From: Prosthecobacter sp.
Lineage (GTDB): Bacteria; Verrucomicrobiota; Verrucomicrobiia; Verrucomicrobiales; Verrucomicrobiaceae
Direction: 5' to 3'
NCBI RefSeq assembly: GCF_029946185.1
Contig: NZ_JAQSEA010000048.1
Span: forward strand, 1 to 64,000
Length of the DNA stretch: 64,000 nt
In this document: piece by piece, positions 1-64,000 of the stretch
How positions within the stretch are numbered: position 1 is the first letter of the stretch
Layout of the letters: each line of letters opens with the position of its first letter
Notes under the pieces: model-generated
What the model was told of the DNA's origin: nothing
Database searches by the model: none
The model's input: only the letters and a program-made list of their open reading frames with translations
Program-made: the position numbers and the translations under genes

Positions 1-582
1 GGTGGGATCTGAGCCGGCGAGATCGGCATAGAGATTGGTCTGGGCACGAATGGCACGAATGCCCAGCTCCCAGGTGCCGCCGGTGTGGCCGCAGATAATG
101 GGTACATCGGGGAAACGTTTTGCCAGCGCGACGAGATCGTCCGGGCTCGATTCGCCGGGATAGTTGCCGTTGGTTTTGAACCAGGTGTGCTGGAAGATGA
201 CGGCTTTCAGTTCGGCGGCGCGGCGGATGATCGAATCGATGGCGGACACGCTGCATTTTTCCGCCACCCATAGCTTCACACCCACCATCGGACCATTGGC
301 CACGCAGCGTTCCAGTTCGGCAAGACTTTCCGCCGGATATTTGGCGCTGATATAAACAAACCCAAACGCACGATCAGGGAACTTCGCGATGGCACGCAAC
401 ACTTCATTGTTTTGCTGCACTAGATCGGCGGGGGAGGGGTCCTGTGACCACTTCAGGCCCATGTAAACACACAGCCGTTCGATGCCCATGCGGTCGGCAT
501 AAACGACGAGCGCCCTGAGGCGTTCCTCCGGTGTGAGGCCCGGAACCCCGGAAAGGTGACAGTGCAGATCCCAAATGCGCAT
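1..582 (-). CDS. Amidohydrolase (TIM-barrel, amidohydrolase-2 type), 3' part beyond the window
   Basis: Metal-dependent hydrolase of the amidohydrolase superfamily, substrate unknown. The frame opens at an ATG at 582 and is still open at the left edge, so 194 N-terminal residues are visible. DLHCHL (residues 5-10) gives the HxH metal pair. GVKLW (Lys103), QHTW (His132) and GHTGG (His166) sit where later metal or catalytic residues of such barrels fall. No signal peptide is apparent, so it is probably cytoplasmic. It is divergent from the enolase-superfamily gene, with 78 bp between the starts. The family call rests on these motifs; the reaction cannot be assigned. Confidence 0.8.
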   Translation of the reverse strand, partial: MRIWDLHCHLSGVPGLTPEERLRALVVYADRMGIERLCVYMGLKWSQDPSPADLVQQNNEVLRAIAKFPDRAFGFVYISAKYPAESLAELERCVANGPMVGVKLWVAEKCSVSAIDSIIRRAAELKAVIFQHTWFKTNGNYPGESSPDDLVALAKRFPDVPIICGHTGGTWELGIRAIRAQTNLYADLAGSDPT

Positions 583-660
583 GTGGAAGAATGAAGCGGA
601 AGCACATCGCCACGGCAATGTTTTCTTTGCGGCCCCGCATAGGCGCTTCATTTTGCACTC

Positions 661-2043
661 ATGCCCACCACCAAGCCCACTGATGTCCGTGTCACCGCCG
701 CTGAAATTTTCTTTCTGCCCGTCACGATGCGTGTGCCATTGAAGTTTGGCCCGGAGACCGTGGCAAATGTGGTTTGCCTGCGGGTGCGGGTGACTGTGGA
801 GGACCGGAATGGTAAATCCGCCCAAGGCTGGGGCGAGACACCACTCAGTGTGTCCTGGGTCTGGCCCAGTACTCTGAGTGTGGCGGTGCGTGCGCAACGC
901 ATGCAGGATTTTTCCACTCTGCTGGCAAAGCGTTTGGTGGAGAGTGGCTTCAGCGGCCACCCGATGGAGATCGGCCAGGATTTCATGCACGGCCCGCTGG
1001 CGGCGACCTTGAAGGAAGCCAATGCGGCTGCAGGTGGCGATGAAATGCCGTACCTCGGTTCGCTCGTAGCCTTCAGCGCCTTCGACATCGCCGTGCATGA
1101 CGCCTATGGCGTGCTGCACAACCGCGACATCTACTCCACGTACAATGCGGAATTCATGAACCGCGATCTCTCCGCGTTCATCACGCCAGAAGCGGGCAGC
1201 GGCATCGATTTCAAGGGACGCTACCCGCAGGATTATCTGGTGATGGATGCGCCGAAGCAACTGCCGGTTTGGCATCTCGTGGGTGGTGTGGACGCGTTGG
1301 AGGCGTCGGATTTGAACGGCACCGAGCCGAAAGACGAGCACCCGCTGCTGCTGGCAGACTGGATCAAACGCGACGGCCTGACATGCCTCAAAGTGAAGCT
1401 GCGCGGCACGGATGCAGCGTGGGATTTTGAGCGCATGCAGCGCATTGGTCGCATCGGTTTTGCCGGTGGCGTCAAGTGGCTCAGCGCGGACTTTAACTGC
1501 ACGGTCAAGGAGCCGGGTTATGTGAATGACATCCTCGACCGGTTGCTGCGCGACGAGCCGGAGATTTTTGCCCGTACCTTGTATGTGGAGCAGCCATTTC
1601 CGTATGATCTTGAGGCGCATCAAATCGACGTGCGCAGCGTCTCGGCGCGCAAGCCGTTGTTCCTCGACGAGAGCGCGCACGACTGGGAGTTTGTGCGCCT
1701 AGGGCGCCGCCTCGGCTGGTCCGGTGTGGCTTTGAAGACCTGCAAAACCCAGACCGGCGCGTTGCTGAGCCTGTGCTGGGCCAAAGCGCATGGCATGCCG
1801 CTCATGGTGCAGGATCTGACGAACCCGATGCTCGCGATGATCCCTCACGTCCGCCTCGCCGCGCATGCCGGGACGATCCAGGGTGTGGAGTGCAATGCGA
1901 TGCAGTTCTATCCCGACGCTTCACTGCCCGAGCAGGAGATTCACCCAGGCTTGTTCCAGCGCCGCAACGGCATCGTGGACCTAAGCACGCTCAGTGGGCC
2001 GGGCTTTGGCTATCGCGCGGATGAGGTGAAGCGCAGCCTGTAG
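661..2043 (+). CDS. Mandelate racemase/muconate lactonizing enzyme family protein (enolase superfamily)
   Basis: Cytoplasmic enzyme of 460 residues with enolase-superfamily active-site signatures. A KVK motif at residues 244-246 supplies the KxK base. Metal ligands are Asp277 (LSADFN), Glu310 (YVEQPF) and Asp336/Glu337 (FLDES). A lysine near residue 359 (ALKTCK) is the base on the opposite face. Family members abstract a proton alpha to a carboxylate, with Mg2+ stabilising the enolate (racemases, dehydratases, lactonizing enzymes). The substrate cannot be read from sequence. An extra stretch at about 160-235 makes it longer than the usual 370-400 residues. ATG start at 661, 78 bp from the divergent amidohydrolase gene. 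Confidence 0.85.
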   Translation: MPTTKPTDVRVTAAEIFFLPVTMRVPLKFGPETVANVVCLRVRVTVEDRNGKSAQGWGETPLSVSWVWPSTLSVAVRAQRMQDFSTLLAKRLVESGFSGHPMEIGQDFMHGPLAATLKEANAAAGGDEMPYLGSLVAFSAFDIAVHDAYGVLHNRDIYSTYNAEFMNRDLSAFITPEAGSGIDFKGRYPQDYLVMDAPKQLPVWHLVGGVDALEASDLNGTEPKDEHPLLLADWIKRDGLTCLKVKLRGTDAAWDFERMQRIGRIGFAGGVKWLSADFNCTVKEPGYVNDILDRLLRDEPEIFARTLYVEQPFPYDLEAHQIDVRSVSARKPLFLDESAHDWEFVRLGRRLGWSGVALKTCKTQTGALLSLCWAKAHGMPLMVQDLTNPMLAMIPHVRLAAHAGTIQGVECNAMQFYPDASLPEQEIHPGLFQRRNGIVDLSTLSGPGFGYRADEVKRSL

Positions 2044-2119
2044 CCAAGCTCGCCAGAGCTTGGGAGTCGTTTCGCTACATGCCGGGCTTCCGCGTTCTGG
2101 CGAACGCAGCTACTCACGG

Positions 2120-2178
2120 CAGTTGCTCAATCGCGATCGTACAGCGATATGGGCTGTCGGCGTTGTCGAAAGTGAACG
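2120..2178 (-). pseudogene. Decayed second copy of the 3' end of the cNMP/FHA gene
   Basis: Bases 2120-2175 match bases 2813-2868, the 3' end of the neighbouring cNMP/FHA gene, at 44 of 56 positions in the same orientation. On the minus strand the copy still reads FDNADSPYRCTIAIEQL, against FGNADSPHRFTITIEEL in the intact gene. I find no further upstream homology, so only about 20 codons survive. Together with the intact gene end it brackets the toxin-antitoxin pair as an imperfect direct repeat. The rest of the 2044-2292 gap shows nothing I can name. Confidence 0.6.
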
Positions 2179-2292
2179 GGGAGCTGGCAGAGATGTGCCG
2201 CATGCAGTCCATACTCCAGCATGGCACGAAAGCCGATGTCTGGTGGGGCAATTCGGATGTTGAGATGTTTGGGCGCTGTGGCAGTCTCACGC

Positions 2293-2511
2293 ATGATCGC
2301 CGAACAGATTCCTGCTTTGACGGGCCTGAACCTTCAAGAAAAGTGGCAGCTAGCTGTCGAGCTCTGGGATGAGGTGGATGCCCTGCAGGAGCAATTGCCG
2401 ACGGACGACGCGTTGCTGAAGATCGTGGAGCAGCGGTTTGCCGACTATGAGCGTGATTCCAGCACGTCGATGACTCTGGATGAGTTTAAACTCAAATTCC
2501 GGTTGCCGTGA
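2293..2511 (+). CDS. Addiction module antitoxin component (TIGR02574-like)
   Basis: Small acidic protein of 72 residues resembling the 'putative addiction module component' antitoxins paired with RelE/ParE toxins. The stretch EKWQLAVELWDEV near the N-terminus and an acidic helical C-terminal half fit that family. I chose the ATG at 2293 because similarity begins there; an earlier ATG at 2221 in the same frame adds 24 residues without family resemblance. Its stop overlaps the GTG start of the toxin frame (GTGA at 2508-2511), the usual translational coupling of such pairs. Since the toxin is interrupted, this antitoxin may now be an orphan. Confidence 0.75.
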   Translation: MIAEQIPALTGLNLQEKWQLAVELWDEVDALQEQLPTDDALLKIVEQRFADYERDSSTSMTLDEFKLKFRLP

Positions 2512-2798
2512 ACCGACATGAAATCGTTTTGCTACAGGGCGCGCAGGGGGATTTGCTGAGCATTTACGGCGGATGGAGCGAACGCATTTATCATCGTGTT
2601 GACAATGCGCTGGGGATTATACGGGCCTTCCCCGAAGCGGGTCCGGTTCATCATCTGGGGCACATTCGACGGCTGGTGGTCACCAAAACGTGACTGGGCA
2701 TTTTCTACACGATTATCGGCAGCCGAGTGATGGTGGGAGCGATTCTTGATCTGAGGCAGTCACAGAACATGATCTCCCGCAGGCTGCGTGAGCTTTGA
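2508..2798 (+). pseudogene. ParE/RelE-family toxin interrupted by an in-frame TGA
   Basis: Toxin half of the pair. It starts at a GTG overlapping the antitoxin stop and encodes a ParE-like protein with LGIIRAFPEAGPVHH and RRLVVTKT, then meets a TGA at 2691-2693. The same frame continues without another stop to 2798 and reads typical ParE C-terminal sequence (GIFYTIIGSRVMVGAILDL, ending RRLREL). The conserved 3' part in the same frame means a nonsense change rather than a natural end. Without the stop the product would be about 96 residues, normal for the family. The region around residue 22 also looks a few residues short. Read-through or a sequencing error remain alternatives. Confidence 0.8.
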
Positions 2799-2806
2799 GC
2801 CCACAT

Positions 2807-3586
2807 TCACTCCAGTTCCTCAATCGTGATGGTGAAGCGGTGCGGACTGTCGGCGTTGCCGAAGATGATTTTGTTTTCGCCAGTTTTCAGCAGGCTGGTG
2901 ATGCAGCCTGCGTCCACACTGACGTGCTCGCCATTTACCCATGAGCCGAGTTTGCTGCCGCGGTCACGCAGGACGAAATGACCGTGCTCGAAATCGATCT
3001 CGCAATGATTACGCGAGAGCTGATAAGGATGCGGCTCCTCGATGGAAAGATCGTTGCGGGCGAGAGATGACACTGCGGTGTCGAAGTAAGTGCGACCGAC
3101 ACGGAAGGGCAGCTTGGTGATCGTTTTCTCGACCGCTGGATGGTCGAAGCTGGTTTCCTCGTAGTTCGAACGAAGCTTCACCCGGAAGACGGGCTCCTTG
3201 TCCGGTTTGGGTTTGGTCACCAGCGGCACAGTGACATTGGTGGTCGTGGTCAGCAGCAGGTCGGTCTTGCGGATGCGCTCAAACAGCGTGGCGAGGTACA
3301 CATGCAGGCGGTCGGAGCGCTGGATGATCTGCTGTTCAAACTCCGCTTCAGCAATGGTCTCCAGCGCGGTGTTCTCCAAGGCGGTGGCGGTGGCTGAGCG
3401 CGGGCGGTCCATGATCATGCCCATCTCTCCGAAAATTTCACCCGGCCCGATCTGGGCGAGTGACTGGACGCCATGGGAGGTGTTGATGGAAATCTCGACC
3501 AATCCGCTGACAATGAAGTAAGCCTCCTTGGACTTGTCGTTTTCACGGAATATGACCTGACCTCGTTGAAAATGCTCGGTTGCCAT
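2807..3586 (-). CDS. Cyclic-nucleotide-binding domain plus FHA domain protein
   Basis: Soluble signalling protein of 259 residues. Residues about 8-90 form a cNMP-binding beta-roll with a phosphate-binding cassette (GEIFGEMGMIMDRPRSAT, residues 50-66, retaining Glu and Arg). Residues about 155-255 form an FHA phosphothreonine-binding domain with GRT (164-166), SRNH (191-194), a Gly-Ser pair (210-211) and NG (218-219). Such a protein could tie a second messenger to recognition of a phosphorylated partner; neither ligand is proven. I chose the ATG at 3586; the frame extends upstream into the preceding gene but family sequence begins here. It is last in a minus-strand run after the lipoprotein gene, 53 bp away. 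Confidence 0.85.
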   Translation of the reverse strand: MATEHFQRGQVIFRENDKSKEAYFIVSGLVEISINTSHGVQSLAQIGPGEIFGEMGMIMDRPRSATATALENTALETIAEAEFEQQIIQRSDRLHVYLATLFERIRKTDLLLTTTTNVTVPLVTKPKPDKEPVFRVKLRSNYEETSFDHPAVEKTITKLPFRVGRTYFDTAVSSLARNDLSIEEPHPYQLSRNHCEIDFEHGHFVLRDRGSKLGSWVNGEHVSVDAGCITSLLKTGENKIIFGNADSPHRFTITIEELE

Positions 3587-3639
3587 GAGTACGGAGGATA
3601 TGGGGTGGCCCTGCAAGGTCAAGCCGCAGGTCGGATAGT

Positions 3640-4287
3640 TTAGAGGCGGCGGATCAGCACACCGCGTATGCGCGACTGCGTGGCAAAGCTGGCGAAGCCG
3701 AAGGGGAGGCATTTTTCAATGTCGCCGCTTCGCAGACCGAGCTTGTGACCTTTGATGCTGGTATTGACGAACAGCTTGTCATTGATCCAGGCGCGCAGGT
3801 CATCATCGCGCACTTCGACGCGCACCTTGTGCCAGCGGTTGTTTTCAAAGTAGGCGTTGCCACGGGTGTTATTCTCGCCGGCGTCCATGTCATCGATGCT
3901 CGAGATACCCACGAGGGTGCCGCCCCAGCCGCCGACGATGAGAGAGACATGGGATTCATTCACCGGGAACGTCACGGTGCCGAAGAAGTCGTTCCCTTCC
4001 ACGCGCATGGCCTCGTATTCGATGGCATAGCGTGTGAGCGGCAGGGTGGCGGAATTCCATGCATCAAATCGTACGCCGGTCATTGGCTGGCCGGACTGCA
4101 AGGTGATCTCGCCGTCTTGGATCAACACTTTGCCTTCTTCGGGCATGCCGGAGGCTTTCCATGCAGGTGCAAACTCGTCTGAGAGCAGTTTCCACTCGCT
4201 ACGAGGTGCTGGGCCGCAGTGTGTGAGCACAAAAAAGAGGCAGAGCCATGCGGCCCTGCCTCCGAGAGATTGAATACTACTGTTCAT
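3640..4287 (-). CDS. Lipoprotein with a DUF1080/LamG-like jelly-roll domain
   Basis: Probable lipoprotein of 215 residues. The N-terminus has a hydrophobic stretch (WLCLFFVLTHC) ending in a lipobox-like LTHC at about residue 24. The rest is beta-rich and resembles concanavalin-like DUF1080/3-keto-disaccharide-hydrolase folds, with phrases such as WHKVRVEVRDDDLRAWINDK near residues 147-166. The family occurs widely in Planctomycetes and Verrucomicrobia, where some members act on sugars; activity here is unknown. Its ATG (4287-4285) overlaps the TGA of the PQQ-propeller gene by one base (TGATG), so the two are translationally coupled and probably form one operon. Confidence 0.7.
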   Translation of the reverse strand: MNSSIQSLGGRAAWLCLFFVLTHCGPAPRSEWKLLSDEFAPAWKASGMPEEGKVLIQDGEITLQSGQPMTGVRFDAWNSATLPLTRYAIEYEAMRVEGNDFFGTVTFPVNESHVSLIVGGWGGTLVGISSIDDMDAGENNTRGNAYFENNRWHKVRVEVRDDDLRAWINDKLFVNTSIKGHKLGLRSGDIEKCLPFGFASFATQSRIRGVLIRRL

Positions 4288-5702
4288 CAGTTCTTCACAT
4301 CGTAGCAGGAGATGAACTCCTGGTCACGCAGGTAAAGCTTGCCGTTGCTGATGACCGGGTGCGTCCAGATCTTGCCCTTGGGATTGCGCTGGGAGGAGGT
4401 GGCTTCGAGTTTGAAACTGCTGACCATTTTCCAGCCACTTTTGGAAACTTCTACGAGGGCGATGGTGCCGTCATTTTCCGCCTGGCAGTAGAGCATGCCA
4501 TCCGCGCTGGTCACGGCGCCTTTGCCGATGCCTTTGTCCTGCCAGACGATCTCGCCAGTTTTGAAGTCCTGGCAGGTCCAGCCGCCTTTGTCGGAGTGGC
4601 CGTAAAGTAGTCCGTCGATGAGGATCACGCCGCCGTGGTGATTGACCATGTTGGTGTTGGAATAAACTTCAGTGACGTTGCCACCTTCGATTTTCACCGA
4701 CTTGCAACCGACACCATAACCGGCGGCCACATACACCTGACCGTCGCTGTAGATGGGCGTAGGAATCACAGCGGTCTTGCCTGGGAATTCGCTTTTCCAG
4801 AGCACCTTGCCCGTTTTGGAGACACCCAGGATGCTGTTCATGAGCAGTTGCACGTATTCGCGCTCACCCCCTTGAGTGATGGGGATGACGGAGGAGTATT
4901 GGGCATTCTCCGTCACGTCGCTGGTCTGCCATGCGACCTTGCCAGTCTTGGCATCGAGTGCGGCGACAGCGCCCTGGGCACCGCCAGGAGTCACGATGAC
5001 GAGATCACCATCCACGAGCGGAGATTCGGTGTAGCCCCAGCTCTGAACTTTGCCGCCGAGATCCTTGGTGAGGCTCTTTTTCCAGACTTCCTTGCCCGTC
5101 TCAGCATCGGCACAGATGATTTCGCCAGTGCCGCCCGTGGCATAGACCTTGCCATTGGCGACGGTGGGGGTGGCACGAGGTCCATCACCCCAGCCGTTTT
5201 TCAAAATCGGGCCGACTGCGGTTTCCCACAGCTTTTTGCCGGTGGTGGTGTCGATGCAGATGAGCTTCTCCTCAGCATCGTACAATCCCATGGTGTAGAG
5301 CTTGCCGCCGACAACGGCGAAACCGGAATAGCCGAGCCCGGCATCTTCACTCACCCACACGCGCTTCGGACCGGCAGCGGGCCACTTTTTGAGCAGCCCC
5401 GTTTCTTTCGAGACATCGTTACGGTCGGGGCCGCGCCACTGCGGCCAGTCGCCGGGAGCGGCACCGCCTGCGCTGCTGCTGGAGGAGCCGCCGAGGAGAG
5501 CCTGATCCGCCTTGCTGAGGGAGGAGACTGCCAGGGTGAGCATGGCGCCGTTTTCACGCTTCAGGGTGACTTTGCCTCCTGCTACACTGACGAGTTCGGC
5601 TTTGATTTCGTGGGCACCTGAGGCGTCCTTCCAGATGCGGATTTCAGCGCTGGCCGCGAGGGTCAGGCAAAGTGAAAGCAAAACGGTGGTGGTGATCTTC
5701 AT
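4287..5702 (-). CDS. Exported PQQ-like beta-propeller protein with N-terminal SHD1-like domain
   Basis: Secreted protein of 471 residues. A signal peptide (MKITTTVLLSLCLTLAASA) starts at the ATG at 5702; an in-frame ATG 10 codons earlier lacks that signature. Residues about 20-70 look like an SLA1-homology-1 (SHD1) domain (WKDASGAHEIKAELV, then LSKADQALL), a common planctomycete and verrucomicrobial adaptor. From about residue 90 (GDWPQWRGPDRNDVS) it is a PQQ/quinoprotein-type beta-propeller with repeated W-x-T and G-x-x-Y-A blades. It resembles BamB-like and PQQ enzyme-repeat proteins, but no dehydrogenase active site is evident, so a binding or scaffold role is more likely. Coupled to the downstream lipoprotein by a one-base overlap. 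Confidence 0.85.
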   Translation of the reverse strand: MKITTTVLLSLCLTLAASAEIRIWKDASGAHEIKAELVSVAGGKVTLKRENGAMLTLAVSSLSKADQALLGGSSSSSAGGAAPGDWPQWRGPDRNDVSKETGLLKKWPAAGPKRVWVSEDAGLGYSGFAVVGGKLYTMGLYDAEEKLICIDTTTGKKLWETAVGPILKNGWGDGPRATPTVANGKVYATGGTGEIICADAETGKEVWKKSLTKDLGGKVQSWGYTESPLVDGDLVIVTPGGAQGAVAALDAKTGKVAWQTSDVTENAQYSSVIPITQGGEREYVQLLMNSILGVSKTGKVLWKSEFPGKTAVIPTPIYSDGQVYVAAGYGVGCKSVKIEGGNVTEVYSNTNMVNHHGGVILIDGLLYGHSDKGGWTCQDFKTGEIVWQDKGIGKGAVTSADGMLYCQAENDGTIALVEVSKSGWKMVSSFKLEATSSQRNPKGKIWTHPVISNGKLYLRDQEFISCYDVKN

Positions 5703-5800
5703 GGATTGGTGGGAATGGGCGGCTATCTTCAAACGTGCGATGGGCCTCGGGTTTTAGCACAGACTGCCACTTTAACTGCATTCTATCAGGCAGGGGCTTT

Positions 5801-7432
5801 TCATCCGCCGATGTCCTTGAGCAGGGACTCGGCGGCAATCCGGGAGGGTTGTGCTTTGAAGCGGTCGTCTTTCAGGGTCTCGCGCAGCAGCTTGCGTGCG
5901 GCATCGGCTTTTTCACTGCGGTGGAGCATTTCAGCCCGATACAGCTTCAAGCGAAGCAGCGAGGCCGCATCCTGCGTGGTGGATTCGGCGTGTTCGAGCA
6001 GATCGATGGCCTGTGGGAGCTTGGACTGAACGGCGGAGAGCAGAGCGGTGAGTTCGAGCAGGCGTGGGCGATGACGTTTCTCGGCGAATTCGGTGAGTGC
6101 GGTCTTGATGTGACTATCAGGCTCGCCCGCCACACGCAGCGCCAAGCCTTGATAGAGCGCATAGTCGCGGTCGGCACCTTCGCCGAGCTTTGCTCCGCTG
6201 CCTTTGCCAAACGGGCGGTACAATGGATCGCCCAGAACGACGTTCATCCATGACAGCGCTGGCGTGGCATTCCATGCAGCTTCGCCCACAGTGAAGCCTT
6301 CGAGGAGGCGCTTGTTGAAGATGTCGAAGTGCATTGTGAGCGCGAGGTAGGGCTCAAACACATTGCCAAAGGTGACGGCGGCTCCGTGCGAGAGAAGCGG
6401 GCCGACCCAGGCCTGCTCATGTGAACGGATGATGCTGGCGCTGAACGAATGCAGATGGCAGGCGATGGCACCACGCTTGAAACGAAACGTGGGTGAAGCC
6501 AGAGCTCCGATGATGTGATCGGTGTACCAGCCGAAGTAAAAAATCGTGTCAGGCAGCGGCCATTCATCACGCAGCACGTCTGCGGCGCGGTCGATGAACA
6601 CGGGAATGCCAGCGCGGCGATAAGATTCGGCGCTGTTCTTGAGCCAGTCCTCTCCTTCCTGATAGGCGCCGGTTTTCTGAGCGAGATCAATGACGGCACG
6701 GCCCAGCAGTCCGTTTGACTCGGCATAAATCGCATCGTCGATCATGCGTTTCACCGTGGGGTCATCCGGTCCGTCGAGCCGACCCACGATCAGGAGTCCT
6801 GATGATTTTGGGGCATGGGAAAAACGAGTCTGCTGATCGAAGTAGGGATTGCGCAGGCCGCCTGGGATGGGTGGCTTGTCGAGGCCGAGCGCGGTCAGTT
6901 CGGAATCGACACTGGCCTCGTCTTCCTGCGATTGCTTTGGATTTTGTGCTGCACGGCGGATTTGGAAAGGGACGCCGCGCATGAGCACCAGTACGCGCAC
7001 CTTGTGGGACGGGGTCGTGGGGGAGGGGATGCCGTCGCCGGTGAGCGGCTTGTCCGGCATGCGAGCTTCTGCGGTAAACCAATGACGGGCCTCAAAGAGC
7101 TGGAGCAGCGGTTTGCGCAGTTGCGTTTCGAATTCAATGCGTGAGATGGAATTTTCTTGCGAGCAGCGCAGTCCGATGACTCGCTCCTTGGGAATGTGGC
7201 GCTGTTCGGCGTAGTAGGCGGCGAGTTTCGCTGAGCCGGGGAAATCTGGATTGAAAATGACGGCGGTTTCCGCAGCGGCATCCCATTCGGCGATGAGCTG
7301 GGCACGTGCGGAGACCGTGAGAAGAAGGAGGATAAGGAAATGACGAATGAATGACAAATGAGTTATATGCAGGGCTGAGCGCACGGAAACAACGTGCTGC
7401 TCGTACTTCGTCATTGGGATTTTATTCGTCAT
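5801..7432 (-). CDS. TIGR03790-family exported protein
   Basis: Protein of up to 543 residues matching the TIGR03790 family, a group of exported proteins of unknown function found mainly in PVC bacteria. Recognisable parts are FNPDFPGSAKLAAYYAEQR with VIGLRC near the N-terminus, then long mixed alpha/beta sequence with a helical, TPR-like tail. The start is uncertain. The ATG at 7432 and another at 7414 both lie inside short ATTCGTC/GACGAAT repeats, and the n-region would be about 30 residues. A TTG at 7357 would give a compact signal peptide beginning SFIRHFLILLLLTVSARAQ. Function unknown. Confidence 0.75.
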   Translation of the reverse strand: MTNKIPMTKYEQHVVSVRSALHITHLSFIRHFLILLLLTVSARAQLIAEWDAAAETAVIFNPDFPGSAKLAAYYAEQRHIPKERVIGLRCSQENSISRIEFETQLRKPLLQLFEARHWFTAEARMPDKPLTGDGIPSPTTPSHKVRVLVLMRGVPFQIRRAAQNPKQSQEDEASVDSELTALGLDKPPIPGGLRNPYFDQQTRFSHAPKSSGLLIVGRLDGPDDPTVKRMIDDAIYAESNGLLGRAVIDLAQKTGAYQEGEDWLKNSAESYRRAGIPVFIDRAADVLRDEWPLPDTIFYFGWYTDHIIGALASPTFRFKRGAIACHLHSFSASIIRSHEQAWVGPLLSHGAAVTFGNVFEPYLALTMHFDIFNKRLLEGFTVGEAAWNATPALSWMNVVLGDPLYRPFGKGSGAKLGEGADRDYALYQGLALRVAGEPDSHIKTALTEFAEKRHRPRLLELTALLSAVQSKLPQAIDLLEHAESTTQDAASLLRLKLYRAEMLHRSEKADAARKLLRETLKDDRFKAQPSRIAAESLLKDIGG

Positions 7433-7451
7433 TCCTGCGGATCAAAGTTGT

Positions 7452-8234
7452 TCAAGGCCACTCCAGTTTGAGGCCGTCGTAGGCGATGTTCACGCCAGGA
7501 GGCAGCTTGGGGTCTTCCACAGAGTGCATGATCTCGCACTGGATGTGGGTGAACCAGGTCTGGCGCGGCTGGAGCTCGCGCTGCACGGCCAGGCTTTCTT
7601 CAAAACTCATGTGCGTGGGGTGCGGTGTGTGGCGCAGGGCGTCGATGATGAGCGTATCGACTCCTCGAAGCGCTTCGAGAGACTGCGGCAGCAGCGTCTT
7701 GCAGTCGGGGATGTAGGCGCAGAGCTTTTTGCCACCGCGATCAAACAGATAGCCGATGGTGTCCACCTTGCCGTGCAGCACGGGCAGTGGGATGATCGTT
7801 GTTTCGCCAAGATGAAACGGGCCGTGAACCGGTTTCGGGAAGGGCTTCAAATAGCCGCGATAACGGTTCTCTCCATTGAAGGCGTAGATGAACATGCGCT
7901 CCAGCACGGTGAGGCATTCCGGTGTGCCGTAGATTGGCAGGAAGTGATCCGCCTCGGTGGTGAAACGACGCAGATCATCGAAGCCGGTGAGGTGGTCCAT
8001 GTGCGGATGCGTGAAGATGGCGGAATCCAGGCTGCGGATGTTTTCACGCAGGCACTGCATGCGGAAATCCGGCCCGGTGTCCACCACCCACGCCGCCTCC
8101 GGCGTGTGGATGTAAACGGAACTACGCAGCCGCTTGTCCTTGGGGTCGGTGCTGCGGCACACCGCGCAGTCACAGCCAATCACCGGAATGCCGACGGAAG
8201 TGCCGGTGCCGAGGAATGTGAGTTGCATGGACAT
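7452..8234 (-). CDS. MBL-fold metal-dependent hydrolase (PhnP-like)
   Basis: Cytoplasmic metallo-beta-lactamase-fold hydrolase of 260 residues. The N-terminus (FLGTGTSVGIPVIGCDC) and a cysteine trio at 21, 23 and 26 match PhnP/lipoate-protein-ligase-like phosphodiesterases that carry a structural zinc. THPHMDH (75-81) is the catalytic HxHxDH. Later His and Asp ligands are present (PDCKTL region; LRHTPHPTHM). Related enzymes cleave cyclic phosphodiesters such as ribosyl 1,2-cyclic phosphate; the substrate here is inferred only by fold. It starts 6 bp after the metX stop, so both probably share a transcript. Confidence 0.85.
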   Translation of the reverse strand: MSMQLTFLGTGTSVGIPVIGCDCAVCRSTDPKDKRLRSSVYIHTPEAAWVVDTGPDFRMQCLRENIRSLDSAIFTHPHMDHLTGFDDLRRFTTEADHFLPIYGTPECLTVLERMFIYAFNGENRYRGYLKPFPKPVHGPFHLGETTIIPLPVLHGKVDTIGYLFDRGGKKLCAYIPDCKTLLPQSLEALRGVDTLIIDALRHTPHPTHMSFEESLAVQRELQPRQTWFTHIQCEIMHSVEDPKLPPGVNIAYDGLKLEWP

Positions 8235-8240
8235 GGGTGG

Positions 8241-9446
8241 TTATTCGACCTCCTGCACCGGACGATCCACGGAGCCTTTGTTCCAGCGGCCATCAAGCGT
8301 GAACGAGAGATGCGGGGTGTAAAGCTGCGGTTCGAGGAGGAAGGAGTCGTGGCCTTTGTCGGAGTGCACGGTGATGTGCATGTTGGAGACCTCGGCTTTT
8401 TCGAGGTGGCTGACGAGTTCCGCCTGCTCCTCGGGATAGAAGCAGAAGTCGCTGTCGATGCTGAAGACGAGGTAGTGCTGCCCGGCGGCGGCGCTGCGGG
8501 CGAACAGTTCCGCATACGTTTCCACTCCGGCATCCCCGAGCGGGTCGTAGCGCAGCCACATGTCAGCAATGCGCAGGTAGGTGTTGGCATCGAAGCGTTT
8601 CACGAATTTTTTGCCCTGATGCAGCATGTAGCTCTCGACGTTGTGCTGGACGCGATACCAGGAAAGCGTGTCGCCGCCGTGCTTCACATCCTTCCGCGCA
8701 CGGCGCTCGATGGCGTCGAGATGCACAAAGGTCTTGTGGCTGATCATGCGTGCGAGCGCGAGACCATACTCGGGTGCCTTGTCTTCATAAAAATCGCCGC
8801 CTTGAAAGTGCGGGTCGTTCTCGATGGCGAGCACCTGCTCGAACAGCGTGAGACGTGTGAGCACCGTGGTGCGGCAGCCGCTGGCGATGGGGACGACGAG
8901 TCTGACACGCTCTGGATGCAGGGTGGCGAGATTGATCGCCAGCAGGCCGCCGACGGAGGCACCCATGACGGCGTGGAGGGTTTTGATGCCGAGGCTGTCG
9001 AGCAGGGCGAGCTGGGACTTCACGACATCGCTCGTGCGCACTTCGGGAAAGGTGCTGCCGTAGGGTTTGCCGGTGGCGGGATTGATCGAAGCCGGCCCGC
9101 TGCTGCCGTAGCAGCCGCCGAGGTAGTTTGCGCAGATGATGAAGTAGCGCTTGGTGTCCAGCGCCTTGTCGGGGCCGATGAACAGATCCCACCAGCCGTT
9201 GTGGCAGTCCACCGTCCACCGTTCATCGGTGCCTGGCACCTCGGTGGTGACGCCTGCGGCATGCTGGCTGCCGGAAAGAGCGTGGAACAGCAGGATGGCA
9301 TTTGATTTGGTGGCATTGAGCTTGCCGTAAGTTTCGTAGGCGACCGTGATTTCAGGTAGCTCGGCACCGGAGGCGAACTTGAAGGGTTCCTTGGCGCTAC
9401 CGGTGTGGAAAAACTTGGTTTCTTCTGTTTTGACGGCCTTTGACAT
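8241..9446 (-). CDS. metX: Homoserine O-acetyltransferase
   Basis: Alpha/beta-hydrolase-fold acyltransferase of 401 residues that acetylates homoserine from acetyl-CoA in methionine synthesis. Diagnostic features are LGGCYGSSGPASINPATGK (109-127), the nucleophile elbow GASVGG (Ser164), the acid in SDFCF (Asp333) and GHDSFL (His366). These match MetX rather than the succinyl-transferring MetA. I start at the ATG at 9446 because MetX similarity begins there; the frame runs open 44 codons upstream without family sequence. No metY or metW is next to it. The MBL hydrolase gene follows 6 bp later on the same strand. A GGTGGTACC string upstream looks a little like a T-box core but lacks supporting structure. 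Confidence 0.92.
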   Translation of the reverse strand: MSKAVKTEETKFFHTGSAKEPFKFASGAELPEITVAYETYGKLNATKSNAILLFHALSGSQHAAGVTTEVPGTDERWTVDCHNGWWDLFIGPDKALDTKRYFIICANYLGGCYGSSGPASINPATGKPYGSTFPEVRTSDVVKSQLALLDSLGIKTLHAVMGASVGGLLAINLATLHPERVRLVVPIASGCRTTVLTRLTLFEQVLAIENDPHFQGGDFYEDKAPEYGLALARMISHKTFVHLDAIERRARKDVKHGGDTLSWYRVQHNVESYMLHQGKKFVKRFDANTYLRIADMWLRYDPLGDAGVETYAELFARSAAAGQHYLVFSIDSDFCFYPEEQAELVSHLEKAEVSNMHITVHSDKGHDSFLLEPQLYTPHLSFTLDGRWNKGSVDRPVQEVE

Positions 9447-9614
9447 GAGTCGCGGAAGAAACAGGGTTTTGGGGAGGCGGCAAGGCGGATTGCTTGCTGG
9501 CAGTTGTTGGATGCCCGATTGCCGGATGGCTGGATCAATGGTTGGTTGGTGCCCGCCTTGAATGTGCATGGGTACCACCTTTATTGTTGGAAACCCGGCT
9601 GCCAGTCATCCCCT

Positions 9615-10553
9615 ATGCTCGATCCGTTTGTCACTCTTGAAGAAGCAGGTTTCTCGCCGCTGCAGAGTGGCGGGGTGGACCGGCTGGCTGGGTGGTCGCC
9701 GGAGCTGATTGCGTGCCTGGACTGGGCGCGCATTTCAGAACTGGCACGTGCGCTTGCAGTGGAAGCAGGCTGCGAACTGGCTGGATCACGCATCATGCCG
9801 GACGGTGCGGTGCTGTTTGGCATGATTGAGGAGCCCAAGTCGGCGAAAGCGCGGAGGGCGCTTGTGAAAACCGCCTCGTGGAACGAATGGGGGGCGACGC
9901 CGGAGACGGTGCAGCGTTTTGCACAGGAGGTGCGCACCGCACGCGACACCCGTGGCATTTTGATTGCGCCTGCGGGTTTCAGCCCGGCTGCGCTCAGCAC
10001 GGCGCGGGAACTGCGTATCGAAGCGGTGGATGCTGTCGCGCTGGATGCCGCCGTGCGGGGCCTGCCAAGTGCTAAAAGTGATTTTCTCTTCGTCGTCGCC
10101 GCCGCAGGAGATTTCGCCACCCCTTCCTGCCCGATCTGCATGAAAAAGCTGCAGCGTATCGAGCAGGAATCACCGGAGCTGCGTTCACGGACGATCGACA
10201 CGGACGGACTCATCGCTGACTACGTGGTGTGTGACCGTCTCGAAGTGGCCGCAGGCTGTGAGGTGACGTTTTTGCAGGAGGTGAGGGCGCGTTCGATCAC
10301 CGTCGCAGGCCATGCTTCGGGCGATTTCGTGTGTGAAGGGCCGGTGACCTTGGAAAGGGGCGGCACTCTGTCAGGCACGGTGGCTGCGCGTTCGCTGGAG
10401 GTGCGTGATGGTGGCGAACTGCTGGGGCAGTTCCGCATTTTGGAAGGAAAACTGGGCTCTTTTGTGAAGCCTGTGGTGCGCTGGCACTGGCGCTGTGCAG
10501 GCGCGGACGGGCAGAGCCAGTGCGCCGGGGTGATTTTCGAGCCACATCAGTGA
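9615..10553 (+). CDS. Mrr-like nuclease-fold domain fused to a bactofilin-like domain
   Basis: Protein of 312 residues with no single family match that I recognise. Residues about 58-150 resemble the Mrr-type PD-(D/E)xK core: PDG (62-64), a strand with LVK (83-85) where Mrr proteins carry QxK, then GILIAPAGFSPAAL (114-127) and a final helix. The Gln of QxK is Leu, so cleavage activity is doubtful. CPIC (172-175) with Cys294 and Cys303 could bind zinc. Residues about 200-280 are short beta-strand repeats (VTFLQEVRARSITVAG, SGDFVCEGPVTLERGG) typical of bactofilin-like polymer-forming domains. I chose the ATG at 9615; an upstream extension has no recognisable sequence. It precedes the GT39-like gene by 51 bp. 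Confidence 0.6.
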   Translation: MLDPFVTLEEAGFSPLQSGGVDRLAGWSPELIACLDWARISELARALAVEAGCELAGSRIMPDGAVLFGMIEEPKSAKARRALVKTASWNEWGATPETVQRFAQEVRTARDTRGILIAPAGFSPAALSTARELRIEAVDAVALDAAVRGLPSAKSDFLFVVAAAGDFATPSCPICMKKLQRIEQESPELRSRTIDTDGLIADYVVCDRLEVAAGCEVTFLQEVRARSITVAGHASGDFVCEGPVTLERGGTLSGTVAARSLEVRDGGELLGQFRILEGKLGSFVKPVVRWHWRCAGADGQSQCAGVIFEPHQ

Positions 10554-10604
10554 GCCGCGAGATCGTTCTTGGCACGCAGGGGCTGGCTGTGGCATGTAAC
10601 GCCC

Positions 10605-12380
10605 ATGTCTCCCAACTCCTCCGGCCCCGGCGCGCTGCTTCGACTGGTGTTTTATGCCGCCGCCATCGTGATGGCGCTGCTGCATGTGTTTGTGACTTTT
10701 CGCGGACTGAGCAGTGCTGAAGGCATGAATCAGGCGCAGCTCGCGAGGCAGATCGCCCGGACGGGCTCGTATCAGACGCACGTGATCGAGCCTTACGCCT
10801 GGTCGCAGATGGAGTCGGCGCAGAAAGAGCCCACGCCTCTGGCGATGCCGGAGACCGTGCAGCCGCCGCTCCAGCCACTGCTGTGGTCGGTGGCGTTTCG
10901 CTTCATGAAGCCCTGGCAGGTTTATGATCCGGTTACTGGCGGGGCGATTTTTATGCTGGACCGCGTGATCGCGTGTTTTGGCGTGACGTGGTATCTGTTG
11001 ACGATTTTCTTCACGCATGGCGCCGCCCGGAGGTTGTTTGACGAACAAGTCGCAGCCATCGCCGCCATCGCGCTGCTGGTATGCGAGCCGGCATGGGAGC
11101 TCATGGTCAGCGGTGCGCCGCGTGCGCTGCTGGTGCTGCTGTTTGCGCTGGCGTTTCGTCTGTATGCGTCGGCGGCGGGACGTGCGGTGGAAAATCGTGG
11201 CACGTTTGTGCCGCTTACGCTGCTGGGGATCGTTTGTTCGCTGATGGTGCTCACGCACTGGATGGCGCTGTGGATCGTGCTGGGGGTCATCATCGGCGTT
11301 GCGGTGTTTCTGCCACGAGGCAGGGCGGGTTCCTTTGTGTTGGCCTTGTTCCCGGTGCTGACACTGGCCGCATGGGGCTGGTGGAACCTTCAGCTCTGCG
11401 GTGATCCGCTCGGTGGCATCAAGGCCTTGTTCCAAGCGCAATCCTCCGCTGTGTCGCATGATCTACTGCTGCGTGACTTCACACCCAGCGTGCCGCTGCT
11501 GCAGGTGGATGACCTGCTACGGCGTCTCGGCCTCAGCTGGCAGGGCCAACTGGGGTTGCTCATGGCGCATCTGGGATATGTCGTGCCGGCGCTGCTCTTT
11601 TTTCTTGCCCTCATGCACCGCTTTCGCAAGGCTGATGCGGCCTCTGCACGGTGGACGCTGGCGGTTGTTTTCGCCTGTGTGGCCATCGGCATGGGGCTCA
11701 TCGGTCTGCCCGACAAAGAGAAGGACGACAACGCCCTCTACATCGTGCTTATGCCCGCCATGTGCACCTTCGGTGCGGCGATGCTGGTGGTGATGTGGTC
11801 CCGCTTTCAAATGTCCGGCGACCTCATGGCGCGCTGGGGCGCGCCGCTGGTGGCACTGCTCATCACCGCGATGCCGATGGCGGTGAATCTGCCCGTGCTG
11901 ATGAAGTTTGGTCTTACCATGGGCGGCAAAATTCCGCCTCACTGGCCGCCCTTCCTACCGGAACGCGTTTCCATTTTGCGCCAGCTCATGGAGAGGAATG
12001 AGTTCGTCATCTCCGATTCGCCCGCATTCATCTCCTGGTATGGCGATGTGCCCTGTGTGGATCTTTGCACCCAGCGCGGCGACTATGAAGTCATGAAATC
12101 AAAAGCCGACGCGCGCGGTGTGAAGCTGGCCGGTTTCGTCATGACGCCTGTCTCCGCCAAAGTCGAACGCATCACCGACATCTATACCGGCCCCTATGCC
12201 GAGTGGCGTGATCTCATCGTTCGTGGGCCCATGCTCGCCTTCGACCGCGATTTTTCCCCCAGCCCCGAGTTTCCTTTCAAGAACCTCATACCGCTCGTCG
12301 GCCAGACCGTGGGGGACAAGGAACACCTGAGCCTGCCGATGGTGTTTTACACGGACAAAGCGAGGTCGGTGAGGAAGTAG
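10605..12380 (+). CDS. Polytopic membrane protein, glycosyltransferase-39-like
   Basis: Integral membrane protein of 591 residues with roughly ten hydrophobic segments, the first at about residues 11-30 (LVFYAAAIVMALLHVFV). The layout of a first loop carrying AQLARQIARTGSY, many helices, then a soluble C-terminal part (after about residue 450) resembles GT39/ArnT/PMT-type glycosyltransferases that use polyprenyl-phosphate sugars. The acidic residues usually found in the first loop are not clearly present, so the catalytic call is tentative. I start at the ATG at 10605; a frame-open ATG at 10569 adds 12 residues. It converges on the esterase gene with only 3 bp between stops. Confidence 0.6.
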   Translation: MSPNSSGPGALLRLVFYAAAIVMALLHVFVTFRGLSSAEGMNQAQLARQIARTGSYQTHVIEPYAWSQMESAQKEPTPLAMPETVQPPLQPLLWSVAFRFMKPWQVYDPVTGGAIFMLDRVIACFGVTWYLLTIFFTHGAARRLFDEQVAAIAAIALLVCEPAWELMVSGAPRALLVLLFALAFRLYASAAGRAVENRGTFVPLTLLGIVCSLMVLTHWMALWIVLGVIIGVAVFLPRGRAGSFVLALFPVLTLAAWGWWNLQLCGDPLGGIKALFQAQSSAVSHDLLLRDFTPSVPLLQVDDLLRRLGLSWQGQLGLLMAHLGYVVPALLFFLALMHRFRKADAASARWTLAVVFACVAIGMGLIGLPDKEKDDNALYIVLMPAMCTFGAAMLVVMWSRFQMSGDLMARWGAPLVALLITAMPMAVNLPVLMKFGLTMGGKIPPHWPPFLPERVSILRQLMERNEFVISDSPAFISWYGDVPCVDLCTQRGDYEVMKSKADARGVKLAGFVMTPVSAKVERITDIYTGPYAEWRDLIVRGPMLAFDRDFSPSPEFPFKNLIPLVGQTVGDKEHLSLPMVFYTDKARSVRK

Positions 12381-12383
12381 TCG

Positions 12384-13172
12384 TTAGACACCGAGACAAG
12401 CTTTGAAAAAAAGCAACGTGTCCGCAACGTGTGTATTCCAGTATTCCCACGTGTGTCCGCCGGGAAACTCCTCATACACGTGCGGGATGCCCGCAGCTTC
12501 CAGATCGCGATGCAGCTTGCGGTTGTGTTCGATCAGGATGTCCTCGGTGCCACAATCAAAGCGCAGATGAGGGAGTCGTGAACACAGTTTCGCACATTCA
12601 ATCACCGCCAGCGGTTCTGTTTCCGTCAGATCAAACTCTGCCAGTGATTCTTCCACGAAGTCCCGCATCTGTGGCGGCACGTCCGTGATGCTGCTGTGAG
12701 CACTGATACCGGCAAATTTTTTCGGGTTTAGCAATCCAAGCCGCAGTGCGCCGTACCCACCCATCGAGAGACCGCCGATGAAACGAGGCGCATCCTTGCA
12801 GCGTGGATCAATCTCCGCAGCAGCGTCTGGAACTTCATCCACGATCCAGCTAGCGTAATCGGCATCGCGGTGCCTCACGTAGCCCGAGCCATCGCCCCAC
12901 AGGCCATCTGAGGGCATCGCCAGCATCATCGGCGGTAGCTTCTCTTCTTTGATCAGCCGGTCCAGGACCTGATGTGCTCCGCCTTTGTACAGCCACGCCC
13001 AATGGCTGCCGTAAACGCCGTGCAACAGAATGACGAGCGGCAGTTTCTCCACGGTCACGTCTGGCGGCACGTAGAAGCTGATGTCAGCCCGACGGTGCAG
13101 TGCCACTGACTTCACAGTAACGTGATGAATGCCGTTGCCGATGGAAGCTGATTCAAAGGTGCGGAAGCTCAT
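12384..13172 (-). CDS. Esterase, alpha/beta hydrolase (esterase D/PF00756 type)
   Basis: Serine hydrolase of 262 residues in the esterase-D/antigen-85-like family, which includes S-formylglutathione hydrolases and feruloyl or acetylxylan esterases. LLHGVYGSHWAW (49-60) forms the oxyanion region, GLSMGGYGAL (134-143) holds Ser136, Asp lies in FDCGTED and His in GGHTWEYW. There is no signal peptide, so it seems cytoplasmic. It starts one base after the stop of the DUF1501 gene (TGA-A-ATG) and is therefore probably the last gene of the first PVC module. Substrate unknown; an ester of a plant or algal polysaccharide is plausible from context but is an inference. Confidence 0.85.
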   Translation of the reverse strand: MSFRTFESASIGNGIHHVTVKSVALHRRADISFYVPPDVTVEKLPLVILLHGVYGSHWAWLYKGGAHQVLDRLIKEEKLPPMMLAMPSDGLWGDGSGYVRHRDADYASWIVDEVPDAAAEIDPRCKDAPRFIGGLSMGGYGALRLGLLNPKKFAGISAHSSITDVPPQMRDFVEESLAEFDLTETEPLAVIECAKLCSRLPHLRFDCGTEDILIEHNRKLHRDLEAAGIPHVYEEFPGGHTWEYWNTHVADTLLFFKACLGV

Positions 13173-13173
13173 T

Positions 13174-14586
13174 TCACGCGAGAATGTCCTTGATCAGCTT
13201 CGCACCTTCCACGCCGCTGAGTCGTGCATCCAGGCCTTGGAACTTGAAGCTGAACGCATCGTGATTGATGCCGAGCTGATGCAGCATGGTGGCGTGCAGA
13301 TCGTGAACGGTGGTGACTTTGTCGACGGCAGCATAGCCGAGATCGTCGGTGGCTCCATGGACCATGCCGCCCTGGATGCCTGCACCTGCCAGCCAAACGG
13401 ACATGGCCTTGTTGTGGTGGTCGCGGCCGCTGCCGCCCTGCGACATCGGGGTGCGGCCAAACTCTCCGGCCCATACGATGAGGGTCTCTTCGAGCATGCC
13501 GCGTTGCTTGAGATCGGTGATGAGCGCCATGCACGCGCGGTCAACTTCCTGCGCCTTGAGCGCCACGCCTTCTTTGACGCCGCCATGATGGTCCCAGTCT
13601 TTGTGGTAGAGCTGGATGAAGCGCGTGCCGCGCTCGGCGAGGCGGCGTGCGAGCAGGCAGTTGGATGCGAAAGAGCCATCGCCCGGCTGGCAGCCGTATA
13701 GCTCCAGGGTTTTCGCGCCTTCTTTGGTCACATCCATCAAATCAGGCACGCTGGCCTGCATTTGGAAGGCCATCTCATATTGAGCGATGCGAGTGGCGAT
13801 TTCGGGGTCATCCACGAGAGCGTCGTGCTGCTTGTTGATCGCGTTGACTGCCGCAACGTCGCGACCTTGCTGATCACGCGAGATGCCGTTTGGGCTGGTG
13901 AGATACAGCACCGGATCGCCCTGCGCACGCAGTTGCACTCCCTGATACTTCGATGGCAAAAAGCCGCTGCTCCACTGCCGTGCGGCGATGGGCTGGTTCT
14001 GCCCGCCCTTGCCGAGCGAAGTGAGCACCACGAAGCCCGGGAGATCCGCCGCCTCGGTGCCGAGGCCGTAGGTGATCCACGAGCCCATGCTGGGGCGACC
14101 CGCGATCTGTGAACCGGTGTTCATGAACATGTGTGCCGGGTCGTGGTTGATCGCGTCCGTCGTCATCGAGCGGATCAGGCAGATGTCGTCGATCACACTG
14201 CCGATCTGCGGAAACAGTGCGCAAATTTCCGTTTGGCTCTTCCCAAATTTAGCAAACGGATGCTGCGGCCCGAAACAGTTCAACGGCTTGCCTTGCAACT
14301 GCGCAAGCTGCTGCCCTTTCGTAAACGATTCGGGCATCGGCTTGCCATCCATTTCGGCAAGTTTCGGTTTGGGATCAAACGTCTCCAGATGAGACGGCCC
14401 GCCTGCCATGGTGAGCCAGATCACCCGCTTCGCCTTTTGCGGGAGGGGCAGAGTGCCGAGAATGCCACGCACCGGTGCGGCATGGGCTGGTCGCAGCAGA
14501 GATGCCAGCGCCACCGCTCCAAGGCCCTGCGAGGCTCTACCGAGAAAGGCGCGACGATGGAGTGGTGACGGCGTGTTCATGATCAT
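13174..14586 (-). CDS. DUF1501 protein, Tat-exported (first copy)
   Basis: Exported protein of 470 residues in DUF1501, an alkaline-phosphatase/sulfatase-superfamily group abundant in PVC bacteria. The N-terminus has a twin-arginine signal (HRRAFLGRASQGLGAVALA). Hallmarks are WLTMAGGPSHLETFDPKP near residue 55, NHDPAHMFMNTGSQ, GEFGRTPMSQ, GRDHHNKAMS and VHDLHATMLHQLG. The His and Asp residues suggest a metal site, but the reaction is unknown. The ATG at 14586 overlaps the TGA of the PVC-heme gene by four bases (ATGA); an ATG two codons later is equally possible. Close paralogue of the protein at 18178-19596. Confidence 0.9.
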   Translation of the reverse strand: MIMNTPSPLHRRAFLGRASQGLGAVALASLLRPAHAAPVRGILGTLPLPQKAKRVIWLTMAGGPSHLETFDPKPKLAEMDGKPMPESFTKGQQLAQLQGKPLNCFGPQHPFAKFGKSQTEICALFPQIGSVIDDICLIRSMTTDAINHDPAHMFMNTGSQIAGRPSMGSWITYGLGTEAADLPGFVVLTSLGKGGQNQPIAARQWSSGFLPSKYQGVQLRAQGDPVLYLTSPNGISRDQQGRDVAAVNAINKQHDALVDDPEIATRIAQYEMAFQMQASVPDLMDVTKEGAKTLELYGCQPGDGSFASNCLLARRLAERGTRFIQLYHKDWDHHGGVKEGVALKAQEVDRACMALITDLKQRGMLEETLIVWAGEFGRTPMSQGGSGRDHHNKAMSVWLAGAGIQGGMVHGATDDLGYAAVDKVTTVHDLHATMLHQLGINHDAFSFKFQGLDARLSGVEGAKLIKDILA

Positions 14587-17129
14587 TTGGTAACGGGTTT
14601 CTTCCCGAGGTTTTTCAATTCCTCTTCCGTCCACATCGCCATGCGTCCTTTGTTTTGCTCGCGCAGGGTGGTGACGGCTTTGATTTCGACAGGTGAGCCG
14701 GTGTGTTCCCACTCACGGCGGATGTAGGTCAGCACGCCGGCGATGTCCTCGTCGGTGAGCTGTGGCAGCGGAGGCATGGCGAGGTTGAAACTACGCCCGC
14801 TGACTTTCAGCGGACCAGCGAGTCCGTTGAGGACGATGCGGGTGAGGATCTCCGGCTTGCCGAGCACCCATTCGCTGTCCACCAGCGGCGGGGCGAGACC
14901 ATCGAGGCCGAAGCCATGAGGCTGATGGCAGGCTGCGCAAAGGGTGGCATAGACGGTTTTGCCTTTTTCAAACAAGGCTGTCTGTGATTCGTTCAGGGGA
15001 ACGATTTTGGGAGGTGCTGGAGCGCCTGGTTTGCCTGGCCATGCGAGACGTGCCGCGACACTTGCAAACAGCTTGGTTCCCGCCTTGTCGCTCATGGCTG
15101 ACTTGAGCGTTTTCAATGAGGCAGGCTCGGCTTCGAGCCAGAGCAGCTTTGCGGGCGTTTTGGATTTGGGGTCGCCGCCGTTGCTGGCGAGTCCTTTGAT
15201 CGCTGCGACCTGCATCGCTCCACCTTGGGGCTGAGCGGCGGCGAGTTCGAGCATCTCTTCAAACGGCCCGGCTTTGTTGGCCTGCGCCAGAAGCGAGCCC
15301 AAGGCCTCCATGACTGGCATGATCTGCACGCTGTTGTCTTTAGTGAGTTGTCCGGCCATGAGCTTGGCAAAGGCAGCTTCCCTGCCGCGCATGCCAGTCA
15401 AAGCGCCTTCGAGTATCAAAGTATTTTTGCCATTGCTCGCGAGCAGTTTGGCCACGGCGGTATCGGCATCCGGCAAATTGAAGGAGGTGAGCTTGATGGC
15501 GAGATGTGCGAGGACAAGCGCGTCTTTTTCTGCCGCCAGCGCGATCAAATCCAGGGCGAGGTCACGAGTGGAAATTCGCACGGCTGCTGCACGCACCTGA
15601 GCGTCTTTGTCGGTCAATGCGAGACGCAGCAGATCCGGTGTGACTGCAGCAAGGCCGTCGAGTGTCCACAAAGCATGAAGACGCGCGAGCGCAGACTTGT
15701 TGGTGATCATTTCCTTCAGCGCGGGTACTGTGGCAGCATCGCCAGATTCGACGATGAGACGCTGCGCGGTGTCACGCACCCAGCCGTTGGCATGCGTGAG
15801 CAGGTTTACGTCTTTGCTCACTTTCACCGGCTGCGGGCGCTCTTTCGAGTCTGGCACGATGCGCCAGATGCGGCCCTGATTGAACGGTGTCTCCAGTTTG
15901 CGAGCCTCGATGTTTGCAATGAGGTAGTGAGTGAGGAAGCTCTGGTGCTGGATGATGCCGCGGTACATGTCCACGAGGTAAAGCGCGCCATCAGGGCCGT
16001 TCGCGGCCTGTACTGGGCGGAAACGCTCATCGGTGGAGGTGAGAAATTCGGTGGTCTTCGCGGTGTTGGTTGCCTTCACGATGCCGTCCTTTTCGCTCAT
16101 CGTGAAGCGCTTCACCAGATTTGCGCAGGGCTCGGGCACGAAGGCATTGCCACGATAGGCAGTGGGGAAAGCATCGCCGCGATAGATCAGAGCGCCGCAG
16201 GTGCCGGTCGGTCTGGCCAGGGTGCCGTCGGCACGCAGTGATTTCGGATCATACCCACGATTCACGCCGGGTGTGGGGTGTGAAGGATAGAGCGTTTGAT
16301 CCGCTGCCAGCTTGGCATTGATGCTCGTCGCATTGCGCAGCAGGGGATTGCGAGTGAAGGCCTCCGTGGGCAGCAGATCAGCGCGCAGCATGTCGGAGTT
16401 GTAGTTGAAGTAGAGTCTGCCGAAGTCGTCCTGGCACAGGCCCCATTGGCCGCGACCGAGGCCGGTGTCCTTTTGCCACACGCCACTGCGCAATTTGAAC
16501 CGTGTGGAGTAACCCGCGCTCCAGATGGCATTGTCCATCGCCCAGACGGGTGTGTTGGCCATGTGCTCCGGCTGTCCGCCTTGTGTGCCGAAGTCGGTCG
16601 CAACGACATCTTTCACGTCCGCTTTGCCGTCACCGTCGGTGTCTTTGCAGAAATACAAATTCGGAGGCACGGCGATCAAGGCCCCTCCATTCACAGCCAG
16701 TACGGCACGTGGCATGACCAGGTTGTCGAGAAACGGTGTCGCCTTGTCCATGCGGCCATCGCCATCCGTGTCTTCGAGCAGCGAGACGCGGCCCGTGGGT
16801 TCTTTTTCGCCAGCACCTTCGAGATCGTGCATGTAGCCGCGCATTTCGACGACATAGAGCCGTCCCTGATCATCAAAGCTCATGGCCACCGGCGACTCGA
16901 TCATTGGCTCGCTCGCGACGAGTTCGATGTGGAAACCCTTTTCGACTTTGAAGGTCTTCATCGCCTCCTCCGGTGAAAGCGGCACCGGCGGTGGCAGATT
17001 GAACTTCAGTTCGACCTTCTCCGGGCCGGCGTTCTTTTGATGAACGGCTTGTGCGGACGGCAGGAATGACGACGCCAGAATGAACAGCGACGAACGCAGG
17101 ACGTGGGAGTGAAACCTTGGGGGAGGCAT
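14583..17129 (-). CDS. PVC-type heme-binding protein: dehydrogenase-like propeller, HEAT repeats, cytochrome c
   Basis: Exported protein of 848 residues. After a signal peptide (VLRSSLFILASSFLPSAQA) comes a propeller of the membrane-bound-dehydrogenase type (TIGR02604), marked by MSFDDQGRLYVVEMRGY and EDTDGDGRMDKATPF. Residues about 440-690 are HEAT-like helical repeats, and a class I cytochrome c domain has CAACH at 731-735 with a Met ligand likely near 785. The calcium-binding-like DTDGDG strings occur twice. Family members are predicted electron-transfer oxidoreductases with unknown substrates. The ATG at 17129 is preferred over a TTG 14 codons upstream. The gene is coupled to DUF1501 by an ATGA overlap. 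Confidence 0.9.
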   Translation of the reverse strand: MPPPRFHSHVLRSSLFILASSFLPSAQAVHQKNAGPEKVELKFNLPPPVPLSPEEAMKTFKVEKGFHIELVASEPMIESPVAMSFDDQGRLYVVEMRGYMHDLEGAGEKEPTGRVSLLEDTDGDGRMDKATPFLDNLVMPRAVLAVNGGALIAVPPNLYFCKDTDGDGKADVKDVVATDFGTQGGQPEHMANTPVWAMDNAIWSAGYSTRFKLRSGVWQKDTGLGRGQWGLCQDDFGRLYFNYNSDMLRADLLPTEAFTRNPLLRNATSINAKLAADQTLYPSHPTPGVNRGYDPKSLRADGTLARPTGTCGALIYRGDAFPTAYRGNAFVPEPCANLVKRFTMSEKDGIVKATNTAKTTEFLTSTDERFRPVQAANGPDGALYLVDMYRGIIQHQSFLTHYLIANIEARKLETPFNQGRIWRIVPDSKERPQPVKVSKDVNLLTHANGWVRDTAQRLIVESGDAATVPALKEMITNKSALARLHALWTLDGLAAVTPDLLRLALTDKDAQVRAAAVRISTRDLALDLIALAAEKDALVLAHLAIKLTSFNLPDADTAVAKLLASNGKNTLILEGALTGMRGREAAFAKLMAGQLTKDNSVQIMPVMEALGSLLAQANKAGPFEEMLELAAAQPQGGAMQVAAIKGLASNGGDPKSKTPAKLLWLEAEPASLKTLKSAMSDKAGTKLFASVAARLAWPGKPGAPAPPKIVPLNESQTALFEKGKTVYATLCAACHQPHGFGLDGLAPPLVDSEWVLGKPEILTRIVLNGLAGPLKVSGRSFNLAMPPLPQLTDEDIAGVLTYIRREWEHTGSPVEIKAVTTLREQNKGRMAMWTEEELKNLGKKPVTK

Positions 17130-17242
17130 GGAGGTGCGGTTTTTTGGTTTATGTGGAGGTGGCGTCACCAAACCATAATGCCGAGTGAAATCCTAGTCGC
17201 TCAATGACTAATCTTGATATTTCTGGCGTCGTTGTTACCACC

Positions 17243-18181
17243 TCATTTGGCCTTCTTCGGCTTTGGCTGCTCCGAGCCTTTGATCGTCAGTGTCGGCACG
17301 GGATCGCTCTTTCCTGCGAAGGTATTCCACGCTTGTTGAAATACCGCAGCATCGCGCACATCGCCTTCCGCAACGAGCCACTGGTAATGCAGCTTGAACG
17401 GAGCCTCAGCGGTGGCCTTGCCTTTCGGAAACATGCCGAAGCGACCGTAGTCGCGGTAGGCCGAGGTGGCGGTTTCTTTCGGATTGTCAGGATGATTGAG
17501 AATCACCACCGTGAAAGTCCTGCCTTCCACCGTGAAGACCTCGGCGGCCCATGGCAGGTCTTTGACTTTGTGTGCGTCGATATTCTCGCCGGGGAAGATG
17601 TAAGTCGTCGTTTTCGTGTCCACCAATTCTGATGGGCGGAACTGCGCGCCAGCATGCTCAGGATCACCACTGATCTCAGCCTCACCACTGGCTGGCTTGA
17701 TGGCGCTCGTCATGTCGATACCCAGATAGAACGGTTTCGCAGGCGCGGTGAAGGTGAAGCGGCGCTCTTCAGTAAGAAAGGCTTCTTTGGTTTCTCCCTG
17801 CCAGTCGATGGCCGCCGTAAAACTGGAGTCGCCAGGCGTAACCTTCGTCACCACCTGATCGCCACCCTTCATATGCCAGCGGTCATAGGATTTGCCATTG
17901 TAGCTGATCTTGCTGAATCCGACAAAGATGCCGCGATGATGCGTGAAGTTAAAGCCCGGACCTTTCGTGAGACGTGTGGCTCCGGTCGCATCAAAAACAT
18001 GCAGATAGGGCTTGTAGGTAGCGTGATGCTTTTCCGTTGTGCTGAGATCATTCGCCATCATCAGCCGGGCCACGACTTTGCCGTCGTTCGTCACATCGAC
18101 GTGATTTTTGTCCATGACCTTGATGTCGAAGGCTGCAGCATTGAGTGCTAGGGCAAAAAGAAAGAGGGCGGTGGGTTTCAT
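17243..18181 (-). CDS. DUF6807/PmoA-like exported protein
   Basis: Secreted protein of 312 residues with a short signal peptide (MKPTALFLFALALNAAAF). The body is beta-rich and matches the DUF6807 family, annotated in PVC genomes as 'PmoA family'. Typical phrases are KPYLHVFDATGATRLTKGP (57-75), FTHHRGIFVGFSK and DRWHMKGGDQ. The paired histidines may bind a metal. The PmoA label reflects annotation history; there is no reason to infer methane oxidation. The ATG (18181) overlaps the TGA of the second DUF1501 gene (ATGA), so it is translationally coupled as the third gene of the PSD1 module. The gap to the next gene, 17130-17242, shows nothing I can name. Confidence 0.8.
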   Translation of the reverse strand: MKPTALFLFALALNAAAFDIKVMDKNHVDVTNDGKVVARLMMANDLSTTEKHHATYKPYLHVFDATGATRLTKGPGFNFTHHRGIFVGFSKISYNGKSYDRWHMKGGDQVVTKVTPGDSSFTAAIDWQGETKEAFLTEERRFTFTAPAKPFYLGIDMTSAIKPASGEAEISGDPEHAGAQFRPSELVDTKTTTYIFPGENIDAHKVKDLPWAAEVFTVEGRTFTVVILNHPDNPKETATSAYRDYGRFGMFPKGKATAEAPFKLHYQWLVAEGDVRDAAVFQQAWNTFAGKSDPVPTLTIKGSEQPKPKKAK

Positions 18182-19596
18182 GCGAGAATTTGTTTGATGA
18201 CTCTGGCTTTTTCGACGCCGCTGAGTTTGGCGTCAAGGCCTTGGAATTTGAAGGTGAAGGCATCATGCTGAATGCCGAGCTGGTGCAGCATCGTGGCGTG
18301 CAGGTCGTGCACGGTACAAGTGTTTTCCTGCGCCGCATAGCCAAGGTCATCGGTGCTGCCGAACGTGACACCACGCTGGATGCCCGCGCCGGCGAGCCAC
18401 ATGGACATGGCCTTGTTGTGATGATCGCGACCGATGGGGCCTTTGTTGCCCTGCGCCATGGGCGTGCGGCCGAATTCACCGCTGAAGACGATGAGTGTGT
18501 CATCAAACATGCCGCGCTGCTTGAGATCCTTGATCAACGCTGCGCAGGCCTGATCCACTTCTTTGGCACGCAGCGGCAGTTCTTCCTTGAGCAGGCTGTG
18601 GTGGTCCCAGTCTCGATGATAGAGCTGGATGAAGCGGGTGCCGCGCTCGGCGAGGCGGCGAGCGAGAAGACAGTTGGAGGCAAACGAACCGTCCCCTGGC
18701 TGGCAGCCGTAGAGTTCGAGGGTTTTGGTGCCTTCACCGCTGATGTCCATCAGTTCAGGTACGCTGGCTTGCATTTGAAACGCCATTTCATACTGGGCGA
18801 TGCGGGTGGCGATTTCGGGATCATCGCAGAGCGCGGCGTGCTGCTTGTTGAGCGCATTGATGGCGGCGAAATCGCGGCCCTGCCGCTCACGCGTGACGCC
18901 GTTTGGACTTGTGAGGTACAGAACAGGATCTCCGAGCGAGCGCAGTTGGACGCCCTGATACTTCGACGGCAGGAATCCGCTGTTCCACTGCCGTGCGGCG
19001 ATGGGTTGTGGTGTGCGCCCCTTACCCGTGGACATCATCACCACAAAGCCGGGCAAATCCTCCGCTTCGCTGCCAAGACCGTACGTGATCCATGATCCCA
19101 TGCTCGGACGACCCGCGATTTGTGAGCCGGTGTTCATGAACATGTGCGCAGGGTCGTGATTGATCGCGTCCGTGGTCATCGAGCGCACGAGGCAGATGTC
19201 GTCCGCGACGCTGCCGGTATGCGGTAGCAGTTCTGAAAGCTCCATCTGGCACTCACCATATTTTTGAAAGCGGAACATCGGCCCTTTGCACACAAGCTTC
19301 TGACCCTGAAGCTGAGCGAGCTGCTGCCCCTTGGTGAACGATTCCGGCATCGGCTTGCCATCCATCTCTGCCAGCTTCGGTTTGGGGTCGAACAACTCCA
19401 GTTGTGACGGCCCACCGGCCATCGTGAGCCAGATGACGCGTTTGGCTTTTTGGGCGAAGGGTAGAGTGCCGAGGACGCCGCGAGATGCAGCGTGCAGCAG
19501 ATTGGGCTGCAGAAGCGATGTCAGAGCCACGCTGCCGAGACCTTGCGTTGTACGACCGAGAAAGGCGCGGCGGGTTTGAGCGGAGATTGAATTCAT
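18178..19596 (-). CDS. DUF1501 protein, Tat-exported (second copy)
   Basis: Second DUF1501 protein, 472 residues, closely similar along its full length to the copy at 13174-14586. A twin-arginine signal (TRRAFLGRTTQGLG) is followed by WLTMAGGPSQLELFDPKP, NHDPAHMFMNTGSQ, GEFGRTPMAQ and GRDHHNKAMS. The sequence between the conserved blocks differs, for example MFRFQKYGECQMELSEL against HPFAKFGKSQTEICALF. The ATG at 19596 has a good ribosome-binding site (AGGAG, 7 bases upstream) and lies 2 bp after the PSD1 stop. PSD1-DUF1501 pairs are typical of Planctomycetes and Verrucomicrobia and probably act together in the cell envelope; the substrate is unknown. Confidence 0.9.
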   Translation of the reverse strand: MNSISAQTRRAFLGRTTQGLGSVALTSLLQPNLLHAASRGVLGTLPFAQKAKRVIWLTMAGGPSQLELFDPKPKLAEMDGKPMPESFTKGQQLAQLQGQKLVCKGPMFRFQKYGECQMELSELLPHTGSVADDICLVRSMTTDAINHDPAHMFMNTGSQIAGRPSMGSWITYGLGSEAEDLPGFVVMMSTGKGRTPQPIAARQWNSGFLPSKYQGVQLRSLGDPVLYLTSPNGVTRERQGRDFAAINALNKQHAALCDDPEIATRIAQYEMAFQMQASVPELMDISGEGTKTLELYGCQPGDGSFASNCLLARRLAERGTRFIQLYHRDWDHHSLLKEELPLRAKEVDQACAALIKDLKQRGMFDDTLIVFSGEFGRTPMAQGNKGPIGRDHHNKAMSMWLAGAGIQRGVTFGSTDDLGYAAQENTCTVHDLHATMLHQLGIQHDAFTFKFQGLDAKLSGVEKARVIKQILA

Positions 19597-19598
19597 GC

Positions 19599-22500
19599 TC
19601 AACTCCTCGTGATGGTTTCGTGCAGGTTCAGAAGAACGCGCGCTACGTGTGTCCACGCGGCGAGTTCGCTCGGGTTCAAATTCGCGGCGACAGGTGCGGT
19701 GCCGGTTTTAAGCAGTTCTGCCGCAGCGGCGGGTTCCTTTTGATAGTCGGCGAGCTGTTGGTCGAACAGGGCTGAAAGCGTCCTAAGTTCATCCGCGCTC
19801 GGTTTGCGTTGCAAGGCCTGCTGCACGGCCCAGGTGATACGCTGGCTGGCATCACCATTGGATTCGGTGAGGATGCGGGCGGCAAAGACGCGGGCGGCTT
19901 CGACATACGTTGGGTCATTCAGCAACACGAGTGCCTGCTGCGGGATGTTCGAGCGATTGCGCTCGGCCACGCACTCCTCACGACTTGGTGCGTCGAAGGC
20001 TAGCTGGGAAGGGTGTGTGAAGCTGCGCTGCCACCAAGTGTAGATGCCGCGGCGATACAAACCTGCGCTGCTGTCGTTCTGCCATTCGCGCGAGGGGAAG
20101 TTCAGATTCTCCCAGTACTTGGCAGGCTGATAGGGCTTCACGCTCGGGCCGCCGATTTTAGGAACGAGCAGGCCGGAGATGGTGAGCGCATTGTCGCGCA
20201 CGAGTTCGGCATCGAGGCGGAAGGGGCTCTGGCGGGCGCTTTCGCGGTTGTAAGGATCAGCAGCAGTGAGTTCCTTCGTGGAGGTGGAGACTTGCTGGTA
20301 AGTCGTGCTGTTGACGATGAGGCGGATCATATGCTGCATGTCCCAGCCGCTGTCCATGAACTCACAGGCCAGCCAGTCAAGCAGCGCAGGGTTCACCGGC
20401 GGCTCGCCCTGCGCGCCGAGGTCGTCGAGCACTTTGCTCAAGCCGGTGCCGAAGAACTGTTTCCACAGGCGGTTCATCACCGTGCGTGCCGTTAGCGGAT
20501 TGTCCTTGGAAATGAGCCACTGCGCGAGATCTAGGCGCGTGAGGTCGCGGCCTTCGATCTTCGGTTTCGGCAGGTAGCCGGGCAGTGCCGCCTTAACAAC
20601 TTCGCCGCTTTCATCCATCCAGTCGCCACGCGGCAGGATGCGTACGGTGCGTTGGTTGGTGTCGCTGATGGAGACGATGCACTTGGGTGCACTGCTTTCG
20701 AAATCAGCCTTCTCCTTTTCAACTGTGGCAAGCTTGGTGCGGAGGTCGTTGAGTTCAGGGGCGATCTGCTTGTAGGCGGCCGTGAGCTTTTGTTTTTGTG
20801 TTGGGGTGCGCTTCTCTGGAGTTGCTTTGAGAATGTCGGCGATCTCGGTTGCGGGAAGCGATGTGCCGGGCGCACGGATGGGCTTGGGCGCGCTGGTACT
20901 GCTGAGGCGGAGATTGGCGATCTCATGATTTTCACCCCAGCCAAAGGTGAGTGTGATGGTCACTGCGGTGTTGGCTTCGGTGAGCGGTTCGGCGAGTTCC
21001 AGGTAGAGCGACTGATCGGCTCCGGTAGCACCCAGCACGCCCCAGCCATTTTCTTTCTTGTCCGCGATGCCGTCGATGCTGCTCGCAGCGGGAAAGGTCT
21101 TTTGCTCAAACGTGGCGCTGGCAAAAGCGATGGCGAGCTTGGTCTGCTTGTTCTTCCCACCTGTGGTGAGAGAGACTTCACTGAGCACGAAGTTGCCATT
21201 CGCTGCGAGGCCGATGCCGGGTAGTTTTTCTTTGAGTGCTTCAAGGCGGATGCCCGTGGTTCCCTGCGGAAGCTTGGTGGTTAGCATGTAGGTTTCAGTG
21301 CCGTCGTTCAGTTTTCGCTCGTTGCGTTTGGCATCAAGGGTGCCGCGCACCACGCCTTCCTTGTCGGCCTTGATTGCGATGTTCTTTTTCGCCGAAGCCG
21401 CAGCGACTTGCTTCAATGGCTGCCAAATGCCGCTGGCTGTCACGGCTTCCAGCGCCTGCTTTTCCCATGCCGCCTGTGCGGGTGCGAGTTCGGGGCGCGG
21501 TTTGGCAAATTCGGCCTGCAGGGAACCCAGCTGCTTCGCAATGTCTGCCTGCCGCTTCTGCGCCTGCGCATCGAGCACGAGCATGCCCGGTTCACGACGG
21601 CCGAGAATCGGCTCCTTGATGTCGGCAAAGAATGCCCCGAGCGAGTAGAAATCACGCTGTGTCCATGGATCGAATTTATGATCGTGGCACTGGCAGCAGC
21701 CGGTGGTTTGGCCGATCCAGGCATTGCCCACAGCACGGACGCGGTCGGTGAGCATGCGCTGTTCATAGTCCTTCGCCTGCGCGCCGCCTTCCTCAGTGGT
21801 GAGCAGCAGACGGTTGAAGGCGGAGCCGACTCGCGTCTCCTGATTCGCATCCGGCATGAGGTCTCCGGCGATTTGTTCGAGGGTGAAGCGGTCGAAGCGT
21901 TTGTTGCTGTTGAAGGACTGGATGACGTAGTCGCGGTAAGGCCACACGTTGTGCTGGTTGTCGCTATGGTAGCCGATGGTGTCGGCGAAGCGCACCACAT
22001 CGAGCCAGCCGATGGCCATGCGCTCGCCGTAATGCGGATTTTTGAGCAGGCTCTCCACGAGCTTCGCATAGGCAGCGGGAGAAGCGTCTTTTTCAAAAGC
22101 GGCCACTTCCTCTGGCTTGGGCGGCATGCCGATCAGATCCAAGTATAGTCTGCGGATCAACGTGCGTGCGTCGGCCTGGGGCGAAGGCTTGAGGCCAACT
22201 TGAGCGAGGCGCTGCTGCACCAGCACGTCCACGCCGTTTTTTCCTGCTGGGATCGCCGCCTTCACCGGTTTCTCATAAGACCAGTGCTGCTGATAGGCCG
22301 CGCCCTGATCGATCCATTTTTTGAGAATTTCCTTCTGCCGCTGCGTGAGCTTCTTGTGCGAATCTGGCGGTGGCATGAGATCGTCCTCATCAGCGGTGAG
22401 AATGCGCGATACGAGTTCGCTCTTCGCGGCCTTGCCGGGAATAAACGCCTCCGCCTTCACGGCCTCGTCTCGAATGTCGAGCCGCAGATCAGCCTCCCGA

Positions 22501-22649
22501 TGCTTGGGGTCGTTTCCGTGGCAGTAGAAGCAGTTGTCCGAGAGGATTGGCTGCACATCGCGATTAAACTCGATCTTGGCCGGAATCGGCGGCTCTGCGG
22601 CGTGGAGCCCGAGCGTGGCAAGCAGAAGAAAACAGGTGGGTTTGGTCAT
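19599..22649 (-). CDS. PSD1 protein: planctomycete cytochrome c, DUF1549 and DUF1553
   Basis: Exported protein of 1,016 residues. After the signal peptide (CFLLLATLGLHAAEP) there is one heme motif, CFYCH at 40-44, of the planctomycete-type cytochrome c domain, with MPPPDSHKKLT supplying a Met ligand near residue 97. DUF1549 follows (LIRRLYLDLIGMPPKPEEV, GERMAIGWLDVVRFADT, CHDHKFDPWTQRDFY). A central beta-sandwich region of about 300 residues could bind carbohydrate. DUF1553 comes last (LTRLDLAQWLIS, RTVMNRLWKQFFG, SREECVAERNRSNIPQQAL). The ATG at 22649 is used; a TTG 5 codons earlier is possible. First gene of the PSD1-DUF1501-DUF6807 module. Confidence 0.92.
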   Translation of the reverse strand: MTKPTCFLLLATLGLHAAEPPIPAKIEFNRDVQPILSDNCFYCHGNDPKHREADLRLDIRDEAVKAEAFIPGKAAKSELVSRILTADEDDLMPPPDSHKKLTQRQKEILKKWIDQGAAYQQHWSYEKPVKAAIPAGKNGVDVLVQQRLAQVGLKPSPQADARTLIRRLYLDLIGMPPKPEEVAAFEKDASPAAYAKLVESLLKNPHYGERMAIGWLDVVRFADTIGYHSDNQHNVWPYRDYVIQSFNSNKRFDRFTLEQIAGDLMPDANQETRVGSAFNRLLLTTEEGGAQAKDYEQRMLTDRVRAVGNAWIGQTTGCCQCHDHKFDPWTQRDFYSLGAFFADIKEPILGRREPGMLVLDAQAQKRQADIAKQLGSLQAEFAKPRPELAPAQAAWEKQALEAVTASGIWQPLKQVAAASAKKNIAIKADKEGVVRGTLDAKRNERKLNDGTETYMLTTKLPQGTTGIRLEALKEKLPGIGLAANGNFVLSEVSLTTGGKNKQTKLAIAFASATFEQKTFPAASSIDGIADKKENGWGVLGATGADQSLYLELAEPLTEANTAVTITLTFGWGENHEIANLRLSSTSAPKPIRAPGTSLPATEIADILKATPEKRTPTQKQKLTAAYKQIAPELNDLRTKLATVEKEKADFESSAPKCIVSISDTNQRTVRILPRGDWMDESGEVVKAALPGYLPKPKIEGRDLTRLDLAQWLISKDNPLTARTVMNRLWKQFFGTGLSKVLDDLGAQGEPPVNPALLDWLACEFMDSGWDMQHMIRLIVNSTTYQQVSTSTKELTAADPYNRESARQSPFRLDAELVRDNALTISGLLVPKIGGPSVKPYQPAKYWENLNFPSREWQNDSSAGLYRRGIYTWWQRSFTHPSQLAFDAPSREECVAERNRSNIPQQALVLLNDPTYVEAARVFAARILTESNGDASQRITWAVQQALQRKPSADELRTLSALFDQQLADYQKEPAAAAELLKTGTAPVAANLNPSELAAWTHVARVLLNLHETITRS

Positions 22650-22733
22650 AACGGGGTATCTCAATAGAACGGAGCCAAAGCATGGGATATTCCCACTTCG
22701 AGCATGGGGAATCCGGTGTTGAAGGCCGGGATT

Positions 22734-23822
22734 TCAGCTGGCGGCCGCCACCACATCCGAGACCGGGTGCAAAATCGTCTGTGCTGAAAGGCGCGAGGGC
22801 AGGGAAGTGAGGATGACGCAGGTCGTATCGGTCGCTGGATCGGCCCAGGCGAGGGTGCCGGTCGATCCGCTGTGGCCAAAGCTCTGCTGCGAGCAGTTTT
22901 TGCCGAATCCTTCCGGGCCCAACGCGAAACCGATGCCGCGACGGGCGGCGAGGCCTGGTGTGTGGCTTTGTAGCATCAGGCGTGTTGTCTCTTTGCGCAG
23001 CACTTGGCCAGACGGGTGCATGAAGGAATCGAGAAAACATGCCACATCGGCGGCGGAGCCATGGGCTCCACCCCAAGGCGCTGCAAGGTTGCGCCAGTAG
23101 GGGCTGTTCCAGCCCCAGGATGTGGCTTGCGGATCACCGGCACCGGATTCAGGCGCGGCGTGTTCCGTCTGGCAGCGGATCGTGTCGGCCAGTTTGAAAC
23201 TGCCGAGACCCAAGGCGCTGTGTTTCATGCCGAGCGGCGCAAACACCTCCTTCGCCAGAAAATCCGGCAGCGACGTCTTGGTGATCCGCTCCACAATCTC
23301 TGCCGCGAGCAGGATGCCCATGCTTTGATAGTGATACTTCGTTCCCGGATTGAACAGGAGAGGCGCGCGGATCGCGCCTTGCACAAATTCGGCAAGTGGC
23401 GCGTGTCGGGAACGCAGCTCGGTGTTGTTCTCCAGTTGATCTGGCAAGCCGGAGGTGTGGGTGAGCAGTTGCTCGATGGTGATTTGCTTCCTTTCGCCCT
23501 CATTGAATTCCGGGATGAATTTCACCACGGGATCGGCAAGTCGCAGCTCGCCGCGATCCGACAGCACCAACACGCCCGCAGCAGTCATCGTCTTCGTGAT
23601 CGAGGCGAGCAGGAAAATGGCGTCTGTATTCCCAGCTGTGCCAAAGGCCTGCTGAAACGTGTCTTTGCCCTGCCGCACATGCAGCACGGCGGATGCGAGG
23701 ATGCCAGCATCGATTTGCTGTTGGATGATTCGGGCGGCGGTTTGCATGCGGTCAGAGGTGGTGCTGTGGCCTTTCGTCGCCGCGAAGCATGCGAGCAGGG
23801 TCATCATGGAGCGGCGCTTCAT
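22734..23822 (-). CDS. Serine hydrolase, class C beta-lactamase family
   Basis: Penicillin-binding-protein-fold serine hydrolase of 362 residues with an N-terminal hydrophobic stretch that may be a signal peptide. The SxxK motif is SITK (74-77). YQS replaces the usual YxN after about residue 170, and GHSGSTG near residue 320 takes the place of KTG. Members include esterases, D-aminopeptidases and beta-lactamase-like proteins; resistance should not be inferred. The ATG at 23822 overlaps the TGA of the tandem MBL gene by one base; a GTG one codon earlier is possible. Coupling suggests both act on one pathway. Confidence 0.85.
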   Translation of the reverse strand: MKRRSMMTLLACFAATKGHSTTSDRMQTAARIIQQQIDAGILASAVLHVRQGKDTFQQAFGTAGNTDAIFLLASITKTMTAAGVLVLSDRGELRLADPVVKFIPEFNEGERKQITIEQLLTHTSGLPDQLENNTELRSRHAPLAEFVQGAIRAPLLFNPGTKYHYQSMGILLAAEIVERITKTSLPDFLAKEVFAPLGMKHSALGLGSFKLADTIRCQTEHAAPESGAGDPQATSWGWNSPYWRNLAAPWGGAHGSAADVACFLDSFMHPSGQVLRKETTRLMLQSHTPGLAARRGIGFALGPEGFGKNCSQQSFGHSGSTGTLAWADPATDTTCVILTSLPSRLSAQTILHPVSDVVAAAS

Positions 23823-25750
23823 CACTTGGCGTTTTTCTTCTCGGGTTCCCTGGCCTGAATGATGAAATCAAACAGCTGACCGTACTGCCTGCCATCCAGC
23901 GTGATGTCCATCGGCACCAGTTGTACCCCGGCGGGCAGTTGCGCAGTATCAGCGGTGAGTTTGACCTTGAAGCTCTGGCGTGATTTTGGACCGACAGTGC
24001 CAGTGAGGATAGCCGGATCTGCGCTGACACCGGGCGGGAGCTGAAGCTCCACGCGATGCTGCTGCAAGGTGTCGCGGAAATTGCGCACTGTGATGCTGAC
24101 CTCCTGCGTGCGCTGCTGCTGAAAGTCCACGCGATACGGATAGGCGCTGACCCAGTAGGGATCGTAGAGGTATTCATAGTTCGCATCCGGCAGCAGCTCT
24201 TTGTATTCGCGGATGATACGAAGTGCCCACTCGTGATAGCGTTCGATGAAGGCCTTGGGCTCCGTCATGAGCACGCCGTGCGCGCCCATGATGATGTCCG
24301 GCTGGAGCTTTTGCAGATACTTCGCCGCGACGAGGTAGCCTTCTTCGATGATGGCGCTGTTGCGCGCGTTGACGCACTCGTGACCATTCTGCGCCGGGTC
24401 GGCAGGATCGCCGAAAAGATTGTCGCCGCTGAAGACGATCTTCTTGCCATCAAGCTCCAGCCAGAGCGCGTTGCCAAACTCCGTCTGCCCCGGCATCCAG
24501 TCGATGTGCAGCTTGTAGCCTTCCCACTCGATAACATCCCCCGCTTTGAGAATCCGGTCGATCTTCGCCTGCTCAAATCCGGCGTTGTAAGCGCCGATCA
24601 TCGCCGGGTAGTCGTAGTATCGCGGGTTCTCGCATTTGTCGGCGATGCTGTCCATCGTCCAGAATTTCACCCCATGATCCTTGAGCGCGGGGAAGAGCGT
24701 GAAGTGATCGCCATGCGAGTGGGAGATCCAGCAGGCGTCGATTTGTTTCAGCCCCAGGAACTCCCGCATGTCACTGATGATGCGTTCGAGCACGAGCTTC
24801 GGAAACAGGCCGCAGTCCAGCAGCAATGCGTGTCCGCTGTCGGCAATGATGATGGCAAAATTCTTCCCCGCCATCTCCGGCCCGAACATGTAGAGATGCG
24901 GCGTCACCTGCACAATGTAGTGCGCCTTCGTCGGCTGGGTCGCGGGATGCGGCCCACGTTTGGAAAGCTTTTCAGTCGGATACCCACGCACATAATCCGG
25001 GCGGAACTGCGTCAGCCTTTCCTTGTACGTCTTGAACTGCGCCGTGGCATTCGCAATGACCGGGCCTTGCGATGGGAAGGATATCTCCGGCTCCAGCGCG
25101 ATCAGCTTGTCCACCGTCGCGATGAGCGCATCGAGCCCCTTCGCGAAGCCGTAGTCCCACTCGGTGTCGAACCAGTTCGTCATCTTTGCGCCGTCGTGCA
25201 TCACACCGCCCGTGAACGCCAGCGTGCGCTCGCCCTGCTTCAGCACGAAACTCATTCCGCCCGGCGAGTGCCCCGGCGTGCTCACGCAGGCAAGCGCGAA
25301 ACCGTTCCAGTTGAAAACATCACCATCCGCGAGCGGTTTGTCGATCTTCACCGGCTGCGATGGCGGGCGCACATAGCTGGAGCCATGCACGGCAAATTTG
25401 TCGCTGAGCCGCGGGTTCCATTTCCGAAATTCATTCGGCGTTTCAAAGAAAGCCTGCTCATCCTTCGGCACGGCAATCTGGGTCACCGCACGATTCAGCT
25501 TCAGTACACCCTGGCACAACTCCCGATGATGATCGGTGAAAAGCACCCATTCCACCTGCTTCACCCCGATCTCCCCCAAATGCTCCAGCACACTGCCATC
25601 GCCTAGGTTAATGAGTAGCGCTCGGTCGCCGTGCTTCAGCACATACACGTTGCAGGTGTCCTGCCACAGATACACGCCGGGCAATGGCTCTTGAAAAGCA
25701 GCAAACGCAACGCTGTGCAGGGCAAGGAGTGCGGCGAGGAGGCGAATCAT
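23822..25750 (-). CDS. Exported tandem metallo-beta-lactamase-fold protein
   Basis: Exported protein of 642 residues with two MBL-fold domains and a beta-rich C-terminal domain. After a short signal peptide (LLAALLALHSVAFA), domain 1 (about 20-255) has TDHHRE (72-77) where the family has HxHxDH, but keeps a later PGHSPGG (His161). Domain 2 (about 275-510) has the intact SHSHGDH (343-349) and SGDN (442-445), but Gln422 in PGQTEFG replaces the usual His. Thus each half lacks ligands that the other half has. Residues about 540-640 look like an immunoglobulin-like fold. Substrate unknown. A one-base overlap couples it to the serine hydrolase gene. Confidence 0.8.
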   Translation of the reverse strand: MIRLLAALLALHSVAFAAFQEPLPGVYLWQDTCNVYVLKHGDRALLINLGDGSVLEHLGEIGVKQVEWVLFTDHHRELCQGVLKLNRAVTQIAVPKDEQAFFETPNEFRKWNPRLSDKFAVHGSSYVRPPSQPVKIDKPLADGDVFNWNGFALACVSTPGHSPGGMSFVLKQGERTLAFTGGVMHDGAKMTNWFDTEWDYGFAKGLDALIATVDKLIALEPEISFPSQGPVIANATAQFKTYKERLTQFRPDYVRGYPTEKLSKRGPHPATQPTKAHYIVQVTPHLYMFGPEMAGKNFAIIIADSGHALLLDCGLFPKLVLERIISDMREFLGLKQIDACWISHSHGDHFTLFPALKDHGVKFWTMDSIADKCENPRYYDYPAMIGAYNAGFEQAKIDRILKAGDVIEWEGYKLHIDWMPGQTEFGNALWLELDGKKIVFSGDNLFGDPADPAQNGHECVNARNSAIIEEGYLVAAKYLQKLQPDIIMGAHGVLMTEPKAFIERYHEWALRIIREYKELLPDANYEYLYDPYWVSAYPYRVDFQQQRTQEVSITVRNFRDTLQQHRVELQLPPGVSADPAILTGTVGPKSRQSFKVKLTADTAQLPAGVQLVPMDITLDGRQYGQLFDFIIQAREPEKKNAK

Positions 25751-25783
25751 GCGACTATCAACGGCGCAAACAGGTGATTCGCT

Positions 25784-27088
25784 TCAATCTCGCTTGAGTT
25801 CGTTCATCACCGCGAGCGTCATCGCCTTGATTCCGAAGGTGATTGAGGGCGCTGGTTCGGGACGATAAAACGGCGAGTGCAGACTGGGCAGGATTTCGCC
25901 GCTCGCATTCGCCTGCTTAATTTTTTCGGGTGAGACGGTGCCGATCCATGCGAGGAAGACGGGGATGTTTTCAGGTGTCATCGTGTAACGGGAAAAATCC
26001 TCGCCTGCCATCGTGGGCTTGCGTTCGAGGATATTGGCCTTGCCAAAGGCATCCGCCCAGACCTGCGTCACGCGCGTGGTGAGCGCTGGATCATTGTGCA
26101 AAGAGGGAGTTCCGGCACCGGACAGCGTGATTTCTGGGAGCAGATTCTCTGGCAATCCGGCGGCGATGCCAAGACCCCGGCAGATACGTTTGATCGCGTC
26201 CAATACCTGTTTGCGTGTCTCGGGGCTGGTGGTGCGTACGGTCAGGCCGAGTTCGACCTTGTCGGGGATAATATTGCTCTTGGTGCCGCCGATGAACTTG
26301 CCCACCGTCACCACGACCGGCTCCACCGGATGCAATTCACGGCTGTCGATCGTTTGCAACGCCAGCACGATCTGCGAGGCGAGCACGATGGGGTCTTTGG
26401 TCATGTTCGGCATCGCGCCGTGACCGCCGATGCCTTTCACCACGATGTCCACGGTGTCGGTGTTCGAAGTGGCCGGGCCGCTGCTGAACCCGGCGGTGCC
26501 GGTGGCAAGACCTGAATCGCAATGCAGCGCCAGGCAGACATCGGGTTTAGGAAAGCGTTGGAACAGGCCGTCTTCGATCATCGCCAGCGCACCCGCTCCG
26601 CGCTCCTCCGCCGGTTGTGCGATGAAGACGAGCGTGCCTTGCCATTGATTTTTTGAGGCCACGAGCGCCCGCGCCGCACCGACCCAGCATGTCATGTGGA
26701 TGTCATGTCCGCAGGCGTGCATGACGGAGACATCGTTGCCCGCGTCATCCTTGGTTTTCGTCTTGCTGGCATAAGGCACGGAGCCGATTTCGCGCACTGG
26801 CAGTCCGTCTAGATCCGTGCGCACAAGCACTGTTCGCCCGGGCCCGTTTTTCAACACCGCCACCACGCCAAACCCGCCCACCTTTTCAGTGACCTCAAAG
26901 CCCGCCTTGCGCATTTCCTCTGCCATGCGCGCGCTTGTTTTCTCCTCATGAAACGAAAGCTCGGGATGTGCATGCAGATGCTCATAGAGCTGGATCAAAG
27001 AGGGGCGTTGTTCCTCAATGAAGGTGTCGAGGGTGTCCGCCGCTTGCAGGCTGACGGTGAGGAGAAAGACAAAGACGAATGGATTCAT
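25784..27088 (-). CDS. M20-family amidohydrolase/peptidase, exported
   Basis: Zinc-dependent amidohydrolase of 434 residues in the M20D group (hippurate hydrolase, IAA-amino-acid hydrolase, N-acyl-amino-acid amidohydrolase). The ATG at 27088 gives a signal peptide (FVFVFLLTVSLQAAD). Metal or catalytic residues are in HAHPELSFHE, HACGHDIHM, QPAEERGAGA, LHCD and the late LHSPFY. GIGGHGAMPNMTKDP belongs to the dimerisation (lid) domain. It probably hydrolyses N-acyl amino acids or peptide-derived amides outside the cytoplasm. The frame is open for 105 codons upstream, but this is low-complexity sequence antisense to the next gene. It sits 33 bp upstream of the tandem MBL gene in the same direction. 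Confidence 0.88.
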   Translation of the reverse strand: MNPFVFVFLLTVSLQAADTLDTFIEEQRPSLIQLYEHLHAHPELSFHEEKTSARMAEEMRKAGFEVTEKVGGFGVVAVLKNGPGRTVLVRTDLDGLPVREIGSVPYASKTKTKDDAGNDVSVMHACGHDIHMTCWVGAARALVASKNQWQGTLVFIAQPAEERGAGALAMIEDGLFQRFPKPDVCLALHCDSGLATGTAGFSSGPATSNTDTVDIVVKGIGGHGAMPNMTKDPIVLASQIVLALQTIDSRELHPVEPVVVTVGKFIGGTKSNIIPDKVELGLTVRTTSPETRKQVLDAIKRICRGLGIAAGLPENLLPEITLSGAGTPSLHNDPALTTRVTQVWADAFGKANILERKPTMAGEDFSRYTMTPENIPVFLAWIGTVSPEKIKQANASGEILPSLHSPFYRPEPAPSITFGIKAMTLAVMNELKRD

Positions 27089-27117
27089 GCGGAATGGTGG
27101 TATGAAAAAAATCAGGG

Positions 27118-27879
27118 CTACAGTTCCTTGATGAAGATGCGGCGGAATTCCACGGCGTCTTTGTGGTTCTGCAGGGTGATAGGCCCTTCGGCGGGTAGGT
27201 CCTTCACACGCGCACCTTGGATCACATGCTTGCCGTTGAGCGATACATCCACGCGGTTTCCGCGCAGTGTGATGATGAAACTGTTCCACTCGCCCGGCCC
27301 TTTGTCGGCGTGGGTGCTGGGCATTGTCTTCATCCGTTCTTCTTTCGTCGCCGTCGTATCCTTGAACTTCGTGCCCACCTCGCCACTGCCGCAGGGCTGG
27401 CACCAGATGTTGATCTGCGCCGCACTCACGCCGCGCAGAAACACACCGCTGTCGCCCCAGGTCAGGTTGTCCTTCATGATCACTTTGCCTGCGGCATCGG
27501 TATGAAACTGGCCGTCATCCGTGAGCCACTGGTGCGGCTTCACATAGGGTTTGCCGGTGAGCCGCCAGTCGATCATCAGCGTGAAGTCTTTGAACTTCCG
27601 TGTGGTGGAGAGGTTGTAAATTTTACCGCGTACGCGTGGCGGTTCGTCGGTGCGCAAACGGATGCTGCCATCTGCGATCTCCCACACACCATTCAGATGT
27701 TTGTCATGCTGCCAGTTCGCCCATGTCTGACCATCAAACAGCGCGGTGAAGCCTTCTGGGGCCGGCTCATGCTGCGCCGCATGACTGCTGCAGCACTGCA
27801 CCACCCCGATCAAGGCACCGAAGGCCGAAGTCTTGATGAAATCACGTCGGGAGGCTTGCGAATAAATCAGTGTGTTCAT
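27118..27879 (-). CDS. DUF1080 (3-keto-disaccharide hydrolase-like) protein, Tat-exported
   Basis: Exported protein of 253 residues with a Tat-like signal (SRRDFIKTSAFGALIGV). DUF1080 hallmarks follow: GFTALFDGQTWANW near residue 44, a VWEIADGSIRL strand, FKDFTLMIDWR, WGDSGVFLRG, NIWCQPCGSGEV and GEWNSFIITLRGNRVDVSLNG. The fold is a concanavalin-like jelly roll. Some family members hydrolyse 3-keto-glycosides, often next to Gfo/Idh/MocA oxidoreductases, but here the neighbours are a peptidase and an SDR. The ATG at 27879 is used; a TTG four codons upstream is less likely. The 72-bp gap to the SDR gene holds no feature I can name. Confidence 0.88.
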   Translation of the reverse strand: MNTLIYSQASRRDFIKTSAFGALIGVVQCCSSHAAQHEPAPEGFTALFDGQTWANWQHDKHLNGVWEIADGSIRLRTDEPPRVRGKIYNLSTTRKFKDFTLMIDWRLTGKPYVKPHQWLTDDGQFHTDAAGKVIMKDNLTWGDSGVFLRGVSAAQINIWCQPCGSGEVGTKFKDTTATKEERMKTMPSTHADKGPGEWNSFIITLRGNRVDVSLNGKHVIQGARVKDLPAEGPITLQNHKDAVEFRRIFIKEL

Positions 27880-27951
27880 GGGGCATTCCAAAAAGGTTCA
27901 GCACTTAAATCGCACGCAGTTCTTCACTCCTTGAAAAAAGGTGCGTAGCGT

Positions 27952-28662
27952 TCACTCCGGCTTCACGGAAAAATCGCTGTCATCCAGCGAGCGCAGAACG
28001 AGTTCACGAGGTACACAAAAGTCATCCATCTCAAGGCAGCTCACGATGCCGTGGGCGATGTGTTCGGGCTTGAGAAACAGTTGCTTGGGAGCCTGCCGCT
28101 GCGAGGCATCATCCCAAAACGCCGTATCGACTCCGCCGGGCAGAATTGCGGTGACGCGGATGCGATGCGCGGCTGCTTCTTCAGCCAGCCCCTGCGTGAA
28201 TCCCCGCACGCCCCACTTCGCCGCACAGTACACGGTCTCGCTCGGGATGCCGCGCAGGCTGGCCGTGGAGATGACGTTGATGATGTGACCGTGCTTGTGC
28301 GGCATCATTGCCTTCAAGGCTGCCTGCGAACCGAGGATGGTGCCCTTGAGGTTCACCGCCAGCATCAGGTCGATCTCGGCTTCAGTGTAATCAGGGATCC
28401 AGCGGTGGCGTGCTAGGCCGGCGTTGTTTACCCACACAGCGATGGAGCCGAGTTGCTCGGTGATCTGATCCACGGCTGATTGCACATCGGCAGCGCGGGT
28501 CACATCACAGCGAATCGACATCGCGTGCGGATTGTCTAGAGCAATATTTTCGAGATCGAGCAGCGCGACACGCGCACCACGTGCGAGCAGGGCTTGAGCG
28601 GTGGCGAGGCCGATGCCTTTGGCACCACCGGTGATGGCGCAGACTTGGTTCGTGAGGTTCAT
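27952..28662 (-). CDS. Short-chain dehydrogenase/reductase
   Basis: Classical SDR of 236 residues and probable NAD(P)-dependent oxidoreductase. TGGAKGIG (11-18) is the nucleotide-binding turn, NNAG is at 79-82, an active-site Ser lies in INVISTASLRG and YCAAK gives Tyr145 and Lys149. The PGGVDT segment follows as expected. The substrate is unknown. The ATG at 28662 starts MNLTNQ, and the stop of the lactate-dehydrogenase remnant overlaps this codon. A 77-bp piece of this 5' end is present again at 33924-34010, so the gene has been a donor in a duplication. Confidence 0.88.
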   Translation of the reverse strand: MNLTNQVCAITGGAKGIGLATAQALLARGARVALLDLENIALDNPHAMSIRCDVTRAADVQSAVDQITEQLGSIAVWVNNAGLARHRWIPDYTEAEIDLMLAVNLKGTILGSQAALKAMMPHKHGHIINVISTASLRGIPSETVYCAAKWGVRGFTQGLAEEAAAHRIRVTAILPGGVDTAFWDDASQRQAPKQLFLKPEHIAHGIVSCLEMDDFCVPRELVLRSLDDSDFSVKPE

Positions 28663-28808
28663 ATCGAACGAGAATGCGTGGCAATGGGTCTTTGCCAAGC
28701 GATGAATCCGGCGCAACGAAGGGCCGCGTGACGCATTCCCGTCTTGGCAAACTGCTGGCACCAGTCGCGGTCATAGGGCTTGGTGTCGTAGTAGTAAACG
28801 GTGGACAT
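28659..28808 (-). pseudogene. Remnant of a D-lactate dehydrogenase-like (2-hydroxyacid dehydrogenase) gene
   Basis: A 49-codon frame from an ATG at 28808 to a TGA overlapping the SDR start. Its first residues, MSTVYYYDTKPYDRD, match the N-terminus of LdhA-type D-lactate dehydrogenases. After a short unmatched link comes MRHAALRCAGF, which matches a segment found about 70 residues into intact proteins (usually ALRCAGFNNVD). The rest of the enzyme is missing. I read it as an internally deleted and 3'-truncated remnant. The alternative, a short leader peptide coupled to the SDR, is less likely given the resemblance. Confidence 0.6.
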
Positions 28809-28894
28809 GATGAGATCATGACGAGGTGTTCAGACAATGCTGGTCTGGGATGGCTGGACCAGGCCTGCGATGTGTTTTTGAAGACAACCGTGAT

Positions 28895-30723
28895 TCACAG
28901 GGGAAACAGCCATGGCACCACGAGTACGCTTAGCAGCAGGACGAGGAGCGTGAAGGGTACGCCGATTTTGACAAAATCGAGGAATCGGTAGTTGCCCGGG
29001 CCCACCACTAAGGTGTTTACCGGAGAAGAGACCGGTGTCATGAACGCCGCAGAGCAGGCGATGGCTACGATCATGGCAAATGGCAGGGTTAAAGCCTTCA
29101 AATGGGCCGCCACGCTCAGGGCGACGGGTGCCATTAGCACGGCGGTGGCGGTGTTGGAGATGAAGAGGCCGGTCAATGCTGTGAGCACGAACAGGCTGCC
29201 CAGCAGCAGACGCGGCCCGGCATCGTGCATGATCTGCAGCAGTCCCTCTGCGGCTAGATCGATGCCGCCGGTGCTTTGCAGCGCGTGTGCAAAGGGGATC
29301 ATCCCTGCGATCAGGATCAGACTTTGCCAGTGGATAGCCTTGTACGCACCCGTCATGTCCACACAGCGAAAGAGTCCCATTAGCAGGCATGCGATAAGCG
29401 CTGCGACGGCGTTAGGCACCCAGCCGCCCACCATCAGTACGATCATCAGCGCGAGGATGCACAGTGCATGCGGCAGCCGCTCCATCGCGGGTGCCACCTC
29501 CTCCGCCTCGGGTGGCAGGCTCAGTACCACAAAGTCACGACCCCGGCTCTGGAGGCTGCGGATGGATTTCCACGGGCCGGCCACCAGCAGGACGTCCCCC
29601 ATGCGCCACTTTTCTTCGAGAAATTTGCCTTCAAAAGCCCCGCCCTTACGCCGAAGGCCCATCACATTCAGATGATGCCGGGTGCGGAATGCCTGTTCGA
29701 TCACGCTCCTGCCGATGAACGAGGATTCAGGCGGGTCAGCACCTCTGCCATGCCCACATCCTGCGAGTGATCGTTGAAGTAGGCATCCTTTAGAGACAGC
29801 GGTGTCAGCCCCATCCTCTGCGCAAACGCGGCGATGTTCGTGTCCTGGAAAAAGTGAACCAGCAGTACATCACCTGCATGCAACTCGAGGCGTGCGCTGG
29901 GATGCAGCATCTCCTGATGAAATCTTCCAGCCCGCTCCACGGCCAGCACATTGGCCCCGTGCTCGCGCCGCAGCCGCAGGTCTTCCAGGTTCTTGTTTCG
30001 CAAGGGAGACTCTGGATCGACCCGCAGGCGGAAGCCATGGCGCTGCAAATGATACTCGGTGACATAGTGCGCCAGTCCGCGCCGCTCCGATGCGGTGGCG
30101 ACTTCCGCCTGCCTACCTGCGGCGAGCCAGCGACGTGTCACCAGCATGTAGGCGATGCCGCAGCCGAGGATCAGCAGCCCCATCGGCGCGAAACTGAAAA
30201 AGGAAAATCCTCCCAGCCCCATGTCGCGCAGGGCGCTGTCCACCACCATGTTTGGCGGCGTGGCCACCAAGGTCATCATGCCGCTGATCAGGCCCGCGAA
30301 GCTTAGCGGCATCATGAAGCGCCCCGGGTCGATCCGCAGCCGCCGCGTGATGCTCATCACCACCGGGATGAACACACCCACGACCCCCGTGGAGCTCATC
30401 ACTGAACCCAGTCCCGCCACTACCAGCATGAGCAGCACCAGCAGTCGCGTCTCATCCTGCCCGGATTGGCGGATCAGCCAGTTCCCGACCTGATGAGTGA
30501 CTCCGGTGCGCACCAGCGCTTCGCCGATCACAAACAGGGCCGCAATGAGGATCACGTTTGGATCGCTGAATCCCGCGAGTGCCTGCGGCAGGGTGAGTAC
30601 ACCGGTCATGGGCAGCAGCACGATCACCAGCAGTGCCACCACGTCCATGCGCGGTTTGTTGATGACAAACAGCACCATGCATGTGCCCAGCAGGGCCAGA
30701 ACTTTGAGCAGATCCAGATTCAT
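28895..30723 (-). pseudogene. SLC13/DASS-type transporter with TrkA-C domains, split by a frameshift
   Basis: Two adjacent frames, 29701-30723 and 28895-29704, together make one SLC13/CitT-like sodium- or proton-coupled anion transporter. The first encodes N-terminal membrane helices (SSTGVVGVFIPVVMS, VATPPNMVVDSAL) and one TrkA-C domain, and ends after LNPRSSAGA. The second begins VIEQAFRTRHHLNVMG in the middle of the second TrkA-C domain and carries the remaining helices (ISNTATAVLMAPVAL, TPVSSPVNTLVVGPGNY). Reading one base over around 29715-29735 joins them smoothly (SSFIGRSVIEQ), so a single-base indel is likely. Programmed or coupled translation (GTGA overlap) is possible but unusual. 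Substrate unknown. Confidence 0.8.
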
Positions 30724-30772
30724 ATACAAATGCACCGATCACTCCACCGCTCACAAAAAACCGGCTCAATGA

Positions 30773-33502
30773 TCATTCCACCGGCACGACCTTGTCGTGA
30801 TGACGGCCAAAGCGGATCCACTTTTCGAGTTCTACAAGGAAGAAGGACAGGAGTGCAACGCAGACGATGCGCAGCCAAGCATCTGCATCGAGCGGTGCGG
30901 TGTGGAAGAGATGGTTCATGAAGGGCGCGTAGGTGAAGAGAAGCTGTGCTCCGATCATGGCGGCGGCACCGATCAGGGCGAGGGGATTGCTAAAGAAGCC
31001 AACGCGGAGCAGCGAGTGGTTCAGCGAGCGGCAACTCATGAGGTAGAGGGTCTCCACCATGACGATGACGTTAATGACCGCTGTGCGGGCAGTCGCGATG
31101 CTCTCTCCAGCGCCGGTTTCGTAAAAGTAGAGCCAGTACCCGCCGATGATCATGATGAGTGAAATGAGGCCTGTGCGCATGAAGAGAGGCAGCGTGAGCA
31201 GCGGTAGCTTGGGGTCTCGCGGCGGGCGACCCATGAGATCGTGCTCCCTCGGCTCAAAGACGAGCATGAGGCCGAGGAAGATGGAAGTGGCCATGTTCAC
31301 CCACAGGAGTTGCACAGGGACTACCGGCAGCACCACGCCGAGCAGCATGGCGACGAGGATGATGGAGCCTTCACCGACATTGGTGGGAAGCGTCCAGACG
31401 ATGAACTTGCGCAGATTGTCGAAGACGCCGCGCCCTTCCTCGACGGCGGCTTGGATGGTGGCAAAGTTGTCGTCGATGAGGACCATGTCTGCGGCACCTT
31501 TGGCCACATCGGTGCCGGCGATGCCCATGGCGATGCCGATGTCGCTTTGCTTGAGCGCTGGCGCGTCGTTCACGCCGTCGCCGGTCATGGCGACGATGTG
31601 GCCGTGGGTCTGAAGAGCACGTACGAGGCGCAGTTTTTGCTCGGGGGCGACTCGGGCAAAGACCTCGACGCGGTGTGCTACTCCGGGCAGTTCGGCATCG
31701 CTGATTTTTTCGAGGTCGCGCCCGGTCATGACCTGCACGCCGTCGCTGTCAGCGATACCGAGTTTTTCGGCGATAGCACGGGCCGTGATTGCGTGATCGC
31801 CGGTGATCATTTTCACGCGAATGCCAGCACTCCGGCAACTGGCGATAGCCTGGATGACCTCAGTGCGCGGTGGGTCGATCATGCCCTGCAAGCCGAGAAA
31901 GGTGAGCCCCCTGCGGACATGGTCATGAGTGAGGTCATCACACTCATGGGTGGCGTGGAGGCGTGCGAAACCGAGCACGCGCATGCCCTGCGCTGCGAGT
32001 TTTTCCACAGCAATGCGAACGTCGTCCTTGTCGAGCGGGGTGAGTGTCCCATCGGCGGCGAGCATGTCCACGCAGCGTTCGAGCAGGCGCTCCACGGCAC
32101 CGACCTTGTAAATGGTACGCTGCCCGTTCATCGAGTGCAGCGTGGCGCGGAACATGTGCTCGGATTCAAAGGGGATCATACCGAGGCGCGGTGACTGGTC
32201 GGTCATCTCCGCGTGAATGAGGCCTGCCTTGGCTCCGACGACGAGCATGGCTGCCTCGGTGGGATCTCCCTGCACGGCTAGGCGGCCCTCGTCGTCCGTT
32301 ACGATCTGTGAATCATTGCACAGCACACCCGCGCGGAGGCACTCCAGCAGCGCGGGATGCTGCGCGGGGACAATTCCCCGCCCATCAAGCTGTAGTTCGC
32401 CGCGCGTCTCGTAACCGCCGCCTGTGATTTCGTAATCGCGGCCTCCCGCGAGCACTCGCTGCACGGTCATCTGGTTTTCGGTGAGGGTGCCCGTTTTGTC
32501 TGAGCAGATGACGGTGGTGCTGCCGAGTGTCTCCACTGCGGGTAGCTTGCGGATGATGGCATGACGTTTTGCCATGCGATTGACACCAATGGCGAGTACG
32601 ATGGTGACGGCGGCGGGCAGCCCCTCGGGGATCGCGCCTACGGCGAGCGCCACGGCTGCCATGAACATTTCCACAGGTGGTTCTCCACGCGACACACCGG
32701 CGATGAAGGCCACTACCGAGAGGCCCAAGATGGCCCAGAGGAGGATTTGGCTGAATGCGGCGATCTTTTTTGTGAGTGGCGTGGAGAGCTCCACCGCCTC
32801 TGCGATGAGCCAGGCGATACGACCCGTCTCCGTACGATCACCGGTGGCCCACACAAGGCCCTCTGCGGTGCCGTAGGTGATGCAGGTTCCCGCGAATGCC
32901 TGGTTCTTGCGATCTGCGAGCACCACGTCATGCGCTAGAGGATCGGCGTGTTTTTGCACGGGCACGGACTCGCCGGTGAGCGGGGATTCATCCACCTGGA
33001 GGCTGTTCACCTGGAAAAGACGCAGGTCCGCAGGCACGCGGTCACCACTTTGCAAGGCCACGACATCCCCTGGCACGAGCTGCGCGGAAGGAATGCGCTG
33101 TCGGCGACCCTCACGCCGAACGGTGGTTTCGGTGACCACCATCTTGCTCAGCGCCTCGACGGCCTTCTCCGCCTTTGACTCCTGAATGAAACCGATAACG
33201 GCATTAGCCAGCACGACGCCGAAAATCACCCCGCAGTCCACCCACTCATGCAAAAAGGCTGTAATCACCACTGCGGCGAGGAGCAGATACACGAGCGGCT
33301 GATGAAACTGGAGCATAAGGCGCTTCCACGCCGGTATGCCGCCGCGTGCGCTGACGACATTCAGACCATATTCCTTCTGGCGTCGTGCCACCTCCGCTGC
33401 GTCGAGTCCGCGCTGACAATCGGACTTCAGCAACTGCACGACTTCGGACATTTCGAGCTGGTGCCAGCGGGAGGCGGATTGAGGAGGTGTCATGGTTTTC
33501 AT
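30773..33502 (-). CDS. Cation-transporting P-type ATPase (P2-like)
   Basis: Integral membrane ion pump of 909 residues. It has an N-terminal cation-ATPase domain, the actuator motif TGES (176-179), the M4 motif PEGLP (292-296), the phosphorylated aspartate in DKTGTLT (Asp335), [18 protein letters not shown] in the P domain, and a C-terminal helical bundle. M4 resembles Ca2+ pumps. In M6, however, WVNMATSIF keeps the Asn but has Ser where Ca2+-ATPases have the ligand Asp (NxVTD), so the transported ion is uncertain. The ATG at 33502 is used; another three codons later is possible. It lies between the SLC13 transporter and the mgtE remnant, in what looks like an ion-transport neighbourhood. Confidence 0.9.
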
Positions 33503-33670
33503 CAAGCGCACGTCGGCATTTATCAATCACATACGGCCCCATGAAATACCACGCAACCCGTAATGCCCCTCGCCCTTAGTGCCACGAACCAGTTTTCCCA
33601 AAATGCGGGCACTCATGGGCAGGATACGCTCCTGCTGTGCCTCAGTTTTATGTCATCAAAGTGGACGCCG

Positions 33671-33925
33671 TCACAACCACCACCACGCCAGTCCGAAGGA
33701 GAACAGCAGCGTGAAGATGTCCGTCATCGCCAGCGTGATTGGACCTGCGGCGATTTTCGGATCAAGGCGCAGAGCGTGAAGTAGTGCAGGAACACTCAGG
33801 CCGGTGACGCAGGCCGTGACCAGCGTCAGTGCGATGCTGGAGCCAATGCTGATGGCGACGAGTGCCTCGCCACGCCAGATCCACACGATCAGCATCACGA
33901 TCAAGCCTCAACCCGCTCCAAGCAG
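33671..33925 (-). pseudogene. mgtE: mgtE 3' remnant (magnesium transporter C-terminus)
   Basis: The minus strand encodes the last helices of an MgtE-type Mg2+ transporter: GLIVMLIVWIW, SIGSSIALTLV and then LDPKIAAGPITLAMTDIF, the conserved C-terminal signature with the pore-lining aspartate. Upstream, LLGAG is in frame, but a TGA at 33908-33910 interrupts it. Similarity stops at about 33925, where the sequence changes abruptly into a copy of the SDR gene's 5' end. The cytoplasmic N, CBS and first membrane parts are missing. A short protein from an internal start is possible but would not be a transporter. Confidence 0.75.
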
Positions 33926-34010
33926 CAGGGCTGTGAGCGGTGGCAAGGCCGATGCCTTTGGCACCACCGGTGATGGAGCAGACTTGGTTCGTGAGGTTCG
34001 TGAGGTTCAT
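33924..34010 (-). repeat. Duplicated 5' end of the SDR gene (second copy of 28586-28662)
   Basis: This segment repeats bases 28586-28662, the first 25 or so codons of the SDR gene, in the same orientation. There are only two substitutions, a one-base insertion (frameshift) and a 9-bp tandem duplication that makes the start read MNLTNLTNQ. Its ATG overlaps the TGA of the TrkA-C protein gene (ATGA at 34010-34007), just as a functional second gene would. It runs directly into the mgtE remnant. The low divergence marks the duplication as recent. Confidence 0.85.
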
Positions 34011-34717
34011 GGTTCGGTGTTCTCGTGTTTTCGTTTTTCAAGCGGCTGCGTCATTGCCTGGAGGGCGGTTTCTTTGCCGTATGCGGTGAGCACATCGCCT
34101 GCCTGGATCAAATCGTCGCGGCAGGGGATGCCCGGAATCGTTTCGCTGTCGCGCTTGATCGCGAGGATGACGACGCCTCGATCCCATGGCCGTGATTCGC
34201 GCAGCGAGCGGCCGGCGAGAAAAGTGTCTGGCAGCACCTCGATCTCGGAGACGACATAGCCGTGCTGGATGCGCAGCAGCAGTTCGTAATCAAGCGCACG
34301 CACCATGCCGGTGCGCTCCAGAGTATGCCGAATAACGTGGTCGAGCACTTTTTGAAACCAAGCAAGGCGGGAGATAAACAGCATCACGATCAGTCCGCCA
34401 ATGAGCCCGCCAAGCATCAGCACGGTGTTGCCGCCGGAGCCGCTTTGCAGCAGGGTGACGATAAGCGTGGCCAGCGCGGAGGTAAGACCGACATTCCCAG
34501 CCAGAATGAGGTCACGGATGATGCGGCGTCGCACGGGATGGTTCACCACCAGTTCTGCCTCTTTGGTGGTAAAACCCACGCCAAAAAACGCAGAATAGGC
34601 CTGAAAGCTGGCCGTGTCCCAACTGATGCCCGTCATCATCAGCGCCGTCGATCCCACGCGCACCGCCAGCAGCGAGACGAGGGCTATCACGAGCAATGCA
34701 ATGACAGGAGCTACCAT
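34007..34717 (-). CDS. Membrane protein with C-terminal TrkA-C (RCK-C) domain
   Basis: Protein of 236 residues with a hydrophobic N-terminus (VIALLVIALVSLLAVRVGS), two further likely membrane segments (about residues 68-90 and 97-115), and a soluble TrkA-C domain at about 140-225 (ALDYELLLRIQHGYVV, FLAGRSLRESRPWDRGVVI, GDVLTAYG). TrkA-C domains bind small ligands such as nucleotides in ion channels and transporters. It may regulate or form part of an ion-transport system; none is proven. The ATG at 34717 lies next to a TTCAATG heptamer tandem repeat. The mgtE and SDR debris follows immediately. Confidence 0.75.
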   Translation of the reverse strand: MVAPVIALLVIALVSLLAVRVGSTALMMTGISWDTASFQAYSAFFGVGFTTKEAELVVNHPVRRRIIRDLILAGNVGLTSALATLIVTLLQSGSGGNTVLMLGGLIGGLIVMLFISRLAWFQKVLDHVIRHTLERTGMVRALDYELLLRIQHGYVVSEIEVLPDTFLAGRSLRESRPWDRGVVILAIKRDSETIPGIPCRDDLIQAGDVLTAYGKETALQAMTQPLEKRKHENTEP

Positions 34718-34719
34718 GA

Positions 34720-34744
34720 TTCAATGTTCAATGTTCAATGTTCA
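34720..34744. repeat. TTCAATG heptamer tandem repeat
   Basis: Three and a half copies of the 7-base unit TTCAATG occupy the gap between the TrkA-C protein gene start and the stop of the MORN-like lipoprotein gene, overlapping that stop codon. Similar 7-base repeats of another sequence (ATTCGTC) occur in other gene gaps of this window. Confidence 0.8.
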
Positions 34745-35122
34745 CAAGTGCTTCTCGCTGATGGATTTGTCATGGTCGTAAATCTGCTCCTTCGTCTGCT
34801 TACCTTTCATGTTCCAGTAGCGGTTCAGACCGTGGCGCTGGCCGTGGTCAAAGTTGGTTTCAGCGGACTGCTGGCCGTTCTCCCACCACTCCTTCATCAC
34901 CCCCTGCATCTTGCCGTTTTGATACGGATACTCGCCCGCCACCTTGCCGTTCGAGTGCTTGTTACGGATGAGGCCCGTGTACGGCTTGCCCTGGTAGTTC
35001 GCCTCTTTGAAGTCATTCAGCATCTCGACGTCCTTATCCGCGAAATCGACTTCGGCAGGCTGCTTTTCTCCACAGGAGGTTATACAGAGGGCGCAGAGCA
35101 GGAAGGTGAGGAACTGTTTCAT
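34742..35122 (-). CDS. Small lipoprotein with MORN-like (YwqK-type) repeats
   Basis: Predicted lipoprotein of 126 residues. The signal peptide (FLTFLLCALCITSC) ends in a lipobox with Cys at about residue 17. The mature part has MORN-like or YwqK-type repeats, each with a YxNG/WxxNG core: RNKHSNGKVAGEYPYQNGK, then MKEWWENGQQSAE and LNRYWNMKGKQ. Such proteins are often labelled 'toxin-antitoxin system YwqK family antitoxin', but no toxin is adjacent and that name says little about role. The ATG at 35122 is used; a GTG two codons earlier is possible. It follows the monoheme-protein gene in the same direction, 47 bp away. Confidence 0.7.
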   Translation of the reverse strand: MKQFLTFLLCALCITSCGEKQPAEVDFADKDVEMLNDFKEANYQGKPYTGLIRNKHSNGKVAGEYPYQNGKMQGVMKEWWENGQQSAETNFDHGQRHGLNRYWNMKGKQTKEQIYDHDKSISEKHL

Positions 35123-35169
35123 CCACACACGTTGGAGATGGAGCGCAGGTTTTCAACCCACAGCACGCC

Positions 35170-36561
35170 TCACTTCACCGCCAGCGCCTTCTTCCACTCC
35201 GCCGGTGCTCCAGGCAGCGTTTCGGCAAGGATGCGGCGGATGTGCCCGCGCTCAGTTTCACTAAGGTAGCCGTATTCGCCGGTGGTGTCCTTGCCTTCAA
35301 GAACCGTCCAGAGTCGCGTGAAAACGGTTTGCTTCAGTGGGGCGGCAAGGTGCTGGAAGGTGAGGGAATAGACCATGTAGCTGCAGCGGTACTTGAAGAT
35401 GCGGCGTAGAAGCTGGAAGTCCTTCAGGCTGCGTCCATCGCTGCTTTGCGGGGCGCGTTTGGTGAAGGCATTCTGGAAGGCGGGATCTCCCTCAATGCCG
35501 CCGTCAGGCAGTTCGGCTTCGTCTTTGAAGAGCAGGGCTTCGACGACGTCCTCCGCGCAGTGGTCGATGATGCGGCGCGCGGTGCCAACGGGTTCGCTCT
35601 GGACGGTTTCGCCAAGTTCACGCTGGAGGCTTGTCTGCATGTGCATGGCTCGCAGGGAGGACTGATTCGCCTTGGTGAGGACATTCTGCAACGAGGTCTG
35701 ATGCTCCAGCACCATGAGGGCGACGATGTCGCTCTGCTGGCGCGGGAAGGGGGAGACATCGAAAAATTTGGCGAGATTGGTGACGTTTGCACCGGCGTTG
35801 AAGTCGATGTCGATGCTCTGATCGTTTTTCTCGGTGGCGGTCACGTTGCCACGGTGCAGGACATTGCCGTGTTTGCCGGTGACGTACCACCCGCCCCAGC
35901 GGTCGCTGAACGGCGTCGTGGTATCGACGACCGTGCTGCCCTGGCTCGTGATGGGGTGGCCCTCGGGGCCGGGATAGACCGAGCGCACGATGACGCCGGG
36001 CACTTCGGGGGTGAACGGGCCGCCATGGCAGCTCAGGCAACTGTTGTCGCGCTGGAAGTGCAGGGGCTTGGCGGGTTCCTCATAGGGGTCGAGCAGGTAA
36101 AAGATGGGCCCGAGTTTCGGATCGATGGTGGCAACCTCGATCGAGCCGCCGAGGCAGTAGCCGACGTAAGCGTTGTCACCGAAATAGACCACACGTGGAG
36201 TCTGCGGGTTGATGAGGTCATTCTGCTTGCTGGTCTTGGAGAAGACCATGACTTGCGACTCCTGCGGGATGTCGAGCTGCTTCATCACATCCCTCAACAC
36301 GGTCCAGGCATCCGTGCGGTCGATTTTCACCTTCCCGGCGGCCAGGAGGCGTTCGAGACGCTGGGTGGCATCGTTGGGTTCGGTGTCAGAGTAGTGGATG
36401 GGAGCGTTTTCGTAGGCGTCCTCGGCATAAAGTGGGAGGAGGAAGCATGCCGAAATCAAACTGAGGAATGCCGAATGAATGACCAAGCACAGAAGGGAGA
36501 TCGCAGAGTGCGGCGTTGATGAGTTCAAATGTGGAGAGTCCATGACTGGAAAATTCGTCAT
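35170..36561 (-). CDS. Exported monoheme c-type protein of unknown function, next to nsrR
   Basis: Protein of up to 463 residues with a hydrophobic export signal (about 20-46) and a single c-type heme motif, CLSCH at 175-179. Conserved-looking blocks are QVMVFSKTSKQNDLINPQ, RVVYFGDNAYVGYCLGGS, DRWGGWYVTGKHG and YLSETERGHIRRIL. I recall similar proteins in Planctomycetes and other bacteria as uncharacterised cytochromes; no enzyme family is assigned. ATGs at 36561 and 36543 are both possible; the first lies inside an ATTCGTC repeat. It is the second gene after nsrR, 10 bp away, so it is likely NO-controlled and may detoxify or sense NO or nitrite (inference). Confidence 0.75.
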   Translation of the reverse strand: MTNFPVMDSPHLNSSTPHSAISLLCLVIHSAFLSLISACFLLPLYAEDAYENAPIHYSDTEPNDATQRLERLLAAGKVKIDRTDAWTVLRDVMKQLDIPQESQVMVFSKTSKQNDLINPQTPRVVYFGDNAYVGYCLGGSIEVATIDPKLGPIFYLLDPYEEPAKPLHFQRDNSCLSCHGGPFTPEVPGVIVRSVYPGPEGHPITSQGSTVVDTTTPFSDRWGGWYVTGKHGNVLHRGNVTATEKNDQSIDIDFNAGANVTNLAKFFDVSPFPRQQSDIVALMVLEHQTSLQNVLTKANQSSLRAMHMQTSLQRELGETVQSEPVGTARRIIDHCAEDVVEALLFKDEAELPDGGIEGDPAFQNAFTKRAPQSSDGRSLKDFQLLRRIFKYRCSYMVYSLTFQHLAAPLKQTVFTRLWTVLEGKDTTGEYGYLSETERGHIRRILAETLPGAPAEWKKALAVK

Positions 36562-36564
36562 TCG
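36553..36564. repeat. ATTCGTC heptamer repeat (short)
   Basis: ATTCGTCATTCG lies between the nsrR stop and the body of the monoheme-protein gene, followed by another TTCGTCAT at 36568. It covers one candidate start codon of that gene, which weakens the case for the start at 36561. The same unit occurs at 39721-39738 and, in both orientations, at 7339-7362 and 7424-7435. Confidence 0.6.
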
Positions 36565-36571
36565 GGTTTCG

Positions 36572-37012
36572 TCATGGCTGCTTCAGCAGCCGCTGCTTCA
36601 TCGCTGTCCCTTCGTTACCGGCCACAAGGTCGCGCAGCGTCTGGCGGTCGAGGGTTTCGTAAAAAGCGTTCACAGCCTGCGCGAGCGCACCTTTGAGGCG
36701 GCAGGAACCATTGATGGGGCAGGTGTTGTGCTGTGCGTCGAAGCACTCGACTATGAAGGGCGTGTCCTCCGTGCGCCTCACCACCATGCCGATGCGGATG
36801 TCCTCCGGCTTCATCCCCAGCACGATGCCGCCACCCCGGCCACGGCGGGTTTCGAGGTACCCGAGCTTGGCCAGGTAGTTCACCACCTTCACCAGATGGT
36901 GCCTCGAGATGTCGTAGGCGGCAGCGACTTCGCTGAGCGAAAACATTTCCGCTTTCAGCGCAGCAAACATGAGCACGCGCAGGGAGTAATCGGTGAAGAG
37001 GCTGAGTCGCAT
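36572..37012 (-). CDS. nsrR: Rrf2-family transcription regulator, NsrR-like
   Basis: DNA-binding regulator of 146 residues. The N-terminal winged helix (MRLSLFTDYSLRVLMFAALK) and recognition region (YDISRHHLVKVVNYLAKLGY) match NsrR. Three cysteines, Cys90, Cys98 and Cys104 (NTCPINGSCRL), have the spacing of NsrR cluster ligands, so it probably holds an iron-sulfur cluster that reacts with nitric oxide and releases repression. ATG at 37012. A 29-bp palindrome at 37037-37065 lies 25 bp upstream and is a likely operator, so it is probably autoregulated. It leads an operon with the monoheme gene 10 bp downstream. Confidence 0.88.
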   Translation of the reverse strand: MRLSLFTDYSLRVLMFAALKAEMFSLSEVAAAYDISRHHLVKVVNYLAKLGYLETRRGRGGGIVLGMKPEDIRIGMVVRRTEDTPFIVECFDAQHNTCPINGSCRLKGALAQAVNAFYETLDRQTLRDLVAGNEGTAMKQRLLKQP

Positions 37013-37036
37013 GCCTCATTTTACGGGAATAGGGGG

Positions 37037-37065
37037 TTAAACTTGCATTTTCCGTGCATGTTTAA
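37037..37065 (-). promoter_or_regulatory. Probable NsrR/Rrf2 operator palindrome
   Basis: TTAAACTTGCA and TGCATGTTTAA form an inverted repeat with 7 bases between the arms; 10 of 11 positions pair. The TGCA cores within AT-rich arms recall NsrR and Rrf2 operators (half-site like AAGATGCATTT). It ends 25 bp upstream of the nsrR start codon, where a repressor would block its promoter. Binding is inferred. Confidence 0.7.
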
Positions 37066-37120
37066 ACAGGTTGCGCCAAGAGCGGCACAATGGCGGACAA
37101 AATCGGCGCAGAGCAGGCAT

Positions 37121-37149
37121 AAAAAAGCCCGGAGACGCGTCTCCAGGCT
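37121..37149 (-). terminator. Rho-independent terminator of the cysteine-rich lipoprotein gene
   Basis: AGCC-GGAGAC (37126-37136) pairs with GTCTCC-GGCT (37139-37149), leaving one mismatch and a two-base loop. It is preceded on the plus strand by six A, which is a T tract at the 3' end of the minus-strand transcript. It lies 25 bp past the stop at 37174. Confidence 0.85.
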
Positions 37150-37173
37150 TCGATATTGTCAGAGCAGCAAGAA

Positions 37174-37374
37174 TTAATGCTTGGTCTTGCAGGCAGCGGC
37201 GCCGGGTTTGGCGCAGCAGGCACCGGCGGCGGGTTTATCGCAGCAGGCACCGGCGGCGGGTTTGGCGCAGCAGGCAGAATCCTTTTTCTTGCCGAAGATG
37301 CACTGGCCGTTGGAGGCGCAGTTGCTCAGCAGGAGGCTGGTGGAGACGAGGGCAAGAGTGAGAATCAATTTCAT
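37174..37374 (-). CDS. Small cysteine-rich lipoprotein with CCxKPAAGA repeats
   Basis: Lipoprotein of 66 residues. The signal peptide (LILTLALVSTSLLLSNC) ends in a lipobox cysteine at residue 19. The mature part contains ACCAKPAAGACCDKPAAG and ACCAKPGAAAC, three copies of a nine-residue unit with paired cysteines, and ends KTKH. Nine cysteines in under 50 residues suggest metal binding (for example Cu or Zn) or disulfide cross-linking at the envelope; neither is proven. It is a single-gene unit with its own terminator, upstream of nsrR. The unit repeats at DNA level as 27 bp. Confidence 0.7.
   Translation of the reverse strand: MKLILTLALVSTSLLLSNCASNGQCIFGKKKDSACCAKPAAGACCDKPAAGACCAKPGAAACKTKH
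37213..37276. repeat. 27-bp coding tandem repeat in the cysteine-rich lipoprotein gene
   Basis: Two full copies (37213-37239, 37240-37266) and a partial third of a 27-bp unit beginning GCAGCAGGCACCGGCGGCGG, with a diverged copy before them at 37193-37212. Full copies differ only at the end (ATC or GGC). Near-identity points to recent expansion or repeat-number variation. Confidence 0.8.
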
Positions 37375-37517
37375 GATGAGGTTGTATTGGTGTCTGGAGG
37401 TCGGCAGAGGTCGGATGCCCCATGCACAACAGTCAGAGTAGGATTAAAGCGTTTTATTTCAGAGAATCTCAAGAAAAAATGCGGCTGCGTGAGGTTTGCG
37501 GGCTTTGAAACTGGCAT

Positions 37518-37547
37518 AAAAAAGCCCAGAGGGATGGCCTCCGGGCT
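37518..37547 (-). terminator. Rho-independent terminator of the 84-residue protein gene
   Basis: AGCCC-GAGG (37523-37532) pairs with CCTC-GGGCT (37538-37547), with a five-base loop and one mismatch. A run of six A on the plus strand gives a T tract to the minus-strand RNA. It lies 30 bp past the stop at 37577. It shares the flank GGCATAAAAAAGCCC with the terminator at 37121. The rest of the 37375-37576 gap shows nothing else. Confidence 0.85.
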
Positions 37548-37576
37548 TCTGGGTGAATTCATTTCACCGGGAAAAA

Positions 37577-37831
37577 TCAGCCTTCCTTGAGGGACTCAAC
37601 CTTCTTGTGGGAGCTGACGGCGGTCACTTTCTTGCCAACGAGCTTGTCAGCACCGGTGACGGCAGCAGTGAGGGTGAGCTTGACGTCTTTGCCGCCAGCG
37701 TCGATCACGATTGACTTGGAGTCAGCGTCAACGGACTTGAGCTTGCCGCTGGTGGTTTCAGTTTTGCCGCAACCTGCAAAGGCGGACACGGAGAGGCCGA
37801 GGACGGCGAGGGTGGTGAGGATGGATTTCAT
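37577..37831 (-). CDS. Small exported protein of unknown function
   Basis: Protein of 84 residues with a signal peptide (ILTTLAVLGLSVSAFAGC); AFAGC is a possible lipobox with Cys at residue 21. The mature part alternates short beta-strands (SGKLKSVDADSKSIVIDAG, DVKLTLT) and ends KVESLKEG, suggesting a small beta-barrel or OB-like fold. I do not recognise a family. It has its own terminator at 37518-37547 and is divergent from the gene at 37983. Together with the cysteine-rich lipoprotein it forms a pair of abundant-looking single-gene units (strong terminators, short products). Confidence 0.65.
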   Translation of the reverse strand: MKSILTTLAVLGLSVSAFAGCGKTETTSGKLKSVDADSKSIVIDAGGKDVKLTLTAAVTGADKLVGKKVTAVSSHKKVESLKEG

Positions 37832-37950
37832 ATTGAGTTTGATGTGGTTAGCTTTCCGTTTGGAAGTGACCGAGCGGACTTGCGCCTATTCAAAACGAGC
37901 CCAGCCCCCCCTGACAATCAAAAAATGTGGGGTTTTTGAAAAAAGCTCGT

Positions 37951-37969
37951 CACAGGCACATGGCCTGTG
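37951..37969. promoter_or_regulatory. Inverted repeat upstream of the gene at 37983
   Basis: CACAGGC and GCCTGTG form a perfect 7-bp inverted repeat around a five-base spacer, 13 bp before the start codon at 37983. It could be an operator or a 5'-UTR hairpin that limits translation. Nothing identifies the regulator. Confidence 0.4.
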
Positions 37970-37982
37970 CCACGCTGGTTGG

Positions 37983-38723
37983 ATGAAGTTCAACTCCTCA
38001 AGCCTCTCCCTGTTCGCGCTTCTTGCGCTCGTTTTGCCCAGCATGGCGCATCCTTTGCCGGATGTGGCAGTGCGGGCCAATTTCGAGCAAAACGGCGACT
38101 GGATGCTTCAGGTGGAGATCGACCCTCGCAGCTTTGAGCCGGATCCCAATGTGGCACCCTACCTCACCAATGCCGATTTCGGGGTCACGCCAGCGGAACA
38201 GCAGGAAAAACTCAAGACCATGGCCCGTGAGTATGTGCAGCGGGTGGTCGCGGTCGTCCTCGATCCCGTGGCGGAGGTGAAGCCTGAACTTACCTGGGAG
38301 TTTACGGCCGCGGAAAATGCCCCGCTGAAACTGCCGGAGGACCCGGTCATGCTCACTGGCACTTGGCGCACGAAACTCCCTGCCGGCAGCACGGGTTACT
38401 CGATCAAGGCGCTGCCGACTGGAACCCTGAGCGTGCTGTATCACAATACCGCCCTCGGCAAAAAAGTTGAGCGCTATCAGATCCTCTTTCCCGGTGAAAC
38501 GAGCTACGTGCTGGATTTGAAAACTTTCACTCCCCGCTCCAAGGCGCCGCCGCCCATCACGGCGGAATCCCTGCAGGCCGCTGATGCGGCTATTGGCGGC
38601 CCTGATGACATGTGCGCATTGTGCGGAACCTCTTCAGGCGGGGGGTACATGCTGCCAACAATAATTGCCGTGGCGGGCATTGTGGTGCTCGTCACATGGT
38701 TGCGCAGGAAGCGGGCGGCCTGA
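37983..38723 (+). CDS. Exported membrane-anchored protein of unknown function
   Basis: Protein of 246 residues. The ATG at 37983 starts a signal peptide (LSLFALLALVLPSMA), although the frame is open much further upstream. The exported part is beta-rich, with HPLPDVAVRANFEQNG just after the signal, an acidic NADFGVTPAEQQEKL stretch and ETSYVLDLKTFTPRS. The C-terminus has CALC, a glycine-rich link, one hydrophobic segment (LPTIIAVAGIVVLVTWL) and RRKRAA, a stop-transfer tail. The layout resembles type I anchored or C-terminally sorted envelope proteins. No family recognised. It is followed 45 bp later by the MurU-like gene. Confidence 0.65.
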   Translation: MKFNSSSLSLFALLALVLPSMAHPLPDVAVRANFEQNGDWMLQVEIDPRSFEPDPNVAPYLTNADFGVTPAEQQEKLKTMAREYVQRVVAVVLDPVAEVKPELTWEFTAAENAPLKLPEDPVMLTGTWRTKLPAGSTGYSIKALPTGTLSVLYHNTALGKKVERYQILFPGETSYVLDLKTFTPRSKAPPPITAESLQAADAAIGGPDDMCALCGTSSGGGYMLPTIIAVAGIVVLVTWLRRKRAA

Positions 38724-38768
38724 GCAGTCGTGGCAACTTCCGTTTGCGCCGCCAGCGTGTCCGCGTAA

Positions 38769-39698
38769 ATGCCGCGCGTGAAACAGGCATTTGTATTGGG
38801 CGCAGGCATTGGCGAGAGACTTAAACCGTTGACGGAGCAGCTTCCGAAGCCGCTGGTGCCGGTGTTTCACCGGCCGTTGATCACGTACGCTTTTGATCAT
38901 TTGATGGCGGCGGGGGTATCGCGGCTGGTGGTGAACACGCACCACATCCCGGAGGCGTATGCCAAGGCCTTTCCGGATCAATGCTACCACGGCACGCCGA
39001 TCCAGTTCCGCAATGAAAGCCCGGTGCGGCTCGAAACCGCTGGCGGCATCGCCAATGTGCACGATCTGCTCGGAAACGAACCTTTCATCGTCTATAACGG
39101 CGACATTCTCACCGACCTGCCTTTGCAGCCGTTGCTTACCGAGCATCGTGAAAACGGCAATCTCATCACCCTGGTCCTGCGCAGTCATGGTCCGTCCCTG
39201 CACATCGCTTTTGATCCCCAGCGCGGTCTCGTCACCGATATCCGCAACAAACTCGGCACCGGGGACGAAGGGAAATACCTCTTCACCGGCATCTACGCCT
39301 GCGATCCGGCGATTCACGACTGGATAACCCCCGGCAAGGTCGAGTCCGTCATCCCCATCTTTCTTAACATGATCCGCGCCGGGGCAAAGCTTGGCGCGGT
39401 CGTGATTGACGAGGGCAGTTGGTGGGATCTCGGCAGCCGCACGGCCTATTTATCAGCGCATTCAGCTCTGAACGGCATGTATGCTCCAGCGATTGATCCA
39501 GCGGCGCAAATCGAAGGAGGGGCCGTCTTGCGCGGCATCAATGTCGTCGGTGCCGGGGCATTGATTGAAGCTGGAGCGCAACTGGAGGACAGCATCGTCT
39601 GGCCGGGTGGAAAGGTGGCCAGGGGTTCGATTTTGAAGCGCTGCATCGTCCGCAGCGGCATGACGGCTTCGGGGACTGCCGAGGACGTCGATTTTTAG
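38769..39698 (+). CDS. murU: Sugar-1-phosphate nucleotidyltransferase, MurU-like
   Basis: Nucleotidyltransferase of 309 residues that probably makes a UDP-activated amino sugar from its 1-phosphate. The signature LGAGIGERLKPLTEQLPKPL (10-29) is the nucleotide-binding loop, and VYNGDILTDL holds the metal-binding Asp. After about residue 230 a left-handed beta-helix-like tail (IEGGAVLRGINVVGAGALI) makes it longer than Pseudomonas MurU (about 223 residues). The gene 55 bp downstream encodes an AmgK-like kinase; the AmgK-MurU pair turns MurNAc into UDP-MurNAc in cell-wall recycling. The pairing supports the call, but mannose or glucose specificity cannot be excluded. Confidence 0.75.
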   Translation: MPRVKQAFVLGAGIGERLKPLTEQLPKPLVPVFHRPLITYAFDHLMAAGVSRLVVNTHHIPEAYAKAFPDQCYHGTPIQFRNESPVRLETAGGIANVHDLLGNEPFIVYNGDILTDLPLQPLLTEHRENGNLITLVLRSHGPSLHIAFDPQRGLVTDIRNKLGTGDEGKYLFTGIYACDPAIHDWITPGKVESVIPIFLNMIRAGAKLGAVVIDEGSWWDLGSRTAYLSAHSALNGMYAPAIDPAAQIEGGAVLRGINVVGAGALIEAGAQLEDSIVWPGGKVARGSILKRCIVRSGMTASGTAEDVDF

Positions 39699-39720
39699 CA
39701 ATCCGGGCTTTGCATTGGAC

Positions 39721-39738
39721 ATTCGTCATTCGTCATTG
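39721..39738. repeat. ATTCGTC heptamer tandem repeat
   Basis: Two and a half copies of ATTCGTC lie between the MurU-like and AmgK-like genes, upstream of the kinase start codon at 39754. Confidence 0.75.
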
Positions 39739-39753
39739 ACCCCTTTCCCTACC

Positions 39754-40743
39754 ATGCTCCCCGAACACGAGGCTTTGCTCATTTTCACCCGCAAACAGTT
39801 TCCAGAACTGAGCGGCACGCCGTGCGATGTGGAAGTGATCTTGAAGGGGGCCTCAGACCGCCATTTTTACCGCCTCAACTGGCAGGTGGATCGTAAGCCG
39901 ATGATCCTCATGGTTTACACGCTGGCGCGGCGTGACAATCCGAAATTCGTGCCTGCCACCCTCCGCCTGAAGAAAATCGGGGCGAATGTGCCGGAGGTGT
40001 ATGCCTTCGACGAACAGAGCCTGTGCGTCTGGCTGGAGGATCTAGGTCGCATTGACCTGCAGTCCTTCAATGGCCATTCCTGGGAGCGGCGTTTGCCGCT
40101 GTATCAGGCGACCCTGCGTGAGGCGGCCAAGTTTCATGGCGTCGGCGAAAATGCCCTGACGCCGTTGGATATCGACGAACTCGAACCCGGCTTTGACGAG
40201 GCGCTCTACGAATGGGAGCAGGGCTACTTCCTGGAACATTATGTGCGTGGTCACCTAGGGCGTGAGTTTTCCAATGCCGAGTTCAATGCCGCGCATGAAA
40301 CGCTCAGGCAACTCCGCCGCCGCCTAGTCCGACTTCAGCGCTGTCTGGTGCATCGTGACTTCCAAAGTCAGAACGTGCTCATTCGCGGTGAGGAAGCGTG
40401 GCTGGTCGATTATCAGGGCCTGCGCCTCGGCCTCGCCGAATACGACCTCGCCTCGCTGCTTTATGACCCCTACGTGAACCTCACGAGGACGGAGCGCTCA
40501 TGTTTGCTGCGCTACTATGCGGATCATCGCGGCTTGGATTTTAATGACGTGAGGGAAGTGTTTTATCTCTGCGCGGCCCAGCGGCTCATGCAGGCGCTCG
40601 GCGCGTATGCCAATCTTAGCCGCAATCTCGGCAAACCGCACTACGAGCAGCACATCCCGGCTGCGGTGTCGAATCTGGCCGAAGTCTGCGCTGAAGGGCA
40701 GGGGCTGGACGAACTGCGCATGTTCTTCGCCGGCGGGCTGTGA
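39754..40743 (+). CDS. amgK: Aminoglycoside-phosphotransferase-family sugar kinase, AmgK-like
   Basis: Soluble kinase of 329 residues in the APH/choline-kinase fold. HRDFQSQN (200-207) is the catalytic loop with Asp202 and Asn207, and LVDYQG (218-223) carries the metal-binding Asp219. The context and length fit AmgK, which phosphorylates the anomeric carbon of MurNAc and GlcNAc. The partner MurU-like gene is just upstream, so both likely salvage muropeptide sugars around MurA, a route known to lower fosfomycin sensitivity in other bacteria. The ATG at 39754 is used; an earlier ATG at 39715 lies in the ATTCGTC repeat. Confidence 0.8.
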   Translation: MLPEHEALLIFTRKQFPELSGTPCDVEVILKGASDRHFYRLNWQVDRKPMILMVYTLARRDNPKFVPATLRLKKIGANVPEVYAFDEQSLCVWLEDLGRIDLQSFNGHSWERRLPLYQATLREAAKFHGVGENALTPLDIDELEPGFDEALYEWEQGYFLEHYVRGHLGREFSNAEFNAAHETLRQLRRRLVRLQRCLVHRDFQSQNVLIRGEEAWLVDYQGLRLGLAEYDLASLLYDPYVNLTRTERSCLLRYYADHRGLDFNDVREVFYLCAAQRLMQALGAYANLSRNLGKPHYEQHIPAAVSNLAEVCAEGQGLDELRMFFAGGL

Positions 40744-40951
40744 TTCACGGCTCAAGTAGTAGACGATGTGCGCGGGATTGGCGGTTTTGAACCGGTCAAA
40801 GCGCATGCCAAATTTGGCTGAATAGCCGGTTTGGATGACGTGGGCAGCCCTCAGAAGTGCAATTAACGGGGCATGAAGGAAAGCCAAATGCGAAATCGCA
40901 TTGCTCTCGCCTGCTGGATAGGCTCTAAATGGCGCACCCCCAACCCTCCAC

Positions 40952-41860
40952 ATGTCCGAAACCGCCGCAGCCACGCCTACCACCGCGCCCAGCAAGCGTA
41001 GAGTTTTCGCGTCCCGTTTGTTCAGCACCCTGCTGCTATGGTCACTGCTTGCGGTGGCTTTTCTGGAATGGCAGAACAACTGGCTGATCATCTCCATCAC
41101 CGGTTTCTTTGGCGTTGCGGGTGCCGTTGAGTATTTCCGGCTGCTGCGCAATGACCCGCAGGCACGCTCCTTTAGCACGCTCGGCTTTGTCATTTGCATC
41201 ACTTACTGGGTCGCGGTGCTCTGGTACACCACCACCCACCATAAGGCACCGCCGATGGAGTTCGATCTCGCCGCGCTCACCGCCAGCGTTCACGGCTCCT
41301 TCATCCTCTGCTACCGTCATCAACTCGAAGGCGCGTCCACCCTGCAGCGCATTTTCAACACCGTCTTTGGCACCGTTTACACCGTCATTTTCTTCGGGTT
41401 CATGATACGGCTGATGTATTTCCATGCCGATGGCAAGGGCATCACCGACATCTTTCTCGTGCTCTTCCTGATCATGGTCACGAAGTTCAGCGACATGGGG
41501 GCCTACATCGTCGGAGTGATTTTTGGGAAGCACAAAATGATCCCGCACATCAGCCCCGCTAAATCGTGGGAGGGCTTTGTGGGTGCCTTCATCGGTTCGT
41601 TCGGTGCCGCCGCCGTTCTGCTGGCCACCATCCCTGAAAAACTCGCCCCCCTCACCTGGATGCACGGCATGATCCTAGCCCCGGTGCTCTGCGCGACCGC
41701 TGTCACGGGGGATTTGGCTGAATCTGTGCTCAAACGCTGCTTCGCCATCAAGGACAGCGGAGCCACGCTCCCCGGCATCGGCGGCATCCTCGACCTCACC
41801 GACAGCCTGCTCTTCACTGCGCCGGTGTTTTATTTTTACTTGTCCGCCATCGCTCGATAA
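40952..41860 (+). CDS. cdsA: Phosphatidate cytidylyltransferase
   Basis: Integral membrane enzyme of 302 residues that makes CDP-diacylglycerol from phosphatidate and CTP. It has seven or eight hydrophobic segments and the CdsA signature near the C-terminus: ESVLKRCFAIKDSG followed by PGIGGILDLTDS. Two positions in the signature differ from the common form (PGHGG and DRxDS). SDMGAYIVGVIFGKHK and SPAKSWEGFVG, the upstream conserved blocks, are intact. ATG at 40952. dxr follows 19 bp later, the order seen in many bacteria. The 208-bp gap before it (40744-40951) holds no gene I can support. Confidence 0.92.
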   Translation: MSETAAATPTTAPSKRRVFASRLFSTLLLWSLLAVAFLEWQNNWLIISITGFFGVAGAVEYFRLLRNDPQARSFSTLGFVICITYWVAVLWYTTTHHKAPPMEFDLAALTASVHGSFILCYRHQLEGASTLQRIFNTVFGTVYTVIFFGFMIRLMYFHADGKGITDIFLVLFLIMVTKFSDMGAYIVGVIFGKHKMIPHISPAKSWEGFVGAFIGSFGAAAVLLATIPEKLAPLTWMHGMILAPVLCATAVTGDLAESVLKRCFAIKDSGATLPGIGGILDLTDSLLFTAPVFYFYLSAIAR

Positions 41861-41879
41861 GCCAAAGCAAGCATTCGTG

Positions 41880-43013
41880 ATGCGCAAAGTTCTCCTCCTC
41901 GGCTCCACCGGTTCCATCGGCACCAGTGCCCTCAAAGTTGCCCGCGACATTCCCGAGCGCATGCAGATCGTCGGCTTGGCCGCGAACTGCAGTGTCGAAG
42001 CCCTCGTGGAGCAAGTCCGCGTAACCGGCGTGAAGCAGGTGGCCCTGACCGATGCCGCTGCTGCGGCAAAAGCACGCGCGCTCCTGCCTGCGGATGTCGT
42101 GTTGCATACAGGAACCCAGGGCCTCGTCGATCTCGTGAACGAATCTGACGCCGACATGGTGCTCGTTGCCATCGTCGGCACCGCCGGCCTCGCGCCAGCA
42201 CTCGCAGCCATCGAGCGCGGCATGCATCTCGCCGTCGCCAGCAAGGAAATTCTCGTCATGGCCGGCGAAGCCGTCACCGAAGCCGCCAAGCGCAAAGGCG
42301 TCAACATCCTGCCCGTGGACAGCGAGCACAACGCCATCTTCCAGTGCCTCGAAGGCCACCGGCACAGCGCCGTTCAGCGCATCCTGCTCACTGCCAGCGG
42401 CGGCCCCTTCCGCACGCTGCCCGCCGATCAACTGCCTGCCGTCACCGTCGCTCAGGCCCTCAAGCATCCTACCTGGACCATGGGCCGCAAGATTACCATC
42501 GACAGCGCAACTCTATTCAACAAGGGCCTCGAAATGATCGAGGCCAAGTGGCTCTTCGATGTGCCGATGGAGAAAATCGAGGTCGTCGTGCATCCGCAAA
42601 GCATCGTCCACAGCATGGTCGAGTTCGCCGACCACAGCATCATCGCCCAGCTGAGCCACAGCGATATGTGCTTCCCGATCCAATACGCCGTCACTTGGCC
42701 CGACCGCGTCCCGAACAATCTCAAACCGCTCGACTTCGCTAAAGTCGGCTCGCTTCAATTCGAAGCCCCCCGTGTGGACGATTTCCCCGCCATCAATCTC
42801 GCCCGTCACGCTGGAACTGTGGGCGGCACATTGCCCGCCGTTCTGAACGCCGCCAATGAGGTTGCCGTCGATGCCTTCCTCAATGGCAAGATCTCATTCC
42901 CCGGCATCTGGCAGACCGTGGAGCGTGTGATGACGGCGCATCAGGTGGTCCAGCATCCTGATCTCGGTACACTCATCGAAGCTGATGCTTGGGCACGACG
43001 CAAAGCTGCCTAG
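41880..43013 (+). CDS. dxr: 1-deoxy-D-xylulose-5-phosphate reductoisomerase
   Basis: Second enzyme of the MEP isoprenoid pathway, 377 residues, NADPH- and divalent-metal-dependent. LLLGSTGSIGTSAL binds the nucleotide, SKEILVMAG precedes the active site, DSEHNAIFQ gives the metal-binding Asp and Glu, and TASGGPFRT and HPTWTMGRKITIDSATLFNK are the catalytic blocks. HPQSIVHSMVEF and LNAANEVAVDAFL complete the fold. I use the ATG at 41880; a GTG one codon earlier is possible. Cotranscribed with cdsA. The protease gene rseP, which often follows, is not here; a large alpha-2-macroglobulin gene takes its place after 101 bp. Confidence 0.95.
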   Translation: MRKVLLLGSTGSIGTSALKVARDIPERMQIVGLAANCSVEALVEQVRVTGVKQVALTDAAAAAKARALLPADVVLHTGTQGLVDLVNESDADMVLVAIVGTAGLAPALAAIERGMHLAVASKEILVMAGEAVTEAAKRKGVNILPVDSEHNAIFQCLEGHRHSAVQRILLTASGGPFRTLPADQLPAVTVAQALKHPTWTMGRKITIDSATLFNKGLEMIEAKWLFDVPMEKIEVVVHPQSIVHSMVEFADHSIIAQLSHSDMCFPIQYAVTWPDRVPNNLKPLDFAKVGSLQFEAPRVDDFPAINLARHAGTVGGTLPAVLNAANEVAVDAFLNGKISFPGIWQTVERVMTAHQVVQHPDLGTLIEADAWARRKAA

Positions 43014-43030
43014 TTGATCTGAATCGAGTC

Positions 43031-43049
43031 TTTTTGGAGTGTCCAAAAA
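43031..43049. promoter_or_regulatory. Inverted repeat between dxr and the alpha-2-macroglobulin gene
   Basis: TTTTTGGA and TCCAAAAA pair perfectly around a three-base loop, 18 bp after the dxr stop, with another CTCCAAAAA close behind. It may be an operator or a weak terminator; GC content is too low for a strong stem. Confidence 0.4.
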
Positions 43050-43114
43050 CTCTCCAAAAATATCCTCGCCCCTGCGGGCGGCGTGCTACTCTCAGGGCGA
43101 ACCCACTGTTCGCT

Positions 43115-46100
43115 ATGAAAACTACTTTCAGCTTCGCGCTGCTGCCAGCCATGACGCTGGCGTTTGTTGCCGCCTCTGTCATCTCCAACGGAGCCCCGCC
43201 CAAAGGCCGAGCTGATGTGAAAACGCCGCCTCCTCAGGAACTGCACGCGGACATAACCATCAATCCTGAGGAGCTGGCTCCGGAATCCACCATCGAAGTC
43301 GTGTTTCCGACGCCGATGGTCGCTAAAGAACAGATTGGCAAGAGCGCGGACACTTCGCCACTGGTCGTCATACCGGAACTGACCGGCACCTTTGAATGGA
43401 CGAGTACACGCAGCGGCCACTTTCACCTCACGCAGGCACCGAAGTTCGCCGCCAGCTACGAGTTCACACTGCGCACTGGTTTGACCGACCTCGCAGGTAA
43501 ACCGCTCTCCACCGAAAAGCTCGACTCCGTGGAAAGCGCCCGCTTTCGCATCATCGATCAGCACCCGCGTTGGTTCGACGACGATGCCCAGAATCGTGCT
43601 CCGCGTTTTCTCTTCGAGTTCAATGACAGCGTGACGCCAACGGAGGTCGTCAAGCACATCAAGTTCGTCTCTGAATCATCACCACAGCCAGTCGCTGCCA
43701 AGATCCGCCACGCTACGGGCAAGGACTTCACCCGCATGAGCGCCGAACCTCAGGCAACTTGGGCGGAAGAAATCTCCAAGGTGAAACCCTCCGTGGGGGA
43801 TGATGCGGCACGTCTCAGCGCCATCATCGTCGAGCCTGAAACACAGCTCTCCATTGGCAAATGGCGTCTCGCCATTGCTGAAACACTCAGCAACACTTCC
43901 GGCATCAATCAAATCGTCACGGGTGACGACATCCAACTCGGCGAGATCAAGCCGTTCGAAGTACGTGAGGTCGAGGCGCATACGCCGTTCGACAGCGACT
44001 ACTACATCGATGTCGATTTCAACAAGCGTCTCCTGCCGCCGACCACTGATGAAATGACGAAGGAGATGACGGAGGCTTTCGCTCAAAAGCTCGCTCCTTT
44101 CGTCACCATACGCCGCAGTTCACTCGGTCAGAAACTGGCCTCCGTAGTGAACAAGGATGAAGGCCCGATGACAGGTCTCAAAGTGGAAATTCTTGGCCGC
44201 ACGCTACGCTTCAACGGGCCTTTTGAAGTGAACAAGAAGTACACGGTCACGGTCGATATGGCGATGACCTCGGGGGACAATCTGCCGTTGCAGGCGAATT
44301 ACAAAAACGAGGTCACGTTCACTCCAAATCCGCCCTATCTGGCCGCGCCGAGTTTCATCAACGCTCAACTGGCCAAAGGCGCTGCGAACTATGAATTCAG
44401 CGCCGCAAACGTGAGCCAGGTCCGCGTGCGTGCGAAGCGCCTCAACGGCCCCGAATTGCTCAAGGCCCTTGATGATTACCGTGCCTACCGCTCGGCCTAC
44501 TACGGCAATGATAAACAAAAGGCGGCCTACAAGATGCAGTCCATCGATGCCTACCCTGGCACCCAGGTGTTTGACCGCAGCTTTCCGGTGACGAAGCCGC
44601 TCGACCACAGCGAAATCCTGAAGCTGAACTGGCGTGAAGTGCTTGGTGATTTTCCCGCTGCACCGCTGTTCATCGAACTCGAAGGAACTGCCGCCGCTGG
44701 ACTCACGCAGAAAGGTGTCGTCACCCAGACGCTTGTGCAGTTCACCGACTTGGGCATCATGCAGAAAAGCAATGGCCGCGAGTCGATGGTCTTTGTGACT
44801 TCGCTGGAGACAGGCAAGGCTGTGCCTGGCGTGCGCCTCACCTTTGTTGATACGGATTTAAAACTCATCGGCTATGGCGACACCGACGCCAGCGGCATCG
44901 CCACCGCACCGGGAGCCACTCCTGCTTTTGTGCTCGCTGAAAAGAATGGCGACTGTGCTGTCATTGAATGCAACGACAGCAGCATCAGCATCCCCTATGA
45001 TATTTCGCAGGCTTATGAAAACGTCTGGAAGCCGCAGCGTCGCACGTTTGTTTTCTCAGACCGCCCACTCTACAAGCCCGGTGACACAGCGCATTTCAAG
45101 GCGCACACCCGCCTGCTTGTCGGTGATGATTTGAGCATGGATCAAGCGCCCGCGCAGGGCCGTATGGTGATTCGCGATCCGCGTTACCGCATCGTTATCG
45201 ACAAACCGGTCACGTTCACCGCGAATGGTGCCTGGGCGGATGATGTGGTGCTGCCGACCGGCCCTGCGGGCTGGTATGATCTTTCGATCAATCTCAAGGC
45301 GGCCAATCCGAACAGTCAGAGTGATGATGGTGGCAGCATGACCTTCCGCATCGACGACTACAAGCCGAACACTTTTGAGGTGAAGCTCGACACGAAGGTG
45401 ATTAAGTTCCAGCCCGACCGCATCCACCTGCCGCTCAGTGCGAACTACTACATGGGCAAGGCTCTCTCCGTTGCCAAGGTGCAGTGGAGTGCGAACTCGC
45501 AGCGCGACTACGAAGCGCCCGAGGCTTATAAACGCTATCATTTTGGTGAAGCGGATGCATGGGCCCACTACGCCCAGGATCGCGATGCCGATGGCGACTA
45601 CGCCGGCCATGGCAATGATGAGGTGGAAAACGAGTGGTTCGTGAATGGTAATCTCTTCCTGGCAGAAGACGGCACGGCCACGCTCGAAATGCCGCAGCCA
45701 CCGCCAGACCGTGCCGCGCTGCCGCAGCGCGTGCGGGTGAATGCCGAAGTCACGGACATCAACGAACAGACCATCACTTCCTCGGCTGAGTTTGAAGTGC
45801 CCGGCGCTGATTTCCTGCTGGGACTCAAAGGCCCCGATTATTTCGGCACTGCCGGCAAAGCGCTGCAGCTTGAAGTCGTCGCGATTGATTCCAAAGGCGC
45901 TCCCGCCGCAGGCATGGTGCATGTCGATCTCAAAGTTGAGCGCCAGGAATACCACACCCTTAAAATAGCCACGGCTGGCGGTGGATCGACGACCAAGGAT
46001 CAGGTCATCCTGCGTGAGGAATTGAAGCAGAGTTTCGATTTGAAAGCCGCCACCGCAGGCTCGGCTCCTTCAGTCACCGTTCCTTTCACTCCAGCCAGTG

Positions 46101-49100
46101 GCGGTGTGTATTTCGTCACTGCAGAGTCCGTGGATGCCAAGGGCACCAAAGTGCTCTCGCGCATGCCGTTCTATGCCGTCGGTGGCAACGAATTCCCATG
46201 GGCGATGGAGGACGGCAATCGCATGAATCTCCAGCCGGAGAAGACCAAGCTCAAGCCCGGCGAAGATGCCGTCATCGTGGTCAAAACACCCATCGCTGGC
46301 ACCGCGCTCGTCACGGTGGAGCGTAACAAACTCCACCGCCAGTTCGTCACCGAACTCACCCTCGAAAATCCCATCATCCGCGTGCCGCTCGGTGAAGACG
46401 AATTTCCCAATGTCTTCGTCTCCGTCATCGTCATCCGTGGTTCCGCCGCCAGCACCAAACAGCACAAGATGCCGGAGTATCGCATCGGTTATTGCGCTCT
46501 GACGGTTGAATCAGATGCGAAGGAGCTGAAACTCGCGGTGAAGCCGGATCACGATGAAGTGCGTCCTGCGGAAGAGGTGAAAATCACCACGACAATCACC
46601 GATGCCAAAGGCACCGCAGTCTCGGGTGCAGATGTGACGCTCTACGCCGTCGATGAAGGGGTGCTCAGTCTCATGAAGCATGAGACGCCTGACCCCTCCG
46701 CGTATTTCCACGCCGAACTTCCGCTCGCCATCGACAGCTTCACCTCCTTCGACAGACTGCTGTCTGAAGAGGCTGCCGCACGCAACCGCGGCAACAAAGG
46801 CTTTGTCGTTGGTGATGCGCAGAAGGGGGGCGACGGCGGCACGGCACCTGTCAATATCCGCAAAAACTTCATCGCTACACCCCTGTGGCTCGCCTCCGGC
46901 ACCACGGATGCCCAGGGCCGTCTGACCGCCAGTGTCACCGCGCCTGACAATCTCACGCGCTATAGCATCATGGCCGTCGCCGCGCATGGTGTGGATCGTT
47001 TTGGTAGCGGTGAATCCGCCTTCAAGATCAACAAGCCGCTCATGATCGAGCCCGCCGTGCCGCGCTTCGCCCGCCTTGGCGATGAGTTTCTCGTGAAGGC
47101 CGTCGTTCACAACACCACGCCCAATGCCGGTGCGGTGGAGGTCACGCTCGAACTCGATGCCACGGCGGACTTCATCCAGGAAAAGCGCGATTTCGTTCCC
47201 GCCTCTCTCAAAGCCGACATGGGTGGTAGCGCCAAGCAACAGAAGGTTGTTCTGCAAATCAAAGCTGGTGAAACCGCAGCCACCGCCTTCCCGGTGCAGT
47301 TCGTGCAACTCGGCACTGCTAAATGGAAATGGACCGCGCGCGGCGTGGACTGGCCGGTGGCAGCCAGTGATGGCACGGAATCGACCTTTGAAGTGAATCA
47401 TCCCGTGCCCGAGTTGCGGTATGTGAGGTACACACGTCTCAAAGCGGATGAACCCAACGAGAACCTCATCAAGGATGTGAACCCCGCACTGCTCGAAGGC
47501 GAAGGCTCGCTTTCACTGGGCATTAGCAACAGCCGCCTCTTTGAGGCCCGCGATGCGCTGGATTACCTGCTGCACTATCCCTATGGCTGCGCTGAGCAGA
47601 CGACGTCTGCCACGATGCCCTGGCTCGCCCTCGGCAAATACGAGCCGCTATTCCCCGATCAGCTCGGTGGTGGCAAAGCCAAGCAAGTGGTGCAGTCCGG
47701 CGTGGACAAACTCCTGCAAATGACCACGGATGAAGGCGGCCTCGCCTATTGGCCCGGCGGCACCGAGTCAAGCGTCTGGGCCAGCGCCTATGGCGGCATG
47801 ATGCTGCTGCGCGCGCGCGATCAGGGGGCTTCCGTTCCTGCGGACGCCATCAACAAGCTCGTGGAGTTCCTCTCGAAAAAACTGCGCGGTCTGGAAGAGG
47901 AAAAAGATCTCTACAACATCACCGACTCCGCTCTGGCGCTCTACACACTCGCGAAGGCAGGCAAGCCCGAGCCTGCTTATCAGAATCTGCTATTCGGCCG
48001 ACGCGAACACCTGCCTGAAATCGCCCGACTCTACCTCGCACTCTCCATGTGTCTGAGCAACGCCCCTGAGCAGCAGATCAAGGACACCCTCGGCTGGAAA
48101 CCCATCGAGCATGCAGCCCCTGCGAAGAGCGACAGCAAAACCAAGGGAGCCAAGTCCAAAACCGCATCCAAATCCAAAACGGAAACGAAAGCCAAGGCGA
48201 CACCCGCTCCGCGTCCTGTCGTCTGGAGCCACTGGGCTGGTAATGGCGCGAACAAGGCTCTGCGTTTGATCTGCTACACGCATCTCGGTCTGACTGAGGA
48301 CGCGGAAAATCTCGCCGTGTCGATCCTGCAATCCCGCAACGGTCGTGGTGAATGGGGCAATACTTTCACCAATGCCTGGACTCTGACCGCCCTCGCCGCC
48401 TACGAGCGCAGTTTGAAGAAAGTCGGCGAACCGCTCGTTGCGACGGGGCATTGGGACACGCAGGATGTGCCGCTCAATCTGGCTGCGGGGTTCTCCAGCG
48501 CCCATGTGAACTTTGCGCTCAATGATGCACTCAGTGCGAAGCCGCTCAGCGTCGAACTCCCCGCAGGCCGCGAGATCTACGGTCGCATCGAGGCAAGCAG
48601 CTTCCCACCTCAGCGTGCTTTCGCCGGCGAAAACAAAGGCTACGCCATCGAGCGCAGCTACGAAGAGCTGAACATGGACGGCTCCACCTCCGGCACCGAT
48701 GACCTCCGCGTCGGCGACATGGTCGTCGTCACACTCAAGATTGAAATCGGCGGCGGTGATCGCTACCTCGCCATCGACGACGCCCTCCCTGCCGTCTTTG
48801 AAGCCATCAATCCCGAATTCGGCACCCAGAGCGAACGCGAAGGTGACCAACTCCCAGACGGCACCCAGCCCTGGTTCTGCGACCATCGCGAAATCCGCAC
48901 CGACCGCGCCCTGTTCTTCACCGACTTCGCACCCGCCAAAGGCAAGTTCAGCCTCCAATACCTCGCCCGAGTCATCGCTGAAGGCGACACCACCGCCCCG
49001 CCTGCCCGCATCGAAGCCATGTACCAACCCGACAAATACGGCCTCAGCCCGACTCAGCGCGTACGCACCCTGCCTTCCGCTGGTGCAAAGGTGGCGGAAG

Positions 49101-49108
49101 TGAAGTGA
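43115..49108 (+). CDS. Bacterial alpha-2-macroglobulin family protein with thioester motif
   Basis: Exported giant of 1,997 residues, the bacterial counterpart of alpha-2-macroglobulin: a bait-and-trap protease inhibitor thought to protect the envelope. The signal peptide (FSFALLPAMTLAFVAASV) has no lipobox, so it is periplasmic or secreted rather than lipid-anchored. MG domains fill the first 1,350 residues (DRPLYKPGDTAHFKAH near 650 is a typical MG block). The thioester motif CAEQ is at 1492-1495 in YPYGCAEQTTSATMPWL, so it can bind targets covalently. A lysine- and serine-rich insert lies at about 1667-1701. No pbpC gene is adjacent. ATG at 43115. Confidence 0.93.
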   Translation: MKTTFSFALLPAMTLAFVAASVISNGAPPKGRADVKTPPPQELHADITINPEELAPESTIEVVFPTPMVAKEQIGKSADTSPLVVIPELTGTFEWTSTRSGHFHLTQAPKFAASYEFTLRTGLTDLAGKPLSTEKLDSVESARFRIIDQHPRWFDDDAQNRAPRFLFEFNDSVTPTEVVKHIKFVSESSPQPVAAKIRHATGKDFTRMSAEPQATWAEEISKVKPSVGDDAARLSAIIVEPETQLSIGKWRLAIAETLSNTSGINQIVTGDDIQLGEIKPFEVREVEAHTPFDSDYYIDVDFNKRLLPPTTDEMTKEMTEAFAQKLAPFVTIRRSSLGQKLASVVNKDEGPMTGLKVEILGRTLRFNGPFEVNKKYTVTVDMAMTSGDNLPLQANYKNEVTFTPNPPYLAAPSFINAQLAKGAANYEFSAANVSQVRVRAKRLNGPELLKALDDYRAYRSAYYGNDKQKAAYKMQSIDAYPGTQVFDRSFPVTKPLDHSEILKLNWREVLGDFPAAPLFIELEGTAAAGLTQKGVVTQTLVQFTDLGIMQKSNGRESMVFVTSLETGKAVPGVRLTFVDTDLKLIGYGDTDASGIATAPGATPAFVLAEKNGDCAVIECNDSSISIPYDISQAYENVWKPQRRTFVFSDRPLYKPGDTAHFKAHTRLLVGDDLSMDQAPAQGRMVIRDPRYRIVIDKPVTFTANGAWADDVVLPTGPAGWYDLSINLKAANPNSQSDDGGSMTFRIDDYKPNTFEVKLDTKVIKFQPDRIHLPLSANYYMGKALSVAKVQWSANSQRDYEAPEAYKRYHFGEADAWAHYAQDRDADGDYAGHGNDEVENEWFVNGNLFLAEDGTATLEMPQPPPDRAALPQRVRVNAEVTDINEQTITSSAEFEVPGADFLLGLKGPDYFGTAGKALQLEVVAIDSKGAPAAGMVHVDLKVERQEYHTLKIATAGGGSTTKDQVILREELKQSFDLKAATAGSAPSVTVPFTPASGGVYFVTAESVDAKGTKVLSRMPFYAVGGNEFPWAMEDGNRMNLQPEKTKLKPGEDAVIVVKTPIAGTALVTVERNKLHRQFVTELTLENPIIRVPLGEDEFPNVFVSVIVIRGSAASTKQHKMPEYRIGYCALTVESDAKELKLAVKPDHDEVRPAEEVKITTTITDAKGTAVSGADVTLYAVDEGVLSLMKHETPDPSAYFHAELPLAIDSFTSFDRLLSEEAAARNRGNKGFVVGDAQKGGDGGTAPVNIRKNFIATPLWLASGTTDAQGRLTASVTAPDNLTRYSIMAVAAHGVDRFGSGESAFKINKPLMIEPAVPRFARLGDEFLVKAVVHNTTPNAGAVEVTLELDATADFIQEKRDFVPASLKADMGGSAKQQKVVLQIKAGETAATAFPVQFVQLGTAKWKWTARGVDWPVAASDGTESTFEVNHPVPELRYVRYTRLKADEPNENLIKDVNPALLEGEGSLSLGISNSRLFEARDALDYLLHYPYGCAEQTTSATMPWLALGKYEPLFPDQLGGGKAKQVVQSGVDKLLQMTTDEGGLAYWPGGTESSVWASAYGGMMLLRARDQGASVPADAINKLVEFLSKKLRGLEEEKDLYNITDSALALYTLAKAGKPEPAYQNLLFGRREHLPEIARLYLALSMCLSNAPEQQIKDTLGWKPIEHAAPAKSDSKTKGAKSKTASKSKTETKAKATPAPRPVVWSHWAGNGANKALRLICYTHLGLTEDAENLAVSILQSRNGRGEWGNTFTNAWTLTALAAYERSLKKVGEPLVATGHWDTQDVPLNLAAGFSSAHVNFALNDALSAKPLSVELPAGREIYGRIEASSFPPQRAFAGENKGYAIERSYEELNMDGSTSGTDDLRVGDMVVVTLKIEIGGGDRYLAIDDALPAVFEAINPEFGTQSEREGDQLPDGTQPWFCDHREIRTDRALFFTDFAPAKGKFSLQYLARVIAEGDTTAPPARIEAMYQPDKYGLSPTQRVRTLPSAGAKVAEVK

Positions 49109-49141
49109 GACAGATGCATTTGTCCTTCGTAATCGTTTCCA

Positions 49142-50431
49142 ATGTCAGTATCTGCCGCTGAATCAATCTCCCAAATCCGCGCTTCCTTTCCCGCACAGGG
49201 CTTCTTTGCAGAAAAGGAATGGGTCTTGTCGCCAGAGGCATTCGCATTGGATGGAGCAACGGTCACATTGATCCGCAATCTTGGGCCCGCACTCCGCGCC
49301 TTTCAGCGCGCATGCAACCGCCTGTACTTTGATGAATCCCACCCCTGGGTGGCGAAGCTGCTGGATCAGGGCAAGCCACAGCGCGTGCTCGATCTGGGGC
49401 GGAATCCGCGCTGGCATGAAGACCTGCCACGCGTGCTGCGGCCGGACTTGGTGCTGACGGAAACCGGGGTGACCATCTCGGAGCTGGATTCACTGCCCGG
49501 TGGTATTGGTTTAACAGCGTGGCTGAATGAGACGTACGCTGCGCTGAATCAAGACGTGATCGGTGGAGCTTCTGGAATGATCGAGGCGTTTGCCGCAGCG
49601 TTTCCGAGTGAAGACATCCTGATCTCGCGTGAATCCGCTGACTACCTGCCAGAGATGAGCTGGCTGGCGGATCGACTGGGCCGTCGTGTGTTGAGGCCAT
49701 GGGAGGTGCAGCCGTACGAACTCAACGGGGCGGCGATTTACCGCTTCTTCGAACTGTTTGATCTCGCGAACGTTGAGAATGCCGATGTGATGCTGCACAT
49801 GGCGGAGCGCGGTGAACTGAGCTTTACTCCGCCGATCAAAGCCTTCCTCGAAGAGAAGCTCTGGCTCGCGCTGTTTTGGTCTCCCGCTTTGGCAGATTTT
49901 TGGCAGTCGGCGCTGAGTGCTGAACACCTGGTGCTTTTGCAGCAATGCATCCCGATGGGCTGGGTGGTCGATCCGGTGCCGCTGCCACCGTTCGCGGTAT
50001 GGCCGAAGCTCGACATTCAGAGCTGGCATGAGATGAAAGCCTTCGGTGGCAAGCCGCGGCAGCTTGTGTTGAAGATCAGCGGCTTTTCCGAGCGTGGCTG
50101 GGGATCGCGTGGGGTGTTCATCGGCCACGATTTATCGCAGGAGCAGTGGGGCACGGCGATTGATGAGGCACTGGCAAGTTTTCCCACGAATCCCTTCGTG
50201 CTCCAGGAGTTTCATCGCGCCAGAGTGGTCACGCATCCGGCTTGGGACGAAGACAAGCAGGCCACGCGCGCCATGCAGAGCCGGGTGCGCTTGTGCCCTT
50301 ACTATTTCGCTACCTCGGAGGAGGACGCTGATCCGGCGCTGGGCGGGGTGCTGGCCACGGTCTGCCCAGCGGACAAAAAAATCCTCCATGGCATGCGGGA
50401 TGCGATGATGCTGCCTTGCGTTGCGCGGTGA
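49142..50431 (+). CDS. Unknown protein, ATP-grasp-like
   Basis: Cytoplasmic protein of 429 residues with no family I can name. The C-terminal half has ATP-grasp-like features: QLVLKISGFSERGWGSRGVF (about 303-322) resembles the lysine and glycine-rich ATP lid, and NPFVLQEFHRARVVTHPAW the following strands. The N-terminal half has IGGASGMIEAFAAAFPSEDI. Circularly permuted ATP-grasp ligases are possible relatives. It lies 33 bp after the macroglobulin gene and 22 bp before the esterase gene, so these may form one transcript. ATP-dependent ligation is an inference from the motif resemblance alone. Confidence 0.5.
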   Translation: MSVSAAESISQIRASFPAQGFFAEKEWVLSPEAFALDGATVTLIRNLGPALRAFQRACNRLYFDESHPWVAKLLDQGKPQRVLDLGRNPRWHEDLPRVLRPDLVLTETGVTISELDSLPGGIGLTAWLNETYAALNQDVIGGASGMIEAFAAAFPSEDILISRESADYLPEMSWLADRLGRRVLRPWEVQPYELNGAAIYRFFELFDLANVENADVMLHMAERGELSFTPPIKAFLEEKLWLALFWSPALADFWQSALSAEHLVLLQQCIPMGWVVDPVPLPPFAVWPKLDIQSWHEMKAFGGKPRQLVLKISGFSERGWGSRGVFIGHDLSQEQWGTAIDEALASFPTNPFVLQEFHRARVVTHPAWDEDKQATRAMQSRVRLCPYYFATSEEDADPALGGVLATVCPADKKILHGMRDAMMLPCVAR

Positions 50432-50453
50432 TTTCCGCTCCATTAGCGGCACC

Positions 50454-51320
50454 ATGAAGCTCCTTCCCGCTCTTCTGTTTGTCTCGTCGTCCCTTTTTGC
50501 TGCCGAACCGATCGTTGTTAAACTCTGGCCTGGAGGCGCGCCGGAACAGCCCGGGGTTAAGATCGAGGCCGAGAAGGAGATCCCGAAGAAGTCAGCAGAT
50601 GATGTGCAGCGCATCACGAACGTGACTGACCCCATGATCACGGTCTTCAAACCGGAGAAACCCAATGGCACGGCGGTGATGGTGTGCCCCGGCGGCGGCT
50701 ATGGCATCCTGGCCTATGAGCATGAAGGCTCGCAGGTCTGTGATTTTCTGGTCAAACATGGGGTGACGGGCATCCTGCTCAAATACCGTGTGCCGAAGCG
50801 TGATCCCAAGGACCCTGGCCGTGAAGCCCTGCAGGACGCTCAGCGTGCCATGGGCATCATTCGTCATCACGCTGCCGAGTGGGGTCTCAAGCCGGATCGC
50901 ATCGGCATCCTCGGCTTCTCTGCGGGGGGACATCTGACCGTGATGACGGCGCTGCATGCGAACACCCGGACCTACACGACTGATCCTGCGTTGGATGTCG
51001 AGGACGCGACGCCGAATTTCGCCATTCCGGTTTACCCGGCCTACTTGGTCAGCAAGGAGGACATCACGCATCTGCTGCCGGGTTTTGAAGTGACCGCCAA
51101 ATCCCCCCCGATGTGCCTGGTACATGCGGGCGATGATTCGTGGCCAGCCAGCGCGAGCGCCCTGCTATATCTTGAATACAAGAAGCTCAACATCCCCTGC
51201 GAACTGCACATCTACGCCAAAGGCGGCCACGGTTTCGGTATGCGCAAAAGTGGCGGGCCGGTGAACGACTGGCCAAACCGCGTGGCGGAGTGGATGAAGT
51301 CGATGGGGTACATTCCTTGA
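50454..51320 (+). CDS. Exported alpha/beta hydrolase (esterase, BD-FAE/acetyl-xylan-esterase type)
   Basis: Exported esterase of 288 residues. The ATG at 50454 begins a signal peptide (LLPALLFVSSSLFAAEP). VKLWPGGAPEQPGV starts the mature part; CPGGGYGILAYEHEG forms the oxyanion region, GILGFSAGGHL holds the nucleophilic Ser, HAGDDSWPASAS the Asp and GGHGFGM the His. This pattern is typical of PVC exported carbohydrate esterases that remove acetyl or feruloyl groups from polysaccharides. The substrate is not known. The frame upstream of 50454 overlaps the previous gene's end and is ignored. Confidence 0.88.
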   Translation: MKLLPALLFVSSSLFAAEPIVVKLWPGGAPEQPGVKIEAEKEIPKKSADDVQRITNVTDPMITVFKPEKPNGTAVMVCPGGGYGILAYEHEGSQVCDFLVKHGVTGILLKYRVPKRDPKDPGREALQDAQRAMGIIRHHAAEWGLKPDRIGILGFSAGGHLTVMTALHANTRTYTTDPALDVEDATPNFAIPVYPAYLVSKEDITHLLPGFEVTAKSPPMCLVHAGDDSWPASASALLYLEYKKLNIPCELHIYAKGGHGFGMRKSGGPVNDWPNRVAEWMKSMGYIP

Positions 51321-51378
51321 TCCTGCATCTATGAGGTGGCTTGTGCTTCCCGCTGGGTTATCGTGAAGCTGTGCCTGC

Positions 51379-54078
51379 ATGAAGACACGCAAAACTCAAA
51401 CTACTGCATCGCATGCGCTGTTGACATCAGATCCTCATCGCACGGTGGTGGAGGATCTGACAGAGACGATCTGCCGCTTTCTTCCAGATGGCACCTTTAC
51501 CTATGCGAACGAGGCGTACTGTCGCTTCTTTTGCATAAGGCGTGAGGAATTGATCGGGCTGCCCTGGCATCCCTTGGTGGTGGAGGCGGATAGGCCGTTG
51601 GTTGAGACCAGACTACGGATGCTCACGCCGAAAAATCCGGTGGTGGTGATCGAGAACCGGGTGTGCGACGGCAGAGGACAGGTGCGGTGGATGCAGTTCA
51701 TCAATCGCGGTTTCTTTGATGCGCAGGGTGTGTTGTTGGAGATGCAGGCCGTTGGCCGGGATATCACGGAGCGTGTGCTGGCGGAGCAGCGCCTGCAGGA
51801 GGGCGAACAACGCTGGAAGTTTGCTCTGGAGAGCTCAGGATTTGGAGTGTGGGACTGGGATATCACGCGTAATACGGTCTTCCGATCCAGCCAGTTCAAA
51901 CTGATGCTCGGTTATGGTGCCGATGAGCCAGTCGAAGGTGCGACGCTTGGCTGGCAGGCTATGATGCATCCCGAAGATTTGCCGGGAACCGAACAGGCGG
52001 TGAATGATCATCTAATGCAGCGGGCGGACGGCTTTGCCCGGGAGTTTCGCCTGCGCTGCAAGGATGGTTCGTGGAAATGGGTGATGGGTCGAGGCAAAGT
52101 CATCCGTCGTGATGATCAGCAGCGCGCCATGCGTATGACGGGAACGCTGGAAGACATCTCCAGGCGCAACGCTGCCGAGGAACGCGAAGCGCATAATCTA
52201 AAGTTGATCGTGGAGGGGGCACCGTGCGCCGCCGTGCTGGAGGCCATCGTGCGCAGCGTGGAGGCGGGGCATCCCGGCATGCGCTGCAGTGTGATGCTGG
52301 CTGATGAAACTGGCACACGGCTGCGTTTACAGGCGGCACCCAGTCTGCCCGAATATGTGAAAAAGGCGCTGGATGGGATGCCCATAGCTCCAGGCATTGG
52401 CCTGTGCGGTGTGGCCACCTTCAGTGGCAAACGAGTGATTTGTCCGGATACACTGGCGGACCCGCGTCTGGAGCCATTTCACAAACTGGCGGAGAAGGCC
52501 AGGCTACTTGCCTGCTGGTCGGAGCCGGTGGTGAATGGTGACGGAAATGTGCTGGGAGCGTTTGCATGCTATCGGCGTGAAATCCATGCGCCGGATGTGC
52601 TGGAGATTCAAGCGATCACCGTCGCCGCACGGCTTGCAGCGCTGACCATCGAACGTGAAGAACGCAAGCAGGCTTTGCATGTCAGTGAGGAGCGTTATGA
52701 ACGTGCCATGCGCGCCACCACGGACGGCTTGTGGGAATGGAATATTGTGACGGGTCAAACCTACCTCTCTCCACGCTGGAAACAGATGCTGGGTTTTGCA
52801 GAGGGCGATCAACTTGGCAAGGATCAGGAGTCGTTTATGTCCCGTCTGCACCCGGACGACTGGCCGAGGGTTCAAGCCGAACGAAAGGCGCATTTCGAAC
52901 GTCGCTTACCCTATCAGGTGGAGTTGCGGTTGTGCACCAAGAACGGCGAGTATCGCTGGTTTCTCACTCGGGGCGAAGCCGATTGGAATGAGAGGGGAGA
53001 GGCAGTGCGCATGACCGGCACTATCTCGGACATTACGGAGCGCAAACAGGCGGAACTCAATTATCGTCGTGAACTGGTCTACAATCAGGCACTGGTGGGA
53101 CATACCTCCGCATTCATCGTGGTGCTGGATCTGGCAGGACGTTTCGTGCATGCCAATGCGTCTTTCAGCGCCACCATGGGTTACAACGAGGAGCAGGTGA
53201 TCGGTAAAACACCTTGGGAGATTGGTCTCATGGATGCTGCGGAGACGGTGCGCTCCAAGGAACGCTTTGCGCGTCTGCTGCGCGGGGAGAAAAATCCGTC
53301 CGCCGATACGCGCCTGAAGACGAAGGATGGGGAATGGCGCAGCGTCGAACTGCGCAGCATTGGCACCTGCAAACCCGATGGCAGCCTGGATCGAATCGTG
53401 GTCACAGGAACGGACATGACCGAACGGAACCGTCTGCAGCAGGAGGTTCTGCGCGTGGTGGAGCAGGAGCAGGCGCGCGTTGGGCATGACCTGCACGATG
53501 GCGTGGGCCAAACCATGACCGGCATTGTCTCACTGCTGGAGGCATTGGAGGCAGATTTACAGGGCGAGCCCCGGCAGCAGGCGCAGCGCATTCATGAACT
53601 GCTGCGTCAATCCGTCTCCGAAGTGCGACGTATGTCCCACGGTCTCTCTCCCACCAGCGTGAAGTATCGCGGTCTCGTCGGCGCGCTGCAACTGCTGGCC
53701 GAAACCGTGCGCACCAACTTCCGCACACCTTGCCTGTGTGAGGTGGATGCCGGCATCTCGATTCAAAACAACGACATTGAGGCTCATCTTTTTCGCATCG
53801 CGCAGGAGGCGGTCAACAATGCGCTGCGGCACGGCAAGCCCTCAGAAGTGAAGCTGTCCCTGCAGCATGTGAGCCAAACCGAATGCGAACTGCGAATCGA
53901 GGACGATGGTGCCGGTTTGAAAAAGACCAAAGGAGGCAAATCCAGTGGGATCGGGGTACGGGTGATGGACTACCGGGCCAACCTCATCGGCGCGCGACTG
54001 ACCGTCAAAGCCAAGCCCCGGCGCGGAGTCGTCGTGTCCTGCCGCTTTCCATACGAGCCCGATAAGAAGAAGCGCTGA
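51379..54078 (+). CDS. Multi-PAS/GAF sensor histidine kinase (HisKA_3 type), cytoplasmic
   Basis: Sensor kinase of 899 residues without membrane segments. Order: PAS (about 22-130), PAS (about 144-262), GAF (about 275-418), PAS (about 430-555), PAS (about 563-680), HisKA_3 dimerisation domain (about 700-765), HATPase (about 790-895). The phosphorylated His lies in GHDLHDGVGQ (His706), the N box in EAVNNALRHG (813-814) and the G1 box in DDGAGL. HisKA_3 kinases normally pair with NarL/LuxR-type response regulators, but none is adjacent, so it is an orphan here. The sensed signal is unknown. A hairpin at 54108-54143 ends this region. Confidence 0.9.
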   Translation: MKTRKTQTTASHALLTSDPHRTVVEDLTETICRFLPDGTFTYANEAYCRFFCIRREELIGLPWHPLVVEADRPLVETRLRMLTPKNPVVVIENRVCDGRGQVRWMQFINRGFFDAQGVLLEMQAVGRDITERVLAEQRLQEGEQRWKFALESSGFGVWDWDITRNTVFRSSQFKLMLGYGADEPVEGATLGWQAMMHPEDLPGTEQAVNDHLMQRADGFAREFRLRCKDGSWKWVMGRGKVIRRDDQQRAMRMTGTLEDISRRNAAEEREAHNLKLIVEGAPCAAVLEAIVRSVEAGHPGMRCSVMLADETGTRLRLQAAPSLPEYVKKALDGMPIAPGIGLCGVATFSGKRVICPDTLADPRLEPFHKLAEKARLLACWSEPVVNGDGNVLGAFACYRREIHAPDVLEIQAITVAARLAALTIEREERKQALHVSEERYERAMRATTDGLWEWNIVTGQTYLSPRWKQMLGFAEGDQLGKDQESFMSRLHPDDWPRVQAERKAHFERRLPYQVELRLCTKNGEYRWFLTRGEADWNERGEAVRMTGTISDITERKQAELNYRRELVYNQALVGHTSAFIVVLDLAGRFVHANASFSATMGYNEEQVIGKTPWEIGLMDAAETVRSKERFARLLRGEKNPSADTRLKTKDGEWRSVELRSIGTCKPDGSLDRIVVTGTDMTERNRLQQEVLRVVEQEQARVGHDLHDGVGQTMTGIVSLLEALEADLQGEPRQQAQRIHELLRQSVSEVRRMSHGLSPTSVKYRGLVGALQLLAETVRTNFRTPCLCEVDAGISIQNNDIEAHLFRIAQEAVNNALRHGKPSEVKLSLQHVSQTECELRIEDDGAGLKKTKGGKSSGIGVRVMDYRANLIGARLTVKAKPRRGVVVSCRFPYEPDKKKR

Positions 54079-54107
54079 CACTTTTTCGCGATGAAGCTGG
54101 TACACAA

Positions 54108-54143
54108 AAGCAGGCACACGGTCTGAAAACCGCGTGCCTGCTT
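54108..54143 (-). terminator. Hairpin between convergent genes, probable terminator
   Basis: AAGCAGGCAC-CGG pairs with CCG-GTGCCTGCTT over 13 positions around a loop TCTGAAAA. On the minus strand it is followed by TTTT, so it mainly serves the alpha/beta hydrolase gene ending at 54171, and may also stop transcription of the histidine kinase gene. Confidence 0.75.
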
Positions 54144-54170
54144 CGTGTTGCGCCTGAGAGCTTGCGTGGA

Positions 54171-54974
54171 TTAATGCTTCAACAACCACTCGGTCGAGCG
54201 TGGATTGAAATCGCCCAGTTGTTCCCAGTGGAAGGCGTGGCCGGCATTGTCGTAGAGGTGTAGTTCGGCGCCGGGGATGGCGGCGGCGACTTCCTTGCCC
54301 ATCCACTGGGGGGTGAAGGTGTCGTCCTTGCCACCGATGACGAGCGTGGGGCACTTCACGTTTTTGAGTTCGTTGAGGGTGTTGTGCGTCATGGCGGCGG
54401 CGCTTTGCGCTTCGGTGGCATGCAGGGGCTGTGGCGCAGGATTGGTGGCGGCGTCTTTGAGTCCCTGCTGCATGTTGTTCCAGCAGTCATCGTTGTCGAA
54501 CCAGGGCTTGGTGAAAATGAGCATCTGAATCCACTGCATGAAGTCTTCAGGCCGCATGTTCGCTTTTGCCTTCATGAGATGCTGCCAGGTGTAAAGGCCG
54601 AAGCGGTCCTGTCTGGCCCAGGTGCACATGAGGATCATGCTCTTCACCTTCTCTGGATGACGCAGGGCGAGTTGCTGGGCAATGACGGAGCCCAGCGAGC
54701 AGCCCACGACGCGGGCCTGCTTGATGCCGAGCTTGTCCATAAGGCCGGCGTAGTCGTCGGCCATCATGGCGGTGGTGTAGGGGCCGGCGGGCTTGTCAGT
54801 TTCGCCCACGCCACGATTGTCGCCGAGGATGCAGCGGAAGTGCTTTTCCCAGGACTGGGCATGCGCGTCCCACACGCCGCCAGGAGCGGTGACGCCCATG
54901 ATGCAGACGAGCGGTTCGCCGCTGCCGCGTTCTTGGTAAAACATCTTGATTCCGTTGGTTTCGACGTGGGGCAT
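54171..54974 (-). CDS. Alpha/beta hydrolase
   Basis: Cytoplasmic hydrolase of 267 residues. The start at the ATG at 54974 (MPHVETNGIKMFYQERGSGE) matches the usual N-terminus; the frame is open 127 codons upstream through the HlyD gene region but reads as noise. DNRGVGETDKP, the elbow GCSLGSVIAQQ (Ser near 99), GGKDDTF (Asp) and NAGHAF (His) complete the triad. Related proteins include lactonases, chloroperoxidase-like and BioH-like enzymes; the substrate is open. It is divergent from the HlyD gene, with 138 bp between starts and no recognisable promoter motif. Confidence 0.85.
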   Translation of the reverse strand: MPHVETNGIKMFYQERGSGEPLVCIMGVTAPGGVWDAHAQSWEKHFRCILGDNRGVGETDKPAGPYTTAMMADDYAGLMDKLGIKQARVVGCSLGSVIAQQLALRHPEKVKSMILMCTWARQDRFGLYTWQHLMKAKANMRPEDFMQWIQMLIFTKPWFDNDDCWNNMQQGLKDAATNPAPQPLHATEAQSAAAMTHNTLNELKNVKCPTLVIGGKDDTFTPQWMGKEVAAAIPGAELHLYDNAGHAFHWEQLGDFNPRSTEWLLKH

Positions 54975-55112
54975 AAAAGTGAAGTTGTCGGTTGGGTGGT
55001 TCTCTGTTCGCAGTTCAGGCCGCGAAGAGCAGATTGTGAACAGAGATCGGTGAAAGCAACAAGCAAAAATCACCTGCCGCCACACGAACTTCGCGCATAG
55101 TGGACGCACGCC

Positions 55113-56387
55113 ATGCCTGACGCACCAACCGAAACACCACATACCGCCGCTCCGCCTTGGGAAACAAAAGTCCCGATCACGCGGCGCAGTCTGTCCCGCA
55201 AGCTGGCGTTTTGGTCCTTGGTGGTCATACTTTTGCTGGTGATAGTTTATGCCTTGCAGCCGAGGGCTGTGGAAGTTGAGACCGGAGTCGTTAATCAAGG
55301 GCCGTTGACGGTGTATGTCTCCGAGGAAGGAAAAACGCGCATCCGCAATCGCCATATCGTCGCCGCGCCGGTGGCGGGCAGCATGCAGCGCGTGGTCTTA
55401 AAGCCTGGAGATGTGGTGAAGGCCGGTGCAACGGTGCTCACGCGCATCGAGCCGACGCTGTCGCCACTGCTGGATGCCCGGGCGCGTTCGCAGGCTCAGG
55501 CACGTGTCGATGGGGCGATTGCCACTCGCAGCCGGGCCAACGAAGACATCGAGATGTCACGCACGGGTCTGAAGTATGCGCAGGCGAACTGGGACCGCGT
55601 CAAGAACAACACGGACAAAGGCACCATCAGCGCCACCGACCGCGATACGTTTGAGCGTGAGGCTGAAATGAAAACGCGTGAAGTGCGCTCGGCGGAATTC
55701 GCCCTCCAGGTGGCCGATTTTGAATTGGAACAGGCCAGGGCTGCGTTGCAGCAGATCGACAAGCCGAGCACAGGCGGTGCATTCATTGAGGTGCGTGCTC
55801 CGGTTAGTGGAGTCGTGCTGCGCGTGCAGCAGGAGAGTGCGACGATCGTGGCGCCGGGGGCTCCGATTTTGGAAATTGGTGATCCTACAGATTTGGAAAT
55901 TGAGGCGGAGATTCTATCGCGTGATGCGGTGACGATCAAACCGGGGGCGCTGGTCACGGTGGAGCAGTGGGGGGGCGATGAGCCAGCGAAGGCCCGCGTG
56001 CGACGTGTGGAGCCTGCGGCTTTCACCAAGGTGTCCGCGCTGGGCGTCGAAGAGCAGCGTGTGCTGGTCCTGAGTGATTTTACGGAGCAGACGCCCACAT
56101 TGAAGGCGTTGGGAGACCGTTACCGCGTGGAAGTGCGTGTGGCGGTGTGGCACAGCGATGACACGCTGCTGGTGCCGGCAGGGGCCCTGTTTCGTGAAGG
56201 CAGCGAGTGGAAGACGTTTCTTTTTGATGCCGGGAAAGCCCGAGCTGTGGTGGTGAAGGCTGGACGCACGGACGGCAAATTCACGCAGGTGCTGGAAGGC
56301 CTCAAGAAGGGTGATGAAGTACTGATGCACCCCCCGGACACGGTGAGGGACGGTACGAGTGTGGTGAAGCGTGAGGAAGTGAAATAA
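55113..56387 (+). CDS. HlyD-family efflux adaptor (periplasmic membrane-fusion protein)
   Basis: Membrane-anchored adaptor of 424 residues for an RND, ABC or MFS exporter. One N-terminal membrane helix (LAFWSLVVILLLVIVYAL, about 31-48) is followed by a barrel-sandwich half (RNRHIVAAPVAGSMQRVVLK), a long coiled coil (about 120-215, rich in A, R and E), the second half (IEVRAPVSGVVLRVQQESAT) and beta-barrel domains. Adaptors of this type link inner-membrane pumps to an outer-membrane channel. No pump or TolC gene is next to it; the following gene converges. It either works with pumps encoded elsewhere or has been separated from its partner. Confidence 0.85.
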   Translation: MPDAPTETPHTAAPPWETKVPITRRSLSRKLAFWSLVVILLLVIVYALQPRAVEVETGVVNQGPLTVYVSEEGKTRIRNRHIVAAPVAGSMQRVVLKPGDVVKAGATVLTRIEPTLSPLLDARARSQAQARVDGAIATRSRANEDIEMSRTGLKYAQANWDRVKNNTDKGTISATDRDTFEREAEMKTREVRSAEFALQVADFELEQARAALQQIDKPSTGGAFIEVRAPVSGVVLRVQQESATIVAPGAPILEIGDPTDLEIEAEILSRDAVTIKPGALVTVEQWGGDEPAKARVRRVEPAAFTKVSALGVEEQRVLVLSDFTEQTPTLKALGDRYRVEVRVAVWHSDDTLLVPAGALFREGSEWKTFLFDAGKARAVVVKAGRTDGKFTQVLEGLKKGDEVLMHPPDTVRDGTSVVKREEVK

Positions 56388-56391
56388 AAAA

Positions 56392-56413
56392 GGCGGCCTC
56401 CTTCGAGGCCGCC
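56392..56413 (-). terminator. Rho-independent terminator of the Gfo/Idh/MocA gene
   Basis: GGCGGCCTC (56392-56400) pairs perfectly with GAGGCCGCC (56405-56413) around CTTC. A run of six A before it on the plus strand gives the minus-strand RNA its T tract. It starts 25 bp past the stop at 56438. The loop may also halt transcription of the HlyD gene, whose stop is 5 bp away. Confidence 0.85.
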
Positions 56414-56437
56414 ATAGAAGCACCTGCGGGCAGATTC

Positions 56438-57787
56438 TTAGACTTTCCAGTCTGCGCGGTATTCGCGGGTGAGCCACTTGGCGTCGCCACCGCTGATGTA
56501 TTCGTGCTTTTCAGGATTCCATTTCATGGAGCCGCCGTGGTAGTAAGCCTGGCTCATGAGGTGGCAGGAGATGGCGGTGCTGGCACCGATGGCGACATCG
56601 CAAATGGGCTTCTCCCGGGTCTTGATCGAGTTGAGCCAGTCTTCATGATGGTTCTTCGAGTTGTAGAGCTTCACCTTGGCGTCGGTCAGGTATTCGCGCT
56701 CGGTGAGGATGACTTCACGGTCGAGGGAAGTGCCCTTGTCGGTCTCTTTGTCCCAGAACTTGTGAATGGTTTTGCCGCCGAGGACGAGTTCGAACTTGCC
56801 ACGGTTGACGTGCACTTCACCGTTCGCACCATAGAAGGAGACACCTCTGCCCTTGCCATTGTGCAGGAGAGGAATGCCGCTGGCATAAATGAGCTTGGCG
56901 CCGTCGTTGGCGTCCGCGTAGTTTGCCGGGGCGATGATTTCGACCGGGCCATGCTCGTCTTCACCAAGGCCCCATTGGGCGATGTCGATGTGATGGGCAC
57001 CCCAGTCGGTGATCATGCCGCCGCCAAATTCACGGGTATTGCGCCAAGCAGGGAAGTGATTGTGAACACCCCGTGGGCTGAGCACGCTGCTGTAAGGCAC
57101 GAGCGGGCCTGGACCGCACCACATGTCCCAGTCGAGGCCGGGCTCCATGGGCTCTTCAGGATTGGCGTTGGGCTTGGCAGGGGTGCCAAACTGAGTTTCG
57201 ACGTGGTCGATCTTGCCGATGATGCCGTTGCGCACGAGTTCGGCGGCCACGCGGAATTCTTTGCTGGAACGCTGCTGAGACCCGGTCTGCAGGATGCGCT
57301 TGTTGCTGCGCACGGAGTCGATGAGAGTAATCGCCTCGTGGATGTTGTGCGTGAGCGGCTTTTCACAATAGACGTCCTTGCCGGCGTTCAATGCGGCGAT
57401 GGCGATGAAGGCGTGCCAATGGTCAGGGGTGGCGATGACGACGGCGTCGATGTCCTTGCGCTCCAGCAGTTTGCGGAAATCCGCATACGCTTCGCAGCCT
57501 TTGAATCCGGTGTCCTTGTCCTTGCCGTAGCGCTCTTCGACGGTCTTTTTAGCGTTTTCGCGGCGGTTGGTATCGACATCGCAGACAGCCACGACCTGTA
57601 CTTCCTTGCGGCCCAGGAAGCTGTTGAGATGGCCGCTGTTCATTTTACCCACGCCGATGAAGCCGAGCGTGAGGCGCTCGCTGGGGGCGGTGTCTGCGCT
57701 CCAGACGCGTGAGGGGAGAATGAAAGGTGCTGCCACCGAGGCGGCGGCAACTTTGGCGAACTGACGGCGTGAGGATGCTGTTTGCAT
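56438..57787 (-). CDS. Tat-exported Gfo/Idh/MocA-family oxidoreductase
   Basis: NAD(P)-binding sugar oxidoreductase of 449 residues exported by the Tat pathway (SRRQFAKVAAASVAAP). LGFIGVGKMNSGHL is the Rossmann turn, VIATPDHWHA and YCEKPLTHNI (EKP motif) mark the nicotinamide site, and GGGMITDWGAHHIDIAQWGL is the active-site region. The C-terminal half is the usual beta-sheet domain. Such PVC proteins often act with DUF1080 enzymes on 3-keto-sugars; none is adjacent here. The ATG at 57787 is chosen; 72 further open codons upstream carry no family sequence. It is divergent from gmk. Confidence 0.92.
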   Translation of the reverse strand: MQTASSRRQFAKVAAASVAAPFILPSRVWSADTAPSERLTLGFIGVGKMNSGHLNSFLGRKEVQVVAVCDVDTNRRENAKKTVEERYGKDKDTGFKGCEAYADFRKLLERKDIDAVVIATPDHWHAFIAIAALNAGKDVYCEKPLTHNIHEAITLIDSVRSNKRILQTGSQQRSSKEFRVAAELVRNGIIGKIDHVETQFGTPAKPNANPEEPMEPGLDWDMWCGPGPLVPYSSVLSPRGVHNHFPAWRNTREFGGGMITDWGAHHIDIAQWGLGEDEHGPVEIIAPANYADANDGAKLIYASGIPLLHNGKGRGVSFYGANGEVHVNRGKFELVLGGKTIHKFWDKETDKGTSLDREVILTEREYLTDAKVKLYNSKNHHEDWLNSIKTREKPICDVAIGASTAISCHLMSQAYYHGGSMKWNPEKHEYISGGDAKWLTREYRADWKV

Positions 57788-57875
57788 GGTTGGATTGGAT
57801 GGAAATTGAGGGTGGAACAGTACAGTCGGTTTGCCAAGTCTCTTGCACTCAGTGTTGGCGTGGGTATTCGGCAGG

Positions 57876-58478
57876 ATGGAATCTTCAAAACAGCGTCTGG
57901 GCCAGTTGATCATCGTTTCGGGGCCTTCGGGAACCGGCAAGACGACCCTGGCTCGGAAAGTATGTGATCGCGGCGAAGCGGTCTTTTCCGTCTCCTGCAC
58001 CACGCGGGCACCGAGGCCGGGTGAGGTGGACGGGAAGGACTATTTTTTCCTGACCGAGGAAGACTTTTTGGCGCGGGTGGAGCGTGGGGAGTTGTTTGAA
58101 TACGCCCGCGTTCATGGTCGGCTTTACGGCACTTTGAAGAGCTACGTATATGAAAATCTCCAACGCGGGGTGGATGTCATCATGGACATCGACGTGCAAG
58201 GAGCGATGCAGGTGCGCGCATGCGACGATGAATTGGTGAAGCGCTGCCTGCTGGAGATTTTCGTGCTCCCCCCCAGTCTGGAAGAACTGCGCAACCGCCT
58301 CTCCGGCCGTGCGACGGAGGATGCTGCGGCGTTTGAACTGCGCATGCAGAACGCAGCGGCTGAGATGGAGCACTGGCGCAAGTACGGATACGTGCTCGTC
58401 AGTGGTGACCGTGAGACGGATGCACGGCGGTTTGATGCGATTCTCGAAGCAGGTCGGCTGCGGACGAGTCTGTGGTGA
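57876..58478 (+). CDS. gmk: Guanylate kinase
   Basis: Essential enzyme of 200 residues that phosphorylates GMP to GDP with ATP. GPSGTGKTT (16-24) is the P-loop, SCTTRAPRPGEVDGKDYFFL binds GMP and DIDVQGAMQV follows. The lid region LSGRATEDAAAFELRM is intact. The ATG at 57876 gives a normal length; an upstream GTG or ATG adds a hydrophobic stretch not found in the family. Its stop abuts the stop of the nitrilase gene with no gap between them. The start lies 88 bp from that of the divergent Gfo/Idh/MocA gene. Confidence 0.95.
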   Translation: MESSKQRLGQLIIVSGPSGTGKTTLARKVCDRGEAVFSVSCTTRAPRPGEVDGKDYFFLTEEDFLARVERGELFEYARVHGRLYGTLKSYVYENLQRGVDVIMDIDVQGAMQVRACDDELVKRCLLEIFVLPPSLEELRNRLSGRATEDAAAFELRMQNAAAEMEHWRKYGYVLVSGDRETDARRFDAILEAGRLRTSLW

Positions 58479-59249
58479 TCAGGACGGAATGCCTGCGTCT
58501 CTGAGAGCAGGGAACTGACTGCGCCAGTCGCGGACGATGGCTGGATCAATCTGGGCACTGATGACGCGCTCTTGCTCGGCTGCATCAGCGATGATGAGTC
58601 CATGTGGATCCACCACGATGCTGCGACCGGTGTAGGTGAAGTCGGGATCGGTGCCGCAGCGGTTGACGCCGATGACGTAGGCGAGGTTTTCGATGGCGCG
58701 TGCTTGGAGCAGTGTGATCCAGTGCTGAATGCGTTTCACTGGCCAAGCGGCGATGTAGATCAACACTTCAGCTCCGCTGCGAATGGCGCTGCGGGCGAGT
58801 TCGGGAAAGCGCAAATCGTAGCAGATAAGCGGGGCGATGCGCAGGCCCTGCCATTCGAAGAGGCTGGTGCCGGTCCCGGCGATGTGAGCTTGAGCTTCGC
58901 CACCCAGGCTGAAAGGGTGATTTTTGGTGTAGCGGGCCAGGACCGTGCCATCCGGGGCGATGGCGAGGGCTTGATTCATGCCTTGAGTATCGCTGGTTGA
59001 TGTCACCACTCCACCGATGACACAGCTTTGGTATTGCGCGGCCATTTCGCGCAGGAACTGCTCGGTGGGACCATTCTCTGGCTCGGCGGTGACAGCGAGA
59101 TTCAGGCTGAAACCGGTGGAGAATGTTTCCGGCAGGATGATGAGCGATCCGGGCTGTGGACTGGCGCTGGCGATCAACTGGCGCGCTTTGGCGTGATTGG
59201 CAGGGCGGTCTTCCCAAACGGAGTCGATTTGCACGAGATGGATATTCAT
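58479..59249 (-). CDS. Carbon-nitrogen hydrolase, omega-amidase (YafV/Nit2)-like
   Basis: Nitrilase-superfamily amidase of 256 residues. The catalytic triad is Glu41 (LPETF), Lys109 (YTKNHPF) and Cys143 (LICYDLRFPE). The pattern and length fit YafV/Nit2-type omega-amidases, which clear alpha-ketoglutaramate and alpha-ketosuccinamate, by-products of glutamine- and asparagine-dependent transamination (as in the methionine salvage route). Cytoplasmic, no signal peptide. Its ATG (59249) overlaps the TGA of the MFS gene (ATGA), so the two are coupled. Other nitrilase branches remain possible. Confidence 0.85.
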   Translation of the reverse strand: MNIHLVQIDSVWEDRPANHAKARQLIASASPQPGSLIILPETFSTGFSLNLAVTAEPENGPTEQFLREMAAQYQSCVIGGVVTSTSDTQGMNQALAIAPDGTVLARYTKNHPFSLGGEAQAHIAGTGTSLFEWQGLRIAPLICYDLRFPELARSAIRSGAEVLIYIAAWPVKRIQHWITLLQARAIENLAYVIGVNRCGTDPDFTYTGRSIVVDPHGLIIADAAEQERVISAQIDPAIVRDWRSQFPALRDAGIPS

Positions 59250-60505
59250 AAGCGTTCGTGGTTGGAGCCGGGACGGAGGCGGTGTGAAGATTCAGAATTG
59301 CTGCGGGCGCGGACGCCGATGAAGCAACTGGCGGAGAGGATGGTGATGCCGCAGACGATGGCAAAGGTGTCGAAAGACATGACCTTGATCATGGCGAAAG
59401 CCAGAGAGGGAGCTACTAGACCGCGCACACCGGTGAGGAAGGTGTGGACGCTCATGTACTCGGCGACGGCGTGCTTGGAGGCGAGTTTGGTGACCCACAG
59501 CGCCCAGGTGACATTGCCACCCGCATTGGCCATGCCCCACAGGGCCATGCCCAGCGTCCACCAGAAGAGATTATGACCCAGGTAAAAACACAGGATGCCA
59601 GCGGCGAAAAACACATTGAGCACCGCACGCACGGTGAAGAGATGGTAGTGATCATAGACCAGTCCCCAGGGATAGGAAAACACTACGCGGGCGAGTACGG
59701 GAACCACTCCGGTGATCCAGGCGACATTGAACGCGCTCAGGTTGATGCCGTGGCTCGGATTGGCGAGGTATTCGACGAACAGGCATGCAGCAGCGAGATT
59801 GCCGAGGCCCATGATCATCCACGAGATGAGCAGCGTGCGGAAATCGCGGTCCTCCCGCACCCAGCGCATGGAACTCCAGAGGCTGGTGCTGGAATTTTCA
59901 GGCGCTTCCCATGGGGTGATCGGCAGGCCATAGGTCCAGAAGCCTGAGATGAAGCTGCTGACGGCGAAGGCCCACAAGAGCCAGGTATAGTTCTCGATGT
60001 TCCAGCCGAGAAGCTTTCCGCCCACAAAGCCGAAGCACACGGCTGCCGCTGCCCTAGTGACTCCGGTGACCGCATAAAGCTTGCCACGTTTGGCGGCCGG
60101 GTAGTTGATGCGGTAAATCTGGGTCAACAAAGGGATCTGCATGGTCAGGCAGAACAAGCCCAGACTCATGCCGCCGATGTAGAGATGCGGGCTGTGTGGG
60201 AACGCCGCTGAAACCGCCATGCAGGCGCCGCCCAATAGCTGCACCTTCGCCGCCGTACGTGCGATGGTGCTTTTGGCACGCAACAGGAGCGGCACGACGA
60301 ACAAACTGGCGACCATTCCACCACTGGTGGCACTGAGGAAGATGGACTTTGCCACATCACTCATGTGAAACACCCTGACGGCGATGAGCATGCCGAAGGA
60401 TGCGGTCAGGGTGTCGATGACACCAGATGGGATCGAGCGCCACAGTTCATTGCGCAGGGTCCGGGTGGTGATTGCATCAGCTTCATTCACGCGGGCTATT
60501 CGCAT
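59246..60505 (-). CDS. MFS transporter
   Basis: Polytopic permease of 419 residues with about 12 hydrophobic segments and two weakly similar halves. The loop between helices 2 and 3 reads LLLRAKSTIARTAAKVQ in place of the usual GxxxDRxGRR motif. An EDRDFRTLLISWMIMGLGNL block occurs after the central loop. The substrate is unknown. Coupling to the omega-amidase gene suggests transport of a nitrogen compound, which is an inference. ATG at 60505; one two codons earlier is possible. A GATGCGCGTCC hairpin (60513-60546) lies just before it. Confidence 0.8.
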   Translation of the reverse strand: MRIARVNEADAITTRTLRNELWRSIPSGVIDTLTASFGMLIAVRVFHMSDVAKSIFLSATSGGMVASLFVVPLLLRAKSTIARTAAKVQLLGGACMAVSAAFPHSPHLYIGGMSLGLFCLTMQIPLLTQIYRINYPAAKRGKLYAVTGVTRAAAAVCFGFVGGKLLGWNIENYTWLLWAFAVSSFISGFWTYGLPITPWEAPENSSTSLWSSMRWVREDRDFRTLLISWMIMGLGNLAAACLFVEYLANPSHGINLSAFNVAWITGVVPVLARVVFSYPWGLVYDHYHLFTVRAVLNVFFAAGILCFYLGHNLFWWTLGMALWGMANAGGNVTWALWVTKLASKHAVAEYMSVHTFLTGVRGLVAPSLAFAMIKVMSFDTFAIVCGITILSASCFIGVRARSNSESSHRLRPGSNHERL

Positions 60506-60512
60506 GAACAAA

Positions 60513-60546
60513 GATGCGCGTCCAGCACGGAGGCGGGACGCGCATC
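60513..60546 (-). terminator. Stem-loop between the GYF-like gene and the MFS gene, possible terminator or attenuator
   Basis: GATGCGCGTCC pairs perfectly with GGACGCGCATC over 11 bp around a 12-base loop. On the minus strand it is followed by TTTGTT, a weak T tract, and lies 33 bp past the stop of the gene at 60579 and 8 bp before the MFS start. It could terminate the first gene or set downstream expression. Confidence 0.6.
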
Positions 60547-60578
60547 AGATGAGAGAGGGATAAACCCCTCACGGACTA

Positions 60579-60839
60579 TCAGGCAGCTTTCTTGGACTTC
60601 TTGGCTGCCGGGGCTTTAGCCGCAGGGGCGGCCTTGGCGGCGGGTTTCTTCACCAGCTTTGGCGCAGGCATCGGGACGACGGTCAGCCACTCTTGATAAT
60701 GAACCCAGCTGTCGCTGCCTTCATCGCGGAGGTAGTCGGTTGCAGTGAGGATTCCACGCTTTTGGAAATCGAGGATTTCTGATTTAGCGAAGGGTCCGAA
60801 TTCAACGAAGGCGCGACTGAGATAAACGAGGTTTTTCAT
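60579..60839 (-). CDS. Small GYF_2-like protein with a lysine/alanine-rich H1-like tail
   Basis: Protein of 86 residues, two parts. Residues 1-53 resemble the GYF_2/DUF4339 domain (FGPFAKSEILDFQKRGIL, then SDSWVHYQEW), a small peptide-binding fold. Residues about 60-86 are basic low-complexity sequence (KKPAAKAAPAAKAPAAKKSK), like the tails of histone H1 and bacterial H1-like nucleoid proteins. The tail suggests nucleic-acid binding and the head binding of proline-rich partners; both are inferences. No signal peptide. ATG at 60839. The upstream gap holds an 8-bp inverted repeat (60898-60932). An independent unit: the stem-loop at 60513 follows it. Confidence 0.65.
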   Translation of the reverse strand: MKNLVYLSRAFVEFGPFAKSEILDFQKRGILTATDYLRDEGSDSWVHYQEWLTVVPMPAPKLVKKPAAKAAPAAKAPAAKKSKKAA

Positions 60840-60897
60840 GGTGTTTTTTCTTATGTGTGTTTAGGTTTTGGGAAGGAGGCAGTAACATCACATGTGC

Positions 60898-60932
60898 TGT
60901 GGAACAAGCAGCAATCTTGCCACAGTTCCACA
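60898..60932. promoter_or_regulatory. Inverted repeat upstream of the GYF-like gene
   Basis: TGTGGAAC (60898-60905) and GTTCCACA (60925-60932) form a perfect 8-bp inverted repeat with a 19-base spacer, about 60 bp upstream of the start at 60839. It might be an operator pair or stem. The rest of 60840-61030, between the divergent genes, is AT-rich and shows no promoter I can assert. Confidence 0.45.
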
Positions 60933-61030
60933 AAAATTGGCATGGGTATGCAAGGGGCATTTTTTTTGACTTTATGAAGGCATGTCTGCTTGCGACACCC
61001 TCCACTGGCCTCTAGTTTATATGACAATTA

Positions 61031-62047
61031 ATGATTATTTGCCTCGAATCGTCCATCCTCAGTGGTTACCTTTCCAATGAAGTTCCTGGATTGGTCACGG
61101 GCGTGCTCCATCTCGCAGGTCAGAATCAGCCGGTGCGGATCGAATTGGTGGGTAATTTTCTGCGTGATATCGCCGGATGCCGGGTGGACTTTCACAATCC
61201 GCTTCCTAATGCCAATGAAGACCACGTGGATGCCATCTCGTCCATGCAGCATGGTTACAGCGGACTGATGACAGCCTCCTCTCGCGTGGTGAACCTCCCC
61301 CGCCGTCGGTCACAATCGGACACGCTCATCACAATGCCGGAGCCGCCCGGGCTGAAAAATTTGCTGTTCTTCGAGTGGTTCAATCAGGACCACCAGCGCA
61401 TCCTTATACAGTCCTGGCATCTGCAACTGCGTGTCACTTCGCCCCGCTGGCAGCTGACGAAGGATGAAGAGGCCGTTCTGCTGCGGCAGAACCGTGCCCG
61501 TCGAAAGCATTTTCTGCTGGGTGGCAGTCGCAATGCAAAATCCGCCGACGCTTTGCACAGTCCTGGTTTTGACGATCCCTTTCAACCTTCCAAACCGGGC
61601 AGTGATCCGTTCGGCGCGGTCAAGCTTGATCCCTTCGAGCCTTCACGCAAAACGCCTGCCAGAGCGCCGGGTAGCGCTGGTATTGATCCTGTCACACGAG
61701 CTGCGGCTCTGGCGAAAGAGTTGCGACGCTTTCAAAGCCTGCTCGTCTTCAATGAAGAAGTTCGCACCCGACCGGCGGTCCTGCGCCTGCTTTCGACAGT
61801 AGCGGATCTGGCAGCGCATCTGATCCATGTGCTGCGTCAGTTTGCCGAGGCAAAAAAAGATCAGTGGCAGTTTTTGGTGATCGATCTTGAACAAAGTCTG
61901 CCTTTGTTTGCGGCGGCATTGAATGCCACGGACAAGCTGGTGCAGCAACATCCCCAAGGTGCTGATATGGAGTGGTTGGCCGGCGTGCAGGCCAGTTTGC
62001 TCAACATTGAGCTGCGTATGCGTGAACTGCTGGGACTGCTGCGGTGA
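61031..62047 (+). CDS. Unknown soluble protein, verrucomicrobial type
   Basis: Protein of 338 residues with no family I recognise. Residues 1-70 are beta-rich (GLVTGVLHLAGQNQPVRIEL), followed by a proline- and arginine-rich middle (FDDPFQPSKPGSDPFGAVKL, DPFEPSRKTPARAPGS) that looks disordered, and a helical C-terminal half (about 225-338: LAKELRRFQSLLVFNEEV, FLVIDLEQSLPLFAAALN). Cytoplasmic; no signal. ATG at 61031; an ATG at 61021 is out of frame. It precedes the gene at 62094 by 46 bp and tlyA by two genes, so these may be cotranscribed. The role is open. Confidence 0.55.
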   Translation: MIICLESSILSGYLSNEVPGLVTGVLHLAGQNQPVRIELVGNFLRDIAGCRVDFHNPLPNANEDHVDAISSMQHGYSGLMTASSRVVNLPRRRSQSDTLITMPEPPGLKNLLFFEWFNQDHQRILIQSWHLQLRVTSPRWQLTKDEEAVLLRQNRARRKHFLLGGSRNAKSADALHSPGFDDPFQPSKPGSDPFGAVKLDPFEPSRKTPARAPGSAGIDPVTRAAALAKELRRFQSLLVFNEEVRTRPAVLRLLSTVADLAAHLIHVLRQFAEAKKDQWQFLVIDLEQSLPLFAAALNATDKLVQQHPQGADMEWLAGVQASLLNIELRMRELLGLLR

Positions 62048-62093
62048 AGTGAGAGGGGGTTGATCCTCACTCTGCTTGCGTCTAGCATGCGGC

Positions 62094-62666
62094 ATGCGTC
62101 TCTCACATTATGCCCTCGCTCTAACGATCATTTTGCTCGCCATCACAGGTTTTCTGGCCTGGGAGGCTCAAGAAGAAGCTAAAGGCGCGCGCAAGGAACT
62201 CGAACTGGTGCGCAGGCAGCAGGCAGCCTATGAAATGGCCATGCCGACTAAGCCTGCCACAGTGACAAACTTGCCGCCACCGCCGGAAGCGCCGGCTGCT
62301 CCCACCTTGCCGGCATTGGCTGGAAGTGATCTGATGCCAGGAACCCCGACCCGATATGCCTCCCCCGCAGCTGCCGCCGCGCCCTTAACAGATCTGCAAA
62401 AGCAGCTTTTGGGGCTGCCGAGCTATGCCAAAGTTGTTGAAGTTCACAATGACCAAGGCTTTGCCGTGATCAGCGCAGGAAGAGACAAGCAGCTGACCAG
62501 TGGGATGAAATTTGATGTGCGGCGCGGCAATGGACTGGTGGGCCGTGTGATCGTAGGTGAAACGATTGACGCAGCAGAAGCCGTGGTGGATATCGACAAT
62601 ACCGCAGCACTCCCGGGCGTTCATATTGAAGCTGGAGACGAGTTGATTCAACCGATTCGGAGATAA
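62094..62666 (+). CDS. Unknown membrane-anchored protein
   Basis: Protein of 190 residues with one N-terminal membrane anchor (LSHYALALTIILLAITGFLAW), a short coiled coil (EAQEEAKGARKELELVRRQQ, about 25-45), a proline/alanine-rich linker, and a C-terminal beta domain of about 70 residues (VVEVHNDQGFAVISAGRD, VRRGNGLVGRVIVGETIDA). The domain resembles the C-terminal part of MreC- or FlgT-like proteins in pattern, but I cannot assign it. The ATG at 62094 is preferred over one six codons earlier. It lies 11 bp before tlyA, suggesting one transcript. Confidence 0.55.
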   Translation: MRLSHYALALTIILLAITGFLAWEAQEEAKGARKELELVRRQQAAYEMAMPTKPATVTNLPPPPEAPAAPTLPALAGSDLMPGTPTRYASPAAAAAPLTDLQKQLLGLPSYAKVVEVHNDQGFAVISAGRDKQLTSGMKFDVRRGNGLVGRVIVGETIDAAEAVVDIDNTAALPGVHIEAGDELIQPIRR

Positions 62667-62677
62667 GGATCCCCTAG

Positions 62678-63412
62678 ATGCCCCGCGAACGTCTTGATCT
62701 CGCCTTGGTGAAGCTTGGCATTGTGCCCTCACGTGAACAGGCCAAACGGCTTATCATGGCTGGTGAGGTTAGTGTACTGGGCAAACGCATCACTCAGCCG
62801 GGCTGGTTGGTGGCCGGGGTCCAGCAGATCGTTGTGCGGGAACGCCCCAAATTCGTCAGCCGGGGTGGCCTGAAGCTCGAAGGGGCACTCAACCACTTTG
62901 ACATTGATGTCACAGGGATGACCGCACTCGACGTTGGAGCGTCCACGGGAGGATTCACCGATTGTCTGCTGCAACGGGGCGCAGTGAAAGTCTTCGCCTT
63001 TGATGTCGGCACCAATCAACTCGCATGGAAACTGCGCAGCGATCCGCGAGTGGTCTCGCGGGAACAATTCAACCTTCGCCACATGCGCCGCGAAGACGTA
63101 GGGCAGGAGGTGGACATCTTGGTGGCTGATCTCTCATTCATTTCCTTGACCTTGGTCCTGCCTGCGGTGCTGCAGGCGCTGAGGCCGGGTGGTCAGGCCT
63201 TGGTTTTGATCAAGCCTCAGTTTGAGCTCTCGCGTGAGGAGGTGGGCAAAGGTGGCATCGTGCGCGAACCGGAACTGCATGCCAAAGCCTGCACCCGGAT
63301 TGAAGAGTTTGTGCGCTCGCAGCCAGAGCTGGAATGGCGGGGTATGATAGAATCCTCCATTCAAGGGACGGAAGGTAATCGTGAGTTTTTGGCTTGGATC
63401 GGCAGACAATGA
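62678..63412 (+). CDS. tlyA: TlyA-family 2'-O-ribose rRNA methyltransferase (with S4 domain)
   Basis: Methyltransferase of 244 residues. An N-terminal S4-like RNA-binding domain (RERLDLALVKLGIVPSREQA, about 3-60) is joined to a Rossmann methyltransferase domain: LDVGASTGGFTDCLLQRGA (about 83-101) is the SAM-binding motif I, LVADLSFISLTLVL and VLIKPQFELS follow. In other bacteria TlyA methylates 23S and in part 16S rRNA and affects capreomycin sensitivity; the target here is assumed, not shown. ATG at 62678. It is last in the three-gene run from 61031; the 133-bp gap after it up to the pseudopilin is AT-rich. Confidence 0.92.
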   Translation: MPRERLDLALVKLGIVPSREQAKRLIMAGEVSVLGKRITQPGWLVAGVQQIVVRERPKFVSRGGLKLEGALNHFDIDVTGMTALDVGASTGGFTDCLLQRGAVKVFAFDVGTNQLAWKLRSDPRVVSREQFNLRHMRREDVGQEVDILVADLSFISLTLVLPAVLQALRPGGQALVLIKPQFELSREEVGKGGIVREPELHAKACTRIEEFVRSQPELEWRGMIESSIQGTEGNREFLAWIGRQ

Positions 63413-63560
63413 TGAATAGAGTTAATTAAAAGTGAGTGGCAGCTTGCGCTAGAATTCTCAATAATGAGACCTTTTACTGCTTATTTTCTGCGAGCGTGAC
63501 AAGTTGTGGTTGCATTGATGCAATAATTATCACAAAATACCATTATTGATACAAGCAGCC

Positions 63561-63983
63561 ATGAAAAAGCTCACCTACACATCTAAGCAACGCCGAAGCG
63601 CCTCTGCCTTCAGCCTTTTTGAGGTCCTGATGTTTATTGCTATTATTGGCGTGATGGTTGGGATGGCGATGCCGATGCTTGGTCAGAGCGATGCCGTTTA
63701 TGCCGCGCGCGATCGGCGTAATGCTCAGGAACTGTGCTCGACTTGCATGATGGCGCAGGCTGCTGAGCTGAATTTCGTCCAGGATGAGAGCGTGATCGAT
63801 ACCGTGCGTGCCATTGTTCGGGGCGGCATGTCGGTGCGTGGGGCGATGCGTGGCCGTGTCTTTGTGGTTCCTGGCCTTAGCGATGAAGACATCCAAGGGG
63901 CTGCGAAATTTCTTCGAGTACAAGATGGTCAGTTGATGTACACCACCGCATCGACCTCTCCCGCCGGAGACCAGCGTTTGTAA
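63561..63983 (+). CDS. Pseudopilin-like protein (type II secretion/type IV pilus)
   Basis: Protein of 140 residues with a prepilin-type N-terminus. After a basic leader (MKKLTYTSKQRRSASA) the hydrophobic segment FSLFEVLMFIAIIGVMVGM follows. Processing would be between Ala16 and Phe17, with Ala instead of the usual Gly at -1 and the conserved Glu at +5. The mature part is short and ends TASTSPAGDQRL. Partner pilus or secretion genes may lie beyond the right edge. I use the ATG at 63561; an earlier frame start at 63546 is possible. The AT-rich stretch 63413-63560 probably holds its promoter, but I cannot place it. Confidence 0.8.
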   Translation: MKKLTYTSKQRRSASAFSLFEVLMFIAIIGVMVGMAMPMLGQSDAVYAARDRRNAQELCSTCMMAQAAELNFVQDESVIDTVRAIVRGGMSVRGAMRGRVFVVPGLSDEDIQGAAKFLRVQDGQLMYTTASTSPAGDQRL

Positions 63984-64000
63984 CAAATGCCGCCAGGGGA

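Follow-up and report, generated by a model that had tools for sequence, protein, structure and literature searches.

A predicted NsrR-type nitric oxide regulon in Verrucomicrobiota whose control operon encodes an uncharacterized exported monoheme protein

A two-gene unit in the stretch of Prosthecobacter DNA that we analyzed (64,000 nucleotides, here called the window) is best explained as the autoregulated control operon of an NsrR-type nitric oxide (NO) regulon, a reading to which we assign, taken as a whole, a probability of about 0.8. NO-type regulation of the unit is well supported by sequence comparison, since a conserved operator, a conserved gene pair, and a second target made up of NO genes all point to it. 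Those three elements come from comparison of genomes; NO sensing, repression, the periplasmic role, and the chemistry are inferred. The same three lines of evidence lend strong support to the preliminary description of this DNA, which had proposed an NsrR-type, NO-responsive operon with an operator in its promoter. Both genes lie on the minus strand, with nsrR followed after a 10-bp gap by the open reading frame (ORF) of the heme protein:

36572..37012, minus strand: nsrR, Rrf2-family repressor, 146 aa, with Asp8 and Cys90/98/104 (Pfam, NCBIfam, PDB, orthologue alignment)
35170..36561, minus strand: exported monoheme c-type protein, 463 aa, of no known family (ORF, CxxCH, relatives, AlphaFold model)
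36025..36039, minus strand: CLSCH heme c attachment motif, residues 175 to 179 (CxxCH in all relatives listed)
37037..37065, no strand assigned: predicted NsrR-type operator, TTAAACTTGCA-N7-TGCATGTTTAA (inverted repeat, conservation, genome scan)
37018..37023, minus strand: candidate −10 element TAAAAT, 5 nt before the nsrR ATG (read from the sequence)
37125..37150, minus strand: inverted repeat AAGCCCGGAGACG/CGTCTCCAGGCTT, then TTTTTT; candidate terminator of the upstream gene
34742..35128, minus strand: small lipoprotein with MORN-like repeats, 41 bp downstream of the heme gene (weak MORN_2 match)

The earlier claims about this layout agree with what was found. The heme gene had been placed 10 bp downstream of nsrR, as the ORF positions confirm; its product had been called an exported single-heme protein, and it begins with a signal-like sequence and contains a single CxxCH. 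The NsrR-type cysteines listed at positions 90, 98, and 104 are all present, together with Asp8, and the 11-bp palindrome described at the promoter pairs at 10 of 11 positions, as stated, and is conserved upstream of nsrR orthologues.

The operator is 29 bp long and starts 24 bp upstream of the nsrR ATG. Its geometry is that of NsrR sites (TGCA-N7-TGCA), and such ~23-bp palindromes lie at both the repressor's own promoter and the target promoter. Shuffling the window 100 times produced no match to the operator consensus, and the site at 37037 to 37065 is the only perfect match in its genome. Among nsrR orthologues the site lies ~50 bp before the ATG. An alignment of 17 of their promoters concentrates the information in the half-sites, at 1.91 and 1.93 bits per base, compared with 0.69 in the central 7 bp and 0.63 and 1.04 in the flanks. 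The low information in the center agrees with the structure of Streptomyces coelicolor NsrR (ScNsrR) on hmpA1 DNA, in which the central 7 bp are without base-specific contacts (PMC9338935), and the overall pattern agrees with the published NsrR motif, gATGyAT-N5-ATrCATc (PMC1274295). A divergent form of the operator, ATTGTTGCAT...GTACATCTTT, occurs in other families.

Two relatives that have lost the repressor are informative. In genome G004 (locus L005), no nsrR lies beside the heme gene or was found elsewhere in the genome, the site ahead of the heme gene has degenerated, and the operator at the truncated haemoglobin gene glb3 is kept. G014 has lost most of nsrR and retains an intact operator. 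Both the decayed and the intact site fit a site that is maintained for this repressor. The G014 case (L098, 1300 to 1540) is a natural internal deletion that leaves the operator and the first codons of nsrR before the heme gene, in a genome that also lacks nnrS.

The operator would cover the −35 region of nsrR. TAA(A) is kept at the candidate −10 position in the 17 orthologue promoters, and a scan for consensus sigma-70 promoters found none. Given that TAAAAT lies 5 nt before the ATG, it is possible that the transcript is leaderless. The inverted repeat at 37125 to 37150, which is absent from the list returned by a terminator scan, is probably the terminator of the upstream gene and would isolate the nsrR unit. 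At the other end, the gene for the MORN-like lipoprotein adjoins the heme gene in several near relatives and, in close relatives, may be cotranscribed with the pair as a third gene.

The extent of the regulon was examined by searching 37 related genomes for the operator pattern, allowing up to 2 mismatches, with the reversed pattern as a control. Thirty matches were recovered, of which 12 were at nsrR-heme units, 12 at the glb3 locus, and 6 elsewhere; considering that the reversed control gave 7, the last 6 are at chance level. Two further matches in the Prosthecobacter genome, each with 2 mismatches, lie near acetolactate synthase (L085) and within the gene for a membrane protein (L087); as they are within control levels and not conserved in relatives, they were put down to chance, and a match in G014 (contig C20; L110) was rejected likewise. 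The genome scan for the palindrome that the preliminary description had put forward thus yields a second copy, before glb3-nirK-sco1-nnrS. The gene order at this second locus is glb3-nirK (with cytochrome c)-FGE/SCO1-nnrS, and a gene for an exported truncated haemoglobin lies beside it in divergent orientation. In all, the operator precedes glb3-(nirK-sco1)-nnrS in 12 genomes. The gene nnrS directly follows glb3 in most relatives (it is 12 kb away in G008), the divergent exported haemoglobin is found in most of the genomes with the locus, and most relatives with the second operator have no nirK there. In proteobacteria, NsrR has been reported to control both nnrS and nirK (Rodionov 2005, PMC1274295).

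Neither a PF00042 (flavohaemoglobin-type) globin nor Hcp was found in the Prosthecobacter genome, and none of its three COX1-family proteins appears NO-reductase-like (one seems to be an aa3-type and two cbb3-like oxidases, judged from sequences and neighbors); as the genome is ~96% complete, these absences are provisional. An earlier claim that the system contains no known NO-detoxifying enzyme is therefore valid for the operon and fails for the regulon, where the second operator precedes truncated haemoglobin, NirK, and NnrS genes and a second, exported truncated haemoglobin is divergent. Two details of the second locus may be added. The operator there (G000:C279:56315-56339, where G000 is this genome; L120, 4316 to 4340) overlaps the glb3 start codon, which suggests direct steric repression, and between nirK and nnrS (L120, 1014 to 2312) a SCO1/SenC domain is fused to an FGE-sulfatase-like domain.

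Conservation of the gene pair, the comparison proposed earlier, is borne out across several families. Among 74 heme-protein loci with enough upstream sequence to be assessed, nsrR lies directly upstream in 34 and does not in 40; in three of the latter (L033, L037, and L056), the heme gene is preceded by an operator-like site. Almost all NsrR orthologues in the 37 nearest genomes adjoin a heme gene, and this extends to further families of the order (G027, G029, and G036). Within the genus, each of the 12 genomes that have a close NsrR orthologue also has nnrS and a heme gene next to nsrR; of the other 12 genomes, 5 have nnrS. An Rrf2 neighbor also occurs in a planctomycete (Pirellulales contig; L081, 5252 to 7838), where a protoglobin gene, a heme-family gene, and an Rrf2 gene stand side by side with the heme gene in the middle. 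No paper on NsrR in Verrucomicrobiota that concerns this pair came up in literature searches.

The identity of the repressor deserves closer scrutiny. It belongs to the Rrf2 winged-helix family (Pfam PF02082; E = 3e-32 over 129 positions), and its best PDB match is S. coelicolor NsrR (5n07; E = 7e-23), in which each of the three cysteines has its counterpart. Asp8, Cys90, Cys98, and Cys104 are invariant in 20 diverse orthologues, relatives being 49 to 88% identical to the repressor; Asp8 and three Cys are the ligands of the ScNsrR cluster (PMC5411485). The best NCBIfam equivalog is NsrR (NF008240), at 123.4 bits against a cut-off of 182, so the protein is NsrR-type and outside the range of that model, under which it is not filed. 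The RirA model (NF008886) scores 116.8 bits against a cut-off of 193. A score below the NsrR cut-off and only 7 bits above RirA counts against the NsrR reading, as does the spacing of the cysteines (C-x7-C-x5-C), whose first interval is longer than in S. coelicolor NsrR. Since NsrR and RirA, the rhizobial iron regulator, are close Rrf2 relatives with the same fold and a similar Cys region, the regulator might instead sense iron or Fe-S/redox state in the manner of RirA/IscR, with the heme protein in an iron-linked response. We consider this very unlikely, because the operator is built like an NsrR site, NsrR is the closest relative of solved structure, and the only second conserved target is the globin/nirK/nnrS locus; unlike in RirA systems, there are no iron genes, whether for iron uptake or suf/isc, at the conserved sites.

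Under the NsrR reading, the repressor would presumably carry a [4Fe-4S] cluster on Cys90/98/104 and Asp8 and bind both the palindrome over its own promoter and the second copy before glb3-(nirK-sco1)-nnrS, beside the divergent exported truncated haemoglobin gene. Destruction of the cluster by NO would release both units, after which the cytoplasmic and exported globins and NnrS could keep the damage done by NO in check. In some genomes the second unit includes NirK, which itself produces NO. As for the exported monoheme protein, which would share a transcript with the repressor, its most likely site of action is the periplasm, where it would either bind NO or nitrite or act on them as a heme enzyme.

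What the monoheme protein does is a matter of weaker evidence. It has hundreds of relatives in genome contigs, with the CxxCH present in every one listed, and its family was found in 18 of 241 genomes sampled in the phylum; no relative was found in plasmid records or by sequence searches of Pfam, NCBIfam, and PDB. A PDB profile search with the protein gave no match, and 41 family members had no Pfam cytochrome match. Cytochrome c′ and cytochrome P460 are periplasmic NO-binding cytochromes, exported and with a single c-type heme. The monoheme protein resembles them in these features and in its plausible NO link; unlike them, it is 463 aa long with a fold not found in PDB, and neither by sequence domain nor by solved fold does it belong to these or other known c-type cytochrome families (Cytochrom_C, DUF3365, and others). 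Its AlphaFold model is confident (pLDDT of 93 and pTM of 0.88), and Foldseek found no fold match in PDB (best E = 0.11), although a small shared heme-binding subdomain could escape such a search, and the model contains no heme; the top rows, with TM of about 0.1, were discarded as noise. Approximately 42 residues are near-invariant across orthologues and paralogues, including the CxxCH, R221, W225, H287, and Q288, and this points to an active site more than to simple electron transfer; R193, H236, and C393 are conserved chiefly in orthologues. A paralogue in the same genome (G000:C161:18494-19699; L092) has 33% identity and a CMNCH motif, with no nsrR beside it and no NO-related neighbor. The NO link therefore applies to the nsrR-linked subfamily, and considering also that about half of the loci lack an Rrf2 neighbor, the family as a whole is not tied to NO alone.

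Handling of NO or nitrite is our best guess for this protein, and a plausible one. The preliminary description had likewise suggested that it could be a new NO- or nitrite-handling factor; the idea remains plausible, but neither sequence nor fold yields a relative that would indicate a particular chemistry, and the paralogue stands without nsrR. It is conceivable, if rather doubtful, that it represents a new class of periplasmic NO- or nitrite-transforming enzyme, with a fold unseen in PDB, which replaces flavohaemoglobin and NO reductase in bacteria without both. A role confined to electron transfer or maturation for periplasmic nitrite reduction by NirK, with no NO or nitrite enzymology of its own, would suit the single CxxCH, the exported N-terminus, and the presence in the regulon of a NirK with a fused cytochrome c. 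However, most relatives with the second operator keep the heme protein and have no nirK at that locus, the protein is far larger than carrier cytochromes and has no cytochrome c domain match, and the near-invariant residues extend across paralogues, all of which makes this role rather improbable. Paralogues and many distant relatives without nsrR and the operator, as well as mixed neighbors (e.g., a cbb3 oxidase in L051 and TPR-like proteins), could also point to general respiratory or stress work, such as redox sensing or peroxide, with the nsrR linkage a lineage-specific recruitment. The occurrence of the pair in several families (G027, G029, and G036) and the planctomycete heme gene between protoglobin and Rrf2 genes speak against such a recruitment, which seems to us a fairly unlikely account.

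The regulon as reconstructed resembles those of proteobacteria and Streptomyces (PMC1274295, PMC9338935) in its Rrf2 repressor with three Cys and Asp8, TGCA-N7-TGCA operator, predicted self-control, and nnrS and nirK targets. It differs in its Verrucomicrobiota host, in truncated haemoglobins that replace Hmp, and in an nsrR that heads a transcript with an uncharacterized exported monoheme protein. Comparative evidence thus extends the NsrR regulon, so far mainly one of Proteobacteria and Gram-positives, to Verrucomicrobiota, and gives an undescribed heme-protein family with hundreds of members an NO context. It also makes testable how bacteria with NirK and no recognized Hmp, Hcp, or NO reductase survive their own NO.

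Two further observations concern the surroundings of these genes. At two heme loci without nsrR (L059, 4934 to 5944; L051, 4956 to 5882), AraC-type regulators with a PocR sensory domain, assigned by Pfam for L059 and by resemblance for L051, lie directly upstream of the heme gene and are a possible alternative means of its control. Just upstream of the nsrR unit in the window (37175 to 37376, minus strand) is a small lipoprotein-like ORF with repeated Cys-Cys motifs (CCAKPAAGACCDKPAAGACC), and similar genes occupy the same position in relatives L005 and L006.
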